From an uncultured SAR116 cluster alpha proteobacterium (lineage in GTDB: Bacteria; Pseudomonadota; Alphaproteobacteria; Puniceispirillales; Puniceispirillaceae), in contig CACJUX010000007.1 of assembly GCA_902596655.1 (NCBI GenBank), positions 1 to 64,000 of the forward strand: a stretch of DNA of 64,000 nt, written 5' to 3'. Within the stretch, counting starts at the first letter, position 1; each line of letters opens with the position of its first letter. The notes under the pieces were generated by a model that was not told where the DNA came from, did no database searches, and saw only the letters and a program-made list of their open reading frames with translations. Shown here piece after piece: positions 1 to 64,000 of the stretch. Both the position numbers and the translations under genes were made by a program.

Positions 1-22
1 TCAAATGCGCTAATGTAAATTA

Positions 23-1081
23 TCAGGGTCCGAGCACCTTTTCGATCGCTTTTCCTGTGTAATCAACCATTGGAATTATTCGGGCATAATTCATATATCT
101 CGGACCAATAACGCCTATCGCTCCCACAATAGCTCTATCAGCATTGCGGTAGGGAGCAATGACAATTGAACAGCCGGTATTGGCGAAGAGTTTATTCTCG
201 GCACCAATGAAAATTTGCACACCATCACCATCACTTGTCGCATCAAGAAGGCGCAGGGCATTTTCCCGCGCCTCAAGAGCATCAAACAAGCCGCGTATCA
301 AATGCAGTTGCTCGCCTACATTGACGTCATCGAGAAGGTTCGCCTGCCCCCGCAAAATGAGCGCCGCACCCTCATCACCCTTACCATCTGACCAAAGGCC
401 AACACCCCGTTCAACAAGTTCAGCTGACAAGTCATCAAGCTCAGCTTGTCGCTCAGCGATTTCTGTGCGGATAAGGGTTGCGGCTGATTCCATGTCACGT
501 CCAGCAAGCCTAGCGCTCATATAGTTTCCAGCGCGGATTAGAGCCGATTGTGGAACGCCAGCTGGCAAATCAATGATCCGGTTTTCAACCTGTCCGTCAG
601 TGCGCACCAGAACAGCAAGCGCTCGCCTCTCGCCAATTGGCACAAATTCGAAATGTTGCAGCTCGGCATTGCTCGCAGGTGACAGCACCAGGCTGGCACA
701 GCTGGACAGTCCAGAGAGCGTCTTGCTAGTCTTGTCCAGCAGTTCATTGATGCTAATGCCACGCGCCGCACATTCACTATCGATCGACAGTCGTTCCTTT
801 TCTGGAATGTCAGGGTTAAACTCCATTAGACCATCAACGAACAGCCGCAATCCCGACTCGGTAGGAATGCGCCCTGCCGAGGTGTGCGGTGCAAACAACA
901 GCCCAGCATCCTCAAGGTCACTCATATTGTTGCGGATTGAGGCGGGCGACAGGTCAAGCGCCATCATCTGCGATAAGGTTTTTGACCCGACCGGCTGACC
1001 ATCCTCAATATATGTCTCCACAAGCGTATTGAAAATTGCCATCGCCCGTGACGATAAGCCCTTTTGATAAATATCAGACAT
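23..1081 (-). CDS. hrcA: Heat-inducible transcription repressor HrcA
   Basis: HrcA represses chaperone operons by binding the CIRCE inverted repeat and is stabilised by GroEL. The 352-residue product starts at the ATG whose complement ends at 1081; a longer reading to 1210 would add 43 residues with no family resemblance. The N-terminal winged helix (about residues 1-75) shows the typical GQPVGSKTL and SPASIRNNMSDLE stretches, then SAGRIPTESGLR. The rest matches the GAF-like and dimerisation parts, ending near DYTGKAIEKVLG. It is divergent from rph, a common alphaproteobacterial arrangement. I saw no convincing CIRCE element in the 1082-1259 spacer. Length agrees with the family. Confidence 0.95.
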   Translation of the reverse strand: MSDIYQKGLSSRAMAIFNTLVETYIEDGQPVGSKTLSQMMALDLSPASIRNNMSDLEDAGLLFAPHTSAGRIPTESGLRLFVDGLMEFNPDIPEKERLSIDSECAARGISINELLDKTSKTLSGLSSCASLVLSPASNAELQHFEFVPIGERRALAVLVRTDGQVENRIIDLPAGVPQSALIRAGNYMSARLAGRDMESAATLIRTEIAERQAELDDLSAELVERGVGLWSDGKGDEGAALILRGQANLLDDVNVGEQLHLIRGLFDALEARENALRLLDATSDGDGVQIFIGAENKLFANTGCSIVIAPYRNADRAIVGAIGVIGPRYMNYARIIPMVDYTGKAIEKVLGP

Positions 1082-1259
1082 GTTTTTGATGTTAAAAAGG
1101 CTAGTGGAAACGGTCAATGGGGTGGTTAAGAAGATCGCCCCAAAATACAAAACCGCTTGCGCTGGTCCAACCGCAGAGGTAACCAAATAGGCAAGAGCAT
1201 CCCAGCGCAACCATCAAATGCTGGCATTGTTAATAATTACAGCACCGAAAGAGGTTTTC

Positions 1260-1988
1260 ATGACCCGTCCCTCAGGCCGCGCCAACGACGTGTTGCGTAA
1301 TGTCACACTCGAACCCGGCTTCTCGCTGCATGCCGAGGGCTCCTGTCTGGCGACATTCGGCAACACACGTGTCCTGTGTACGGCATCGGTTGATGAACGT
1401 GTTCCTCCCTTCCTTCGCAATGCCGGCAAGGGATGGGTTACTGCAGAGTATGGAATGCTGCCACGATCGACGCATACACGAGTCGACCGCGAAGCGGCGC
1501 GTGGCAAGCAGAGCGGCCGTACACTTGAAATTCAACGTCTGATTGGCCGGTCACTCCGCTCAATCACGGACCTTCCGGCACTGGGTGAGCGCCAGATCAA
1601 GATCGATTGTGACGTATTACAGGCCGATGGCGGCACCCGGACCGCATCCATCACCGGCGCATGGGTAGCACTTCGGCTTGCCTGTGATAGGCTGCTTCTC
1701 GGAGGGGCGATCACTAAACAGCCGCTGATCGACCAGGTCGCTGCTATTTCCTGCGGAATTTATCAGGGTGAAGCGGTGTTGGATCTGGACTTTGATGAGG
1801 ACAGCCATGCCGAAATTGATGCCAATTTCATCCTTAGTGCCGAGCGGGGCATCGTAGAAATACAGGCTACGGGTGAAGAACGTCCCTATTCACGCGGTGA
1901 ATTAAACCTTATGCTGGATCTGGCAGACAAAGGCTGCGCCGAATTGTTCTGCTTGCAGACCAGCGCTGTTCAGAAAATGGCACCCTGA
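1260..1988 (+). CDS. rph: Ribonuclease PH
   Basis: Phosphorolytic 3'-5' exoribonuclease that trims tRNA 3' ends using inorganic phosphate. The 242-residue product has the family signatures [11 protein letters not shown] at the N-terminus, [16 protein letters not shown] around residues 77-92 (phosphate-binding arginines) and [15 protein letters not shown] near 117-131. I chose the ATG at 1260, preceded by GAAAGAGG, over an ATG 42 bases upstream, because family members begin with MRPSGR-like sequence. It heads a forward set rph-rdgB-hemW, with 4 bases to the rdgB start. Confidence 0.96.
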
Positions 1989-1992
1989 CGAA

Positions 1993-2601
1993 ATGCAGAC
2001 CAGGCTGTTCACGGAAAAAAAGCTTGTTGTGGCAACCCATAATCAGGGAAAGCTCCGCGAAATAAGGGCGTTGCTTGTCGGTCAGCAAATCGACGTGCTT
2101 TCGGCTGGTGATCTTGGCCTCGACGAGCCTGAAGAAAACGAGAACAGCTTTAAAGGCAATGCCCGTCTGAAAGCCAGGACCGCTTCCAAGGCTTCCGGCT
2201 TTGTCGCCCTTGCCGATGACTCCGGTCTGGTCGTCGATGCGCTGGGGGGTGCACCTGGAATCTATTCAGCACGATGGGCCGGACCAGACAAGGACTTTTC
2301 TGTTGCTATGCGGAAAATCGAAAACAAGTTTTCTAAAATGGCATCACCGGACCGACGGGCCCATTTCATCTGTTCGCTCTCACTTGCGTGGCCCGATAAT
2401 TTCGACGTTACGGTCGAAGGTCGCGTTGATGGACAGCTTGTCTGGCCACCACGTGGTAATCGAGGGTTTGGCTATGATCCAATTTTCGTTCCAAATGGCT
2501 ATAACCTTACCTTTGGTGAAATGGAGCCCGACCAAAAACATGCGATTGGCCACCGCGCCGATGCCTTTAGCCAACTGCTGCATGCCAGCTTTGGAAAATG
2601 A
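1993..2601 (+). CDS. rdgB: dITP/XTP pyrophosphatase RdgB
   Basis: House-cleaning nucleotidase that hydrolyses dITP, ITP and XTP to monophosphates and keeps deaminated purines out of DNA and RNA. The 202-residue product shows VVATHNQGKLREI near residues 12-24, EENENSFKGNARLKA, the catalytic ALADDSGLVVDALGGAPGIYSARWAG block and a late RGFGYDPIFVP followed by HAIGHRADAF. Length matches the HAM1/RdgB family. It follows rph by 4 bases and its last 4 bases overlap hemW (ATGA), so the three genes are probably co-transcribed. Confidence 0.96.
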   Translation: MQTRLFTEKKLVVATHNQGKLREIRALLVGQQIDVLSAGDLGLDEPEENENSFKGNARLKARTASKASGFVALADDSGLVVDALGGAPGIYSARWAGPDKDFSVAMRKIENKFSKMASPDRRAHFICSLSLAWPDNFDVTVEGRVDGQLVWPPRGNRGFGYDPIFVPNGYNLTFGEMEPDQKHAIGHRADAFSQLLHASFGK

Positions 2602-3770
2602 AACGGGAGGACCGGTTAATCGGGCTATATGTTCACTGGCCCTTCTGCAGGGTGAAATGTCCCTATTGTGACTTCAATTCGCATGTTAGCGCGCAAGTCG
2701 ATCATGCAGCATTTAAAGCCGGGATGCTTGCCGAGATGCGCCATGTTGCAAACCGACTTGACCGGCCATCAAAACTGTGCAGCATTTTTTTTGGGGGTGG
2801 AACTCCCAGCTTGATGCCGCCCGAACTGATCGCAGCCATAATTACTGAGGCCGAGCGGATTTTTGGCTTTGCCACAGATATTGAAATCACCACCGAAGCC
2901 AATCCAACCTCGGTCGACGCTGCGGTACTAGGCGGCTTCAAATCTGCCGGCGTAAATCGCGTATCACTTGGTATTCAAGCGCTTGACTCAGCGCAGCTGC
3001 ACTTTCTTGGACGGGAACACTCCGTATCCGAGGCACTAGCCGCATTAGCGATGGCGCAGACCATCTTTGCGAAAGTATCGATCGACCTCATTTACGGTCT
3101 GCCGGAACAGACGGTGGGCAGCTGGGAGGCAACCCTTCAGCAATTGTTGGAGCTTGGGTTGGATCATCTGTCGCTTTATCAATTGACCATCGAAGTCGGT
3201 ACCCTATTCCATACGAGATGGCGCCGTGGTGATGTCTTGACCGGGTCAGATGATCTAGTGGCAGATCTGTTTTCAATTACAAATACCAGAATGGAAGAGG
3301 CCGGACTCAGCGCTTATGAGGTGTCAAACTATGCTCGAAACGGACATGAGTGCCAACACAACCTGAACTATTGGCAGGCGCAAGATTGGCTTGGTATTGG
3401 GCCGGGTGCACATAGCCGCTTTGACCACCAAGGAAAGCGCATTGGCCTTGTCACACGGCGCAGCCCCAAATCTTGGCTGGAGATGACAGCGCTTAACGGC
3501 CACGCCGTAGAGGTTGAGACTGTTGAAACACCAACGGGATGGGCGAGGGAGATGTTGATGATGGGACTGCGCCTGAAAGCCGGTGTTGATCTTGACCTCA
3601 TCGAGCGGAAATGTGGGCCACGCCAACTTTGGCTTGACCTGGACAAGCTGGCGACTTATCTCGATGCCGATCTGTTGCATTTCATTCAGAATCAGAATGG
3701 TGATCGCCTCGCCACCACCGCCAATGGTCGTCTTCTTTTGAATAGCCTGCTAGTCGATATTTCAAAGTAG
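2598..3770 (+). CDS. hemW: Heme chaperone HemW (radical SAM, formerly called coproporphyrinogen III oxidase-like)
   Basis: HemW is a heme-binding radical SAM protein thought to deliver heme to respiratory enzymes; many homologues are misannotated as oxygen-independent coproporphyrinogen oxidase HemN. The 390-residue product has the radical SAM cluster motif CRVKCPYCDF at residues 17-26 and FFGGGTPSLMP soon after. ITTEANPT and RVSLGIQALD fit the TIM barrel, and HNLNYWQAQDWLGIGPGAHS fits the HemW C-terminal half. The ATG overlaps the rdgB stop by 4 bases. It converges on the LpoA-like gene with only 3 bases between the stops. Confidence 0.94.
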   Translation: MKREDRLIGLYVHWPFCRVKCPYCDFNSHVSAQVDHAAFKAGMLAEMRHVANRLDRPSKLCSIFFGGGTPSLMPPELIAAIITEAERIFGFATDIEITTEANPTSVDAAVLGGFKSAGVNRVSLGIQALDSAQLHFLGREHSVSEALAALAMAQTIFAKVSIDLIYGLPEQTVGSWEATLQQLLELGLDHLSLYQLTIEVGTLFHTRWRRGDVLTGSDDLVADLFSITNTRMEEAGLSAYEVSNYARNGHECQHNLNYWQAQDWLGIGPGAHSRFDHQGKRIGLVTRRSPKSWLEMTALNGHAVEVETVETPTGWAREMLMMGLRLKAGVDLDLIERKCGPRQLWLDLDKLATYLDADLLHFIQNQNGDRLATTANGRLLLNSLLVDISK

Positions 3771-3773
3771 AAA

Positions 3774-5417
3774 CTAAATCTTGTCGGGGGCCGGTTGCAG
3801 CAGTTTACCCGCACCATCGGTAATCTGGCGCAATTCAAAAGCCCGCACATTGCCACCTCCTGGCAGGAAGCGGAAAGCCCCACTGAAACCGTTGAAACCC
3901 ACTCCTGACAACAATTCCTTTTGCCATTTAGAACGGTCCTTGCCAGCCAAGACCTCAGCGAGGGCAACAGCATCAAAACTCAACCGTGACAGAAGCCCGG
4001 GCCTATCTGACCAGACAGCGGTCCACTTTGCCACAAATTGATCGTCTGTATTGCTTGGCCGGAAAGCAAAAAGCCCCTTTTGCAGCGATGGTTCCGACAA
4101 AATCTGGCGCTGATTCCATTGCGCATTTCCAAGATACATGACGGCATCACTACCAAGGTCATAATAAGCCAGAACAGGCGCCGTTCTTAACGCAAATTCG
4201 GCACCACCAGCAAAAATCAACGCATCGAAAACAGCGGGTCTTTCAGGGACAACCTCATCCTCAACAGGCGCAACATAGCGTGAGAAATTCCGGATCGCAC
4301 GTTTCAGCAAATCCTCACTTTCCAGCCCCTGCTTCCGCAGAACCATACTGTCCACTGCGGGGAGGCCTGCCTGTAAAAGGCGCCGCTGGGCATGCGTTGC
4401 CAACCGCTTTCCAAAAGCGCTGTCCTCAGCAATGATGCCAAAACGCTGTCTTCCATCGGCGATAGCATAACCAAGCAGCAGATCAAGCTGCTGTTCAGGC
4501 AGATAACCCATCAGCCAGCTACCGCTGGAAGCCACAAGCGCGTTGTTGGAAAGAAGCAGCATCGGGATACTCGCAGCACGGGCGATTGCCCTTGCTTCGG
4601 CAACTGCGCCTGAAAAAAGTGGTCCGATTATTATGTCACTTTCCGCCGCGACTGCTTCATCGGCGGCTAGGCGGCCCCGCTGACCGCCCATCGTGTCAAA
4701 CACCATCAACTCAACAGTTGGGTTGAGTGAGTTGAATAAGGCCAGTTCAGCACCTTTGCGCAACTCCTCACCCATTTTCTGATAGACACCCGTAACCGGT
4801 ATCAACAGCGCTATGCGAGTTATGCCCTCAGCTTTCTTGGCCGACCATTCGCGCTCTGGCAACGTGGCGGCAGCCGGTCTGGACTTCTGGGCGAGCAGCG
4901 CAAAGGCAGCCTCTAACGCGTCACCAGCAAGCGAGGGATCTTGACCCTCTGGCACTTTTGCCTCTGGCTCCTTAGGTTTGCGCGCCACCTCAGATTGGAT
5001 TTTCCAGATAATGTTGTTGATTACATCATCCGTGTTCTGTTCAGTGAAGGGTTTTTCTGTCGCCTCAGCCTCAACGACATCCGGTGTAGTCGTGCTGCTT
5101 TCCGGGGTCAGTTTTTCCTTCACCGACTCAGCTGTGATTTCACTGACATCACCGGGTTTGATCACCAGCGACGGGTCTGTTCGTGATTTGGGCTGTGGCC
5201 ATGGCGGGTATCTTACCATTGCCAGCTCCTCACTGGTGGCTGTCTGGTTCTCAATCGAGGGTGATTTATCTGGAACAGCCTGTTGTTGTTTGCTCATGGC
5301 TGATGGATAGGCGGATTTGCTGCCCCCCAAAACTGGGACAGACGGCACTGTTCCGCCACAAGCCGCAACACCCAGAAGCAGGCAGAGTAGAAACCAATGA
5401 ATGAACAGCTGACGCAT
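3774..5417 (-). CDS. Penicillin-binding protein activator, LpoA/LppC (YraM)-type lipoprotein
   Basis: Outer-membrane lipoprotein family that activates a class A penicillin-binding protein in enterics; in alphaproteobacteria the role is inferred from homology. The start at 5417 has a GAGGAG ribosome site 7 bases upstream that lies inside the longer reading to 5432. The 547-residue product begins with a hydrophobic signal and a lipobox at LGVAAC. A Pro/Glu/Thr-rich linker follows to about residue 190, then a periplasmic-binding-protein fold (ITRIALLIPVTGVYQKMGEELRKGAELAL, read as its start; later IIGPLFSGAVAEARAIA). It is divergent from rsmI, the usual lppC-rsmI-yraN arrangement. Confidence 0.88.
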   Translation of the reverse strand: MRQLFIHWFLLCLLLGVAACGGTVPSVPVLGGSKSAYPSAMSKQQQAVPDKSPSIENQTATSEELAMVRYPPWPQPKSRTDPSLVIKPGDVSEITAESVKEKLTPESSTTTPDVVEAEATEKPFTEQNTDDVINNIIWKIQSEVARKPKEPEAKVPEGQDPSLAGDALEAAFALLAQKSRPAAATLPEREWSAKKAEGITRIALLIPVTGVYQKMGEELRKGAELALFNSLNPTVELMVFDTMGGQRGRLAADEAVAAESDIIIGPLFSGAVAEARAIARAASIPMLLLSNNALVASSGSWLMGYLPEQQLDLLLGYAIADGRQRFGIIAEDSAFGKRLATHAQRRLLQAGLPAVDSMVLRKQGLESEDLLKRAIRNFSRYVAPVEDEVVPERPAVFDALIFAGGAEFALRTAPVLAYYDLGSDAVMYLGNAQWNQRQILSEPSLQKGLFAFRPSNTDDQFVAKWTAVWSDRPGLLSRLSFDAVALAEVLAGKDRSKWQKELLSGVGFNGFSGAFRFLPGGGNVRAFELRQITDGAGKLLQPAPDKI

Positions 5418-5545
5418 TTCAAATCTCCTCATTTACAATAATATCATGCGGGCATTTTTGCGCCAATCTGATTAATGCGCTATGAGTAGACCTTAATTGT
5501 GATGGTGCCAGTCAAGGTAAGGACAGCCCAAATGGAACTCTGTTA

Positions 5546-6397
5546 ATGTCTGGACGTCTGATGATAGTGTCCACGCCGATCGGCAATATATCCGATTTTT
5601 CCAAACGTGGCGCATGTGCTCTTGAGGAAACGGACATAATTGCCTGCGAGGATACGCGTGTGACTCGTAAGCTGTTGGCACTATCAGGGCGGACATCCAC
5701 CGCCAAGCTCGTTCCCTATCATGACCATAACGGCGCGACCATGCGTCCAAGACTGCTGGCGGACATTGGTGCCGGCAAAGTTGTAGCGCTTGTCAGCGAT
5801 GCTGGAACACCATTGATTTCGGACCCAGGATACAAGCTGGTCGTTGGCTGCCATGACAATGGGTTTAAGGTGACAGCCGTTCCCGGGCCAAGTGCCCCGC
5901 TAACAGCGCTAACCGTGTCTGGCTTGCCGAGCGACAAATTCGTCTTTGCCGGCTTTTTGCCACCAAACAAGAAGGCGTGCGAAGCCGCAATCAGAGATAT
6001 CCGCGACCTGTCTATGACAATTATCTGGTTTGAAACACCCCAGCGTTTGCTGAAATCACTGACTTTGATGACAGATATTCTTGGCGCCAGATTGGCGGTA
6101 GTTGCGCGCGAGCTGACCAAAATGCATGAAGAGGTTATCCGGGCACCACTTCCTGAGTTGGTTGCCCAGTTTCAAGAGCGCAAGAGCCTTAAGGGTGAGA
6201 TCGTCATCCTTGTTGATGGGCGGCAGAATGGCGAAACCATTTTCGACGAAATCGATGTTAAGATTATGCTACAGAAGGAGTTGCACCGCCAGAGCCTGCG
6301 CGATGCCGTGAAAGTCATTGTTGAAAGAACCGGCCTTTCAAAACGTACCATCTATCAGTTGGCGCTCGAAATGAGCAATGCCACGCCACCAGAATAG
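5546..6397 (+). CDS. rsmI: 16S rRNA (cytidine(1402)-2'-O)-methyltransferase RsmI
   Basis: SAM-dependent tetrapyrrole-methylase-fold enzyme that 2'-O-methylates C1402 of 16S rRNA. The 283-residue product shows IVSTPIGNISDFSKRG at residues 7-22, IACEDTRVTRKLL, VSDAGTPLISDPGYKLV and VPGPSAPLTALTVSGLPSDKFVFAGFLP, all family landmarks. The C-terminal helical domain ends with SKRTIYQLALEM. The ribosome site is weak (AAGGA lies about 25 bases upstream), so the ATG is chosen by homology. Downstream, the usual yraN is present only as a relic. Confidence 0.95.
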   Translation: MSGRLMIVSTPIGNISDFSKRGACALEETDIIACEDTRVTRKLLALSGRTSTAKLVPYHDHNGATMRPRLLADIGAGKVVALVSDAGTPLISDPGYKLVVGCHDNGFKVTAVPGPSAPLTALTVSGLPSDKFVFAGFLPPNKKACEAAIRDIRDLSMTIIWFETPQRLLKSLTLMTDILGARLAVVARELTKMHEEVIRAPLPELVAQFQERKSLKGEIVILVDGRQNGETIFDEIDVKIMLQKELHRQSLRDAVKVIVERTGLSKRTIYQLALEMSNATPPE

Positions 6398-6406
6398 AGA
6401 AGATTT

Positions 6407-6785
6407 GTGCCTAACCGCAAAGCTGCTGATGTATCTAGGAAACCGGCTGAAACTTTTGCTGATTTTATTTTAAGGCTCTCAGGTTGCTGCATTCTTGCGT
6501 GACACTGGCACTGCAGCGCCGGCGAGCTAAATATTGTTGCCTTTCATGGATCAACACTAATATTTAACAAAATAAATGCCAATGTAGACAGGCAGATTAG
6601 TATGGCCTGACCACAAAATAAAAGCGCCGTATTTCGCAAGCCGCGGCGCTGTTTGTGAGTGGCCACCAATCTCAAACAGGTATGATTAGCATTTTGACGT
6701 AATTCTCTTGCAAACAGACCCTGTAGCGTGGCCCTATTGGTGGCTGCACATCAATAATACTTCCTTTGATAACGACTGATCCGCA
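6407..6785 (+). pseudogene. yraN: Decayed yraN (UPF0102, endonuclease-like fold)
   Basis: No intact frame exists, but YraN-like sequence can be read across three frames. From the GTG at 6407 the frame gives RKAADVSRKPAETFADFILRL and ILA, then a TGA at 6500-6502. The same frame continues SAGELNIVAFHGSTLIFNK, matching the YraN core (LGEIDLIAR..TLVFVEVK) with the catalytic D and K positions changed. A second frame from about 6619 gives KRRISQAAALFVSGHQ, like the family's RRI.RAA.LFL. A third from about 6680 gives NRYD, a stop, HFDVILLQ and AWPYWW, like the RFDVILL C-terminus. Position between rsmI and gshB is where intact yraN sits in relatives. Recognition is from memory of the family. Confidence 0.8.
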
Positions 6786-6865
6786 GTTGTTGTAAAGCGC
6801 TTGACCGGTGATTCGCAAAACGGCAAATTAGAAACAAATTCACATTCGTCGGTCAGGAATCACCC

Positions 6866-7471
6866 ATGAACAACCCCAGCCAAAACGACAGTCGATTTTT
6901 CTTCGTTCTGTTGTTGCTTGCAAGCTTTGCTTTGTCGGGATGCGCCAGTGCAGTTATTGGTGTTGGCAGTGCAGCCGTTGCTGCATCAACTACCGAGAAA
7001 GGGATTTCAACATCAGTTTCAGACGGCATGATTTTCACCAAGCTTCATGACAAATTCATACATACCGATATCAACCTATCCACAGCTGTTGATGTTACCG
7101 TGAATGACGGCGCAGTGCTTTTGACTGGCAAGGTCAAATCACCTGAGGAAAAAGTTCTTTCAACTAAGCTCGCGTGGGAAATCAAAGGTGTTCGCGAGGT
7201 CGTCAATGAAATACAGGTGACTGACAAATCCTCAATCAAGGACGTGGCAAAAGACCTTGCCGCAAGCGCCCAGCTTCGCGGCAAGCTGATTGCAGACAAC
7301 GACATATCCTCACTCAATTTCAGCATTGATGTTGTCAACGGCACCGTATATCTGTCTGGCGTTGCCACCGATTCCAATGAAATGAACAGGGTAGTTACAC
7401 ATGCTCAGGAGCTCCGCTTTGCGCAGCAGGTTGTAAATTACATTATCATTGAAACTGACAAGCGCGACTAG
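6866..7471 (+). CDS. BON-domain lipoprotein (DolP/YraP, OsmY-like)
   Basis: Probably an outer-membrane lipoprotein with two BON domains, like DolP/YraP, which binds anionic phospholipids and supports outer-membrane integrity. The 201-residue product has a signal anchor [16 protein letters not shown] with lipid-attachment Cys near residue 27. BON domain 1 covers about residues 55-120 ([34 protein letters not shown]). BON domain 2 covers about 125-195 ([31 protein letters not shown]). It sits 5 bases before gshB, suggesting co-transcription, in a slot commonly held by a BON lipoprotein in relatives. Confidence 0.88.
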
Positions 7472-7476
7472 ACAAG

Positions 7477-8445
7477 ATGAGTCTGTCCGTTGCCATCCAG
7501 ATGGACCCCATTGCCGCAATCGACATTCGTGGGGATTCTAGCTTTGCACTCGGGCTCGAAGCGCAACAACGCGGACATCAATTGTGGTGCTACACCCCTG
7601 ATATGCTGTCTCTCGCCGAGGGTGAGATTCAAGCAACCGGTGAAAGCCTCACTCTCCGGGATGAAATTAGCAACCATTTTGACTCCGGCCCGATGGAAAA
7701 GCGTTTATTGTCCGATTTTGACGTCATCCTGATGCGTCAGGACCCACCCTTCGACATGGCCTATATTACGGCGACACATATTCTTGAGATGTTGCCGGCC
7801 TCAACCATGGTAGTTAACAATCCGGCGGAAGTGCGCAATGCCCCAGAAAAACTTTTGGTCACTCTTTATCCTGAGCTAATGCCAGCCACGCTAATCAGCC
7901 GCGACCCTGCCGCCATCGCTGATTTTCGCCAGCGGCACAAGGACATCATTGTGAAACCGCTTTTTGGCAATGGTGGGGCTGGCGTTTTCCGGCTGACACC
8001 CAATGACCAAAATCTGAACTCCCTTCTCGAGATGTTCTTTACTCAATCACGGGAACCGGTGATGGTTCAGGCTTATGTCCCAGCTGTCCGACAAGGTGAC
8101 AAGCGGGTTATTCTGGTCGATGGCGAGGCTGTGGGCGCTGTCAATCGAATACCTGAAGAAGGAGAGGCCCGGTCAAATTTCCATGTTGGCGGCATTGCCT
8201 GTGCAACAACGTTGACAGCTCGAGACCTTGAAATCTGTACAGCAATTGGTCCCGAGCTGCGCCGGCGTGGCTTATTATTTGTCGGCATCGACATAATCGG
8301 TGATTATTTGACCGAAATCAATGTCACGTCACCCACGGGCATTCGCGAGATAGACTCCTTTTCTAGGGTGAATATCGCCAGTCTGACCTGGGACGCTATC
8401 GAGAGAAACCGAAGCAACTACACTAGCAATAGTATAATGCGTTAG
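7477..8445 (+). CDS. gshB: Glutathione synthetase
   Basis: ATP-grasp ligase that joins gamma-glutamylcysteine and glycine to make glutathione. The 322-residue product starts [11 protein letters not shown], like the family N-terminus. It has [35 protein letters not shown], the ATP-grasp loop [15 protein letters not shown] near residues 158-172, and the metal and substrate site [16 protein letters not shown] near 288-303. Length is typical. The gene follows the BON lipoprotein by 5 bases. Confidence 0.97.
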
Positions 8446-8599
8446 ACAGGAGCCTCGGCCACTTCTTCGCGTTCCACCTTTTTTGATTGGCCAAGATTAG
8501 CAACTGTTAGCGCTAAAAAATTGCCTTTTTAACTCCCTAGCTGACAGCTGTCATTTTCCCATTACCATTTGGAACAGCTTCATAGCTTTTGCCAACAGG

Positions 8600-9120
8600 C
8601 ATTTACGATGCGGGCGTAGCAGGCTGACAATTTACTCGCCCCAAAGATGATTGAGCAGCGACATCAGATCGTTCGGTGCAAACACGTCATTGGTGCCAGC
8701 TCGAGCTAACTCAGGAGATTTGACAGGTCGACAGTCCATCACTTTCCAGGACGACGACGGTATTAAACAAAACACCAGACACCACTTTCAGCGATCAGTT
8801 AGCGACGGATCACCCAGAATAAGGCAATCTACGACACTATCCTCGGGCATTAAACCCCTCTTCATGAGCAGCGCAACCGCGATTGGCAAATAAATTTACA
8901 CCTACCTTTAACAGATCGGAAGGTTACAGATTGATGCCCACCCTTTTAAGGTACGGCGTTGTTCAAATCGAGAAAAACACCACGATCACCCGATACTTAG
9001 ATAACGCAACAAAATTGTCAACAAGGCCAAAAATAACCATTGTTGGAAAATCGTTCGTAGTATGAACCCAGACATCAACATCAATTGTTTCAATGCCACA
9101 GCATGCACTGTGCCGATTTG
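8600..9120 (-). pseudogene. yifB: Decayed yifB/comM (Mg-chelatase-like AAA ATPase), N-terminal domain only
   Basis: The 780-base gap after gshB has no credible intact gene, but on the minus strand a YifB/ComM N-terminal domain can be traced with stops and frameshifts. From about 9117: IGTVHA, then in the next frame GIETIDVDVWVH (family GIEVLDVDVQVQ). Then DFPTMVIFGLVDNFVALSKYRV (family PAFTIVGLPDKAVAESRERV), a TGA, and PYLKRVGINL (family LPPKRITVNL). Then LMPEDSVVDCLILGD (family LP...LDGYI.LGEL), and last GTNDVFAPNDLMSLLNHLWGE, a TAA at 8632-8634, and VSLLRPH (family LAP.SL..L.NHF.GTQVLSRP). The ATPase part is absent. An adjacent yifB beside gshB is common in relatives. Confidence 0.8.
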
Positions 9121-9227
9121 CGGGTGTAATTTTTCATTAGACAGATTGCGATCTTAGTGTCTCGTTAGACAAGCATCGGTGAAATTGCAAATATATTAAA
9201 ATTCCATTCTTTTCAATGTTTTAAGTT

Positions 9228-9590
9228 TCAGCACCGGCTTACCATAGGGCCGATTGCACCACCACCCAAGATATGCATATGCAGATGAGGCACTTCCTGA
9301 TGACCATCATTACCGCTGTTGGATATAACCCGATAGCCACTCTCTGTAATGCCCGCTAGACCGGCAACATGACCAATCATTTTCACAAAGGCGCTCTGCT
9401 CCACAACGGAGGCGTTACAAGTAAAGTCAGACCAGTCAACATAGCTACCCTTAGGAATCACAAGAATATGAACGGGTGCCTGTGGATTAATATCCTCGAA
9501 GGCCAGAGTGTGCTGGTCCTCGGCGATCTTTTTGCAGGGCAAGTCACCGCGCAAGATACGCGCAAATATATTCGACTGATCATATGACAT
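9228..9590 (-). CDS. HIT family protein (HinT-like purine nucleoside phosphoramidase)
   Basis: Histidine-triad hydrolase, probably acting on AMP-linked phosphoramidates. The 120-residue product shows IFARILRGDLPCKKIAEDQHTLAFEDINPQAP at the N-terminus (read in pieces IFARILRGDLP and LAFEDINPQAPVHILVIP) and the catalytic triad HLHMHILGG at about residues 103-111. Its ATG overlaps the stop of the upstream acetyltransferase by one base (TAATG), so the two are probably translationally coupled. Length and motif agree with HinT. Confidence 0.93.
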   Translation of the reverse strand: MSYDQSNIFARILRGDLPCKKIAEDQHTLAFEDINPQAPVHILVIPKGSYVDWSDFTCNASVVEQSAFVKMIGHVAGLAGITESGYRVISNSGNDGHQEVPHLHMHILGGGAIGPMVSRC

Positions 9591-10144
9591 TACTTCAACT
9601 CCTTGCGGTAATAGAAACCTGAAACAAAATCGCCATCGACACGCGCATAGAAATCATTGGTGGCATAGCGGGTGAAACCGCGTGCCTCGAAAGACTGTAT
9701 AGCTCGATCCTGTGTTGACCGGACATCAAGATTGATCATCGAAAAACCCTCAGACTTTGCAAGTGCCTCAGATTCGGCCACGATCATCTGGGCAAGGCCA
9801 TGACCCCTTGCCCAAGGCGCAATGAAGAAAGTCGTCAGTTGGCAGGTGAATGCCTGCGCCTCATTGTTGCGGGGTGGTCGCAGAATCTGACAACTGCCGG
9901 CAATAACTTTGTCCAGACGCGCCACGATGAGATGGCGTTCTGGGATCATCAGAACACCGCGCCAGTAATCCTCCATGACAGATTTTGGCGGTGGCGAAAG
10001 CCAGCCAAAACCACCGCCAGACATGATCGCCGCTTCTGCCGCTTCACATAATTCATGCAAATCACCGGTTGACAGCCGCTCCACAGATTCAATCGAAAGT
10101 TTGGGAACATGGCCACTCATTATTTCTCGCGACATAATCCTCAT
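9590..10144 (-). CDS. GNAT family N-acetyltransferase
   Basis: Predicted acetyl-CoA-dependent N-acyltransferase of unknown substrate. The 184-residue product has the GNAT core: LIVARLDKVIAGSCQI (beta strands), FFIAPWARGHGLAQMIVAESEALAKS with the R/Q-x-x-G-x-G/A pyrophosphate-binding turn ARGHGLA, then MINLDVRSTQDRAIQSFEARGFTRYATNDFY as the acceptor-side strands (cited as separate pieces). It is coupled to the downstream HIT gene through a TAATG overlap. The pairing suggests a shared transcript, but the sequence does not reveal the substrate. Confidence 0.85.
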   Translation of the reverse strand: MRIMSREIMSGHVPKLSIESVERLSTGDLHELCEAAEAAIMSGGGFGWLSPPPKSVMEDYWRGVLMIPERHLIVARLDKVIAGSCQILRPPRNNEAQAFTCQLTTFFIAPWARGHGLAQMIVAESEALAKSEGFSMINLDVRSTQDRAIQSFEARGFTRYATNDFYARVDGDFVSGFYYRKELK

Positions 10145-10217
10145 TTCCCTAAAAGCTACAGCTCCTCAGCTTCTATCACATGATTAGATATTGAAAAAAG
10201 ATCTGTCCGTAATTTGT

Positions 10218-10604
10218 TTACCCGGCCATCTCTGCAGACTTCAATGACTGCAACTGGCTCTCAACGATGTTACTCAGCTCTTTGCACTGGCCAGCATCGA
10301 GGCAGCGAATGTTCTGTGCGAGCAAATTTGCCAAATACACCGCATCGGCACTACATTTGCTGGCATCGATAGTCGGTTTTGGATGAGACATGGTTGCCAA
10401 AGCCTGTAAAGCCTCAGCGTCATCCCAGATCAGACCAAGCCAAGCACAAATCTGATCAACAAAAGGACCGGAAGGGCGGCCACGTGACCCGGTCTCAAGA
10501 GCAGAAATATAGGCCTTTGACACCCCAAGGTAATCTGCTTGCTGTTGCTGGGTTAATCCCCGCTCTTCTCGCAGCACCCGCATTTTCAGGCCAAAGGGCG
10601 TCAT
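10218..10604 (-). CDS. XRE family transcriptional regulator (N-terminal HTH)
   Basis: A 128-residue DNA-binding protein with a Cro/CI-type helix-turn-helix at about residues 4-60: LREERGLTQQQQADYLGVS then KAYISALETGSRG. The C-terminal half contains several Cys residues and a predicted helical stretch (YLANLLAQNIRCLDAGQCKELSNIV) of no family I recognise, cited as two parts YLANLLAQNI and LDAGQCKEL. Its ATG overlaps the Smr gene's stop by 4 bases (ATGA). A small XRE regulator after an Smr gene is a recurring alphaproteobacterial arrangement. Targets are unknown. Confidence 0.88.
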   Translation of the reverse strand: MTPFGLKMRVLREERGLTQQQQADYLGVSKAYISALETGSRGRPSGPFVDQICAWLGLIWDDAEALQALATMSHPKPTIDASKCSADAVYLANLLAQNIRCLDAGQCKELSNIVESQLQSLKSAEMAG

Positions 10605-11167
10605 TTTGACAGCCTTGTGCGGCGCAACAAGACATAGATGGCTCCAGCGCCACCATCCTTTGGTTTAGCGTTGCAAATAGCTAAGACATTGTCACCAAGC
10701 GGCGGCTGTTTCAACCAATACGGCACATAGCGGCGCAGGACACCCTCGCCGCGAACGCCCTTGCCAGTTATTACGAGGACACAGCGATGGCCAAAGTTCG
10801 CAGAACGCTGAATAAAGGCGCACAATCTTATCTCGGCCTGCTGAGCATTATGGCCATGTAAATCGAGTATCGCCTCGACCGGCAAGTTGCCACTTGAAAG
10901 TTTTTTTCTTGTTGTTTTGTCTAGACCTGCATGTTCTCCCTCACGCAGATCAATCGGCGTAGCTTTTGTAGGGGATAAAAGGCTTTTGCCTGTATCTAAT
11001 GTCTCTATCCTACCTGTGATCTTGCGCGATGGCCAGTTTTTGCGGTCGGCCGGAACCCTTTTCATCGCACCAGAATAGCGGATGGATTTCAGTGGCTTGA
11101 TCTGGCTGGTAACAGTCTCCCAGAGCTGTTTGTCATCCTCAAACTTGCGATAATCCTTTTTGCGCAT
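10601..11167 (-). CDS. Smr/MutS2 C-terminal domain protein
   Basis: Stand-alone Smr (small MutS-related) domain protein, a family with nicking or RNA-endonuclease activity in characterised members. The 188-residue product has a basic N-terminal tail and the Smr domain from about residue 95. Its landmarks are AILDLHGHNAQQAEIRL (the conserved DLHG), CVLVITGKGVRGEGVL (the TGKG loop) and a late VLAICNAKPKDGGAGAIYVLLRR. It lies 21 bases downstream of the Tim44-like gene. In many relatives an mltA gene sits between the two; here it is absent. Confidence 0.9.
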   Translation of the reverse strand: MRKKDYRKFEDDKQLWETVTSQIKPLKSIRYSGAMKRVPADRKNWPSRKITGRIETLDTGKSLLSPTKATPIDLREGEHAGLDKTTRKKLSSGNLPVEAILDLHGHNAQQAEIRLCAFIQRSANFGHRCVLVITGKGVRGEGVLRRYVPYWLKQPPLGDNVLAICNAKPKDGGAGAIYVLLRRTRLSK

Positions 11168-11188
11168 GGTTGTTCTGCATCCCGACTG

Positions 11189-11824
11189 CTATGCCTCATC
11201 CTCTGGACTTTCGGTCTCGGCCAGTTTCCAGTTAGGATCAGCCAGCGTTAGATCACGCTCAAAAGTCCATATGTCAACAAGATCTAGTTTTCCAGTTCCC
11301 TCATCCTCAATCACATTGCCACCGTCATCGGTGATTGTACGTGTCTGGACCGAATGAAAATCTACTGTGATTGACGCGATGTTTTCGGAAACCTGTACGT
11401 TCAAAATGCTAACATGCGATATATCCTCGATCTTAATCGCTAGTGATTCACGATCGCTCACACGCTGACGAATAGATTGGGTGAAGCTTTGCAATAGATC
11501 ATAGGATAGCAAGCGTTTGAGTTGGGCCAAATCACCCTCAGCATAGGCGGATAGGATCATGCCGAACGCCGCCTTTGCCCCGTCTAAAAACTGTGCTTCG
11601 GAAAAAGAGGGATCGGCACGACGCAGCGCGTCAATGCCTTGGTCATCATTGGACACCACCTTCGCATCAGACCGGATCGGTATTGGCTGCTGTTCAAATC
11701 TCTCAGCTGATTCCTTGCCACGGCCTGGATCATCATAACCTGTTTTCTGTCCAAGAACCGAACGGAGCCTCAGGACTAGCAATACCGCGATCACCGCGAA
11801 AATGAGAATATCAATAAACGGCAC
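11189..11824 (-). CDS. Tim44-like domain protein (TimA family)
   Basis: Membrane-anchored protein with homology to the mitochondrial import motor subunit Tim44; bacterial members are implicated in inner-membrane or envelope protein assembly. The 211-residue product has one N-terminal membrane segment (IDILIFAVIAVLLVLRLRSVLG). A charged linker follows, then the Tim44/calcium-channel-like C-terminal domain from about residue 75: FSEAQFLDGAKAAFGMILSAY, LKRLLSYDLLQSFTQSIR, and a terminal VDIWTFERDLTLADPNWKLAET. It is divergent from fxsA, as is usual in alphaproteobacteria. Confidence 0.9.
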   Translation of the reverse strand: MPFIDILIFAVIAVLLVLRLRSVLGQKTGYDDPGRGKESAERFEQQPIPIRSDAKVVSNDDQGIDALRRADPSFSEAQFLDGAKAAFGMILSAYAEGDLAQLKRLLSYDLLQSFTQSIRQRVSDRESLAIKIEDISHVSILNVQVSENIASITVDFHSVQTRTITDDGGNVIEDEGTGKLDLVDIWTFERDLTLADPNWKLAETESPEDEA

Positions 11825-11977
11825 GTTATTCCCCTACATCAAGCGTGACGGATTATAAGTATATGGTTATTGTTTGACCTAATATCTAGCACAGTACAGG
11901 CGTTCGACCTATTTAATTTAACAGCACGCCATCATACACATTTTTATATCTTAAATAATCAACAAAGAGGAAACCTG

Positions 11978-12493
11978 ATGGGCCTGCTCATTTTACTCTT
12001 TATCATCCTCTGGGGATGGGCGGAAATCACGGCATTCATCATCATTGGCGGTGAAATTGGTGGTCTTCTGGCTGTCATCGGCGTATTTCTGACTGCAGTC
12101 GTAGGACTATGGCTACTGAGAAACCAAGCTGTAATAGTGATGGCCAGCCTAAGACAGCACGTCATAAGTGGTGAGACAGCTCTTGCTACAGTGGCCCAAA
12201 GCGTGTCTTTGTTCATCGGTGGCACTTTATTGCTGATACCCGGATATGTAACAGACGGACTTGGCCTGTTGTTATTTGTCCCTGGGTTGCGGACAGTCAT
12301 TGGGCTTGCGATCATGAGCCAGCTTCTTAGGAACGCACGTTTTCGCAGGTTTGCGGGAACCAGCGGTTCGAGCTTTGACTTTGGGGTTGCGAGCCCACAA
12401 TGGTTCAGTCAGCACCAAGATGATGACAGCATCATTGAAGGTGAGGCAGAGGAAAAAACAGAAGACCCCAGCAGCCTGCCCCGAGCAAAGTAG
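11978..12493 (+). CDS. fxsA: FxsA family membrane protein
   Basis: Cytoplasmic-membrane protein; in E. coli, FxsA overproduction relieves F-plasmid exclusion of phage T7. The cellular role is unknown. The ATG at 11978 is preceded by AAAGAGG; the open frame reaches back to 11870 but the extra 36 residues are not family-like. The 171-residue product has membrane segments near residues 3-20, 25-45 and 70-105. It carries the FxsA pattern WGWAEITAFIIIGGEIG and a C-terminal acidic tail (GEAEEKTEDPSS). It is divergent from the Tim44-like gene and precedes secB. Confidence 0.92.
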   Translation: MGLLILLFIILWGWAEITAFIIIGGEIGGLLAVIGVFLTAVVGLWLLRNQAVIVMASLRQHVISGETALATVAQSVSLFIGGTLLLIPGYVTDGLGLLLFVPGLRTVIGLAIMSQLLRNARFRRFAGTSGSSFDFGVASPQWFSQHQDDDSIIEGEAEEKTEDPSSLPRAK

Positions 12494-12601
12494 TCATCAA
12501 ACCAAGCATCAGTTCAGATCGTCGCTCTTCGCTTGCCGCAAAAGCTCGATCCATGCTATGTCGCTGGCAATTAGGTTCTGGTGCCTGAAGGAGGCCATCT
12601 A

Positions 12602-13108
12602 ATGAATGAAAATACCAAGAAAGACAAATTGTCTGAGACGACGCAGAATAGTGAGTCGGTGGCCAGCCGGCAGATAGTTGTCCACGCCCAATATATCAAG
12701 GATCTTTCCTTCGAGAGTCCGAATGCGCCAGAAATCCTCATGGAATCCCCAAACCAGCCCGATGTCGAGATTATGGTAAATGTCGGCGCGCAGCCCCTTG
12801 GTGACGCGCAATTCGAGGTCCTGCTCAATGTGGGCGCAAAAGCCAAAACCGATGACAAGGCGCTATTTCTTGTAGATCTGACCTATGCCGGCATCGTTTC
12901 CTGTCCGGGTAGTCCGGCCGAAGATGTCAATCCAACGGTCATGATTGAGGCGCCCCGATTATTGTTTCCTTTCGCTCGCGCTATTGTTTCCGATATCACA
13001 CGAGATGGGGGCTTTATGCCACTAAACATCCAGCCTGTCGATTTCGTTGCCGTCTACCAGCATAATCTTGCAAAGCAGAAGGAAGCTGCGTTGGAAACCA
13101 AGCAATAG
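12602..13108 (+). CDS. secB: Protein-export chaperone SecB
   Basis: Tetrameric cytosolic chaperone that holds precursors unfolded and passes them to SecA. The start at 12602 lies 8 bases after AAGGAGG; the longer frame from 12581 includes that ribosome site and is rejected. The 168-residue product shows VVHAQYIKDLSFESPNAPE, VEIMVNVGAQPLG, FLVDLTYAGIVS and the conserved LLFPFARAIVSDITRDGGFMPLNIQPVDF block (cited as LLFPFARAIVSD and GGFMPLNIQPVDF). It converges with dnaQ. Length fits the family. Confidence 0.97.
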   Translation: MNENTKKDKLSETTQNSESVASRQIVVHAQYIKDLSFESPNAPEILMESPNQPDVEIMVNVGAQPLGDAQFEVLLNVGAKAKTDDKALFLVDLTYAGIVSCPGSPAEDVNPTVMIEAPRLLFPFARAIVSDITRDGGFMPLNIQPVDFVAVYQHNLAKQKEAALETKQ

Positions 13109-13142
13109 ACAGCAAATCAAGAGCTGGTAGCTCAGCTCTAGC

Positions 13143-13853
13143 TCAGCGTTTCCAGATTGGGTTTTCGATTTTTTCAAGAAAATTCTCATGCGCTGACAGT
13201 TCGGCATCTGTCGGCATGTGGATTCTGGAGAACTGGGCAGCATCACGTTGGATGCTGAAGCCTGACTGGTCGAGTGGTGTAACAGTGGCTTGCTGGCGTC
13301 CGCGCTGTTCGCCCCGCACTTCATCAAGTGACAAGTCTGGCTGGCGGCCACCAAGCAATTCGATATAAACCTCGGTCAGCAAATCAGCATCAACAAGCGC
13401 ACCATGAAGACCACGATGGCTGTTGTTGATTTCAAAGCGTCGACAAAGCGCATTCAAATTGGCTTGAGCCCCAGGAAATTTCTTGCGTGCCATGGCAAGT
13501 GTATCAATAACGCGTGACATCGGATATTCCGGCAAACTGAGACGCGCAAGCTCAGCGTTGATAAAAGCCATGTCGAAACTTGCATTATGGATCACCATCT
13601 TATCATCGCCGACAAATTGCGTAAATTGTTCAACAATCTCAGCGAAGACTGGTTTTTCGGCGAGAAACTCCAGACTAATTCCATGAACGGCAAATGCGCC
13701 GTCCTCGATATCACGCTCCGGGTTGATATAAAGGTGTAACTTGTTGCCGGTGGGCGTGTGGTTGACCAGCTCTAGCGCCCCAATCTCGATAATGCGATGG
13801 CCATCCGCTGCACTTATTCCAGTCGTTTCCGTATCAAGAACAATCTCGCGCAT
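13143..13853 (-). CDS. dnaQ: DNA polymerase III epsilon subunit (proofreading exonuclease)
   Basis: 3'-5' exonuclease that proofreads for the replicative polymerase. The ATG at 13853 is preceded by GGAAGGGAAG; two TTG codons just upstream extend the open frame but are less likely starts. The 236-residue product has Exo I REIVLDTETTGI with the catalytic D and E. Exo II is HNASFDMAFINAEL and Exo III is HRGLHGALVDADLLTEVY. A C-terminal polymerase-binding tail follows. It converges with secB across a 34-base spacer and sits downstream of coaE. Confidence 0.96.
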   Translation of the reverse strand: MREIVLDTETTGISAADGHRIIEIGALELVNHTPTGNKLHLYINPERDIEDGAFAVHGISLEFLAEKPVFAEIVEQFTQFVGDDKMVIHNASFDMAFINAELARLSLPEYPMSRVIDTLAMARKKFPGAQANLNALCRRFEINNSHRGLHGALVDADLLTEVYIELLGGRQPDLSLDEVRGEQRGRQQATVTPLDQSGFSIQRDAAQFSRIHMPTDAELSAHENFLEKIENPIWKR

Positions 13854-13895
13854 CAACAACTTCCCTTCCTCTTACCACAAAAACAGATCTCTACA

Positions 13896-14489
13896 TTAGC
13901 CCAGTATCTGATCAAGCCAGTGAAACAGCTTTTTGCGCGTTACGGCCAAATCTGATCCCGTGTTGAGGACAAAATCAGCCCGGTCCATTTTTTCGCTGAG
14001 TGGCATTTGGCTATTCAGAATTCCCATCAATTTATCACCTGTCATGCCATCTCTAGCCAGCGCCCGTTCACGCTGGATGTCAGTTGCTACAGTGGTTACG
14101 ACAACCAGATCACAAAGATGATCTGTTCCAGCCTCAAACAGCAAAGGGACGTCAAGCACCACCATTTGCGCACCATCCTGTCGTTGCCGCGCTAGAAACG
14201 CCTCGCGGTCTCGGGTGACCAGAGGGTGAAGTATATGCTCAAGTTTCCGGCGCTCCGACTCATTACGGAAAACACGCTGCCCCAGAAAATTACGGTCGAT
14301 GGATCCATCCTCACGCAAAACGTCATCGCCAAAAACCTCACAGATCTCGGCCACTGCCGGTCCCGCAACACCAATCTGATCATGCACGCAACGGTCAGCG
14401 TCGAAAACGCTAATACCCCGTTCTCGAAACAAATTGGCAGTCGTCGATTTTCCCGTGGCAATTCCCCCGGTAAGGCCAACCACAATCAT
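13896..14489 (-). CDS. coaE: Dephospho-CoA kinase
   Basis: Catalyses the last step of coenzyme A synthesis, phosphorylating dephospho-CoA. The 197-residue product starts MIVVGLTGGIATGKSTTA with a P-loop at residues 8-15. VFDADRCVHDQIG and later VVLDVPLLFEAGTDHLCD follow, as in the family. I chose the ATG at 14489, which overlaps the maf stop by 4 bases; the open frame to 14573 adds 28 residues that simply read through maf. In many relatives aroE lies between maf and coaE; here the two genes overlap directly. Confidence 0.95.
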   Translation of the reverse strand: MIVVGLTGGIATGKSTTANLFRERGISVFDADRCVHDQIGVAGPAVAEICEVFGDDVLREDGSIDRNFLGQRVFRNESERRKLEHILHPLVTRDREAFLARQRQDGAQMVVLDVPLLFEAGTDHLCDLVVVTTVATDIQRERALARDGMTGDKLMGILNSQMPLSEKMDRADFVLNTGSDLAVTRKKLFHWLDQILG

Positions 14490-15124
14490 TCCTGCCCCCG
14501 CATCGCCAACCCATGGCCGCGCAGGAAGCCCAAAATCTGTAAAAGAGGCAAACCAAGCATTGCATAAGAACATCCTTCAATACTATTGAATAGATGTACG
14601 CCCAATCCCTCAATCTGGTATGAACCAGGACTGGCAAGCGCAATATCGCCAACCGCCAACAAATAATCATTTATGAAATCATCAGACAGAAGCCGCATTG
14701 TCAGCACGTTTGTTTCGATATGATGCCAGATTCGCTCTCCATCACGATAGATTACAGCAGAGGTCACCAGCTGATGTGTCTTGCCAGACAACAGCCGCAG
14801 CTGTATCGCGGCCATCTTATGATCCATTGGTTTGCCCAGAATCTGATTACCACAGACAAGGATCTGGTCAGCGCCAAGGACAAAACCTGATGGGTGCTCA
14901 CCTTTGTCATGCGCCACCTTGCACGCTTTCATATCAGCAAGCAGGACAGCTATATCTACCGTCGGCATCGACGAGGCCATGGCCGAGGCGCGTAAGCCTT
15001 CCTCATCCACATTTGCCGCACGTGCGATGAAACTGATGCCAGCACCATAAAGCATAGTCTGGCGGGTTGGGCTTTGTGACGCAAGGACAAGCGCCCCCTT
15101 TGGCAATGAAAAGTATTCTTTCAT
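14486..15124 (-). CDS. maf: Maf/YhdE-like nucleoside triphosphate pyrophosphatase
   Basis: House-cleaning pyrophosphatase acting on non-canonical or pyrimidine NTPs. The 212-residue product from the ATG at 15124 has the Maf N-terminus LVLASQSPTRQTMLYGAGI at about residues 11-29, VLGADQILVCGNQILGKP, LSGKTHQLVTSAVI, and the conserved GSYQIEGLGVHLFNSIEG in place of the usual GAYAIQG. A longer frame to 15340 overlaps the upstream gene and is rejected. It lies between the PEP-synthase regulator (4 bases upstream) and coaE (4-base overlap). Confidence 0.93.
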   Translation of the reverse strand: MKEYFSLPKGALVLASQSPTRQTMLYGAGISFIARAANVDEEGLRASAMASSMPTVDIAVLLADMKACKVAHDKGEHPSGFVLGADQILVCGNQILGKPMDHKMAAIQLRLLSGKTHQLVTSAVIYRDGERIWHHIETNVLTMRLLSDDFINDYLLAVGDIALASPGSYQIEGLGVHLFNSIEGCSYAMLGLPLLQILGFLRGHGLAMRGQE

Positions 15125-15128
15125 GCCA

Positions 15129-15962
15129 CTATTGCTGACCCTCGTTCCATATTGTGTGGAGTTGAATGATGGCCGCTGCGGTTTCCTCAACCGACCGTCT
15201 GGTGACATCAATGACCGGCCACTGATTCTGGGTGAAAAGCCGGCGCGCCCGGCGCACCTCCTCGGTAATGGACTCAAGCTCAGCATAACTTTCATTAGCT
15301 TCGTCAGACATTGCAATTTGTCGGCTACGTCGAATGACACTCAACCGCTTTGGATCATTGGTCAGCCCGACGACAAGGATATTCAATCCATCTAGATGGT
15401 GGATTGGGAAAGGAACTTCAGGAACTAACGCATAATTGGCAACTCTGTAACCTCGGTGAGCAAGATACATCGAAGTTGGCGTCTTAGAGGAGCGCGACAC
15501 GCCAACAAGCAAAATGTCGGCATCCATAAGAGAGCCCATATTAATCCCATCATCATGGCTGACAGCAAAATCAATTGCCGATATCCGTCGGTAATAATCA
15601 CTATTCAGCTGTCGCTGGCCGCCAGGCTTATTCTGCGAGTCTTGACCAAGAACAGTGCCGAATAAATTCACCACAGGGTCGAGTACCGATACGTGTGGCA
15701 CGCGTAGAACTTTACATTTTTCTTCAATACGGGTCCGCAGCTCAATGTCAAGAATGCTCATTAGCAGAACTCCAGGGTTTCGTTCAAGGCTGGTAAAAAT
15801 AGCTTCGAGATGTTGGTCACTGCGCACCAATGTCCAAACATGCTCGATAGTTTTAACGGCAGGGAACTGTGCTAGACAGGCCCGCGAGATCTGGTGAACC
15901 GTTTCACCTGTCGAATCGGATACAAGATGGATATGGATTTTCTGTGGCGCCTTCATTTGCAA
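15129..15962 (-). CDS. Pyruvate,phosphate dikinase / PEP synthase regulatory protein (PSRP/PDRP, DUF299)
   Basis: Bifunctional ADP-dependent kinase and Pi-dependent pyrophosphorylase that switches PEP synthase or PPDK activity. The 277-residue product has IHLVSDSTGETVHQISRA near the N-terminus, DYYRRISAIDFAVSHDDG, and the P-loop-like ILLVGVSRSSKTPTSMYLAHRGY typical of the family (cited as GVSRSSKTPTSMYLA). Start: a TTG at 15962 lies 7 bases after GAGG, while an ATG two codons later is at 15956 with poorer spacing. Either is possible. Its upstream region is the oriC-like spacer shared with hemE. Confidence 0.93.
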   Translation of the reverse strand: MQMKAPQKIHIHLVSDSTGETVHQISRACLAQFPAVKTIEHVWTLVRSDQHLEAIFTSLERNPGVLLMSILDIELRTRIEEKCKVLRVPHVSVLDPVVNLFGTVLGQDSQNKPGGQRQLNSDYYRRISAIDFAVSHDDGINMGSLMDADILLVGVSRSSKTPTSMYLAHRGYRVANYALVPEVPFPIHHLDGLNILVVGLTNDPKRLSVIRRSRQIAMSDEANESYAELESITEEVRRARRLFTQNQWPVIDVTRRSVEETAAAIIQLHTIWNEGQQ

Positions 15963-16346
15963 TGATTATCCTCTCACCACAAACTTGTCACCCCAATTCA
16001 TCGCCTGCAGAATTCATCTCCTTTGTGAACCATAACCGTAATCTGAACAAAAACAGTAAAAGCTGGTAATAACTGTTAGCTCAGTGGGGATGAGATTCCT
16101 GGACCTTGGGAGCGGCACACCTTATCCACAGAAGCACAGTAGTTGCAAACCTGTGGACGTATTGATCATGACCTAATCGTTATTTTATGGATAACTTCAC
16201 ATATTGTTGAAAAACATCATTATTTATAATGAGAAAAAAGGATAAAACTGTGGATAACTAAAGCTTTTGCAAGCGAATACTGTTATTCACATGCACTAAA
16301 TAATCATCTACCTATTTACTAATTACTATTCAGTTATGGTATCGCG
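15963..16346. other. oriC: Candidate chromosomal replication origin (oriC)
   Basis: A 384-base AT-rich spacer between the divergent PEP-synthase regulator and hemE carries a cluster of DnaA boxes. Perfect TTATCCACA at 16122-16130 (+), perfect TGTGGATAA at 16249-16257 (-) and TTATTCACA at 16283-16291 (+, matches TTATNCACA) are seen. One-mismatch sites are TGTGGACGT at 16152-16160 and TATGGATAA at 16186-16194. A strongly AT-rich stretch at about 16195-16245 could be the unwinding element. In Caulobacter and Rickettsia the origin also lies beside hemE. parS sites and parAB follow within 10 kb. Ends are those of the spacer, not measured limits. Confidence 0.88.
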
Positions 16347-17372
16347 ATGACGTCATCTTTGTTCATGAACACTCTAGCAGGCAAAAAACCCGCGCAAACA
16401 CCGATTTGGATGATGCGTCAAGCAGGACGTTACCTCGCTGAATATCGTGCAGTCAGACAAAAACAAAGAGATTTCATTACTTTTTGCCTCAATCCCGAAA
16501 AAGCCTGTGAAGTGACGTTGCAACCGATTGAACGCTTTGACTTTGATGCGGCAATCATTTTTTCTGATATCTTAATGGTCCCGTGGGCTCTGGAAAGAAA
16601 TGTTCGTTTCATTCCAGGAACTGGCCCGAAATTGACACCAATATCGTCAGCAACAAGTCTTGATAACATTGAAGAACGACTCAGCCCGGTAGGCAAAGCT
16701 ATCGAAATGACAAGATTACAGCTGCCTACAAGCAAGGCTTTGATTGGTTTTGCTGGCGCTCCCTGGACAGTTATCACTTATATGATTGAAGGTGGCTCAT
16801 CACGTGATTTTGCTAAGACTAGACAGTGGCTCTGGTCATATCCAAAAGAATTTGAAGCATTTTTTGATTATGTCACGCAGGCGACAATCAACTTCCTTAC
16901 AGTACAGGCGAAAGCTGGCGCTGATGTTTTGATGCTGTTTGATAGTTGGGCAAGCGCAGTACCGGCAGAACGCCGAGATCAGCTTGTAATTTCCCCAGTC
17001 CGGCGGATCGTGCGTGCTCTGCGAGAGCAGGGTAACAACCAGCCAATCATCGGTTTTCCCAAAGGGATTGGTGAGGGAATCATTGCATACTCAGAAGAGG
17101 CTGAAATCGACGCGCTGGCAATTGATCACATGACCGACGCAAAGTGGGTTGATAGTATTTTGCCAAAAACGATGCCGGTCCAAGGTAATCTAGACCCATT
17201 GAGTTTACTTGTTGGAGACTCCCAAATGATAAAATCGATTGACCACATACTTGATAGTTTCAAGGATCGGCCGCATATCTTCAATCTTGGCCATGGTGTT
17301 ACGCCGCCGACACCAGTTTCAAATGTCAAACAGATGGTTCAACGGGTAAGAAAGTCAGAAAATGGGGTATGA
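16347..17372 (+). CDS. hemE: Uroporphyrinogen decarboxylase
   Basis: Decarboxylates the four acetate side chains of uroporphyrinogen III to give coproporphyrinogen III. The 341-residue product has the signature PIWMMRQAGRYLAEYRAVR at about residues 20-38. The catalytic-site region IIFSDILMVPWAL, then GFAGAPWTVITYMIEGGSS, FDSWASAVP and the C-terminal NLGHGVTPPTPVSNV follow. No strong ribosome site is visible before the ATG at 16347. Its promoter must lie in the oriC-like spacer. It overlaps hemJ by 11 bases. Confidence 0.97.
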   Translation: MTSSLFMNTLAGKKPAQTPIWMMRQAGRYLAEYRAVRQKQRDFITFCLNPEKACEVTLQPIERFDFDAAIIFSDILMVPWALERNVRFIPGTGPKLTPISSATSLDNIEERLSPVGKAIEMTRLQLPTSKALIGFAGAPWTVITYMIEGGSSRDFAKTRQWLWSYPKEFEAFFDYVTQATINFLTVQAKAGADVLMLFDSWASAVPAERRDQLVISPVRRIVRALREQGNNQPIIGFPKGIGEGIIAYSEEAEIDALAIDHMTDAKWVDSILPKTMPVQGNLDPLSLLVGDSQMIKSIDHILDSFKDRPHIFNLGHGVTPPTPVSNVKQMVQRVRKSENGV

Positions 17373-17790
17373 ATATATTAAGGCATTCCATTTAATAGCG
17401 GTGATTAGTTGGATGGTTGGTTTGCTCTATTTGCCGCGCCTTTATGTTTATCACGCCGAGACCGATATCGGCTCAGTACGAGCTGAGACTTTCAAGGTCA
17501 TGGAGCGACGTTTGCTGAGAGCAATCATGAATCCTGCAATGATTTTAACATTTGGTTTTGGTATCTGGTTGATTGTTCTCAATCCAAGTTTGCTATCCGA
17601 AGGTTGGATGCATGTAAAGATTTTTTGTGTCCTGCTTATGTCCGCTTGTCACGGTAAATTCGCAAAAATGCGACGTCTACTGGAAAATAATGAAAAGCCT
17701 CTTACCTCGAAAATGTATCGTATTTGGAACGAAGTCCCGACTGGTCTGATGGTGATCATTGTGATTATGGCAGTGGTAAGACCAATTTGA
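17362..17790 (+). CDS. hemJ: Protoporphyrinogen oxidase HemJ
   Basis: Membrane-bound, heme-dependent protoporphyrinogen IX oxidase used by many alphaproteobacteria in place of HemG or HemY. The 142-residue product has a conserved His near residue 10 in YIKAFHLIAVISWMVGLLYLPRLYVYH. Membrane segments lie at about 5-25, 50-72, 80-98 and 120-140, with further conserved ERRLLRAIMNPAM and HVKIFCVLLMSACHG. It overlaps hemE by 11 bases, matching the usual hemE-hemJ-rho order. Confidence 0.94.
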   Translation: MGYEYIKAFHLIAVISWMVGLLYLPRLYVYHAETDIGSVRAETFKVMERRLLRAIMNPAMILTFGFGIWLIVLNPSLLSEGWMHVKIFCVLLMSACHGKFAKMRRLLENNEKPLTSKMYRIWNEVPTGLMVIIVIMAVVRPI

Positions 17791-17800
17791 TTTTGGTTTG

Positions 17801-17828
17801 TTGACATATTTGTGGCAAAGTTTACTAT
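17801..17828 (+). promoter_or_regulatory. Candidate sigma-70-type promoter for rho
   Basis: A TTGACA box at 17801-17806 and TACTAT at 17823-17828 are separated by 16 bases. They lie about 97 bases before the rho ATG, leaving an untranslated leader in which rho autoregulation would be expected. Both boxes are visible; activity is inferred. Confidence 0.5.
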
Positions 17829-17924
17829 TGAATTGTCTGATCATTAACCACAGGCGTCAGGGATAGCCATTCGGTCTTGTCCTTTTTCCTTCACTTCACA
17901 TCCATTATCCGTTGAGTTGATGTA

Positions 17925-19184
17925 ATGCATCTTCAGGAACTTAAACAAAAGTCACCGGCTGACCTTTTGGCATATGCTGAAGAGTTGGAAGTCGAAAATG
18001 CTAGCACACTCCGCAAGCAGGATATGATGTTTACCATTTTGAAACAGCTCGCCAATAATGAAGTGGCGATTTATGGCAGTGGTGTGCTTGAGGTCTTGTC
18101 CGATGGATTTGGCTTCCTGCGGGCGCCGGAGTCGAATTATCTCCCTGGGCCAGATGATATCTATGTGTCACCAAGCCAAGTGCGGCGTTTCAGTTTGCGG
18201 ACAGGGGACACGGTTGAGGGAGAAATCCGCGCACCAAAGGATGGTGAACGTTATTTTGCTCTGCTGAAAATTGAGACGATTAATTTTGAACAACCTGATG
18301 CGGTTCGCCACCGAATTAATTTTGACAATCTAACGCCACTCTATCCCGAGGAAAAGCTGACACTGGAGATGGCGTTCAATCCCGATAACAAAGACAATAC
18401 ACCGCGTGTTATTGATCTAGTTTCACCGATGGGCAAGGGTCAGCGCGGCCTGATTGTAGCGCCGCCGCGGACCGGTAAAACGATGATGCTGCAGAGCATA
18501 GCGCATGCAATCTCGGAAAATCATCCCGAGGTCTATCTAATCGTCCTCCTGATTGATGAAAGGCCTGAGGAAGTGACTGATATGCAGCGCTCAGTTCGTG
18601 GTGAGGTGATTTCCTCAACTTTTGATGAACCGGCATCAAGGCACGTTCAAGTTACTGAAATGGTTATAGAAAAAGCCAAAAGACTGGTTGAGCATAAACG
18701 CGATGTCGTAATACTTCTCGACTCAATTACGCGCCTTGCACGAGCTTATAACACAGTTGTACCATCATCAGGTAAAGTTCTGACCGGTGGTGTGGACGCG
18801 AATGCACTACAGCGGCCAAAGCGGTTCTTTGGCGCGGCGCGGAATGTTGAGGAAGGCGGGTCATTGACGATCATTGCCACCGCCCTGATCGAAACTGGGT
18901 CACGGATGGATGAGGTGATCTTTGAGGAATTCAAGGGGACCGGCAATAGTGAGGTCATTCTTGACCGCAAGCTGTCAGACAAACGGACCTTCCCAGCCAT
19001 TGACATCACCCGGTCCGGAACGCGCAAGGAAGAGCTGCTTGTTGACAAGGGTACACTCGCTAAGATGTGGGTCCTACGCCGCATTTTGATGCAGATGGGC
19101 CCTGTTGATGCGATGGAGTTCCTCATTGACAAGCTCAAGAACTCGAAGAGCAACGATGATTTCTTTGACCAGATGAACAGCTAG
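17925..19184 (+). CDS. rho: Transcription termination factor Rho
   Basis: Hexameric RNA-dependent ATPase/helicase that terminates untranslated transcripts. The 419-residue product has an N-terminal helical domain starting [21 protein letters not shown] and the RNA-binding cold-shock fold with GFGFLRAP and [19 protein letters not shown]. The ATPase has Walker [13 protein letters not shown] near residue 183, Walker [10 protein letters not shown], the Q-loop and R-loop region, and [22 protein letters not shown] near the end. Length is typical for alphaproteobacteria. Its stop overlaps the frame-corrected end of the opposing ogt gene. Confidence 0.98.
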
Positions 19185-19217
19185 GCAAACTGCCGTTCTA
19201 GGGAAAGCAGAGCCATT

Positions 19218-19682
19218 TTACGGGCCAGATTGTCTACATTGTCGGCTGGCAGTGAGCTGCCCCCCCCCATAATGTCCCATCGTACCGTCTGATTTCACCA
19301 CCCTGTGACAGGGATAGATGATCGGGATCGGGTTTGAGGCGCAGGCGGTGCCAGCTGCCCGTGGGGCACGCGGTTTTCCTGCTGCTGCGGCAAACTCTTT
19401 GTAGGTGATGGTGCTGCCATAGCGGATTTGCATCATGACATTCATCCAGTGTCGGGCGGTTTCTGATCTTCCCTCGAGATTGATTGGCAAATCAAAACCC
19501 AGTCTGTCACCGGTGAAATATTCCCTCAGCTGACTGATTGTTTCACGTGAAACATCATCAGGTTTATCTGGCTCATCCCAGTGACTCTGGTCCCAGTCAA
19601 GGCGAATGAGGGCTTTGCCATCGCTTACGGCGCGGATCCAGCCAAGTGGTGAATGAAAAGTCATCTGATAAGGGGTAGTCAT
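19218..19682 (-). CDS. ogt: Methylated-DNA--protein-cysteine methyltransferase, probably frameshifted at the 3' end
   Basis: Suicide repair protein that transfers O6-alkyl groups from guanine to its own cysteine. The ATG at 19682 follows AGGAGG by 5 bases. The 154-residue reading has the active-site motif IIYPCHRVV and GSTITYKEFAAAAGKPRA of the DNA-binding helix-turn-helix. After GHYGGG the frame passes a run of nine G (plus-strand C at 19260-19268) and becomes unlike the family. Dropping one G restores SSLPADNVDNLARKMALLSLE and a stop at 19181-19183 that overlaps the rho stop. This may be assembly error, phase variation or recent loss. A perfect parS site lies within it, encoding VSRET. Confidence 0.85.
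   Translation of the reverse strand: MTTPYQMTFHSPLGWIRAVSDGKALIRLDWDQSHWDEPDKPDDVSRETISQLREYFTGDRLGFDLPINLEGRSETARHWMNVMMQIRYGSTITYKEFAAAAGKPRAPRAAGTACASNPIPIIYPCHRVVKSDGTMGHYGGGQLTASRQCRQSGP
19539..19554. other. parS: parS centromere site (perfect 16-bp palindrome) inside ogt
   Basis: TGTTTCACGTGAAACA matches the ParB-binding consensus at all positions. It lies inside ogt, read as Val-Ser-Arg-Glu-Thr, about 3.4 kb from the oriC-like spacer and 4.2 kb before parA. Confidence 0.95.
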
Positions 19683-19821
19683 CACAACCTCCTGTTTTTG
19701 GTTAGGTGGTGGTTACCATTCAAGTGACAGCGTCCAGATAAACAAACTTGCTGAAAGGTGAGATTGGTTATAAGTCTACGCAGAATCGCAATCCGGTGAA
19801 AGATAATATGGAGCAGCCCTG

Positions 19822-21159
19822 ATGGCTAGCGAGACCGACACAATCTATGCCCTGGCAACACCGCCTGGAAAATCGGCCATTGCCGTGATCCGCATCAGTG
19901 GTGACCGGGCCGCCAACGTCCCTGGGGCATTTGATGCGAAATGCCCTGAGCCCGGCCGGTTCTCGCTACAGACATTGGTTGATGGGACAGGCGCGGTGAT
20001 TGATCAGGCGCTGTTACTTTTCATGGCGGCGCCGCACTCGAGTACGGGTGAGGATGTTGTTGAAATTCACTGTCACGGTGGTGTCGCTGTCACCCAGACA
20101 CTGCTTGGTTCGCTTTCTGGTCTGGCTGGATTGCGCCTTGCTGTGGCAGGTGAGTTCACCCACCGGATGTTTCACAATGGCAAGACAGACCTGCTGGGTG
20201 TCGAGGGTCTCGCCGATATCATTGAGGCTGATACAGGCCGGCAATTGGAGCAGGCTTGGTCACAGATGCGCGGCGCGCTGCGCGATCCTGTGACACGGTG
20301 GCGGCAAGCCACAATCAAGATTGCCGCAGAGTTGGAAGCCATTATTGATTTTCCCGATGAGGAGATACCGGCTTCTGTGGTGGCGTCAATTGACGAGGGT
20401 GTGGACGCATTGATTGCGGAAATCTCAGATTGTCTGGATGACAACAGAGTTGGTGAACGCGTGCGCGACGGTGTTCAGGTAACGATTCTGGGTCCCGTCA
20501 ATGCTGGCAAATCAACATTGTTGAATCGGATTGCCAACCGTCCTGCGGCTATTGTTTCGGGTGAGGCAGGGACCACACGTGATCTTGTGTCGGTCAGCCT
20601 TGATGTGGGCGGGGTACCGGTAACGCTCATCGATACAGCGGGAATTCGGCAGAATGTGGGGGCGGTTGAGACAGAAGGCATTTCCCGCGCACTGGCTGCT
20701 GCCGGTGAGGCCGATCATACCATCATCGTCGTCGATGGTTCGCGTGATGATTGGCAACAGGATTATGCAGCACTTACCGGGAGTGCGGGGGGCGAGCATT
20801 TTCTGGTGGTGAATAAAACCGATCGTGGGATCACCGGAACCCCGCCTGATAATGCGCTTTTGATGTCGCTTGCCGATGACCGTGGTTTTGACGGGTTCCT
20901 TGATCAGCTTTCCACAAGAATTATGCAAGTCAACAGTGCCCAGAACAGCGCAATTATTACCAGAGCGCGGCACAGGCAGGCGCTGGAGGCGACATTGCAT
21001 GGGCTTGAGGCGGGGTTAAGGGGGAATCTCAAGCAGGCCCCTGAACTGGTTGCTGAGGAATTTCGTTCGGCCGCTGCTGCTCTTGGTCGCATCACAGGCG
21101 AAATTGACACTGAGGATCTCCTCGATGTTATTTTTTCATCCTTTTGCATTGGAAAATGA
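19822..21159 (+). CDS. mnmE: tRNA modification GTPase MnmE (TrmE)
   Basis: With MnmG it forms the complex that makes cmnm5U34 in certain tRNAs. The 445-residue product starts DTIYALATPPGKSAIAVIRISG. The central G domain has G1 LGPVNAGKSTLLN near residue 222 and the G2 region GTTRD. G3 is LIDTAG and G4 is VVNKTD. The C-terminal CIGK motif, whose cysteine is needed for catalysis, is intact. It is followed by mnmG after 48 bases, the standard ori-proximal order. Confidence 0.97.
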   Translation: MASETDTIYALATPPGKSAIAVIRISGDRAANVPGAFDAKCPEPGRFSLQTLVDGTGAVIDQALLLFMAAPHSSTGEDVVEIHCHGGVAVTQTLLGSLSGLAGLRLAVAGEFTHRMFHNGKTDLLGVEGLADIIEADTGRQLEQAWSQMRGALRDPVTRWRQATIKIAAELEAIIDFPDEEIPASVVASIDEGVDALIAEISDCLDDNRVGERVRDGVQVTILGPVNAGKSTLLNRIANRPAAIVSGEAGTTRDLVSVSLDVGGVPVTLIDTAGIRQNVGAVETEGISRALAAAGEADHTIIVVDGSRDDWQQDYAALTGSAGGEHFLVVNKTDRGITGTPPDNALLMSLADDRGFDGFLDQLSTRIMQVNSAQNSAIITRARHRQALEATLHGLEAGLRGNLKQAPELVAEEFRSAAAALGRITGEIDTEDLLDVIFSSFCIGK

Positions 21160-21207
21160 TCCAAAGCTGGGCATAACACTGTATATGATAGCTGGGCGGA
21201 TATAGTG

Positions 21208-23109
21208 ATGACCCATGATGTAATTGTTGTTGGGGGAGGCCATGCCGGCAGCGAGGCTGCTGCTGCTGCCGCGAGAATGGGTGCGCGCGTTGCGCTGGTC
21301 ACGATGCAGCTGTCAAAAATTGGAGAAATGTCCTGCAATCCTGCGATCGGAGGGCTTGGCAAGGGGCATCTTGTCCGCGAGATTGATGCGCTTGACGGGT
21401 TGATGGGACAGGCAATCGACCGTGCTGGTATTCAATTCCGCATGCTGAACAAATCCCGTGGCCCGGCTGTGCATGGCCCCCGGGCGCAGGCGGATAGACA
21501 GCTTTACCGCTCTGCTATTCAGGCGCTTCTTGTCGAGCAGACCGGGGTTTCGCTAATTGAGGCGGCGGTTGGTGATCTTCATATCGAGGCTGGTCATTGC
21601 CGTGGCATTGTCACTGAGGCCGGTGACATTATTCGCGCAGGTGCCGTTGTTCTGACAACAGGGACCTTTCTTGATGGGCTGATCCATCTGGGAGCGGAAA
21701 AAACACAAGCTGGGCGGATTGGCGAATCGCCCTCTCAGGCCCTGGCCGCCCGGCTACGGGCGCTCGATTTGCCTGTAGGCCGGCTGAAAACTGGAACCCC
21801 GCCGCGTCTGGATGGCCGAACCATTGCTTGGGACTCGCTAGAAATGCAGCCAGCAGATGACCCGCCGATCCCCTTTTCAACGCTGACAAGTCAGATCACC
21901 GTGCCGCAGATCAAATGTGGTATCACCAGAACGACAGCCGAGACACATCGGATCATCGCTGCCTCAATCCACCTATCAGCAGTCTATAGTGGACAGATCT
22001 CCGGTCAGGGGCCGCGCTATTGCCCGTCAATCGAGGACAAGGTCCACCGTTTTGCTGATAAAAGCTCGCATCAGCTTTTTCTGGAGCCTGAGGGGCTGGA
22101 GGATCCCACGGTTTATCCGAACGGTATCTCGACGAGTCTGCCGCGGGATGTTCAGGACGCGCTGGTGGCATCGATCCCGGGGCTGGAAAAGGCAAAGATC
22201 ATGCAATATGGCTATGCCATTGAATATGATTTCATCGATCCGAGGGCGCTCACCCGCACACTTGGTCTGCGCCAGCTACCGGGCCTGTTTCTGGCCGGTC
22301 AGATCAATGGTACTACCGGCTATGAGGAGGCTGCGGCGCAGGGGCTGGTTGCTGGCGTCAATGCCAGCCTGCTGGCTGCTGGTAGGGACTCTGATTTCGT
22401 CCTTGATCGTGCTGATGCCTATATCGGGGTGATGATTGATGATCTGACAACGAAGGGAGCTCCCGAACCTTACCGGATGTTCACATCACGCGCCGAATAT
22501 AGGCTGTTACTGCGTGCGGATAATGCTGATCAGCGATTGACCGAGCGTGGCATTGCGCTTGGCTGCGTCGGCGCGCGGCGTTTGGCGGCATGGAAGGAGA
22601 AATCTACCCGTCTTGCTAGCGCGCGCGGTCAGCTTGCCTCACTGTCAGCGACTCCAAGAATGCTGCGTTCATATGACCTGCCAGTGCCACGTGATGGCGC
22701 GACACGCACGGCCGCTGATCTTCTCTCGCTTGAGGGGATTACGCTGGAACGGCTGCGGGCGGTGTGGCCGGAACTGGGGCAGATCCCCGGCCAGCTTCAT
22801 CAGCAGCTGGAGGCGGATTGTCGCTATGCCAGCTACGTGCAGCGTCAACGCGCAGATATTGATGCGCTAAAACGTGACGAGGCGATGAAAATCCCGGCAG
22901 ATTTGGATTTTTCTGCTGTTGGCGGGCTGTCGGCTGAAGCCTGTGACCTGCTGACACGCCACCGCCCCGATACAATCGCCCAGGCAAACCGACTGCCCGG
23001 GATGACACCGGCAGCTGTTCTGGCGGTGCTAAGGCATCTGAAGCGGCCGTCTGTTGCACCATCCATCATGGGTGACCATACAGCGCAGCTGGCTGGCAAA
23101 GTACATTGA
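21208..23109 (+). CDS. mnmG: tRNA uridine 5-carboxymethylaminomethyl modification enzyme MnmG (GidA)
   Basis: FAD-dependent partner of MnmE in wobble-uridine modification. The ATG at 21208 follows a GTG at 21205 that could also be read as start. The 633-residue product has the dinucleotide fold [22 protein letters not shown] at residues 4-25 (cited as [14 protein letters not shown]). [34 protein letters not shown], a CxxxxxKxxRF-type region with [13 protein letters not shown], and [19 protein letters not shown] are present. The end overlaps rsmG by 4 bases (TTGA). Confidence 0.97.
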
Positions 23110-23750
23110 CTTTGGATGACTCTGGGCAAATCCCACTTGATTGCGGAGTGGTCGATCAACTTAATGTTTCACGTGAAACAATTGACCAGCTGGCTGCATA
23201 TCTTGCGCTTCTTGCCAAATGGCAGCCGCGGATTAATCTTGTTTCCTCGTCGACGCTGGCCGATGCTTGGCGCCGGCATATCCTTGATTCGGCGCAGCTG
23301 GCGGTTTTTCTCCCTGAGAATGGCGCCCACATTCTCGACATTGGCAGCGGCGCGGGTTTTCCCGGGCTTGTGCTGTCGATCATCACTGATAATCAGTTAA
23401 CGTTGGTCGAGTCGGACCAGCGTAAATCAGTCTTTCTACAGACAGTTATCCGCGAATTGGGTTTGACGGCCACTGTCAGGAACGAGCGGATCGAGGCGAT
23501 TCCAGCACTGGGTGCCGGCATAGTGACAGCGCGGGCGCTCGCCCCCGTCGAGCGACTGCTGCTGTTGCTGGACAGACAGCTGCCTTCCGTTGAGAGGTGC
23601 CTGTTCTTAAAGGGCGCTTCGCTACAAGAGGAATTGACCGCTTTGCAAAGCTACACCAATATAGTTCATCGCATTCACCCAAGTGTAACGAGTCAGGATG
23701 GGGCGATCCTTGAACTCAATACGACTCGTCATCCTGATTTGGAGCTGTAA
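23106..23750 (+). CDS. rsmG: 16S rRNA (guanine(527)-N7)-methyltransferase RsmG (GidB)
   Basis: Methylates G527 of 16S rRNA; loss gives low-level streptomycin resistance in several bacteria. Up to 214 residues if translation starts at the TTG at 23106, which overlaps the mnmG stop; no in-frame ATG precedes the conserved region, so a TTG or GTG start is implied. Motifs: [30 protein letters not shown] (cited as [19 protein letters not shown]), the SAM loop [29 protein letters not shown], and [14 protein letters not shown] perfect parS site lies in its 5' part. parA follows after one base. Confidence 0.94.
23165..23180. other. parS: parS centromere site (perfect 16-bp palindrome) inside rsmG
   Basis: A second TGTTTCACGTGAAACA, again read in frame as Val-Ser-Arg-Glu-Thr, lies 571 bases before the parA start and about 6.8 kb from the oriC-like spacer. 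Confidence 0.96.
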
Positions 23751-23751
23751 C

Positions 23752-24528
23752 ATGGCTGCCTCACCGCGAATTGTCGCTGTTGCCAATCAAAAGGGTGGCG
23801 TTGGCAAAACAACAACATCGGTCAATCTGGCGACAGCGCTTGCCGCCTGTGGGCGCAGGGTTTTGTTGATTGATTTCGACCCACAGGGAAATGCCAGCAC
23901 CGGGCTTGGCATTGCTGACCGTGAATTCAACAGCTATCGGCTGGTCACCTCAGGCTGCACAGCGCGTGAGGCGGTGCAACCGACTCTGGTGCCACGATTG
24001 GACATCATCCCCGCCGTGGTTGATTTATCAGCAGCCGAGGTTGAGTTGACGGATATGGAACGCCGTGAGTATCAGCTGGCGGACGGGATATCTAAAATTT
24101 GTGTTGATTATCAATATGTTATTATTGATTGTCCACCATCCTTGGGAATGCTCACGGTGAATTCATTGACGGCAGCCACCTCTGTCCTGGTGCCGCTGCA
24201 ATGCGAATTCTATGCGCTTGAGGGTTTGACGCAGCTGATGCACACGATTGAGGCTGTTCGTGCCGGGCTCAACCCGCATCTGTTGATGCAGGGCATTGTT
24301 CTTACGATGTATGATACGCGCAACAGATTGTCATCGATGGTGGCCAATGATGTGCGCGGTCATCTGGGGCATCTAGTCTATGACACGGTGATCCCCCGTA
24401 ATGTTCGGGTGTCGGAAGCCCCATCCTTTGGTCAGCCTGTTCTGATGTATGATCTGAAATGCCCGGGATCACAGGCCTATGCGGCATTGGCTGCCGAGGT
24501 GTTGACCCAGGAAAGGCAAGCCGCATGA
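23752..24528 (+). CDS. parA: Chromosome partitioning ATPase ParA (Soj)
   Basis: Walker-type ATPase that moves ParB-bound origins toward the poles. The 258-residue product has the deviant Walker A ANQKGGVGKTTTSVNLA with the signature Lys at about residues 12-28. RVLLIDFDPQGNASTGLG, IIDCPPSLGMLTVNSLTAA (Walker B) and VLTMYDTRN are also present. The ATG at 23752 comes one base after the rsmG stop; a longer open frame from 23698 is inside rsmG and is rejected. It overlaps parB by 4 bases (ATGA). Confidence 0.98.
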   Translation: MAASPRIVAVANQKGGVGKTTTSVNLATALAACGRRVLLIDFDPQGNASTGLGIADREFNSYRLVTSGCTAREAVQPTLVPRLDIIPAVVDLSAAEVELTDMERREYQLADGISKICVDYQYVIIDCPPSLGMLTVNSLTAATSVLVPLQCEFYALEGLTQLMHTIEAVRAGLNPHLLMQGIVLTMYDTRNRLSSMVANDVRGHLGHLVYDTVIPRNVRVSEAPSFGQPVLMYDLKCPGSQAYAALAAEVLTQERQAA

Positions 24529-25478
24529 GCGACAAGAAAAAAAACCAGACACAAGGCACAAAACGAATTAGCAAGCCGGCACCCAATCGCGGATTGGGAC
24601 GGGGTTTGTCATCCCTACTTGGTGATGTGGGAGTGGCTGCTGCTGCGGGTATTGCCGCGCCAAGGAGTGACGTCCAGGCTCCGGCTCTGGACAGACTGTC
24701 CGGCTTGAGTGAGATTCCAATCGAATGGATCAACACTGGTCCTTGGCAACCGCGGCGTGTTTTTGCCCAGGATGCGCTGGCCGAGCTGGCTGACTCGATC
24801 CGCCAGAAAGGGATCCTCCAGCCAATTCTGGTCCGTCCCAGCCCCGACCGGCCTACACGGTTTGAGCTGATCGCCGGGGAGCGGCGCTGGCGCGCGGCGC
24901 AGCTGGCGCAACTCCATATCGTGCCGGCCATCGTGCGGGATTTTAAGGATGCCCAGGCCTATGAAATTGCGTTGATTGAGAATGTCCAGCGGGCTGATCT
25001 ATCGGCGATTGAAGAGGCGAAGGGCTATCAGAAATTGCTGGCTCATTATGACTATACACAAGATCAATTATCTGAAATCATTGGAAAATCAAGAAGCCAT
25101 ATTTCCAATCTTCTGCGTCTTCTGACATTGCCTGAAAAGGTTCAAGATATGGTAATGGAAGGTCTGCTTTCGATGGGCCAGGTTCGCCCTATCATCAATC
25201 ACAAGGATTGCATGGCATTGGCCTGGCAGATCGTGAAAAAAGGCCTTTCCGCTCGCCAGGTTGAGGCATTGGTGAAAAAAGGTGATGGATCACGGGTGCA
25301 GACAGGTCGGCGGGAAAAATCTGCCAATATCCGAGATCTCGAGGCAAAGGCCAGCACCGCTACGGGTGTCAATGTGACGATCGAGTGGGATGAGAACAGG
25401 GATATTGGCTCGGTGCATCTGAAGAATTGCTCGCATGACCAGCTGGAGAACATTCTTGTCAGGCTGGCTGTGATGTAG
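24525..25478 (+). CDS. parB: Chromosome partitioning protein ParB (Spo0J)
   Basis: CTP-dependent DNA clamp that loads at parS and spreads along the origin region. The 317-residue product begins with a basic stretch and the ParA-stimulating motif RGLGRGLSSLLGD near residues 23-35. The N-terminal CTPase domain has IEWINTGPWQPRRVF and the GERRWRA box (FELIAGERRWRAAQLAQL). LIENVQRADLSAIEEAKGY and the HTH SEIIGKSRSHISNLLRLL are followed by a C-terminal dimerisation domain. It overlaps parA by 4 bases. Two parS sites upstream are its expected targets. Confidence 0.98.
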   Translation: MSDKKKNQTQGTKRISKPAPNRGLGRGLSSLLGDVGVAAAAGIAAPRSDVQAPALDRLSGLSEIPIEWINTGPWQPRRVFAQDALAELADSIRQKGILQPILVRPSPDRPTRFELIAGERRWRAAQLAQLHIVPAIVRDFKDAQAYEIALIENVQRADLSAIEEAKGYQKLLAHYDYTQDQLSEIIGKSRSHISNLLRLLTLPEKVQDMVMEGLLSMGQVRPIINHKDCMALAWQIVKKGLSARQVEALVKKGDGSRVQTGRREKSANIRDLEAKASTATGVNVTIEWDENRDIGSVHLKNCSHDQLENILVRLAVM

Positions 25479-25491
25479 CGCTGGCACCGGG

Positions 25492-26517
25492 TCAGCGGAG
25501 GCTTTTTGCCCGCAGCGACAATCCCAGCAGGCATTGTGAACAGATTACCCGCTCATCGAGACCACCAGATTTGATTGTTATTTCGGCGTCCTGAAGCCGG
25601 TTCAGCGCTTCACTTCCATACGTGTCACGCCAGGATTTCACCTGCAACGTCATTTTGTGCTGTAATTTGAAATGCACCGGGGGACGCAGGTTGCGGATGG
25701 CCGCTGCAGCCGTGGCACCGTTGGCCATCGCTAATGCCGCTATCTTGATTTGCTGGAAATAGTTTTGGCAGCCCCGTAATACCATGATTGCACTCATATC
25801 TTCATGCCATGCCTTGGCAAGCGTATGTTTCAGTACGCCGCTGTCGCCATCGGCGGCAGCGCTGGCGATATCATTGATGGTAAGTGACGCGCTGTCACCA
25901 AGTGCCACTGACACTTCATCAATTGATAGTGATCCGCCCTTTCCGGCAAACAGCGACAGCTTCTCGATTTCCATTCTTGAAACCATTCGGTTGCTGCCCA
26001 GTCGAGAGGTTATCAATCGAATAGCGTCTTCTGCAATGGTGATCTGATCACGTGCCATGATTTGCTGTACGAGGGTAGTGATGTCGGTATCATTGTCCTC
26101 ATAGCAGCCAATCGCCGCTGCATTGTCCGCCCCTTCAAAGAGCTTGACCACAGCATGTCTCGCCGTCGTGTCGTTGGCCTCGACCACCACGAAGGACGTG
26201 CTGAGATCACTGGCCAAAGCCAATTTGCAGGCTTCGAGCAGATCACTGCCCCGGCCCTTTACTATGACGAGGCGGACATCGCTGAATATTGTGATTGAAG
26301 CGGCAGCATCGGCGATGAGGCAAGGCTCGCCTACAAGCTGATCACCATCGAGGCGTGTGACTGAAAAAATATCATCGGGATCAGCGGCATAGAGCAGCGC
26401 AAGTGTCTGGCTGCGTTCGGCTATCAGACCGGCGTCTGTTCCATGAAGCAGAGCCGCGCGGATTCCTACTGGCGGCCGTCTTAGAAAGGTCGATATTTGC
26501 CTTGGTGGCACTTTCAT
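25492..26517 (-). CDS. holA: DNA polymerase III delta subunit
   Basis: Subunit of the clamp loader that opens the sliding clamp. The 341-residue product begins with the HolA-like PPVGIRAALLHGTDAGLIAER. Acidic and hydrophobic AAA+-like domains follow (DVRLVIVKGRGSDLLEAC, FEGADNAAAIGCYED). The helical C-terminal collar includes NYFQQIKIAALAMANGATAAAA and PVHFKLQHKM. Its ATG shares one base with the lptE stop (TGATG). It converges with parB. The order leuS-lptE-holA then parB is the usual alphaproteobacterial one. Confidence 0.93.
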   Translation of the reverse strand: MKVPPRQISTFLRRPPVGIRAALLHGTDAGLIAERSQTLALLYAADPDDIFSVTRLDGDQLVGEPCLIADAAASITIFSDVRLVIVKGRGSDLLEACKLALASDLSTSFVVVEANDTTARHAVVKLFEGADNAAAIGCYEDNDTDITTLVQQIMARDQITIAEDAIRLITSRLGSNRMVSRMEIEKLSLFAGKGGSLSIDEVSVALGDSASLTINDIASAAADGDSGVLKHTLAKAWHEDMSAIMVLRGCQNYFQQIKIAALAMANGATAAAAIRNLRPPVHFKLQHKMTLQVKSWRDTYGSEALNRLQDAEITIKSGGLDERVICSQCLLGLSLRAKSLR

Positions 26518-27008
26518 CAATTATTACGGGCTATAAAAAACAGTTGCATCCTATTGGCGACGCGATCTGCGAGAAGTTTGGCAAGCCTTTCTTGCCCCTG
26601 TATTTCGGATTCATCCTGTCCATAATAGGAGGAAACGGCACCAAGCGTCGCATTTGTTGAAATTGCATCCCTTAACTCGGTCTCACCGGTCGTAAGGTTG
26701 GTCAGCGTGAACGACACGGACATCGTCATTTTTTTCAAAGTTGACGACGAACCGACAACTGACAGGGTGCTGGCTGAATTGACTGAGAGATCGGAGTCCA
26801 GCGTATGGGTAGGCGTGACCCCGGGGTTCATCATCAACTTATCCTTAAGCTGGCGGGTGTAAATTTGTCCTAGGCGCCCGGATGAGGTGATCACTTGAAT
26901 GCTGGCGATCTTATTATGTTCGCTCTCCGAGAGTGGACGAACTGTGAAGTCACTGCAGGCAGTTACCGTTAGCAGGAGAAGCAGGGATAGTGTTTTAAAC
27001 CACAACAT
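26517..27008 (-). CDS. lptE: LPS-assembly lipoprotein LptE
   Basis: Outer-membrane lipoprotein that plugs LptD during lipopolysaccharide insertion. The 163-residue product has a signal sequence and lipobox [10 protein letters not shown] with the lipidated Cys near residue 18, followed by FTVRPL as in alphaproteobacterial LptE. A repeated beta pattern and a C-terminal helix ([18 protein letters not shown]) follow. It overlaps the leuS 3' end by 14 bases and is coupled to holA by TGATG. Sequence conservation in the family is low, so the call leans on context. Confidence 0.88.
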
Positions 27009-29559
27009 TTATGATCCTATTGGGAACAACGATCACGCGCTTTGGCGCCTGATTTTCAAGATATCGTACTATCGTGGGTGATGCCAGTGCGGCATCCTCG
27101 GCCTCCTGCGTTGTGCAATCACGAGCCAGTGAGACCGTATCCCGCAGCTTGCCATTAATCTGCACACCAATTTCGATAATGTTGTCGGCAATCAGGCTTT
27201 CGTTGGCTGTCGGCCAGCTGCTGTTGGCCAGCATAGTTTGATGCCCCAGCGTTTCCCATAATTCCTCAGCAATGTGGGGCGTAAGTGGCGCGATCAGTTG
27301 TACAAGTGTCTCGATGGCGAAGCGCCGCGCAGCGGCAACTGAGGGTGATTTGCCCTTAGTGTTGGAGATGGAATTTGCCAATGTATGCAACTGGGCAACG
27401 GCGCGGTTGAAGCGGAAACCCTCAATATCCAGAGACATGCTATAAATGGCTTTGTGGGTGGCCCGAACGAGCTCCATTCCTTCGCCGTCTGTTGGTTGTG
27501 GCGTGCCGATGCTTGGAAGGGCATTATCATTGACCATGCGATAGATACGTTTGAGAAAGCGTGACGCGCCCTGAACGCCGGCTTCAGTCCATTCCATATC
27601 GCGCTCTGGCGGCGAATCTGATAACATGAAAAGTCGGGCAGTGTCGGCCCCATAGGTCTCGATGATGATTTCAGGGTCAACAACGTTACGTTTTGACTTG
27701 CTCATCTTCTCGATCCGGCCAGCTCTGACGGCCTCGCCAGTTTTGCCGTGCCGCCAATCGTCACCATCATGAATGACCTCAGTGGGGAACAGCCATTTGC
27801 CATCCCTGTCCTGATATGTCTGATGACAGACCATCCCCTGTGTCATTAGTCCAGCGAAAGGCTCGGCAAGGTCAAGATAACCGACCTCACTCAGTGCGCG
27901 GGTGAAAAAGCGCGAATAGAGAAGGTGCAGAACAGCATGTTCTACGCCGCCGATATATTGATCCACAGGTAGCCAATATTCGGCCGCCTCACTGCTAAAA
28001 CCATGGGCGCTTTTTGGGTCGGCATAGCGCAAGAAATACCAGGAACTCTCGAAGAATGTGTCAAACGTGTCCTGTTCTCGGAATGCTGCCTTGCCACAGG
28101 ATGGACAACTGGTGTGTTTCCAGCTGGGATGATTGGCTAATGGGTTCCCCGGTTTTGAGAAATCCACGTCCTCGGGCAGGGTGACCGGCAGATCCTTCGC
28201 CGGGACCGGCACCACGCCACAATCATCACAATAGATGATGGGGATTGGGCAGCCCCAATAACGCTGGCGTGATACGCCCCAGTCACGAAGCCGAAATATG
28301 GTCTCAACGCTGCCGACTTTAATCTCCTCGAGGGCGGTAATGGCCGCCTGCTTACCGGCCTCAATATCAAGGCCGTCCCAATTACCGGAATTGATCAACT
28401 TTCCTGGGCCGGTATAGGCTTCTCGGGTGATTTTAAAATCATCCTGATTCACCCCTGGCGGCAAAACGACAGGCGTTACCGGCAGATTATAGGCCTTGGC
28501 AAAATCAAGATCCCGTTGGTCATGGGCTGGACATCCGAAGATGGCACCGGTTCCATATTCCATCAGGACAAAATTGGCGATATGGACGGGTAGTTTTTTG
28601 CCGGTAAGCAGTGGATGCTCAGCGGACAGGCCGGTGTCAAAACCCCGTTTTTCTGCTGTTTCAATCGTCACTTCTGATGTTCCAAGTTTAGCACATTCTG
28701 CGATGAAATCAGCGGCGTCTTGGTTGGTCTCTCCAAGTGCAACGGCCAGCGGGTGATTTGCTGCAACGGCAATGAAAGACGCGCCAAACAATGTATCAGG
28801 ACGGGTGGTGAAAACTTCAATAGTGTCTATTGGCATGGTATCGCCGAGCATTCTGAATTTAACACGCGCACCCTCTGATTTTCCAATCCAGTTGTGCTGC
28901 ATCAAGCGCACGCGTTCAGGCCAGCGCTCCAGTGTTTCAATTGCGGCGAGAAGTTCATCGGCATATTTCGTGATTTTCAGAAACCATTGTGAGAGTCGCC
29001 GACGTTCAACGATGGCTCCAGAGCGCCATCCCCGCCCATCGACAACTTGCTCATTTGCAAGGACGGTATTTTCCGCCGGATCCCAATTCACCCAACTTTC
29101 CTTACGATAGGCGAGGCCCTTTTCAAAGAATTTGAGGAACATTAATTGTTCATGCTGGTAATAATTTGGATCACAGGTAGCAAACTCCCGGCCCCAGTCG
29201 TAGGCAAGCCCCATGCTCTTCAACTGAGTCCGCATGGAAGCAATATTGTCGCGTGTCCAGTTTCCTGGATGGGCACCGCGTTCGATAGCGGCGTTTTCCG
29301 CTGGAAGGCCAAAGGCATCCCAGCCCATTGGGTGCAGCACATTGAAACCTTTAGCGCGGCGATACCGAGCAACGACGTCACCCAGTGTATAATTGCGGAC
29401 ATGCCCCATGTGAATCCGCCCTGATGGGTAGGGAAACATTTCCAGAACATAATATTTCGGCTTCGTTTTGTCGGGTGAGGCAGCGAATGAATTTGCCGCC
29501 ACCCAGCGGGCCTGCCATTTCTTTTCAATGGCAGGTGCGTCGTACTGAACCATATTCAT
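26995..29559 (-). CDS. leuS: Leucyl-tRNA synthetase
   Basis: Class I aminoacyl-tRNA synthetase that charges tRNA-Leu. The 854-residue product shows [22 protein letters not shown] containing the HIGH-type motif (HMGH). A large CP1 editing domain includes [20 protein letters not shown]. The zinc-finger-like [30 protein letters not shown] and the KMSKS loop [13 protein letters not shown] near residue 620 follow. The C-terminus ends in [14 protein letters not shown]. Its end overlaps lptE by 14 bases, and the DUF3576 gene lies 59 bases upstream in the same direction. Confidence 0.98.
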
Positions 29560-29618
29560 TACCCCAAAAAGGTATATTTTACAGGAAATTGCTTAAGCAG
29601 CCCTCTGCCAATTTTTAA

Positions 29619-30119
29619 CTATTCTACGGTGGCCTCAATCATTGAAGACCGTAATTCACGAGCACGAGTTAATATTAAATCTTCAAGGTTCCTCTCGAGT
29701 TCTTCATCTCTTCCTGATTGGACCCATAAGTTAGTTCTGAAATTTTGTACGTAAACTCTTGCTGATACAGCATCCGACCTTAGCTCTCGCCCAACTATAA
29801 ATACAACTATTTTGATTCTATGCGAAGTATCGGTTGGAAGTGAATACCAATCAGTAACGATTGAACCACCAAAAGTATCAACATCTTCCAGTGGAACGAA
29901 TGATACGACATCTAATGAGGCCCGCCACAAGAGTGCATTTACTGGCATACCATCGCTTTGTTGAGCTTCGCTAAAAAACTTTGACAGTTTCGTCCCACCG
30001 GCTTCACCAGTAATTATTGATACTGGTCCTTCGTCTTTAACTGGTTCGGGGTTTTCAAATCCACTACATCCATAGGAAAGGATTGCAAACACAACCAGAA
30101 TGTAACGACTGATTTTCAT
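29619..30119 (-). CDS. DUF3576 family lipoprotein
   Basis: Conserved alphaproteobacterial envelope protein of unknown function that normally sits just upstream of leuS, as here. The 166-residue product has a signal peptide with lipobox ILSYGC (Cys near residue 18). A globular part follows, with NALLWRASLDVVSFVPLEDVD, FGGSIVTDWY, and VQNFRTNLWVQSGRDEELERNLEDLILTRAREL (cited as VQNFRT and RNLEDLILTRAREL). This pattern matches my memory of DUF3576. It lies between leuS and the porin, same strand, separated from the porin by a strong terminator. Confidence 0.88.
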   Translation of the reverse strand: MKISRYILVVFAILSYGCSGFENPEPVKDEGPVSIITGEAGGTKLSKFFSEAQQSDGMPVNALLWRASLDVVSFVPLEDVDTFGGSIVTDWYSLPTDTSHRIKIVVFIVGRELRSDAVSARVYVQNFRTNLWVQSGRDEELERNLEDLILTRARELRSSMIEATVE

Positions 30120-30132
30120 TTTATAATCACTC

Positions 30133-30163
30133 CAAAAAAAAGGGGGCTGTTTCCAGCCCCCTT
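30133..30163 (-). terminator. Rho-independent terminator of the porin gene
   Basis: Read on the minus strand, an 8-bp stem GGGGGCTG/CAGCCCCC with a GAAA-type loop is followed by eight T. It begins about 20 bases after the porin stop, so the porin is probably a single-gene transcript. Confidence 0.93.
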
Positions 30164-30185
30164 ACAATAGTCGATTTTGCACAAA

Positions 30186-31154
30186 TTAGAAACTGATGTT
30201 CAGGTTCACACTTGTGCGGCTTGCAGATGTACTGGTTGTAACGCCCAATGAGTTTTTGAGATCTTGATCGTTGTGCGTGACATGCAACACCATGCCAGGT
30301 GTAACAGTGTAGGAAATGCCAACACCAGTGTCGGTCATTTCATACGCTGAATCCTTGTCGTCATCACCCGAAGCAGAATATGCTGTCAATTTTACAGAAT
30401 CTGATACCGTATAAGCGATACCAACACCTGTACCAACCATAGATTCCGTCACAGTGTTACCAGTATCTTTCTCGTTTTGAGCCATTGTGACAGTAGCGTT
30501 TCCAATACCAATCACCACGCCCAGAGAAGAGGCATCAACTTCTGTAGTGGCTGTTCCTGTGTCATTTTCCATAGTGGCATACTTGAGGGTAACAGATGCA
30601 CCAGCTGCGTCTGTAGCAAACTTCAAGCCATAATATGTTTGCTCTGCAGTGCCGCCATCACCTCGACCAAGTGCGAATGAAAAACCACCCATGGCTGGAG
30701 ATGTGTAAGTAACATCCGGGTCGCCAATTGACTCGTCCGCTGGAAGCACCTGGTACTGAAGTGCGTTTTGGGTCGCGTTGTTACCTGAAACCCATGTCAC
30801 TGTACCTTCGTCTGGTGTCACATCAACAGCAGTTGCGAAACCTGTCATGCTTTCACCAAGTGGACCGAAGCCAATTGTACCGAAATCACCGGTTATAGTG
30901 GCACCCGTCTCTTCCACACCTGTTTGACTGGTGTTGACAGTACCTGCAACAGCCATTCCATTATCCAGCGTGTTAGAGAAAGCGATTGAGTAATCAAAAT
31001 TCTCTGTTGAGAGTGAGTTTACGCTAGTTCCTCCTGAAACATCAGTTGAAACGTATGCGGCTTCATATCCGCCAGAAATTGACACGTCTGCAGACGCTGC
31101 AGACACACCACCAACCGCTACGAGTGCGGTTGTCGCAAGAAGAGTCTTACGCAT
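30186..31154 (-). CDS. Gram-negative porin
   Basis: Outer-membrane beta-barrel porin of the alphaproteobacterial type. The 322-residue product has a classic signal peptide (MRKTLLATTALVAVGGVSAASA, cleavage after ASA, cited in part). Alternating short beta strands rich in Gly, Ser and Thr follow, and the C-terminal VNLNISF ends in the Phe recognised by the Bam machinery. The middle shows porin-like strand repeats such as GFSFALGRGDG and GVGISYTVTPGM. It has a strong ribosome site (AAGGGAG, 6 bases from the ATG) and its own terminator, as expected for an abundant protein. It contains five N-x-S/T sequons. Confidence 0.93.
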   Translation of the reverse strand: MRKTLLATTALVAVGGVSAASADVSISGGYEAAYVSTDVSGGTSVNSLSTENFDYSIAFSNTLDNGMAVAGTVNTSQTGVEETGATITGDFGTIGFGPLGESMTGFATAVDVTPDEGTVTWVSGNNATQNALQYQVLPADESIGDPDVTYTSPAMGGFSFALGRGDGGTAEQTYYGLKFATDAAGASVTLKYATMENDTGTATTEVDASSLGVVIGIGNATVTMAQNEKDTGNTVTESMVGTGVGIAYTVSDSVKLTAYSASGDDDKDSAYEMTDTGVGISYTVTPGMVLHVTHNDQDLKNSLGVTTSTSASRTSVNLNISF

Positions 31155-31270
31155 TTTGTTCTCCCTTATGATAGAGATTGTTCAACAAGATTGTTGTGCG
31201 GTGAACATAGACCGCTGCAATGTGCGGTTACTAATCAATTGTGTTAGTCAGACAGCTGTTTTTTTAAGGG

Positions 31271-31288
31271 TGTTGCATATTTGCAACA
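31271..31288. promoter_or_regulatory. Perfect 7-bp inverted repeat upstream of the porin
   Basis: TGTTGCA and TGCAACA flank a 4-base centre, 117 bases upstream of the porin ATG and 125 bases before the first gene of the sulfotransferase island. It could be an operator in the shared divergent control region. There is no T-run, so it is not a typical terminator. Confidence 0.45.
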
Positions 31289-31412
31289 TGTGAATGGCAT
31301 AGGATTTTTTGCATTGTGTTAAACCGGTGAATTATTAATGCTTCATAGAGTTACGGCATAGCTCGGGTTGCACAAAGAGACGTGTGCAAGTAACCAAAAA
31401 ACGGTCAATGTT

Positions 31413-32441
31413 ATGAAAATTTATGAAATTTTGTCGAATCCATATTGGATGCCAAGCAGTCTAAGCTTTGAAGAAATATTTTTTGAAGAAATTTCAGAGC
31501 ATACGCTAAAACAATCGTCCTTTCTTGATCAACGAGCCGTGGGAAAAACTGGCAAGTCTATAAAGGTCCCTATTCGACACCTTTTAGACAATTGCCATTT
31601 AATCGATGCCAGTGGGTCAATAAATCATATTTTTCACATATCACATGTCGGGTCGACATTTATTGCCAAACTTTATGATGAATTTTTTGATACCACTGTT
31701 TATAGGGAGCCAACTGCCTTCAAGGGGTTGGCGTTCTTGTGTCGTGAAACAAAAAACGGCGTTACGCCATTTGGTCCCGAAGAACTGTCTCGTTTATATA
31801 ATCTACTTTGCAAGCTCATGATGAGAGGAAACAAAGCGACAATAATAAAACATTCAAGTCAAAATTTGATTATCCCAGACTTCAATGCTGCCATGGGGGT
31901 TGGCCCTGCGCCTGTTTTGTTTGTTTACACACCCCTAAAGAAATTCTTATGTCATGGTTTAGCTTCACCAGGGCTGCAGTCTGACGCCGTAAATGGCGCA
32001 GATGCGCGCATAAAGTTTTTCAATTCAACATCTACGCTTGATACGGTGGCCCTAAGAAAAATGAGCAAAATCCAGCAAATTTCTCTTATTTGGGTTGCAG
32101 AGATGATCAAAGTTCTGGCCAGATTTGATGAAGAACGCAATGATCATCTTCTCAATTTTGATGAAGTTATGTCCTCTGAAACCAAAAGCGAAATGATAAA
32201 TATTCTTTCGACTGCGTTTGACATTCCAGTTGTGAGAAGTCAGATCGCAAAAATAGAAGGTTCTCCAATTTGGGAGAAAAATTCAAAAGGGCTTTCCGAG
32301 GGTGGGTACGCGTCACGGCAGCAAAAGATAAGTCAGACTGAAGTAAAGGAAAAAGATCAGATCATTGCGGGTATGAACTGGGTCGCTAACCTTTGTGAAA
32401 GAAATATTATGTTCCGGCCCCTGCTCAAATACATTGAATAA
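31413..32441 (+). CDS. Sulfotransferase-like protein with a degenerate PAPS loop
   Basis: A 342-residue protein I cannot assign to a characterised family. The stretch HISHVGSTFIAKLYDEFFD near residues 76-94 resembles the nucleotide-binding loop of bacterial sulfotransferase-family proteins (typical H.ARCGSTLL...L), with Arg/Cys replaced by Val. A later FVYTPLKKFLCHGLA sits where a 3'-phosphate motif would lie. It starts at the ATG at 31413; a TTG at 31368 is also open. Base composition is AT-rich compared with leuS or parB. It precedes the TPR-sulfotransferase by 88 bases on the same strand, which supports a linked role. It could equally be an inactive paralogue. Confidence 0.62.
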   Translation: MKIYEILSNPYWMPSSLSFEEIFFEEISEHTLKQSSFLDQRAVGKTGKSIKVPIRHLLDNCHLIDASGSINHIFHISHVGSTFIAKLYDEFFDTTVYREPTAFKGLAFLCRETKNGVTPFGPEELSRLYNLLCKLMMRGNKATIIKHSSQNLIIPDFNAAMGVGPAPVLFVYTPLKKFLCHGLASPGLQSDAVNGADARIKFFNSTSTLDTVALRKMSKIQQISLIWVAEMIKVLARFDEERNDHLLNFDEVMSSETKSEMINILSTAFDIPVVRSQIAKIEGSPIWEKNSKGLSEGGYASRQQKISQTEVKEKDQIIAGMNWVANLCERNIMFRPLLKYIE

Positions 32442-32529
32442 TTTTTTGGATTAAACCAACTATCACCAGATTTCGAAGTATTGTTGCGAATCAAACCATT
32501 CGTCATAATGAAATTTTCTGGAGGGTTTT

Positions 32530-34338
32530 TTGCCAAATATTCCGAATGCATTAATCAAATCTCTACTTGAAGATCTTCGCCGTGGCAACTTTGCCACTGT
32601 GATTTCTGGGTCAAACGATTTGCTCAAAACACACCCCAACTCGATAATGGTTTTAAACATTAAAGGTGTCGCACTCCTAAACAGCAACGAGTACGACTTG
32701 GCAGAACGCTGCTTTCGCATGGCTAGAAAAAAATCTCCAGCTATTGACTATACGTGCCTCAACCTTGGCAATCTAAATTTCAAAAGGGGTGCTTTTGATC
32801 TTGCAAAAAAAAACTACCAGGAAGCACTACGGCTCAACCCAAAAAATCAGCAAGCAGCAAATAATCTGGGGACTACGTTTAAAGAACTGGGTGACTTAAA
32901 AACAGCAGAGAAATTCTACTTAAAGGCAATTAATATTGACAAAGGTTTTGCCGATCCACATTACAATTTTGGCGTCATTCAGAGACAATTAAATAAATTA
33001 GACAAGGCAGAAGCCGCTTATAAAAACGCATTAATTATCCGGCCGCAATATCCTGAAGCTCTAAATAATCTTGCTACCCTGTACCGTGATCTTGGAAAAA
33101 CAAACGAGGCCGTAAAGCTTTACAATAAAGCGTTGGAGATAAGGTCAAATTTTAAACAGGCTTTCTTTAATTTGTGTGAAACATATGAAAAGAAAAACGC
33201 AATAACTGAACTAAAAGCTCTTTTAAATTCGTCTACCTACTCAATTTTTCTGAATTTAGAAGATGCAAAATATTACAGTGCATTAATTCTCTTTCGTGAA
33301 AAGAAATTTAGTGAATGTAAAGACGCGTGTTTAGCAGTGGATATAAGAAGCCTGTCCAAAAAACGAGTCAGCGGATTTCTGCATCTAAAGGGAAAAGCGT
33401 ATGAAAACGTAGGACAATTTTCCCAAGCCTTCACTACATTTAATGAAATGAACCAATTTTTTAAATCCTCTACTGATTATGATGAGAAGGCTAAATTAGC
33501 TTATCAAAAAAAGATGCAGGTCAGGCGAGATGAGTTGCATGACAAAAATATTAACCGCGAAGAACGTCAGTGTGACGATGGCAAAAATTTGCTATTTATG
33601 GTAGGGTTTCCTAGGTCAGGAACGACACTTCTTGATACGATTTTAAGGTCACATAAGGACTTACAAGTTCTTGAGGAAAAGCCGATGGTCAGCGAAATGG
33701 AGGCGGCTGTTTCCGGCACGGATACCTTAGAAAAAATTGAGGAAATGAAAGAAGGAGATATAAACGCCGCCCAGAACGCCTATTTCAAGGAAGCACGAAA
33801 ACATGTTGATTTTAAAAAGTCAAAAATTGTTGTGGATAAACTACCGCTTAATCTTGCTGAGGCCGCGCTAATCTCCAAAGTTTTTCCGAAGTCAAAATAT
33901 CTTTTTGTATCCAGACATCCTCTGGATGCGGTCTTAAGTTGCTTTATGCAAAACTTTAAACTTAATGAAGCTATGTCAAATATGTTGGAATTGGCAGATA
34001 TTGTGACTTTGTACGACCAAGTTATGGATATTTTTTTCATGTCTGTAGATACGTATTCACTTGATATCCACGTTGTGAAGTATGAGGAACTTATAGGAAA
34101 TATGGAAACTGTAGTTTCAAATATTCTCGAATTTATGGATTTACAGTGGGATGAGGGGGTCCTCCAATATCAAAAAACCGCGCTAACTAGAGACGAAATT
34201 CGGACCCCAAGTTATGCTCAAGTGGTACAGCCACTTTACAAGAACGCAGCATATAGATGGCTCAATTATTCTAAAGAGCTCGAGACCTGTAAGCCAGTTT
34301 TGAAGAAATGGGTGCGGAAATTTAGGTATCAAATGTAG
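32530..34338 (+). CDS. TPR-repeat sulfotransferase (Sulfotransferase_3 type)
   Basis: A 602-residue fusion. Residues about 1-260 form tetratricopeptide repeats (NNLGTTFKELGDLKTAEKFY, NNLATLYRDLGKTNEAVKLY). Residues about 355-600 form a PAPS-dependent sulfotransferase with 5'-phosphosulfate loop MVGFPRSGTTLLDTIL and 3'-phosphate motif YLFVSRHPLDAVLSCFMQ. Both motifs are intact, so the enzyme should be active. In such fusions the TPR part may select a protein or peptide acceptor; the acceptor here is unknown. The start is a TTG at 32530, five bases after GGAGGG. AT-rich, with lysine-rich coding, unlike its flanks. Confidence 0.88.
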   Translation: MPNIPNALIKSLLEDLRRGNFATVISGSNDLLKTHPNSIMVLNIKGVALLNSNEYDLAERCFRMARKKSPAIDYTCLNLGNLNFKRGAFDLAKKNYQEALRLNPKNQQAANNLGTTFKELGDLKTAEKFYLKAINIDKGFADPHYNFGVIQRQLNKLDKAEAAYKNALIIRPQYPEALNNLATLYRDLGKTNEAVKLYNKALEIRSNFKQAFFNLCETYEKKNAITELKALLNSSTYSIFLNLEDAKYYSALILFREKKFSECKDACLAVDIRSLSKKRVSGFLHLKGKAYENVGQFSQAFTTFNEMNQFFKSSTDYDEKAKLAYQKKMQVRRDELHDKNINREERQCDDGKNLLFMVGFPRSGTTLLDTILRSHKDLQVLEEKPMVSEMEAAVSGTDTLEKIEEMKEGDINAAQNAYFKEARKHVDFKKSKIVVDKLPLNLAEAALISKVFPKSKYLFVSRHPLDAVLSCFMQNFKLNEAMSNMLELADIVTLYDQVMDIFFMSVDTYSLDIHVVKYEELIGNMETVVSNILEFMDLQWDEGVLQYQKTALTRDEIRTPSYAQVVQPLYKNAAYRWLNYSKELETCKPVLKKWVRKFRYQM

Positions 34339-34401
34339 ACATATAAAGTTACCATTTTTATTTGACTTTTTTGTTCTAAAAAACTAAGAAATCGATCTCT
34401 T

Positions 34402-35094
34402 TTATATTTTAAGAGTTGCGTTTTTGGGTTGTATAAATTTTGGGGCATTTGGTAATGGATCCGTAGGTTGAGATTTTTTTCGGAAAATCAGATTCCACGC
34501 GATAGTAATCCTTTCCTCTTCCGAATCGTTTGGGTAAACAGAATGTAATAATGTAGATGGAAAAACAATCATTTCTCCAGCTTTGGGTCGCATTGATACC
34601 TTGGGCGCAAAGGCGTTAGAGTTTAATTCTTGGTATATGTGATGATCAAACCTCGAATTTACGAACTCTATCATACCACTTTCACCGCTTTTCACAGCGG
34701 GTTGTTTTACATAATAAACTCCTGATATGTGGAATCTGCCGTGTGTGTGAATGGAGTTAAAACCACCTTTCTTATTTATGTTTACCCAAGCATTTGCTTC
34801 AAACTCATAACTAGCAATGTTTATCTTGGCTCCTATTTGTTGCGCGTAGGTGCTTGCTGCAATTGGAAACATTTTTGATATCTTGGAAAATCCAGGTTCT
34901 GGCCTTGACATCAGTCCGTCGGGAGAATGCCAACTGTCCCCTTTATTTGATACATTCACTCCATGTGCATCTTTGCGCCACGATCTTGCCTCGCTGGCGA
35001 TTAGCTTGTTTAACTGTTCATGATCGCTAACTGTAAATTTTACTATTGGGCATGAAAACAAATAATTTGTGTTTATGAATTCAATTTGTTGCAT
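34402..35094 (-). CDS. Putative 2OG-Fe(II) oxygenase (TIGR02466/PF13759-like)
   Basis: A 230-residue cupin-type protein. SIHTHGRFHISGVYYVKQP near residues 117-135 gives the expected His-containing strand of this family (normally H.H....SGVYY). PKAGEMIVFPSTLLHSVYPN supplies the distal His, and RITIAWNLIF the Arg strand. FEANAWVNINKKGGFN also fits. The start at 35094 has GGAG six bases upstream. It converges with the TPR-sulfotransferase and is in the same AT-rich stretch. Many relatives of this oxygenase are fused to TPR domains (established knowledge), hinting at a common substrate class. Substrate unknown. Confidence 0.8.
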   Translation of the reverse strand: MQQIEFINTNYLFSCPIVKFTVSDHEQLNKLIASEARSWRKDAHGVNVSNKGDSWHSPDGLMSRPEPGFSKISKMFPIAASTYAQQIGAKINIASYEFEANAWVNINKKGGFNSIHTHGRFHISGVYYVKQPAVKSGESGMIEFVNSRFDHHIYQELNSNAFAPKVSMRPKAGEMIVFPSTLLHSVYPNDSEEERITIAWNLIFRKKSQPTDPLPNAPKFIQPKNATLKI

Positions 35095-35166
35095 ATTCCA
35101 CTCCATACATTATTAAAACGAACATGGTCGAACAAATAGAGAGTTCGTGGGATATCGGCCTCTTTT

Positions 35167-35886
35167 ATGGATTTACAGACACCAAACCAGATTGCAATAG
35201 AGACCTTAATGAGTTCAGTTCGGTATAATATTCAAATAACACAAGAAAAGATCAGAGCTGAAAAGCATAAATTAGCCCAAGGACACCTTAGTATCCCAAA
35301 GCTAGTCGCTGTTAGCAAGCAACAACCAGACAACAAAGTCGATGAAAGTATTTTAGCTGGCCAACGTGTTTTTGGTGAAAACCGTGTCCAAGAAGCAAAG
35401 CAGCGGTGGCATGCCAGAAAGGTCAAGTATCCTGATTTGGAACTGCACTTAATTGGGCCTCTGCAAACAAACAAGGTGGCTGACGCTGTCGAACTGTTTG
35501 ATTTTATCGAGGTGGTCGATAGGGTAAAACTCGCAAAAATTCTAGCAGTTGAAATGCGGCGTCAGAACCGGCATTTACCATGTTTTGTTCAGGTCAACAC
35601 TGGTGAGGAGCCGCAGAAGGCTGGGGTTATGCCAAGCGAAGTTGATGAATTCATCCATTTTTGCCAACAGGATTGCAGTCTCGATATTGTCGGCTTGATG
35701 TGTATCCCACCTGCAGATGAGGAGCCGGCGATGCATTTCGCGTTGTTGCGCGAGATGGCAAAACGCAACAACTTGTCCGAACTGTCGATGGGAATGAGCT
35801 CAGATTTCGAGACGGCAATAGCTTTTGGTTCCACATCGGTGCGGGTTGGCTCCGCTATTTTTGGTGCGCGTGAAAAGCAGAAGTAG
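35167..35886 (+). CDS. YggS family pyridoxal phosphate homeostasis protein
   Basis: PLP-binding, alanine-racemase-fold protein without known enzyme activity, involved in vitamin B6 homeostasis. The 239-residue product has the PLP-lysine region PKLVAVSKQQPDNKV near residue 45, FGENRVQEAKQRW, LHLIGPLQTNKV, and the phosphate-binding LSMGMSSDFETAIAFGSTSVRVGSAIFG (cited as MGMSSDFETAI and VRVGSAIFG). It is divergent from the oxygenase. In many alphaproteobacteria yggS lies near leuS; here about 5.6 kb of porin and AT-rich genes intervene. Confidence 0.95.
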   Translation: MDLQTPNQIAIETLMSSVRYNIQITQEKIRAEKHKLAQGHLSIPKLVAVSKQQPDNKVDESILAGQRVFGENRVQEAKQRWHARKVKYPDLELHLIGPLQTNKVADAVELFDFIEVVDRVKLAKILAVEMRRQNRHLPCFVQVNTGEEPQKAGVMPSEVDEFIHFCQQDCSLDIVGLMCIPPADEEPAMHFALLREMAKRNNLSELSMGMSSDFETAIAFGSTSVRVGSAIFGAREKQK

Positions 35887-35894
35887 ATAGTCAC

Positions 35895-36986
35895 CTAGTC
35901 GATCAAGTGGCCCGAACGATCTCGTTTGGTGTCCAGATAGCGCTGGTTATGTGGGTTGGTAGGGCTTGCCAGCGGCACACGCTCGCGCACTGCTATCCCA
36001 GCGTCATCAAGCTGTGAGATTTTGTCGGGATTGTTGGTGATCAGCCGCACCTCTTTGATCCCCAGCTCTCGTAGAATTTTGCTTGCAGGCAGAAACAATC
36101 GTTCATCGGACTGGAACCCAAGCGCGTGGTTTGCATCAACAGTGTCCAGACCAATATCCTGCAAAGCATAGGCGCGCATCTTGTTGAGTAGCCCGATGTC
36201 GCGTCCCTCTTGCGCCAGATAGACAAGAACACCACCCCCATTTTGAGTCATAAAGGAAAGCGCTGCGTTTAACTGGTCGCCGCAATCACATTTTAGGCTA
36301 CCAAGAACATCGCCGGTGACACATTGCGAGTGCAGGCGAACTAACGGTGCTGTCGCTGGCACCTCGCCTCCAACAAGAACAGCAAAATGCTCTTCACCAC
36401 CGACATCAGCGCGGAACATCACAATCTCCGCTTTTGCATCAATAGCCAGTGGCACTTTTGCTCGCGCAGCAATCTTAAGGCTTTCCGCCGCCTGTCTGCC
36501 ATATTGCTCAATGTCGCGTGCCTCGATGACAAGGATGTTCTGGTCACGTGCGAGGCGTTCCTGAAAAATGCTGTCACGCGACGGAATGCGGGCAAGCACT
36601 GCGCTGGGAATTAATTTGGCAATTCGCAGCAGGCGTGTGGTCATGTCGGCAAGAGAGCCCAGACGCTCACCGACAATCGAGGCTTGCGCCTCCAGAATAT
36701 CCGCATCTGGAACGTTAACCGCGATGTCAACCAGGGTAGAGATGTCACGATCTGCCACCGGGATGGTAGCACAGCTATGTGTCTCTCGCAGCGACCGGCC
36801 AAGGCTAGAAATGCGGTTGTCAGTCAGCACCAACATGGCGCCAGACCCGCTCAGCTTTGCCAGCGTGACAGCATCGCCATCACGCATCAATTCAACCGCA
36901 CGGAACAGCCCTGCCTCGCCATTGCCAAGACGCAACATGATGATCCCGCCGCGCCGCAGTTCGGCTGACGCCCGGTCGATTTTCAT
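35895..36986 (-). CDS. ribA: GTP cyclohydrolase II with degenerate DHBP-synthase-like N-terminal domain
   Basis: Opens GTP to start riboflavin synthesis. The 363-residue reading from the ATG at 36986 begins IDRASAELRRGGIIML; a GTG at 37016 is an alternative start. Residues about 1-180 resemble RibB but lack the clear RibB active-site motif, as in other alphaproteobacterial RibA proteins. The C-terminal catalytic domain has VRLHSQCVTGDVLGSLKCDCGDQL with the zinc cysteines (cited as HSQCVTGDVLGS and KCDCGDQL). YLAQEGRDIGL, GFQSDERLF and VRLITNNPDKI follow. It converges with yggS. Confidence 0.92.
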   Translation of the reverse strand: MKIDRASAELRRGGIIMLRLGNGEAGLFRAVELMRDGDAVTLAKLSGSGAMLVLTDNRISSLGRSLRETHSCATIPVADRDISTLVDIAVNVPDADILEAQASIVGERLGSLADMTTRLLRIAKLIPSAVLARIPSRDSIFQERLARDQNILVIEARDIEQYGRQAAESLKIAARAKVPLAIDAKAEIVMFRADVGGEEHFAVLVGGEVPATAPLVRLHSQCVTGDVLGSLKCDCGDQLNAALSFMTQNGGGVLVYLAQEGRDIGLLNKMRAYALQDIGLDTVDANHALGFQSDERLFLPASKILRELGIKEVRLITNNPDKISQLDDAGIAVRERVPLASPTNPHNQRYLDTKRDRSGHLID

Positions 36987-37122
36987 ATAGGCTTTGCTAT
37001 TTGTCGGTTTTTTCACTATGTCAGCCTGTCGGTTGTTGAAGAAAAACCATGTTAGATTCCTGCAATTTGGTTTATACGGTTATTCTGGACTTTCTTAGAA
37101 GCCTCCATTTATTGAGTTGCTT

Positions 37123-37854
37123 ATGAAAATGCAAGGTTTGTTAAATGAGGTGACCTTGAATTCGCCAAGTAGCGCAAGGTTGTTGATCGTTGATGATGAT
37201 GCTTTTCTGCGAATGACATTGCGTCAGCAACTAGAGTGTGAGGGATTCAACGAAATTTTTGAAGCCTCGACCTTGCTTGAGGTTTTCGAAAAATTGCCAG
37301 ATGCTAACCCTGATCTGATACTTCTCGATGTCTGTCTTCCCGATGGAAATGGTGTGGAAATCTGCCGAAAGCTGCGCGAACATGGCTTTACCAAGCCGAT
37401 CATTATGCTTACGGGCCAGAATGCGGAAAATGATATCGATGCCGGCCTTGAAGCGGATGCGAATGATTATATCGTCAAGCCAATGCGGATGGACGAATTG
37501 CTGGCTAGGGTCCGTTCGCAGCTCTCGCAGTACAAGGCCTCGGACACTGCAAAGTTCTCAATTTCTGACCTCAGCTTTGTCCCGGCTAAAAAATTACTTA
37601 AATCAGCTGATGACACAAAGAATGTCATTCTTACCGAGAAGGAAGCAACAATCCTCAAATATCTTTATTGGGCGTACCCAGCTGGTGTGTCTAAGGAAGA
37701 GCTGCTGACAGAGGTTTGGGGGTTTCAGACTGGATTGAGCACACACACTGTCGAAACGCATATCTATCGCCTGCGTCAGAAAATCTGCCGCATCTGTAAA
37801 AAGCCAGTGATTTTAACAACACAGACAGGTTATTTGTTAGTATCCGTTCCCTGA
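37123..37854 (+). CDS. OmpR/PhoB-family response regulator
   Basis: Two-component regulator of 243 residues. The receiver domain (about 20-135) has the acidic pair in LLIVDDDAFLRM, phospho-acceptor Asp in LILLDVCLPDGNGVEI and the conserved Lys in NDYIVKPMRMDELLARV. The C-terminal winged helix (about 150-240) has LTEKEATILKYLY, SKEELLTEVWGF, STHTVETHIYRLRQKI and GYLL. No sensor kinase gene is next to it, so its partner and targets are unknown. The ATG at 37123 has no strong ribosome site; a TTG two codons upstream is possible. Confidence 0.92.
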   Translation: MKMQGLLNEVTLNSPSSARLLIVDDDAFLRMTLRQQLECEGFNEIFEASTLLEVFEKLPDANPDLILLDVCLPDGNGVEICRKLREHGFTKPIIMLTGQNAENDIDAGLEADANDYIVKPMRMDELLARVRSQLSQYKASDTAKFSISDLSFVPAKKLLKSADDTKNVILTEKEATILKYLYWAYPAGVSKEELLTEVWGFQTGLSTHTVETHIYRLRQKICRICKKPVILTTQTGYLLVSVP

Positions 37855-37904
37855 TGTCTAGCAGGCCGTTACTGCATTATTGATGTAGGCACTCTAAAAA
37901 GGGT

Positions 37905-37979
37905 TGGCTGGGGCGGTAGGATTCGAACCTACGATACACGATACCAAAAACCGATGCCTTACCACTTGGCCACGCCCCA
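37905..37979 (-). tRNA. tRNA-Gln (anticodon TTG)
   Basis: On the minus strand a 75-base tRNA folds with acceptor stem TGGGGCG/CGCCCCA, discriminator G and encoded CCA. The D arm is GCCAAGTGGTAAGGC. The anticodon loop TTTTGGT reads TTG. The T arm is GTAGGTTCGAATCCTAC. Anticodon and U-A first pair fit glutamine. Confidence 0.97.
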
Positions 37980-38045
37980 ATTCGATCGCGGTGGAATTTA
38001 GCTGCCATTTTTCAGTCAATCAACCCATTAATTTGACCAGCCAGA

Positions 38046-40178
38046 TCATTTGATTCTGTAAACCCGGTAATCGGGGTAGGCATTAATCAGCGGGGTGAAA
38101 TGATCGGGATCGAAATCACCGTGATAAAAGAGCTTGTTGAAGGTTGAATGATATAGCCTTGGGTGTAACAGCTGATCCGCCCAAGCTGAGCCGCCAAGCC
38201 GGTTGAACTGCAGGAAAAACCCGCTCGGGTTTGGGTAATAAATGCTGGCACCGCGCATCCCATCATCTGTCTTTACTGCACCAGACAGAACAGCTGTGCC
38301 ATCAACCGTTCCGTCCTGAAGATTAATTTGTCTGCCGCTACAGTTTAACAGGTAGCCATTCCCAGTGCAGGCAATATCCCTGTATTCGAGCTGGTTTGTG
38401 CCATGATGGATTGGCAATGGTGTGCCGGCTTGGCTGTCCCATAGTCCCAGCGCGCTAATGGTAGGCGTCCACAGCACCATTTTGTTGGTCAGCACAAGAT
38501 AGATATCCGATCGATTATTTGCTGGACCTCGCAAAAAGACGTTGTCAAGCTTGGTGTTGCTAACGCTCTTCTCCACAAGTTCAGTGGTCCCGTCATTGCC
38601 AATATATTTTAGGATACGCGCGCTCTCGCCCTGATCGCGCGACATCAATGCGCGTGCCAAAAGATGTGTCTTGGGTCCGCGTTGCGTTCCCCCATCGACG
38701 AGGGTGGGAAGCTGGCTGAATAAGGTTGCAGTATAGCCATAATCCCACCATGTGGCGATCACTGGCTCGCGATCGCGTTCGCTTTGCCGAACTTGGTCAC
38801 CTAGAAACCTAAATCCCTCAACGACCTCACGGGAAAAGGCAGCGTCTGGAACGTAGGGTTTTAACAGGGGGTTGAACGAGACAAAATAGGTCGTGACAAA
38901 CATGATAGTAGCAGAAAATGTCTGTGCTTTGGCGAGCCCTGTTTTATTTGTTTCGGAGCGTACCATTATCAGCTGGTCGAAAACATATCTGACGAGGGTC
39001 AGCACTAGCCAAGCAAAGCCAAACCAGAAAATAGGCGCCGCAAAAAATACCACCCGGTTGCCAAATACAATGTTCATTGCTGCGAGACCGATAGCCGGTA
39101 GGAACACCACGGCAAAGACCGGCGTTACAAAGGCCCACCCAATAACCCCGGTAACCGCAAGCCCGGCAAGCCAGATATTTCCCATCAACGCATTCAGAAA
39201 GTCGTTAGCTGACAGTGCTTCCAGTTCTGAGATGGCGTTGAGCGTGTTTGGCAGCTTCATTTGGCCGACTGAGGTTATGGTTCTGGTGAAATCAGCGACA
39301 TGAATGGATGGGCCAAAATTGAGAGTTCCAATCAAGGCAAGATAGACGGCGCCTAGAAGGGCGGCGCGTGTCAATGAATGGTTGAAACAGTAGGTTACCC
39401 AGACAATAGCAAGCAGATAAAACCAGTTCAAAATGGGTTTTGGCCACCACCAATGAAACATATGCGTAGTCGCCGCCGCCGCACCACAAAGTGCCAACGC
39501 CAACCAGATATTTTTTGCTTTGCCTGCCCAAATAATCAAGGCCATGATCAGATAGAAAAAGCCGAGATTAAGCTGGTCGGTATCCAGCCGTCCTGCAGAG
39601 GTTCGCCCAAGAAAGGCGATACACAGCGAGCTGCCAAGCGCTGCGATCGCACCTTCACTCCAGAAACCGGCTGCGCCAAAGACGAGAATGATCGCCAACA
39701 CCGTCAGCGCTATTGAAACGGGGAGCATTTGATGCGCCGTTACCGAGAGTGATTTGATCGATGCATCAGGAGAGAGCTGGCTGATGAGAACCCCCAGCAG
39801 CGGTTCATCAAGGATTGAATGCCGCACTGTTGGAGCTTTGTCGATATAATCGGGATAGCTACGCTTCCTAGTAAGGTTTTCGCTACTGCCATGGGTCTTG
39901 ATTTGCTGCGCCACCAGCAGGAAATAGGCGGCATCCGTTGTTGAAAACGCAGGAAAATCCCCAACATAATAGATATCCTGCGCATCGCTCCATTGGTCAT
40001 ATTGCCAGACCCGCATATGTGCCGATGCGAACAGGGCAAGGCAGATCAATACCGCGTTTGTGACAAGGTTCAGTCGATGCGTGGGCGCTTCAAGCCAAGG
40101 TCTGTCCGTGACGCGCTGGTGCCATGATTTCAACCTTTGCAGATATACACGAACAAACAAACGTTGTGTTCCCAACAT
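38046..40178 (-). CDS. STT3/PglB-type oligosaccharyltransferase
   Basis: Predicted integral-membrane enzyme that moves a lipid-linked oligosaccharide to asparagine of N-x-S/T sequons. The 710-residue product has about a dozen hydrophobic segments up to residue ~450 and a soluble C-terminal domain. The family catalytic motif WWDYG is perfect in EPVIATWWDYGYTATLF near residue 485. An N-terminal acidic loop FSTTDAAYFLLVAQQIK and SAGRLDTDQLNLGFF match the metal-binding D/DTD loops. ISELEAL near 330 fits the TIXE-like region. No other N-glycosylation gene is adjacent; ispE follows 75 bases away on the same strand. Bacterial homologues are best known from Campylobacter relatives, so the call is by motif. 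Confidence 0.87.
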   Translation of the reverse strand: MLGTQRLFVRVYLQRLKSWHQRVTDRPWLEAPTHRLNLVTNAVLICLALFASAHMRVWQYDQWSDAQDIYYVGDFPAFSTTDAAYFLLVAQQIKTHGSSENLTRKRSYPDYIDKAPTVRHSILDEPLLGVLISQLSPDASIKSLSVTAHQMLPVSIALTVLAIILVFGAAGFWSEGAIAALGSSLCIAFLGRTSAGRLDTDQLNLGFFYLIMALIIWAGKAKNIWLALALCGAAAATTHMFHWWWPKPILNWFYLLAIVWVTYCFNHSLTRAALLGAVYLALIGTLNFGPSIHVADFTRTITSVGQMKLPNTLNAISELEALSANDFLNALMGNIWLAGLAVTGVIGWAFVTPVFAVVFLPAIGLAAMNIVFGNRVVFFAAPIFWFGFAWLVLTLVRYVFDQLIMVRSETNKTGLAKAQTFSATIMFVTTYFVSFNPLLKPYVPDAAFSREVVEGFRFLGDQVRQSERDREPVIATWWDYGYTATLFSQLPTLVDGGTQRGPKTHLLARALMSRDQGESARILKYIGNDGTTELVEKSVSNTKLDNVFLRGPANNRSDIYLVLTNKMVLWTPTISALGLWDSQAGTPLPIHHGTNQLEYRDIACTGNGYLLNCSGRQINLQDGTVDGTAVLSGAVKTDDGMRGASIYYPNPSGFFLQFNRLGGSAWADQLLHPRLYHSTFNKLFYHGDFDPDHFTPLINAYPDYRVYRIK

Positions 40179-40253
40179 AATCAGACATCGTTTCCGTCGT
40201 TCTTGCCGTAGCCGGCACTATTTGAGATGATTGTCACAATTAGCTGAATGACG

Positions 40254-41108
40254 CTACATAATCTTCGTTGCAACAGCCCAGATGTTTTTGGCAAGAAGCT
40301 CGCTGGCCGCTGTCTTACAGGCGTTCTGCGATGAATAAATGGCAAAACAAGTCGCTCCACTACCCGTCATGCCAACGGCATCTGCGCCGTCCTGCGCCGC
40401 GAGAGTGGTGAGCAAGTCGGCAATCTCAGGCATCAACCGGCAAGCAGGTGCCTGAAGGTCATTGCCATATCGCGTCAACTGACGGGGGCTTGCACCGTCA
40501 ATTGCGTCAACGGTGTTCTGCTGTTTCCTAGTTACATCGGCACCTGTCAGGGATTTGAAAACATCGCCCGTTGCAAGCTTCGTTCCCGGATTGGCAAGTA
40601 GGATTGGTCCGGTATTATTGACGACCAGCGGCGAAACGATATCTCCCACCCCTCCCATGCGCGCCGGTGTCATATGCAGGCAGGCAGGCACATCTGCCCC
40701 CAGACGAAGGGCGACTTGATGAAGGGCATCAGGTGAAAGCGGCGAGAGGGTGTGTTGATTGAGATAGCGAAGCAACGCCGCGGCATCAGCGGAACCACCG
40801 CCAAGGCCAGCCCCCACCGGAATGTTTTTCTCAATCATAATTCTTAAAGGCTCGAATGTTCCACCTGCCTGACGAAAGCCGTCCAGACAGCTGGCGCAGA
40901 TATTGGTATCGCCATCATCCCTGAGGATTTTGGCAAAAGGACCGGTAATGTTGATTTCATCTGCCGCGGCGTGGTCGATGGTGATCCGGTCACCAAATGC
41001 GGTGAATACAACAACGGACTCTAGCGTATGATAGCCGTCATTGCGCCTTCCAGTGATGTGCAGAAACAGATTGACCTTGGCGGCGGCATGGAGTGAGGCC
41101 GGGATCAT
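40254..41108 (-). CDS. ispE: 4-diphosphocytidyl-2-C-methyl-D-erythritol kinase
   Basis: GHMP kinase of the MEP isoprenoid pathway. The 284-residue product has AAAKVNLFLHITGRRNDGYHTLES near the N-terminus (cited as AKVNLFLHITGRR and DGYH). The ATP loop is NIPVGAGLGGGSADAAALLR near residue 98, and the C-terminal GHMP glycine loop is VGMTGSGATCFAIY. Its ATG overlaps the stop of the upstream TPR gene by 4 bases, indicating translational coupling. The pair TPR-ispE is common in alphaproteobacteria. Confidence 0.96.
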   Translation of the reverse strand: MIPASLHAAAKVNLFLHITGRRNDGYHTLESVVVFTAFGDRITIDHAAADEINITGPFAKILRDDGDTNICASCLDGFRQAGGTFEPLRIMIEKNIPVGAGLGGGSADAAALLRYLNQHTLSPLSPDALHQVALRLGADVPACLHMTPARMGGVGDIVSPLVVNNTGPILLANPGTKLATGDVFKSLTGADVTRKQQNTVDAIDGASPRQLTRYGNDLQAPACRLMPEIADLLTTLAAQDGADAVGMTGSGATCFAIYSSQNACKTAASELLAKNIWAVATKIM

Positions 41109-42892
41109 CGAGGCAAACCATCAATTTCCAAAGATGGCAACCCGGTTTGGATGCGCTTGCGAAATTTGTCTCTCTCGATTTCAGTTTCAGCCAGGGATAT
41201 TGCCAGCCGCCATTTAAACCGCGCCTCGTCGCGCCGTCCAAGATACCAATAGACATCACCAAGATGGCCCGTGATCTCAGAGTCGGCTGGCTCGAGTACA
41301 GTTGCCTGTTCCAGAAATTTCACCGCCGTTTCTGCGTCACCAAGGCGAAAATGTACCCAGCCCAGCGAATCAACGAAATAGCCACTGTTTGGCCGCAGTT
41401 TTACGGCGCGTTCGATCAGCGTAATCGCCTCCTCAAGATTGTGACCCTGATCAGCCCACCAGTAACCTAGATAGTTCAGTGCAAATGCATCGTCAGGGTT
41501 CATCTCAAGCGCCAGCTTAAGATGCTTTTCCGCAGCCCGTGTCTGATCAAGACGTTCAAGGGTGACGCCAAGATTGCGATGCAGATCGCTAGTGTTATAG
41601 CCCTTCTCGTAGGCGGTTTCATAGGCATCTTGGCTGTCTTCGTAATCAGCATTGCGGCGATGGCTATCACCAAGAAGTTTGTAAAGATAGCCATCTTCAG
41701 GATTAATGGCGATGGCTTGTTGCAGAATCGAGACGGCCTTTGAAAACTGCTGGTTTTCATTAGCAATGTCGGAAAGTGCGATCATTGCTGGCTGGCCAAG
41801 GGGACCGTCGCTGGAAATGGCAGACAGATTGTCAATGGCTTGGCGGTAATTTAAGCTTTTTATCTGCTGCTGGGCGAGAAGCAGATGCGCGACATCGCTG
41901 CTAGAATCAAGAAACCGAGCAAGCTGCAGCCGGGCGGCAAGTATCTTTTGCTTGGACTGGCCCTGCGCTAACAGCGAGAAATCGATGATGCCACGCACTA
42001 TGTTTGTGCGAAGTGATGGTGGCCCGTTTTGCGCCTCCAATGTCAGCGATTCGGAAATGGCCGAGCGGTTGAAATTGGCATTCAGGCGCACGTCAATCAG
42101 TTTCTCTGCTGCCTCCAGTTCACCATTGCGAGCTAGCAACTCCGCCAGATGCAGTGCGGATAGCGGTGACATTGGTGTATTAATAAGCTGCAAACCTCTC
42201 CTGGCGGCTTCATCCGTCTGTCCCAGATGTTCGGCCATCAGGGCAGTGTTAAGCTCGACAAAGAGATCAGGCGACGTGCCGGTCTCTTCGCCATCAGACT
42301 GTATTTTTGTCAAATGTGTGATGCCGGCATCACCCTGACCAGTGGCAACAAGGGCCCACGCCTTTATCAATGCTGCAAGCTGGCGCGAGGGGGAATGTTC
42401 GCTCATTGTGTCGGCAAGCACCATTACCGCCTGCCAGTCCTGGTCTCTGATGGCAATGGCGGTCGCTGGTTCGGCACTGAAGGCGGATGAGATGTTAAGC
42501 TGCTCCATCTGCCTGCCAAGCGCTGCTGCTTCGCTGATGTTTCCTTGATGATATTGTGTCATGAAGGTCTGGCGAAGCAGGTCGGCATTATCACTGTCAT
42601 CACGCAGCGTTTCGAGGAAGAAATTTGCCGACTGGTCAATATCGTTGAAATAGAGCGCCTGGCGGGCTGCAAGGAAATTACCGGCGTTGCTTTCCGTTGT
42701 TGCCCCGACATGGCTTGGCTTGGCGGTGCCGTCAAAAACACTATCGGCCACATGGCTGTCTGTACAGCTGGCAAAACCAGTCACGAGCATGGATGCTAGG
42801 CCAAAACCTGCTAAATTGTGTGGGACAGATAAATGCCTGCGATCGGGTGCACTGATACCATCAAAGTGTCCCAAACTTCGCCATAATTGCAT
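41105..42892 (-). CDS. TPR-repeat protein
   Basis: A 595-residue protein, mostly tetratricopeptide repeats. The N-terminus has a hydrophobic segment LAGFGLASMLVTGFASC around residues 27-43 that may be a signal or imperfect lipobox. Clear TPRs lie near residues 385-575: YLYKLLGDSHRRNADYEDSQDAY, LHRNLGVTLERLDQTRAAEKHL, ALNYLGYWWADQGHNLEEAI, YFVDSLGWVHFRLGDAETAV and ITGHLGDVYWYLGRRDEARF (each quoted in part). The start at 42892 follows GGGCGGGAAC. It lies between ETF-QO (11 bases) and ispE (4-base overlap), a conserved alphaproteobacterial neighbourhood. Function unknown, probably envelope-associated. Confidence 0.86.
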   Translation of the reverse strand: MQLWRSLGHFDGISAPDRRHLSVPHNLAGFGLASMLVTGFASCTDSHVADSVFDGTAKPSHVGATTESNAGNFLAARQALYFNDIDQSANFFLETLRDDSDNADLLRQTFMTQYHQGNISEAAALGRQMEQLNISSAFSAEPATAIAIRDQDWQAVMVLADTMSEHSPSRQLAALIKAWALVATGQGDAGITHLTKIQSDGEETGTSPDLFVELNTALMAEHLGQTDEAARRGLQLINTPMSPLSALHLAELLARNGELEAAEKLIDVRLNANFNRSAISESLTLEAQNGPPSLRTNIVRGIIDFSLLAQGQSKQKILAARLQLARFLDSSSDVAHLLLAQQQIKSLNYRQAIDNLSAISSDGPLGQPAMIALSDIANENQQFSKAVSILQQAIAINPEDGYLYKLLGDSHRRNADYEDSQDAYETAYEKGYNTSDLHRNLGVTLERLDQTRAAEKHLKLALEMNPDDAFALNYLGYWWADQGHNLEEAITLIERAVKLRPNSGYFVDSLGWVHFRLGDAETAVKFLEQATVLEPADSEITGHLGDVYWYLGRRDEARFKWRLAISLAETEIERDKFRKRIQTGLPSLEIDGLPR

Positions 42893-42903
42893 GTTCCCGC
42901 CCT

Positions 42904-44535
42904 TTACATATTCGGGTAATTCGGTCCACCACCACCTTCGGGTGTTACCCACACGATATTCTGCGTTGGATCTTTGATATCACAGGTTTTGCAATGGACA
43001 CAGTTTTGTGCGTTGATCTGCAATCTGGCATCACCATCATCAGCCTTGACAATCTCATAGACTCCTGCGGGACAGTAGCGCTGTTCTGGTGCGTTATAAA
43101 GTGCAAGATTATGGGAGATCGGAACCGATGTGTCTTTTAGCTTCAGATGCACCGGCTGATTCTCCTCATGGTTTGTTCCCGACAGATAGACCGATGAATT
43201 GCGATCAAAACTGACTAAATTGTCTGGCTTTGGATAATTGATCTTTGGTGCATCGGACGCCTTTTTTAGGGCTTTATGGTCGTGATGGTTTTTTAGCGTC
43301 CATGGCGCCCGTCCACGAAGTAGATAGGTATCAAACGCGGCATGCGCGAGGCCAAGCCATAATCCCTTACCAAAACCAGGGCGAATGTTTCGCACTTTGT
43401 AGAGCTCTGGCCATAACCACGATTTCTGCAGCCTGTCTGAGTAGGATATTGGCTCATGACCGGGAGCCATCGTTTCAAGTGCTTCAAAAATCGCCTCTGC
43501 GGCAGTCATCCCTGATTTCATCGCAGTATGGGTACCCTTGATCTTTGGCACATTTAGGAAGCCGGCTGTGCATCCGACAAGGCAACCGCCGGGAAATGTA
43601 AGCTTCGGTATGGATTGAAATCCACCCTCGTTTAGTGCGCGTGCACCATAGGAAACACGACGGCCACCCTCAAAAACGGAGCGCACGGCTGGGTGGGTCT
43701 TGAAACGCTGGAACTCTTCGAAAGGTGAAAGATGTGGGTTGCTGTAATCAAGTGCCACAACATAGCCAACGGCAACCTGATTGCCATTGAGATGATAGAG
43801 GAAAGAGCCGCCGTATGTATCTGAGGCAAGTGGCCAGCCAACTGAGTGCCAAGCGAGACCCGGCTTCGCCTTCTCCGGTTCAATATCCCATAATTCCTTG
43901 ATGCCAATGGCAAAGGTCTGCGGGTCCTTGCCTTCGCGTAAATCGAATTTTTCAAACAGTGTCTTGGTCAGATGGCCACGACAGCCCTCGGCGAAAATGG
44001 TTTGTTTGCCGACCAGCTCCATTCCCCGCATATAGTTATCTGTTGGTTCGCCATCCTTGCCAACTCCCATATCGCCGGTGGCGATGCCGCGAACCGCGCC
44101 CGACTTATCATAGAGTATTTCGGCAGCTGGAAAGCCAGGGTAAATCTCAACGCCAAGTGCCTCAGCCTGCTCACCAAGCCACCGGCAGAAATTGCCAAGC
44201 GAGATGATATAGTTGCCATGATTGTTCATACTTGGCGGTGTTGGTATCCGCCAGGCGGCAGTTTCGGTGAGGAACATGAATTTGTCATTAGTCACCGGCG
44301 CATCAAGCGGAGCGCCTTGCTCCTGCCAATCTGGGATCAGCTCATTGAGTGACCGCGGTTCCAGAACAGCACCTGATAGGATATGTGAGCCGATCTCGCC
44401 GCCCTTTTCAATCAGACAGACCTCGATGTCGCGGCCGGCCTCTGCGGCAAGCTGCTTAAGTTTAATTGCCGCTGATAGGCCAGATGGGCCTCCGCCAACA
44501 ATCAGCACATCAAATTCCATGGTTTCGCGTTCCAT
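42904..44535 (-). CDS. Electron transfer flavoprotein-ubiquinone oxidoreductase
   Basis: Membrane-associated flavo-iron-sulfur enzyme that passes electrons from ETF (fatty-acid and amino-acid oxidation) to ubiquinone. The 543-residue product has the FAD fold [19 protein letters not shown] at residues 8-26. [19 protein letters not shown] and [29 protein letters not shown] (quoted as [14 protein letters not shown]) fit. The C-terminal 4Fe-4S motif [16 protein letters not shown] is preceded by YCPAGVYE. All four cluster cysteines are present. The start at 44535 follows AGGTTGGGGAA; an ATG five codons later is also possible. Confidence 0.96.
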
Positions 44536-44664
44536 TTCCCCAACCTCTAGCCCTTCTATTACGCTTTACGCTGCAAACATCCTAATTTTTTAGTATATAT
44601 GGAGAGGACTTCATATTGGCTTTTTTGCCACAACCCAAGTAATCGAAATACGACGCTGTTTCAT

Positions 44665-45486
44665 ATGTCTGTGAACGATCTGACCCGTGACGAATTAATT
44701 GCCTGTCTTGCCTGGCAGGTTGCCTGCGGTGCTGATGAAGCGCTCGTCAATCAGCCGACGCATGATCAGACCTTTGTTCCCATTAAACTCTTCCTTTCAG
44801 ACCCGCCCGCTACTAGGGCTGCCAAGGCAAAACCGGATCCAGTACAGGTAGCCCCAGCTGGCCCGTCGTCTCCCCCACAATCAGCGCTATCGCTGATTGA
44901 GCCCGCCACGGATGAGTTGACCACCATCACGACGCTCGCTGACCTGCGCAGCGCGCTCGAGCAGCTTGAGGGCTGCGCACTTAAGAACACGGCAAGCAAT
45001 CTGGTTTTCTGTGATGGCAATCCGGGCGCGCGAGTGATGATCGTTGGTGAGGCTCCTGGTCGTGATGAGGATCGTGTCGGCCTTCCCTTTGTTGGTGCCG
45101 CAGGCCAGCTGCTTGACAGGATGCTGGCAAGCATTGGGCTGGACAGGTCGGTGGTCTATATCACCAATCTTCTGCCATGGCGGCCCCCAGGGAATCGGAC
45201 GCCTACCGCTGAGGAAACACAGCTACTTCTGCCCTATTTGCGCCGCCATATTCAACTAGCCAAGCCGGAATATCTGTTGATTCTAGGCGGCTCGTCAGCG
45301 AAAGCCCTCCTCAGGACAAAGGATGGAATATTAAAATTGCGGGGCGTTTGGCGTGACGTAGATTTTGGTGATGGTGTCGTCCTGCCAACCCTTCCCAGCC
45401 TGCACCCAGCCTATTTGCTCCGCTCGCCGGCACAAAAACGCCTATCTTTTGATGATTTGCTTTCGCTGCGCGCAAGACTTGCTTAG
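44665..45486 (+). CDS. Uracil-DNA glycosylase, family 4-like
   Basis: Base-excision repair enzyme removing uracil from DNA. The 273-residue product starts [24 protein letters not shown], typical of the alphaproteobacterial group (cited in part). An ORF extends back to 44599 but adds only 22 unrelated residues. The catalytic core has [42 protein letters not shown] (quoted as [17 protein letters not shown]), [16 protein letters not shown] and a late [14 protein letters not shown]. The CxxC pair of the iron-sulfur form is not evident, as in related annotated members. It is divergent from ETF-QO. Confidence 0.9.
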
Positions 45487-45497
45487 TATTTAGTACC

Positions 45498-47324
45498 ATG
45501 AGGAACCGTCATTATCACAATCCGTCCCGTCTTCTATTGTTTGCTGCTAGCATAATTATAGGTGTTGATTGTCTGCTTGGCGTCTTTTTTTTCATGCCGG
45601 CACAACCATCAGCCGCGCAGGAGGCAGGCGCAACGCTGCCACAACCGCTCAGCGATTTTGATGTTGGTCAGTATAAGCGGCTTTTCCATTTGCAGGAAGT
45701 CGGCCGGATGAAGCAGGCTGTCCGCGAAGCGGGCCGTGTCGAGAATGATATTCTGATTGGACATCTGCTGTCTAAGCGCTATCTGCATCCAACGGCGTGG
45801 CGATCCACTTACAAGCAGCTCTATCGCTGGCTTCACGTTTACAATGACCACCCAGATGCAAGCCGCATCTATTGGCTTGCCAAACGCCGACGGCCGGTAA
45901 ATGCCGAGGCGCCGACAGCACCCAAGGCCGGATATCTTAATGGGTTCGGGTTAATCTCACAGAATGAATACCGGCCAAGCATTCCGCTCAGTTCTGCGGG
46001 CCGAGCGTCGCCGCGGACAACAAAGCGCATCGCCCGTGAAGTCCGCCGGGCCATTCGCCGTGGTTGGCCAACAGGTGCGTTAAAAGTTGTTGATGACCCA
46101 AAAAACAGACGTTACTTGACGAAAGTCGAAGAAGCCCAACTGCGCGGTGAAATTGCTCACGCCTATTTCATTTTTGGTCTCGATCAAAAGGCAATCCGAG
46201 AGGCACGGCATGCAATTGGTACTGGTCGAGGCTCTGCTTTCATGGGTTATTGGGCTGGGGGTTTGGCGGCATGGCGCAGCGGACAATTTGATCTAGCTGG
46301 GCAATTTTTCAGAGCGCTTGCAGAACAGGAGAGTGTCTTTGATGAGCTGCGGGGTTCAGCGGCTTTCTGGGCGCAGCGGGTGGCGCTGCGTCAGGGCAGG
46401 CCCGAGGAGGCTGCGCGGTTTCTCGATCTATCGGCCGGTGTACAGCATGGCTTCTATGGTGTCATCGCCCGGCAGGCTAGCGGCCAACAAATTGATATTT
46501 CATTCAATCTGCCGGCGCGTGATCCGGCCTTCCTGACCTGGCTTGGTGAGCAGAGGGGCGGCCAACGGCTTTTTGCCTTGATGCAGATCGGCCTGATCAA
46601 TGATGCTGAGCGTGAAATGCGTTATCTTTGGGCTGACATTCCGGCTCATATGCGGTCATCGGCGTTACGTTTTGCGATTGATAACGGCATGGCCGGGCTT
46701 GCTTATCGCGCTGGCGCCCTGATGGACAAAAATGAAGGAAAAACTTGGTACGGGGCGCTCTATCCGGTACCAAAATTTGAGGCTGAATTCACCGTCGATC
46801 AAGCGCTCGTCTGGGCCATTGCCCGTCAGGAATCAGGTTTCAACCCGCGTGCAAAAAGTAGGGCAAAGGCTGCTGGTCTGATGCAGATTATGCCATCGAC
46901 AGCATCTTTCATTATGCGTAAACGCTCCTACCGGTCACATGATCGTCATCTTTTGCTCAACCCGGTAATTAATCTTGAGATAGGACAGCGCTACATCCGT
47001 CACCTTCTTGAAGAACCGTTGATTGACGGCTCGCTTGTCAAATTGTTGGCGGCTTATAATGGCGGTCCGGGTAACCTCAGCAAATGGCTAAGCAAGGTAG
47101 ACCACCAGGATGATCCGTTTCTGTTAATTGAGTCCATTCCCTCCCGCGAAACACGGTCGTATATAAAGAGTGTGGTAACGAATCTGGCGATGTACCGGAT
47201 GCAGTTTGGTCAATCAGCACCAGCGCTAAAAGCGCTGGCTGCCGGGCGACGTGACACTTTTGTGTCGTTGATTGATCAGACTACCGTCAAGACCGCGCGG
47301 CTAGAGGCCAAACAGACGCAGTGA
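45498..47324 (+). CDS. Soluble lytic murein transglycosylase (Slt family)
   Basis: Periplasmic enzyme that cleaves peptidoglycan to 1,6-anhydromuropeptides. The 608-residue product has a signal anchor (LLLFAASIIIGVDCLLGVFFF). A long alpha-helical superhelix of TPR-like hairpins runs to about residue 430. The C-terminal SLT domain has the catalytic Glu in AIARQESGFNPRAKSRAKAAGLMQI (cited as ARQESGFNP and AAGLMQIMPSTA) and LLAAYNGGPGNLSKW. It starts 11 bases after the glycosylase gene and is followed by moaB. Confidence 0.94.
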   Translation: MRNRHYHNPSRLLLFAASIIIGVDCLLGVFFFMPAQPSAAQEAGATLPQPLSDFDVGQYKRLFHLQEVGRMKQAVREAGRVENDILIGHLLSKRYLHPTAWRSTYKQLYRWLHVYNDHPDASRIYWLAKRRRPVNAEAPTAPKAGYLNGFGLISQNEYRPSIPLSSAGRASPRTTKRIAREVRRAIRRGWPTGALKVVDDPKNRRYLTKVEEAQLRGEIAHAYFIFGLDQKAIREARHAIGTGRGSAFMGYWAGGLAAWRSGQFDLAGQFFRALAEQESVFDELRGSAAFWAQRVALRQGRPEEAARFLDLSAGVQHGFYGVIARQASGQQIDISFNLPARDPAFLTWLGEQRGGQRLFALMQIGLINDAEREMRYLWADIPAHMRSSALRFAIDNGMAGLAYRAGALMDKNEGKTWYGALYPVPKFEAEFTVDQALVWAIARQESGFNPRAKSRAKAAGLMQIMPSTASFIMRKRSYRSHDRHLLLNPVINLEIGQRYIRHLLEEPLIDGSLVKLLAAYNGGPGNLSKWLSKVDHQDDPFLLIESIPSRETRSYIKSVVTNLAMYRMQFGQSAPALKALAAGRRDTFVSLIDQTTVKTARLEAKQTQ

Positions 47325-47342
47325 CTCAGGAAGCCAAGAACC

Positions 47343-47906
47343 ATGCGCAGCAGTGATGACCGAATCGATACATCCATTACCTTCCAGCCGGTAAATATTG
47401 CCGTGATGACGGTGTCTGACACGCGCAGGATTGAAGATGACCGTTCAGGTGATTTGCTCGCGTCACGCATCAAAGAGGATGGTCATGCTCTGGTAGCACG
47501 TACCATTGTTACCGATGATCAACCAAAGATCAGAGCGAGGCTTGTGGAATGGATTGGCGATTCGACGATTGATGTGGTAATTGCGACGGGTGGCTCTGGC
47601 CTCACTGGGCGCGATGTAACGCCGGAGGCTTTCCGGGCTGTTTTTGACAAGGAGATTGAGGGGTTTGGCGAATTATTCCGTCATCTTTCCTTTCAGAAGA
47701 TCGGAACCTCGACAATGCAGTCACGGGCGCTTGCAGGTGTTGCGGGCGGCACATATCTGTTTGCTCTTCCGGGGTCGCCATCGGGGTGCCGTGATGGCTG
47801 GGATGAGATCCTTCGTTATCAGCTCGATATTCGTCACAAGCCTTGTAATTTTGTCGAGATCATGCCGCGACTGAGCGAATCCGTAACCCAGCGACGTCGA
47901 GGATAA
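47343..47906 (+). CDS. moaB: Molybdenum cofactor biosynthesis protein MoaB
   Basis: Molybdopterin-binding MogA/MoaB-fold protein, probably adenylating molybdopterin. The 187-residue product shows IAVMTVSDTRRIEDDRSGDLL, VVIATGGSGLTGRDVTPEAF, the FRHLSFQKIGTSTMQSRALAG stretch and LFALPGSPSGCRDGWDEIL (family FALPGNP or PGSP). Ribosome site CAGGAAG precedes the ATG. Its stop shares one base with the rnhB ATG (TAATG). Confidence 0.94.
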   Translation: MRSSDDRIDTSITFQPVNIAVMTVSDTRRIEDDRSGDLLASRIKEDGHALVARTIVTDDQPKIRARLVEWIGDSTIDVVIATGGSGLTGRDVTPEAFRAVFDKEIEGFGELFRHLSFQKIGTSTMQSRALAGVAGGTYLFALPGSPSGCRDGWDEILRYQLDIRHKPCNFVEIMPRLSESVTQRRRG

Positions 47907-48547
47907 TGCCCGATCTCTGGCTCGAAAAGCGACATCTTGCGTCAGGCAGTGGCGATGTCATCGGAATTGATGAGGTTGGTCGTGGACCGTGGGCAGGTCC
48001 TGTGACAGCTGCTGCTTTTTGGATTAATCCGAATTGCTTTGATCAGCTTCCACCAGAGCTTGATGATTCGAAAAAGCTCAGTGCGGCAAAGCGTGCCTTA
48101 ATCTTTGCCGCTCTGACAGGTAGTGATCATGCATTTAGTGTGGTGTCGATAGCAGCTGCTGAAATTGACCGGATTGGCATTCATGGCGCCACCTTTCTGG
48201 CAATGCGGCAGGCAGCCACAAAGTTGCAGGCGCTATTGATGAGCCGCTGGAATGCTACAGTCAGCCTGTGCCTTGTTGATGGTAATATTGACCCTGATTT
48301 GGGCATGCCGGTCAAGACGATTATAAAAGGGGATTCGCTGTCCTGTTCTATTGCAGCGGCATCCATTATTGCTAAGGAAACGCGGGATAATTTGATGCGC
48401 GATCTTGCCCTTGATCACGCTGTCTACGGCTGGGACAGCAACATGGGTTATGGGACAAAAAGTCATTCAGATGCCCTTCATGCATATGGTATCAGCGAGC
48501 ATCACCGTCGCAGTTTTGCGCCAATAAAGCGGTTACTGCAACCCTGA
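47906..48547 (+). CDS. rnhB: Ribonuclease HII
   Basis: Cleaves the RNA strand of RNA-DNA hybrids and removes misincorporated ribonucleotides. The 213-residue product has the motif VIGIDEVGRGPWAGPVTAAAF (catalytic D and E, cited in two parts), LDDSKKLSAAKR, CLVDGNID and SCSIAAASIIAKETRD. All catalytic acids are visible (Asp-Glu, later Asp in VDGN and DHAVYGWDSN). It is coupled to moaB by TAATG and lies upstream of ccrM, as in several alphaproteobacteria. Confidence 0.95.
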   Translation: MPDLWLEKRHLASGSGDVIGIDEVGRGPWAGPVTAAAFWINPNCFDQLPPELDDSKKLSAAKRALIFAALTGSDHAFSVVSIAAAEIDRIGIHGATFLAMRQAATKLQALLMSRWNATVSLCLVDGNIDPDLGMPVKTIIKGDSLSCSIAAASIIAKETRDNLMRDLALDHAVYGWDSNMGYGTKSHSDALHAYGISEHHRRSFAPIKRLLQP

Positions 48548-48686
48548 CTGGCCAAGCTGGCAGATCAAAGCATTAAGTTTTGCGACACACCTCCTGAAAG
48601 GACCGGGTCGGAGAAGTCCTGATTGGTTGAATGTGCATCCTGTCTGATGATGACCCACTAGATGAATGCTGTTTGCCAAAGAATGC

Positions 48687-48745
48687 CACAACATGTTGTG
48701 ACTACTTTAACTTTGCCAGTTAACATGTTGACTTTGTGCTATAAT
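48687..48745 (+). promoter_or_regulatory. Candidate ccrM promoter with paired palindromic operators
   Basis: A perfect 14-bp palindrome CACAACATGTTGTG at 48687-48700 and a near-copy GTTAACATGTTGAC at 48719-48732 have centres 32 bases apart, about three helical turns. TATAAT at 48740-48745 follows, with the second palindrome covering the expected -35. TTAA at 48707 and TTAAC at 48720 resemble CtrA half-sites but are 9, not 7, bases apart. The ccrM ATG is 98 bases downstream. Confidence 0.5.
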
Positions 48746-48839
48746 ATGATTCTTTTAGGTTTAGCTTGACGCGGAAATCAGTTGGTTTGATACACGATGG
48801 ATAGGGTCGAGTCACAGTGATGAACCGGCCTTCTGGTAA

Positions 48840-49943
<1,104 letters not shown>

Positions 49944-50095
49944 TGGTGTGGTTTGCTGAATGAAGGTTTGGCGCTGTTGGATGTGACGCTCATTGGTTCT
50001 TTGAGTATTACGCAAACCCTTCCTGTTTGTTTTCCGCTAGTTGAAAAACTCTGTTATTGTGTCCAATAACCGTGGTTTTTTTGACTAGGATAGCA

Positions 50096-51394
50096 ATGCA
50101 TACCCATGCGTTTTCTTCTGATATGAGTGAGCAGGTTAAGCGTATCCGTCAACGCACGAGTCGGCGGTATTTGGCGAATGTTGTTCGTATGCTGTTATCG
50201 CTATCATGTCTTATTGGTATTCAAATAGCCGTGTCGCTGTTCTTGGAAGACCAACATCTTCTTGGTGCACCCGATACGATCAGAATGTCGGCGCTGGTGA
50301 TCACTGGCATTTCCCTTATCACATATCTGTTTGCCTTGCGCATTTTCAGATGGACACGGTTTCGTACTGGCGAGCAGCTCCTATTTGTGTGGTTGATTTT
50401 GGGTCTTTTTGGCACGCTCAGCCTGATGCTGTTCCGGCTTCCCTATTCGGTTACGTTCTTGGGGCTGGTTTACCCGACTGCAACCGTTATTCTGCTCCTG
50501 TTCGGTAAAAGCCTCTCAAAGCGTTCAAGCATGCGTATTGGTGTCCCAGCGCAGTTGTTCCCGCAGCTCGACAGCCGTGCTGGTGCCTTCGTTTCAATGG
50601 AAAGCGCATCCTTACCAGAAGACACTATCGATGCTGTGGTCGTTTCAGATGAACAGCTGGCAGACTCCAGTTGGACGCCGTTCCTTTCTTGGTGTGCGCT
50701 TAATGCTGTGCCGGTCATCATGCTTCATGATTATGTCGAGGCGCAGACAGGGCGTGTTGATCTCGAGAATTTTACATTCAACGACCTGCTTCGTGTGCGG
50801 TCATCTGATGCTCATCTGTTTGTAAAACGGTCTTTTGATATGATTTTTAGCTTGGCGTTTCTACTTTCTTTTGGCATTCCCATGATTCTGGTGGCGGTGT
50901 TGATCAAGCTCGAAACCACTGGACCAGCTATATTTGTGCAGCAGCGTGCCGGTTTGGGGGGCGCGTCCTTTGCCATGTATAAATTTAGATCGATGGTAGC
51001 CAATGCCGAAAGCGAAGGTGCGCAATTTGCATCAATGGGTGACAAGCGTGTAACGCATATTGGTAAATTCATAAGGAAATACCGTATCGATGAATTGCCG
51101 CAGCTTTACAATGTGTTGCGTGGTGATATGAGCCTTATTGGACCACGTCCTGAGCAGATGGAGTTGCTTGAAGAGCTCATTGAGAAAGTCCCGCTTTTTC
51201 CTTTACGCCACTCTGTGAGACCCGGGATTACGGGATGGGCGCAGGTTTGTCAGGGCTATGCCTCAGATATCGACAGCAGCAGCAAGAAAATCTCCTATGA
51301 TCTTTTCTACATCAAGAATCTGTCTTTCCTACTTGATATGACGATTATCATGCGAACAATCAGGATTTTGCTTACAGGCTTTGGTTCGCGCTAA
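50096..51394 (+). CDS. Undecaprenyl-phosphate sugar-1-phosphate transferase (bacterial sugar transferase, PF02397)
   Basis: Initiating enzyme that loads the first sugar phosphate onto a polyprenyl phosphate carrier for polysaccharide or glycan assembly. The 432-residue product has four hydrophobic segments in the first ~140 residues and a variable CoA-binding-like middle. The catalytic domain (about 240-430) begins KRSFDMIFSLAFLLSFGIPMI. It has KFRSMVANAESEGAQF, KYRIDELPQLYNVLRGDMSLIGPRP (quoted as DELPQLYNVLRGDMSLIGPRP less one residue) and RPGITGWAQV. The start at 50096 follows AGGA; a TTG at 50057 is open too. It could initiate exopolysaccharide, O-antigen, or the lipid-linked glycan used by the STT3 enzyme. 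Confidence 0.92.
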   Translation: MHTHAFSSDMSEQVKRIRQRTSRRYLANVVRMLLSLSCLIGIQIAVSLFLEDQHLLGAPDTIRMSALVITGISLITYLFALRIFRWTRFRTGEQLLFVWLILGLFGTLSLMLFRLPYSVTFLGLVYPTATVILLLFGKSLSKRSSMRIGVPAQLFPQLDSRAGAFVSMESASLPEDTIDAVVVSDEQLADSSWTPFLSWCALNAVPVIMLHDYVEAQTGRVDLENFTFNDLLRVRSSDAHLFVKRSFDMIFSLAFLLSFGIPMILVAVLIKLETTGPAIFVQQRAGLGGASFAMYKFRSMVANAESEGAQFASMGDKRVTHIGKFIRKYRIDELPQLYNVLRGDMSLIGPRPEQMELLEELIEKVPLFPLRHSVRPGITGWAQVCQGYASDIDSSSKKISYDLFYIKNLSFLLDMTIIMRTIRILLTGFGSR

Positions 51395-51427
51395 TACTCA
51401 TATGGCTGCAGAGCGGCAGTCGGGCAT

Positions 51428-51885
51428 TTAGGCCAGTCGCGCCCCCCTCAGACTTGTCAGCTCAACGATGCTGACCGCTCCAGTCATAACAACCCCAACC
51501 TGTTTGACGAGTTACGTGAAAGCAGCCGGAGAACAGCCAGTTGCAACCAAATCGGCGCATAGAACAACGCGCCTATTTTGGAGTCGCCAGCTCGCCGGCA
51601 GCGATAGTGGCGCCTCGCTATATTCAAGCGCAAAGGATTGTTCCAGCACCTTGCCGGTTTAAAGACAATTATGGGCCCAAAATCCAGTTACATGGCCAAT
51701 GGCAGGGCAAAAAAGAAAGCCACGCGCATCGATGCTACCGATAAAGTCTGGCTTTCTGGGCAGCGCGAGGTCACACAGCACAGGCATTGCGGCCTCTAAT
51801 ACCACCCGGTCTTCCAGACTTGGGCTTATGTCATAACAGGTGATGCCCTCTTTTGAAAAATACAGGTGTTTTCGAAATTAAACGG
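51428..51885 (-). pseudogene. apt: Decayed apt (adenine phosphoribosyltransferase)
   Basis: One minus-strand frame reads through nearly all of Apt with two internal stops. From about 51870: YFSKEGITCYDISPSLED (Apt FPKPGI.FYDITTLL.D). Then KPDFIGSIDARGFLFCPAIG (Apt ..KVVGIEARGFIFG) and NCL, a TAA at 51659-51661, TGKVLEQSFALEYSEAPLSL (Apt PGKLP..T.S..Y), RRVVLCADLVATGCSPAA (Apt ARVLIVDDLLATGGTA), a TAA at 51512-51514, and LVKQVGVVMTGAVSIVELTSL (Apt LVEKLGGEVVGAAFVIDLPEL), ending at 51428. The PRPP-binding DDLLATGGT is changed to ADLVATGCS and the N-terminal ~20 residues are lost. This fills the gap before malate synthase. Confidence 0.88.
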
Positions 51886-51891
51886 TCGAAA

Positions 51892-54063
51892 TTAACTGGC
51901 ATTAGCATCTAGGATTTTTCGCTCTAGGCGCCGGCGATGCAGGACAGGTTCGGTGTATCCTGATGGTTGCGTCCGCCCCTCAAAAACGAGATCGCAGGCA
52001 GCTTGGAAGGCAATGGATGCGTCAAAATCATTTGCCATTGGCCGATAGAGAGGGTCGCCCTCATTCTGCCGATCCACTACCGCAGCCATTTCCTTCATGA
52101 TTTCCATGGCAAGCTGCTGTGAGCAGACGCCATGATGAATCCAATTCGCAATATGTTGAGAGGAAATCCGAAGGGTTGCCCGGTCCTCCATTAGACCAAT
52201 ATTATGAATGTCCGGAACCTTCGAGCAGCCTATACCCTGATCAACCCATCGTACCACGTAGCCGAGAATACTCTGGGCATTGTTCCGCAATTCTTGACGA
52301 ATATCATTATCCGACCAGTTTGGACGGGATGCGGTGGGCACAGATAGGATTTCTTTGCGGCTTGCAGGTTTGCGTGTAGATAGCAATTGCTGTCGGTCAC
52401 GTACATTTACCTCGTGGTAATGCAGGGCATGCAATGTTGCCGCGGTCGGTGAAGGTACCCAGGCACAATTGGCACCTGCCAGAGGATGATTAATTTTCTG
52501 TTCCATCATATTGGCCATCAGATCGGGCATAGCCCACATGCCTTTGCCGATCTGCGCCTTGCCACCAAGGCCACAGGCAAGTCCTATATCCACATTTCTA
52601 TCTTCATAAGCCCTGATCCACGCTGCATTTTTCATTTCACCCTTGCGGATCATGGCGCCAGCTTCCATCGACGTGTGTATCTCGTCACCTGTTCGGTCGA
52701 GAAATCCGGTATTGATAAATACGACACGCTTGCTTGCGACACGGATACATTCTTTCAGATTAATAGTTGTGCGGCGCTCTTCATCCATGATTCCCATCTT
52801 GATGGTGTTGGTATCAAGTCCCAGAACATCCTCGACCGCGGCAAAGATTTCTGTGGCAAAGTTCACTTCATCTGGCCCATGCATTTTGGGCTTTACGATA
52901 TAGACCGACCCTGTCGCCGAGTTCGCCTTTCGTTGCAGATCGGGAAGTGCTCCGGCAACCGTCATGAAAGCGTCCATGATGCCTTCTGGCACTTCGCTGC
53001 CATCGGCAAGAAGAATGGCAGGATTGGTCATCAAATGGCCGACATTGCGAACCAGCATCAACGCACGTCCGTGAAGCACCGCTTCGCTTCCATCCGGTCT
53101 TGTGAAGCAAATATCATCGACTAGTTTGCGTGTGACGGTTTTTCCTGCCTTCTCAAACGTGTCCTGAAGCGTCCCCCGCATCAACTTGTTCCAGTTGCCA
53201 TAGGCGAGGATTTTATCCGTCGCATCCACCGCGGCGATTGAGTCCTCGCAATCCATTATGCTAGAAATCGCCGCCTCGATGCGCACATCATTAACGCCGG
53301 CTGGATCATCCTTACCAATGACGCCAGCATGATCTATCATAATCTGCATATGCAGTTCATTGTTGGTTAAAATGATCGACTTTGGGCTGGCCGAATCGCC
53401 AGTATAACCGGTAAACGAGTTAGCATTGGCAAGCGTGGTGCTGCCTCCCCCACATTCGATCTCAAGTGCGCAATTAATAATCGCGAGATTGGTGACATCA
53501 GCCCACGAGGCGTTGGCCAGTGGTGTAGCTTTGTCCAGAGTTTCGCGCACATATGCAATGACCTTTTGACCGCGTATTGCATCGTACTTAGATGTTTGTG
53601 CTTTGTGATTGGTCTGCGGAATCACATCGGTTCCATAGAGTGCGTCATAAAGGCTGCCAAAGCGAGCATTTGCGGCATTCAACGCATAGCGGGCGTTGGT
53701 GATCGGCACAACCAGTTGGGGTCCCGCCACGCGGGCAATCTCAGCGTCCACGTCTGCTGTTGCGACCTCAAAATTGGGTCCCTCATCGAGCAAATAGCCA
53801 ATATCTGTTAGAAATGTCTCATAAGCATTCTGGTCGATGCCATTCTGTGCGTTTTCTTTTAGCCAAATATTGATCTGATCTTGCATTTTCTGTCTGATGG
53901 CCAGCAATTCTCGATTGCGTGGCGCCAGTGCATGAACCGATTTGTCAAACCCTTCCCAGAAATGGTCAGCCGATATCGAGGTGCCTTCCAGAAGCTCATC
54001 ATTGACGAAATTATACAGAGCCGTGTTGACGGTAAGGTTTCCACAGTTTGTGAAATTAGTCAT
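51892..54063 (-). CDS. glcB: Malate synthase G
   Basis: Condenses glyoxylate with acetyl-CoA to form malate, used with glyoxylate or glycolate. The 723-residue product matches the G isoform in length. It shows [41 protein letters not shown] (catalytic acidic site), the domain with [46 protein letters not shown] and [16 protein letters not shown] (each cited in part). No isocitrate lyase is nearby, suggesting use in glycolate or glyoxylate assimilation. It sits alone between the apt relic and the phosphomutase. Confidence 0.97.
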
Positions 54064-54251
54064 GAGTTCACTCCAAAGTGATAAGGGCAGGTAAAAAGCA
54101 CGAAAAAAGCATGTCTAAATACAGGCAAACCGCGCCATATAACAAGCTTTTTCGACCCTTAAATAGCGAAAAAACTACAGAATTCAACATCCATTCCTGC
54201 ATGGTGAATGTTGGATAAATGGCCACTTTATGACGTCAGTTTTTACGCCGC

Positions 54252-55637
54252 CTAACCAAACGACCATCTGATACCAGCATCGGCCAATGTGGCCTGAATC
54301 TCCGAGACAAGCTGCGACAATGCTTCTGGGCTGAAAGCTTCAGCGCGGGCGACAAGCGTCGCTTCGGTGTTCGAGGCGCGGATTAGCCACCATCCGGTAG
54401 TGCTAGTCACGCGAACGCCGTCAATTGTATTGATCGCCTCCGGGGCATGACTCTGCGTGACGATAGCTTGCAATTTTTCCATTACGGCAAATTTCCTGTC
54501 ATCGGCACAATCAATCCGCAATTCGGGTGTTGCATGCTGTTTTGGCAAACCATCCATGAAGGCGGTGATGGATTGGCCGGTGCTAACCATTTGGGTGAGG
54601 ATGCGCAGCGCCACGTAGATGGCGTCGTCAAATCCGAAATAATCATCTGCAATGAAGATATGACCTGACATTTCGCCGGCCAAGGGCGAACCAGTTTCCG
54701 CCATTTTCTTTTTCATATGGCTGTGCCCGGTTTTCCATATTGCCGCATCTCCCCCTGCAGCAGTTAACATATCCAAAGCTAACTGTGATGATTTTATATC
54801 AAGCAGAAAGGTCTCACCTGGGTGCCGTTTGGCGACATCCTGAGCAAGGTAGGCCGTCAAAAGATCGCCCGGCACTTGTCGGCCTTGAGCATCAACGACG
54901 CCAATGCGGTCACCATCTCCATCAAAACCTATTCCCAGGTCGGCCGCTTCTGATTTGACTGCTGCCCGCAGGATTTCCAGTGTTTTAGGGTCCACCGGAT
55001 TGGGATGGTGGTTGGGAAAAGTGCCATCGACCTCGGAGAAAAGGACCTGATGTTTTCCTGTCAGACGCCTAACTACTGCCTCAGTGACCGGCCCGCTGGC
55101 ACCATTGCCACAATCCCATACAACCGACAGATCGCCGGCGTCAGCAGACTGCAAAAGCCGGTTTATGTATTCATTAAATATTGACTGCACTTCACATTTA
55201 CCCCCTTTTTTCGGGGGAACGCCTGCGGCGCATCGGGCACCAAGATCGGTGATTTCCTCACCAAAAAATGACTTCCCGTCCATGACCATCTTGAAACCGT
55301 TATGTGTTGGCGGATTGTGGCTGCCAGTAACTTGGATCGCGCCGTTTGCATCAAGATGCGTCGCAGCAAAATACAGCATTGGTGTCGGTCCACAGCCAAT
55401 ATTCGTTACATTAGCGCCGCCATCAACCAATCCGTCGATCAAGGCAGCGGCAAGCTGTGGGGATGAGAGGCGCCCATCTCGGCCGACAACAACTTTGTTT
55501 CCCAACGACTTGCTGGCAAGGCAGGCGGCGAAAGCACGGCCAATTGCTGTTGCGTCCGCGGGGCTGAGGGTTTGATTGTAAACGCCACGAATATCATAGG
55601 CACGCAGAATGCTGGGGTGAAGGGTAACGGTATTCAT
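54252..55637 (-). CDS. Phosphomannomutase/phosphoglucomutase
   Basis: Alpha-D-phosphohexomutase that interconverts hexose-6- and hexose-1-phosphates; both glucose and mannose substrates are likely. The 461-residue product has LRAYDIRGVYNQTLSPADA at the N-terminus and the catalytic phosphoserine loop QVTGSHNPPTHNGFKMV near residue 100. The metal loop IGFDGDGDRIGVVD is near 240, the sugar loop is GEMSGHIF and the phosphate-binding region is RASNTEATLVARAEA. Its ATG overlaps the galU stop by 4 bases, so galU and this gene are coupled for UDP-sugar supply. Confidence 0.94.
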   Translation of the reverse strand: MNTVTLHPSILRAYDIRGVYNQTLSPADATAIGRAFAACLASKSLGNKVVVGRDGRLSSPQLAAALIDGLVDGGANVTNIGCGPTPMLYFAATHLDANGAIQVTGSHNPPTHNGFKMVMDGKSFFGEEITDLGARCAAGVPPKKGGKCEVQSIFNEYINRLLQSADAGDLSVVWDCGNGASGPVTEAVVRRLTGKHQVLFSEVDGTFPNHHPNPVDPKTLEILRAAVKSEAADLGIGFDGDGDRIGVVDAQGRQVPGDLLTAYLAQDVAKRHPGETFLLDIKSSQLALDMLTAAGGDAAIWKTGHSHMKKKMAETGSPLAGEMSGHIFIADDYFGFDDAIYVALRILTQMVSTGQSITAFMDGLPKQHATPELRIDCADDRKFAVMEKLQAIVTQSHAPEAINTIDGVRVTSTTGWWLIRASNTEATLVARAEAFSPEALSQLVSEIQATLADAGIRWSFG

Positions 55638-56488
55638 GAGAGCCGACCCCTGATCCAGCTCATCAGTTCAGGAGCAAGTGTCTCATTCGCCATACCAAAG
55701 GCAATATTTGCTTGCAAAAATCCGACCTTTGATCCGCAGTCGAAGCGTTCCCCAGAAAAGCGAAAGCCATAAAATTCAGATTTTCCAATCTGCTGGGCCA
55801 GTGCATCTGTGAGCTGGATTTCGTCACCCACACTTCGCTCACTATTGGATAAGGTCTGAAAAACCGTCGGCTCGATAATATAGCGGCCAACAACGGCAAT
55901 GGTTGATGGGGCGTCTTTGGGCTCCGGTTTTTCAACAAGCCCCTTGACCTCGACCAGTTTGCCGTCATCTTTGCCAGGTGTGATGATGCCATAGGATTGG
56001 GTCTGGTCTGTTGGAACATTCATCGCTGCAACCATATTTCCGCCCCGGTAATGCGCTACCATTTCCGCAATACAGCTTTGGCCAAGAATTAGATCGTCTG
56101 CCAGCAAAATGGCCACGGGCTCATCATGGACCATATTTCGAGCGCACCAGACGGCATGTCCAAGGCCCGCCGGGTCCTGCTGTCTAACATAACTCACCGA
56201 TCCTGGTTTGTGGATCATGTCATGTACCATTGCAAGCGCGTCAGCCTTGCCTTTGGTGATGAGAGTTTTTTCTAACTCGAAGGAATGATCAAAATGATCC
56301 TCGATGGCGCTCTTGTTTCGACCCGTTACAAAGATAAATTCATCTATACCAGCAGCGGCTGCCTCTTCTACTGCATATTGGATTAGAGGTTTGTCCACTA
56401 CAGGCAGCATTTCCTTGGGCAGGGCCTTTGTTGCGGGCAGGAATCTGGTGCCCAGACCACCAACCGGAAAAATCGCTTTTTTGATCAT
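55634..56488 (-). CDS. galU: UTP--glucose-1-phosphate uridylyltransferase
   Basis: Makes UDP-glucose from glucose-1-phosphate. The 284-residue product has the nucleotide-binding GGLGTRFLPATKALPKEMLPV (quoted less one residue: GLGTRFLPATKALPKEMLPV) near residue 10. It also has KPLIQYAVEEAAAAGIDEF, VRQQDPAGLGHAVWCAR, VAILLADDLILG and VGRYIIEPTVF. The ATG at 56488 is preferred over a TTG one codon upstream. It overlaps the phosphohexomutase by 4 bases and supplies ugd, found 0.7 kb away on the other strand. Confidence 0.96.
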   Translation of the reverse strand: MIKKAIFPVGGLGTRFLPATKALPKEMLPVVDKPLIQYAVEEAAAAGIDEFIFVTGRNKSAIEDHFDHSFELEKTLITKGKADALAMVHDMIHKPGSVSYVRQQDPAGLGHAVWCARNMVHDEPVAILLADDLILGQSCIAEMVAHYRGGNMVAAMNVPTDQTQSYGIITPGKDDGKLVEVKGLVEKPEPKDAPSTIAVVGRYIIEPTVFQTLSNSERSVGDEIQLTDALAQQIGKSEFYGFRFSGERFDCGSKVGFLQANIAFGMANETLAPELMSWIRGRLS

Positions 56489-56592
56489 CAAACAACTTTC
56501 ATTGGCAAGGAGGAAGTTCGGCTATTGATAAACATGAATTACCGCTCCATAAAGAGATGGTCAAGCAACACCGGGCGACAAGAGTGAAATCA

Positions 56593-57174
56593 ATGTCCGC
56601 AGAGGCAATTTCCGATATTTTGACGCGATCCGCTTCTGTCAAGCTAGCGACGGCAGAGCAGTGCAGCGATGCCGCCTTTGAGGCAAGCAGGATGATAGCA
56701 ACTGCGCTTAAGGGTGGTGGTAAATTAATGATCTGTGGTAACGGTGGCTCTGCTGGTGATGCGCAACATCTAGCAGCTGAATTTGTTGCGACACTTGATC
56801 ACCAGCGACCGCGTGCGGGGCTCGCCGCGATCGCTCTGACCACTGATACCTCTCTTATCACAGCCTATTCAAATGATTTTGGCTTTGACGGCATCTTTTC
56901 ACGTCAGGTGGAAACGCTCGGCCGGAAAGGTGATGTTCTGGTCGGTATTTCAACGAGTGGGAATTCAAAAAATGTCGTTGCTGCGATGAATGCTGCAAGG
57001 GCCGGTGGCATCAGCACAATTGCCTTTAGTGGTGAAGCAGGCGGTGAGATTTGTGATCATGCTGATATTACCATTTGCGTTCCTAGCCAAACGACGATGC
57101 ATATTCAAGAAGCTCATATAGCACTTGGCCATGTTATCACACTCACCGTTGAGCAGCTTCTTGGTCATGGCTGA
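56593..57174 (+). CDS. gmhA: Phosphoheptose isomerase (GmhA-like, SIS domain)
   Basis: Converts sedoheptulose-7-phosphate to D-glycero-D-manno-heptose-7-phosphate for LPS core or other heptosides. The 193-residue product has GGGKLMICGNGGSAGDAQHLAAEFV around residues 43-67 (zinc and substrate site; cited as CGNGGSAGDAQHLAAEF). LTTDTSLITAYSNDFGFDGIFSRQVE, GDVLVGISTSGNSKNVV and the late zinc-site helix MHIQEAHIALGHVI follow. The start at 56593 is chosen over 56557 by ribosome-site spacing (AAGAG, 8 bases) and family length. It lies between galU (divergent) and ugd. Confidence 0.9.
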   Translation: MSAEAISDILTRSASVKLATAEQCSDAAFEASRMIATALKGGGKLMICGNGGSAGDAQHLAAEFVATLDHQRPRAGLAAIALTTDTSLITAYSNDFGFDGIFSRQVETLGRKGDVLVGISTSGNSKNVVAAMNAARAGGISTIAFSGEAGGEICDHADITICVPSQTTMHIQEAHIALGHVITLTVEQLLGHG

Positions 57175-57236
57175 TTCCAAGGGGGTGCGGCAGATGTAGC
57201 CGGGAAACTGATCATTAATCTTTGGGGAATGGTAAC

Positions 57237-58547
57237 ATGAAAATTGCGATTATAGGTACTGGTTATGTCGGCCTTGTGTCTGGCGCGTGTTTTTCAGAGT
57301 TTGGTTTTGACGTTACCTGCATCGACAATGATGCTGACAAAATTGCAAGACTTGCCGCTGGCGTGATGCCGATTTATGAGCCTGGGCTAGAAGATTTGGT
57401 CACGCGCAACGTGGATGCCGACAGGTTGCATTTTTCTACTGATATTGGCCCGGCAGTAACGGCCGCAGATGCAGTTTTTATCGCTGTTGGCACCCCCACG
57501 CGCCGTGGTGATGGACATGCTGACCTGACCTATGTCTATGCTGTTGCCGAGGAGATTGCATCCCACCTTAGGGGCTATACCGTTGTGATCACCAAATCGA
57601 CGGTTCCTGTTGGCACTGGCAGAGAGGTAAGTGCAATCATTCGCAAGGCCAATGCCAACGCTGATTTTGACGTTGCCTCAAACCCTGAATTTCTGCGTGA
57701 GGGTGCAGCAATTGGTGACTTCATGCGACCGGACCGGGTGGTGGTTGGCACTGAATCCGACCGCGCCAGAGACGTTCTGCGGGCGCTTTACCGGCCACTT
57801 TTTCTGATTGAGACCCCTATTATGTTCACCGGTCTCGAGACCGCAGAGTTGATCAAATATGCAGGCAATGCGTTTCTTGCCGTTAAAATTTCCTACATCA
57901 ACCAGATGGCAGATCTTTGCGAAGCAGTTGGTGCGAATGTGCATGATGTTGCCAAGGGCATCGGACTCGATAAACGGATTGGTAGTAAATTTCTACACCC
58001 GGGGCCGGGCTACGGTGGTTCATGTTTTCCTAAGGATACATTGGCCCTAGTTAGAACTGCACAGGCTCATGATGTTCGCATAGGCATCGTCAATGAGGTT
58101 GTTGACTATAATGATGCGCGCAAACAATCCATGTCGAGGCGGGTCATTAGGGCGCTTCACGGCGAGGTTGAGGGCAAGAGCATCGCGATTTTGGGTCTTG
58201 CCTTCAAACCGGAGACAGATGATATGAGGGACAGTCCGTCACTAGATATCATTCCGCACCTGTTGGCGGCAGGCGCAGACATCCGCGTTTATGATCCAAA
58301 AGCAATGGAAGAGGCAAAGCCTCTCTTGCCAAGTTCGGTTCATTTTGCTGAGAATGCCGAAGACTGTATCGCCGATGCTGATGCCGTTGTTTTGGTGACA
58401 GAATGGAATGAGTTTAGGGCTTTGACGCCAAAGCGCTACATTACCTTATTGAGAGGCAGTGTTATGGTAGATCTGAGGAATGTATATTCCCCAGAAGAAA
58501 TGACTAGATCAGGTTTGGATTATTTTTCCATTGGCCGTCCCGCATAA
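57237..58547 (+). CDS. ugd: UDP-glucose 6-dehydrogenase
   Basis: NAD-dependent oxidation of UDP-glucose to UDP-glucuronate. The 436-residue product starts MKIAIIGTGYVGLVSGACF with the dinucleotide loop. IAVGTPTRRGDGHADLTYV, ITKSTVPVGTG, SNPEFLREGAAIGDFMRPDRVVVG (quoted as NPEFLREGAAIGDFMRPDR) and the catalytic Cys in GPGYGGSCFPKDTLAL near residue 260 are present. GLAFKPETDDMRDSPSLDI completes the set. The ATG at 57237 follows GGGGAATGG. Together with GalU and the UDP-glucuronate decarboxylase at 61002 it completes a route to UDP-xylose. Confidence 0.97.
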   Translation: MKIAIIGTGYVGLVSGACFSEFGFDVTCIDNDADKIARLAAGVMPIYEPGLEDLVTRNVDADRLHFSTDIGPAVTAADAVFIAVGTPTRRGDGHADLTYVYAVAEEIASHLRGYTVVITKSTVPVGTGREVSAIIRKANANADFDVASNPEFLREGAAIGDFMRPDRVVVGTESDRARDVLRALYRPLFLIETPIMFTGLETAELIKYAGNAFLAVKISYINQMADLCEAVGANVHDVAKGIGLDKRIGSKFLHPGPGYGGSCFPKDTLALVRTAQAHDVRIGIVNEVVDYNDARKQSMSRRVIRALHGEVEGKSIAILGLAFKPETDDMRDSPSLDIIPHLLAAGADIRVYDPKAMEEAKPLLPSSVHFAENAEDCIADADAVVLVTEWNEFRALTPKRYITLLRGSVMVDLRNVYSPEEMTRSGLDYFSIGRPA

Positions 58548-58583
58548 AAAACATGCTATGATAAGGAAAAACTTCAATATTTT

Positions 58584-58853
58584 TTAGGGACAAATAAAAA
58601 CGTCCCATTTAAGTCGTTGGTGCCTTCTTTCATTGCAATCAGCGTCAGAAAGGAGGTCGAAATCGCTCCTTTTCTCTGTTTTATGTTTGGATGTTTTTTG
58701 AAGAAAATGGAAATGCCATGACTCTTTAATCTGTGCACATTGGCATTGGTCTCCATTTGGGTGGTTACTTTGGAGGTGAGCTTGGACATTTTTTGCAAAC
58801 AAAATAATAAATGCTGAGAACGCTAAAACAAAAGTAATCTTGATGGAAACCAT
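58584..58853 (-). CDS. Possible small secreted protein
   Basis: An 89-residue open frame begins with a convincing signal peptide (MVSIKITFVLAFSAFIILFA, then KNVQA). The predicted mature part is His/Lys-rich, with Cys residues in DQCQCAQ, ADCNE and FICP. AGGGG lies 9 bases before the ATG. A second minus-strand frame (58574-58798) overlaps most of it and also lacks stops, so either may be a shadow or the gene may be frameshifted. No homologue recognised. It occupies the otherwise gene-free AT-rich gap between ugd and the TPR-OGT. Confidence 0.3.
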   Translation of the reverse strand: MVSIKITFVLAFSAFIILFAKNVQAHLQSNHPNGDQCQCAQIKESWHFHFLQKTSKHKTEKRSDFDLLSDADCNERRHQRLKWDVFICP

Positions 58854-58979
58854 GTTTCGCGCCCCTTTTTTAGTTGCTCTTGAGCTTTTTTGCCAAAATG
58901 TTAATCCATGATAATTGATGGTTCAGGTGGAATATTCAAGGGAAACAATTTTTCGCTCATTATTTATGGTATTTTAAGA

Positions 58980-60998
58980 ATGAACGCTGATCAATTCATA
59001 CAAAAAGCAATGTCTTTAGCTAAAAAAGGTGAGACGGAAAAAGCCGTGGCATTATTAAGACAAGTGTTGGCTAAATATCCTTCAAATAAAAGAGCTCAAA
59101 ATGGGGTGAGAAAATTATTTGTAAACGCAGACCACAACCAAGTTTCTCACCCTCCAAAAGCTGCAATTGATGAAATCATTACTTGCCAAAAACGCAGTGA
59201 ATTTTTGCTTGCTATCAAAAAATCTGAGCAAGTTCTTGAGAGTTTTCCATATTCATTCTTTATGTGGAATTTGTTGGGTGTTTTGTACAAAAAAGTTGGA
59301 GAGAAAAAAAAATCAACAGACGCCTATCACAATGCGTTGTTGATTAATCCAGATTATGCTGAGGCATACTTTAATATTGGTAATTCTCTTTTCCATCAGG
59401 GCTTATTTGAAGAGGCTGAAAAAGCATTCGCAAAGGCAGCAAATCTTCAGCCAAAAAACGCCAGAAACTTCTTTAATTTAGCACATGTTCATAACGAACA
59501 AGGCAAAATTGAAATAGCTGAAAACGATCTACAAACAGCAATAGAGCTTGATGAAAATTATGCCGAGGCATTTCATTTATTGGCTCAAATTTACCATAAA
59601 AAAGGTGCTATAGATTTGGCATTAATTAATTTTGAAAAATCCATAAGTTCAAAACCGGATTACCCTGAGGCATATAACAACATGAGCAATGTTTTGTGGG
59701 ATTTAGGAAGAGCAGAAGAAGCCATCGAAGCGCTCGAGAGAGCTGTGACGTTGAAACCTAGTTTGTTTGGTGCAGCTAGCAAAAAAGCATATTTCTTAGC
59801 TAGTAAAAATATTTGTGGGACGAAGTGCTATCTTGATGAGGTAACGCGTTTAAATAGAAGAATAAGAGAAAATTTGGCCACTTCATTTGTTTTTGAGAAA
59901 AAACGACTTGTTAATGACAGAGTCAGATTGGGATTTGTTTCAGCTGATTTCCGAGACCATCCCGTTGGTTATTTCTTAGAGAGTCTTATCAGAAACTTGA
60001 ACAAAGATAAGCTAGACTGTTTGGCATTTAGCAACTCGCCTGAAGAGACGACATTGACAAAAAGGATCAAGTCCCAATTTACAGAATGGCATTCGATATA
60101 TGGAATGACAGATACGGATGCGGCTTCGCTTATTTACGAGGCAAAACCCGATGTACTGATAGATCTTTCTGGCCACACTGGTGGAAACAGACTGCCTGTT
60201 TTTGCTTTACGGCCGGCCCCAATTCAAGCGACCTGGCTTGGATATTTTGCATCAACGGGCATAGAAGCTATGGATTATATTATAGGTGATAAATTTGTTA
60301 CGCCGCATGATTCGCAATGTGAATTTACAGAAAAGATTATTCAACTGCCAGGTTGTTATTTGTGTTTTTCCGAACCTGAATTCAATATTGAAGTTGGACC
60401 GCCTCCTTCCATAAAAAATAAAAATATTACATTTGGTTGTTTAAATAGAGCAGATAAAATATCAAAAGAAGTAATAAGTGTTTGGAGCCAAATTTTAAAA
60501 AAGGTCCCAAAATCCCAGCTTTTTTTCAGAGGTGGAGGATATAGTGGCAAAGTCAGCAGTAGCATAATTGATAATTTTGAGAGTTTTGGGGTAGAAAAAT
60601 ACCGTTTGAAATTTGCGGAAATGACGAGTCGCAAGAGATTTCTTTCGTCTTATAATCAGATAGATGTTGCGCTAGACCCCTTCCCATACCCTGGAGGTAC
60701 TTCGACCTGCGAGGCGCTTTGGATGGGGGTGCCCGTAATCACAAAAAAGGGGTTTAACTTTCTCTCCAGAATGGGCGAAACCATCCTCCATAACACTGGA
60801 AATGGAGATCTTTGTGCCAGAAACAATGAAGAGTATGTGTCGAACGCAGTGGAGTTGGTAAAAGACATTTCATTTTTGAGCAAAACCAGAGCAAAGCAAC
60901 GTGAGCAGGTTTTGAAAAGCTGTATTTTTGACGCTAAGTCATTTGCTACCAATTTCGAAAATATGATTTTTAAATTGAACAAAATAAATGAGAAATAG
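58980..60998 (+). CDS. TPR-repeat O-GlcNAc transferase-like glycosyltransferase (GT41)
   Basis: A 672-residue protein related to eukaryotic OGT and plant SPINDLY. Residues about 1-270 are tetratricopeptide repeats (AYFNIGNSLFHQGLFEEAEK, FFNLAHVHNEQGKIEIAEND, AYNNMSNVLWDLGRAEEAIE). Residues about 300-670 form the GT41 catalytic region. VRLGFVSADFRDHPVGYFLE has the catalytic-type His. DVLIDLSGHTGGNRLPVFALRPAPIQATWLGY follows (cited as LIDLSGHTGGNRL and APIQATWLGYFASTG). ITFGCLNRADKIS and DPFPYPGGTSTCEALWMGVPV are the UDP-sugar-binding part. It would glycosylate Ser/Thr of proteins; donor and target unknown. AT-rich, three bases before the UDP-glucuronate decarboxylase gene. Confidence 0.92.
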   Translation: MNADQFIQKAMSLAKKGETEKAVALLRQVLAKYPSNKRAQNGVRKLFVNADHNQVSHPPKAAIDEIITCQKRSEFLLAIKKSEQVLESFPYSFFMWNLLGVLYKKVGEKKKSTDAYHNALLINPDYAEAYFNIGNSLFHQGLFEEAEKAFAKAANLQPKNARNFFNLAHVHNEQGKIEIAENDLQTAIELDENYAEAFHLLAQIYHKKGAIDLALINFEKSISSKPDYPEAYNNMSNVLWDLGRAEEAIEALERAVTLKPSLFGAASKKAYFLASKNICGTKCYLDEVTRLNRRIRENLATSFVFEKKRLVNDRVRLGFVSADFRDHPVGYFLESLIRNLNKDKLDCLAFSNSPEETTLTKRIKSQFTEWHSIYGMTDTDAASLIYEAKPDVLIDLSGHTGGNRLPVFALRPAPIQATWLGYFASTGIEAMDYIIGDKFVTPHDSQCEFTEKIIQLPGCYLCFSEPEFNIEVGPPPSIKNKNITFGCLNRADKISKEVISVWSQILKKVPKSQLFFRGGGYSGKVSSSIIDNFESFGVEKYRLKFAEMTSRKRFLSSYNQIDVALDPFPYPGGTSTCEALWMGVPVITKKGFNFLSRMGETILHNTGNGDLCARNNEEYVSNAVELVKDISFLSKTRAKQREQVLKSCIFDAKSFATNFENMIFKLNKINEK

Positions 60999-61001
60999 AA
61001 C

Positions 61002-61961
61002 ATGGATTCGTCAATTTTAGTTGCTGGTGGGGCAGGTTTCCTTGGCTCTCACCTTTGTGATCGTCTTTTGCGGCAGAGAAAAAAAGTAATTTGCTTGGAT
61101 AATTTCCTGACTGGACGAAAAGAAAACATTGCTCATCTCCTTAGAAACAACGATTTTCATTTAATTGAGCATGATGTTTGGGAGCCAATTCACGTCCGGA
61201 TTTTCGAGTCTTTTAACACACAGATATGTCAAATCTATAATATGGCTTGTCCTGCCAGTCCAGTAGCTTATCAACAAGACCCTTTATCCACCACAAAAAC
61301 AGCAATCCTTGGTGCACTTAATATGCTTGATTTAGCTGGTGAGACAAAAGCGACCATCTTTCAGGCTTCAACTTCTGAAGTTTATGGTGATCCTGAAGTG
61401 CATCCCCAGAAAGAAACATACTGGGGCCATGTTAATCCGATTGGTCTCCGCGCATGTTATGATGAAGGAAAGCGGTGCGCTGAAACACTGTTCTTTGACC
61501 ATTACAGACAATTTGGAACGAACATCAAGGTTGCGAGGATATTCAATACCTACGGCCCAAAAATGCAAATCGATGATGGACGTGTCGTAAGTAATTTCAT
61601 AGTTCAAGCGTTGAAGGGAGAGGACATAACGATCTATGGTGATGGTAAGCAAACGAGATCCTTTTGTTACGTCGATGATCTCATTGAGGGGATCTTAGCT
61701 TTTGTTGATTGTGATCCAGTTGCGAGTCCGTTTAATATCGGCAACCCTTGTGAGACTTCGGTAGGCGATTTGGCTAAATTGATTTGCAAAGTCTCGAATT
61801 CAAAAAGCAGAGTTGTTTTTAGACCCTTACCGTCTGATGACCCTTCCAGACGTCAACCAGATATAAGTGCAATACGTGATCAGACTGGCTGGACACCAAA
61901 GGTATCGTTGGAAGAGGGCCTAGAAGAAACTGTAAAGTATTTTAGGGAAGCAATATCTTGA
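61002..61961 (+). CDS. UDP-glucuronate decarboxylase (UDP-xylose synthase)
   Basis: Short-chain dehydrogenase-fold enzyme turning UDP-glucuronate into UDP-xylose. The 319-residue product has [17 protein letters not shown] at residues 6-22 (NAD loop). [47 protein letters not shown] and the YxxxK catalytic pair in [18 protein letters not shown]-like context ([12 protein letters not shown]) follow. [21 protein letters not shown] is UXS-specific (cited in part). It starts 3 bases after the TPR-OGT stop, so the two are probably co-transcribed and UDP-xylose may be a donor. Confidence 0.94.
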
Positions 61962-62019
61962 CATATTTGTGACACGTCTCAAATACCTCGCTGTCTGTTG
62001 TAACTGATTTCTGGCAACT

Positions 62020-62802
62020 CTAACTCTCATGAATTGCTAGACAATTTTCTCGGTCAACGCATTGCAGGCGATATCCAAGTTTGTTGAGAAGTTTGATTGT
62101 GCTTGCAAATTTGGGGCCTAAATTGTGAGTACCGTCGGCGTGTTTGTGCTCAAATAAAATCGCTTTAGGTTGTATTTTATCGAATGGGAAATTTTTAATT
62201 ATCTCAACGTCGTGACCTTCGGTATCTAAGTATAGCAAGTTTATATCCACACACTTCATCGCGTTTAGCAGGTTCTCTGCGGAAATACATGGCACTCTTA
62301 TTTTTTCAATGTATCCAATCATCCTTTTGTCGTGATTTGTTGCATGTTCTTTGTTTAAAGAGCCAAGCTGATCTCCATAATGTTGCAGTCTATTTGCATT
62401 CTGCGTAGGAGCGAAAAAGTCAACCATATCCACTGTTTTATTCGTTACACATTTGTTTACTAGAAAAACATTTTTCAATTTAGAGTGTGTTTTGATTAGT
62501 GTTTTGAATAAATGTGGTACCGGTTCGACAAGGCACACTTTCCCGTACTCTGCAGCCTCCTTAACAAAGTATTTTGTTTTCAAACCGTTGTGAGCCCCAA
62601 TCATCAAAAGAGCATAGTCTTTTGTATTTTCGAGAGAGAACCCTCTATAATAGCGCGGGTTGAATGGACGCTGTTTTGAACGAATTGGTGCTTCAATTCC
62701 AATTTTTGCCAGCAACTTTTCAACAATAAAGCTCATGTTTGTGGATACTTTCGGTGATACGAGAAACTTTAGCCTACTCTGAAAAGGTGTCATCTCTGAC
62801 AA
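62020..62802 (-). CDS. FkbM-family methyltransferase
   Basis: Predicted SAM-dependent O-methyltransferase, a class often acting on surface sugars. The 260-residue product has YALLMIGAHNGLKTKYFV as the SAM loop (family DVGAN.G) near residue 63. KVCLVEPVPHLFKTLI is motif II, VNKCVTNKTVDMVDFF follows, and VDINLLYLDTEGHDVEIIKNF (quoted less one residue: DINLLYLDTEGHDVEIIKNF) is the FkbM-typical D-E/EG-D pattern. It is convergent with the UDP-xylose synthase and in the same AT-rich block as the TPR-OGT. Substrate unknown. Confidence 0.85.
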   Translation of the reverse strand: MSEMTPFQSRLKFLVSPKVSTNMSFIVEKLLAKIGIEAPIRSKQRPFNPRYYRGFSLENTKDYALLMIGAHNGLKTKYFVKEAAEYGKVCLVEPVPHLFKTLIKTHSKLKNVFLVNKCVTNKTVDMVDFFAPTQNANRLQHYGDQLGSLNKEHATNHDKRMIGYIEKIRVPCISAENLLNAMKCVDINLLYLDTEGHDVEIIKNFPFDKIQPKAILFEHKHADGTHNLGPKFASTIKLLNKLGYRLQCVDRENCLAIHES

Positions 62803-63155
62803 CTGTATACCTTAAGGATTAAGACAACGCCACCTTTGCATATGGTTCTATCCGTTAAAAATTACATTAATTTTCAGATATATACTGTTGATGACTAAGT
62901 TCATTTGGGTTATCAAAAAATGATAGGTTAAGGGAGCAAACTCCTTTACTTGCTCTAAGCTTGGTGAATTCAGAAAATTTAATTAAGCTTTACAAAATTT
63001 TTGTGATTGCGCTTACAAAACAATTACAGCCATCTAATTTTGCGTATTATATTTGTATTAGGAGTCGAACAATTTGTGAATATGAGAGTGCTTATCACGA
63101 AATTTTGATTTGAACTACACGTGAAAAATTGAAAGCTTTGAGGCGTGGGTTGACA
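62803..63155. other. AT-rich intergenic region without a recognisable gene
   Basis: This 353-base spacer separates the divergent FkbM and TPR genes. It is very AT-rich, with several TATAAT-like strings but no clear promoter pair, terminator, RNA gene or conserved reading frame. I see nothing else supportable in it. Confidence 0.6.
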
Positions 63156-64000
63156 ATGCAAATTCCAACAAAAAAAATTGATCCTGATTTAGCTGAGCTA
63201 AAAAACATACACGATTTATTTATTGAAAAAAAATTTCCCGATACAAAAAATTATATCTTGAGTATTCTCCCACATTATCCAAATTCTGCTCTTCTTTTTA
63301 ATGTTCTTGGTTTGGTTGATTTCAATCTAAAAGATTATGAATGTGCAAAACAAAACTATTACAAAGCAATAGAGCTTAAGCCAAACTTCCCCGATCCGTT
63401 AAATAATCTTGGAATGGTAGAAAGGCTGCTGGGAAATTATCAGGGTGCGATTAATGCATTCAAAAAGTCAATAACACTTAAACCTGATTACTCAGAGGCA
63501 TTTTTCAATTTGGCAAATCTTTATTTGCAAATTTCTGACTTTTCGGAGGCGGAGATTAATTACAAGTTCGCCTTGGAAATAAATCCAAGGCTTACCCAAG
63601 CATCACAAAATCTTGGTGCTACGTTTTTGAAAATGGGACGCAAGAAAGACGCTGCTAATATATTTGAGTCAGCTTTAGAATATTCACCAAATGACACTGA
63701 GATTTTATTGAGTTTGGGCGGAGTGCATAAGGATACGGGAGAACTAAGCCAATCGTTAAAATGTTACGAGAAAATTCGAGCAAATAATAGTGATCATGTG
63801 GAGTCGTTTGCTCGCTGGATGAGTCTGAAGGTACAGTTGGGTGATTTTTCAGCAATTAACACTGCATTGATATTTCACGTCTCCCCATCATTGGCTGAAA
63901 AGCTTGAAAACCACCCACGATTTCAGATTTATAAATCCATTTTTGATTTTTTAGTTAAGGACTTGGAATCTTGTAAATACCATCTAGAAAGATACGCTTA
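63156..64000 (+). CDS. TPR-repeat protein, 3' end beyond the window
   Basis: An open frame from the ATG at 63156 continues to the last base without a stop, giving 281 codons here. It reads MQIPTKKIDPDLAELKNI at the start. Tetratricopeptide repeats follow: LFNVLGLVDFNLKDYECAKQ, LNNLGMVERLLGNYQGAINA, FFNLANLYLQISDFSEAEIN and LSLGGVHKDTGELSQSLKCY. The repeat style is close to the TPR parts of the sulfotransferase at 32530 and the OGT at 58980. Whether a catalytic domain (sulfotransferase, GT41 or oxygenase) follows cannot be seen. AT-rich like its neighbours. GAGG lies 12 bases before the ATG. Confidence 0.85.
   Translation, partial: MQIPTKKIDPDLAELKNIHDLFIEKKFPDTKNYILSILPHYPNSALLFNVLGLVDFNLKDYECAKQNYYKAIELKPNFPDPLNNLGMVERLLGNYQGAINAFKKSITLKPDYSEAFFNLANLYLQISDFSEAEINYKFALEINPRLTQASQNLGATFLKMGRKKDAANIFESALEYSPNDTEILLSLGGVHKDTGELSQSLKCYEKIRANNSDHVESFARWMSLKVQLGDFSAINTALIFHVSPSLAEKLENHPRFQIYKSIFDFLVKDLESCKYHLERYA

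Follow-up and report, generated by a model that had tools for sequence, protein, structure and literature searches.

A probable PglB-type N-oligosaccharyltransferase inherited within the SAR116 order of Alphaproteobacteria

PglB-type N-glycosylation is hardly described in Alphaproteobacteria in the literature outside subscription journals. We asked whether an open reading frame in a 64,000-nucleotide stretch of an uncultured SAR116 genome (the window) encodes a genuine N-oligosaccharyltransferase (OST), or whether it represents a glycosyltransferase of another function or the remnant of a transferred gene. As an earlier note on this DNA had described, the reading frame lies between tRNA-Gln and ispE and carries the motifs DAAY (residues 82-85), DTD (199-201), and WWDYG (477-481) (Table 1). 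Its proposed membership in the STT3/PglB family is supported: the protein matches PF21436, the STT3/PglB/AglB core, with 50.3 bits (E 4.5e-13; curated cut-off, 23 bits) and no other Pfam family, and PglB is its nearest solved structure. The PglB equivalog NF050801, the only NCBIfam family that was matched, scores 71.3 bits, far below its cut-off of 1300, and the sequence relatives in the PDB comprise C. lari and C. jejuni PglB and eukaryotic STT3, with no others. Comparison with two related genomes gave dN of about 0.087 and dS of about 0.35 (G001) and dN of about 0.16 and dS of about 1.01 (G003), indicating purifying selection. This selection, the PF21436 score, and OST matches in 37 of 101 relatives show that the reading frame is not due to chance.

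Table 1. Coordinates in the window of the OST gene, its flanks, its key residues, and a candidate initiating transferase
Feature	Position	Strand	Evidence
PglB-type N-oligosaccharyltransferase gene, 710 aa	38046..40178	-	ATG ORF, Pfam, PDB sequence matches, model
tRNA-Gln(TTG), flank of OST site	37905..37979	-	
ispE, opposite flank of OST site	40254..41108	-	
D82 = PglB D56 (metal, acceptor Asn)	39933..39935	-	Invariant in A1 and A2; role, PMC7226087
D199-T-D201, DXD metal site = PglB D154/D156	39576..39584	-	Invariant in 18/18 SAR116-order sequences
E318 = PglB E319	39225..39227	-	Invariant in A1 and A2
A330 at PglB R331 (minus-two) position	39189..39191	-	Alignment
R375 = PglB R375 (donor pyrophosphate)	39054..39056	-	Invariant in A1 and A2
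WWDYG, sequon (+2 Ser/Thr) recognition motif	38736..38750	-	WWDYGY invariant in A1 and A2
W570 at PglB I572 (MXXI) position	38469..38471	-	Trp in 18/18 of SAR116 order
WcaJ/EPS-type polyprenyl-phosphate sugar-1-phosphate transferase, candidate initiator of the earlier note	50057..51394	+	PF02397

The predicted structure bears on the first alternative, namely that the protein is a GT-C glycosyltransferase of other function (ArnT, PMT, O-linking, or lipid-modifying) that merely resembles STT3. An AlphaFold2 model built from alignment A2 (the window protein with 23 named or more distant proteins) reached a pLDDT of 86.5 and a pTM of 0.87 and displays the GT-C fold with a C-terminal periplasmic domain. 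When the model was compared with the PDB by Foldseek, PglB ranked first (6gxc and 5ogl, TM 0.71), followed by STT3 and AglB with TM scores of about 0.50-0.58, whereas Pmt4 and ArnT reached only 0.34 and 0.29. Searches of Pfam and NCBIfam returned no match to the ArnT or PMT families, and on the strength of both results an ArnT or PMT identity was rejected. Enzymes of other function do belong to the same GT-C superfamily, and genes of the Wzy_C O-antigen ligase type adjoin the OST in some relatives; set against the fold ranking, the missing family matches, and the presence of WWDYG and all PglB metal residues in 18 of 18 sequences of the order, we consider this alternative highly unlikely.

The active site itself is preserved. 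In PglB, residues D56, R147, D154, D156, E319, R375, WWD, and Y468 bind the metal, the acceptor Asn, and the donor (PMC7226087). By alignment, their equivalents in the window protein are D82, R192, D199, D201, E318, R375, W477-D479, and Y482, and all of these, together with an unbroken WWDYGY at 477-482, are invariant in the 18 SAR116-order sequences of alignment A1 (the window protein and 17 proteins of related genomes). The earlier note had named the loss of metal-binding acids, or a closer likeness to PMT or ArnT, as grounds for abandoning its assignment; the alignment retains the catalytic acids D82, D199, D201, and E318, and the fold ranking places PglB closest. The acceptor pocket shows a peculiarity at the position of PglB I572, which belongs to the MXXI motif and contacts the +2 Thr: all 18 sequences of the order carry Trp there, Campylobacterota carry Ile, and other lineages mostly Lys. 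The MXXI motif of Campylobacter-type PglB was not found in the window protein, which reads MVLW. This order-wide Trp in the +2 pocket is the most interesting feature of the SAR116 OST. By replacing the Ile or Lys that contacts the +2 Thr, Trp570 might have abolished sequon reading, or a real OST might transfer its glycan mainly to water or a non-protein acceptor; however, the main +2 contact, WWD, is invariant, and we regard a loss of sequon reading or an altered acceptor of this kind as very unlikely.

The position of PglB R331, which relates to the acidic residue at minus two, is occupied by Ala in the window's genus, by Arg in several SAR116 genera, and by various residues elsewhere. A relaxed sequon for the window OST is only a prediction, since R331 is not the sole determinant of the minus-two rule (PMC4894442), and Ala330 alone leaves the specificity unsettled, since the most relaxed PglB, that of D. 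gigas, keeps the R331 equivalent (PMC4894442). Two further residues, Cys604 and Cys613, never vary among the SAR116 sequences and recur in most relatives outside Campylobacterota, but they are missing from the Campylobacterota PglB rows checked; to judge from the alignment, a disulfide between them is possible.

The 37 OST matches among the 101 relatives come from 16 of 20 genera. Most of the matches are nearly full-length and some are partial; G081 holds a marginal fragment only, and in G007 and G009 the gene is in pieces, possibly owing to frameshift or assembly. One OST-positive SAR116 genome is complete, and we take it to be that of the cultured Puniceispirillum marinum. Broader sampling bore out the rarity of the domain in the class: PF21436 occurs in 3 of a sample of 385 alphaproteobacterial genomes, all of the window's family, and in 5 of the 398 genomes of a phylum sample, the window counted. 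A 74% identical OST comes from MED-G116 (L024; Puniceispirillales, Alphaproteobacteria), which belongs to the window's genus, and it is by such named matches that the clade was recognized as SAR116. In a tree with several long branches elsewhere, the SAR116-order OSTs form a single clade (100/100) with the family split f3|(f2,f1), whose sister group consists of Myxococcota, Nitrospirota, and Desulfurellales proteins, not of Campylobacter. The three families also share a location, with the OST on the ispE side of a response-regulator/tRNA-Gln neighbourhood in f1 (the window's genus and G010), f2, and f3. In the OST-negative genomes G015, G017, G023, G025, G028, G063, G064, G066, G067, and G069, ispE adjoins tRNA-Gln without an OST, and in G005, G011, and G020 the OST lies elsewhere in the genome and this site is empty. 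Because the clade follows the family taxonomy and three families share the ispE/tRNA-Gln site, the OST is no isolated acquisition, and the simplest reading is a single acquisition in an ancestor within the SAR116 order, followed by vertical descent, loss, and relocation. A recent single transfer was rejected on account of the one clade that follows taxonomy, the shared site, and the empty sites. Instead of a stray gene of one alphaproteobacterium, as first supposed, we find a gene that is old, vertically inherited, and often lost in the order.

Within the 64 kb window there is indeed no pgl cluster. Housekeeping genes flank the OST here and in most close relatives, and a single pgl locus of the Campylobacter type, uniting the OST with an initiator, a flippase, and glycosyltransferases, was not encountered. 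The lack of a nearby cluster, the frequent absence of the OST from relatives (present in 37 of 101), and its fragmentation in G007 and G009, which may itself reflect frameshift or assembly, would suit a transferred gene that survives only as a cryptic or functionless remnant, with no donor pathway. In Helicobacter, however, dispersed pgl genes are the norm, and H. pullorum has them at five loci (PMC6025236); purifying selection, an active site intact in 18 of 18 sequences, and vertical inheritance across three families leave such a remnant very little credence. The label "orphan" is apt locally, for the window, but does not extend to relatives with glycan genes beside the OST or to the window's own genome, which bears glycan clusters elsewhere. 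A sugar-nucleotide epimerase adjoins the OST in G006, G008, G018, G022, and G027, the last with a WecA-type PF00953 transferase directly downstream; a Wzy_C gene does so in G005, G020, and G031, and GT4 and EamA genes in genus g8. In co-occurrence tests, none of five families proved to be a marker of an OST pathway: homologues of the epimerase, the WecA-type transferase, Wzy_C, a PglK-like ABC protein, and a PglC-sized transferase are also widespread among genomes that lack the OST. The GT4 protein (c17) has matches of at least 100 bits almost solely in OST-positive genomes (exceptions, G052 and the borderline G039), and it was not found in the window's genus. The glycan genes near relocated OSTs are suggestive only, since their families, GT4 excepted in part, are common in OST-negative relatives.

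In the window's own genome (G000; 73% complete, 109 contigs), adjoining genes on contig C1 (13894-17725; L153) encode a UDP-GlcNAc 4,6-dehydratase-like protein, a PglC-sized sugar-phosphate transferase of 202 aa, and a PseC-like aminotransferase. The trio is part of a long glycan cluster that includes genes for sialic-acid-like synthesis, and the contig also bears Wzy_C and a UDP-GlcNAc 2-epimerase. A second sugar cluster, on contig C6, includes a distantly PglK-like ABC protein (53580-55331) that scores 217.6 bits with the MsbA model and 205 bits with the PglK model. The lack of a PF01943 (Wzx) flippase match in G000 is uninformative because the genome is 73% complete. At the best Wzy_C match of this genome (C1:63934-65172), internal stops (TGA, TAG) were reported, yet a 414-aa reading frame is open there. 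The initiating transferase that the earlier note had placed at 50096 is a real PF02397 gene about 10 kb from the OST, but it is of the WcaJ/EPS type, a family also present in OST-negative genomes, and we rejected it as a demonstrated initiator for the OST. Elsewhere in the window, a TPR protein with a Glyco_transf_41 domain (58908-60998, +; OGT/NGT-like, with a weak match to the NGT model) possibly represents a second, cytoplasmic route of protein glycosylation. Another TPR protein is fused to a sulfotransferase domain (PF13469; 32530-34338, +) and followed by a 2OG-Fe(II) oxygenase (34402-35106, -), and a 357-aa reading frame without a Pfam match (31368-32441, +) occupies the same place across the window's genus.

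Taken together, sequence and model point to a genuine, probably active PglB-type N-OST, and we put at roughly 0.8 the probability that the gene encodes an active single-subunit enzyme, inherited within the order, whose donor glycan comes from genes elsewhere in the genome and is probably shared with surface polysaccharide. Counting against this reading are the low NF050801 score, the identity of about 20% to Campylobacter PglB, the frequency of the partner families in OST-negative relatives, and the missing Wzx match in an incomplete genome. Residing in the inner membrane and acting at its periplasmic face, the enzyme would use a glycan preassembled on undecaprenyl diphosphate, a donor bound via R375 and a divalent metal that D82, R192, D199, D201, and E318 would hold. 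It would then transfer the glycan to the Asn amide of N-X-S/T sequons in exported proteins, with WWDYG and a Trp570 pocket gripping the sequon. The source of the glycan would probably be a Wzx/Wzy-type surface-polysaccharide route encoded elsewhere, and the OST would descend from one ancestral gene at the ispE/tRNA-Gln site, with many losses or moves. It is tempting to speculate further, and here we are doubtful, that the SAR116 order practises general N-glycosylation of envelope proteins with a sequon chemistry of its own, marked by the Trp of the +2 pocket and by the lack of a minus-two Arg in the window's genus. Such a system would read plain N-X-S/T, its preference for Ser or Thr perhaps altered, and would borrow glycans from the surface-polysaccharide pathway. 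An intact, conserved OST across SAR116 would extend such glycosylation to abundant marine Alphaproteobacteria. If the envelope proteins of a common ocean bacterium do carry N-glycans, this would matter for phage adsorption, for grazing, and for the pools of dissolved glycoprotein, and glycoengineering would gain OSTs whose acceptor pocket is unexplored.

The SAR116 OST adds to the known PglB family in a hardly described taxon. With Campylobacter lari and C. jejuni PglB (5OGL, 6GXC, 3RCE) it has in common the whole-length predicted fold, the metal site, WWDYG, and the donor Arg, but it is only about 20% identical to them by alignment, carries Trp for I572 and, in the window's genus, Ala for R331, has two extra conserved Cys, and lacks an adjoining pgl cluster. 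Eukaryotic STT3 and archaeal AglB share its family, mechanism, and WWD motif, with a lower structural match, and the Lys of their DK motif (PMC7226087) is Trp in the window OST. The Desulfovibrio PglBs with a relaxed sequon, in which the minus-two rule can be absent (PMC4894442), are by description likewise distant, non-Campylobacter bacterial OSTs. In the tree, the SAR116 OSTs are closest to PglB-like proteins from Myxococcota, Nitrospirota, and Desulfurellales (L031, L052, L033, L034, L036), which share the catalytic residues, one row excepted at D199, and the Cys pair, and which mostly carry Lys at the +2 pocket position where SAR116 carries Trp.
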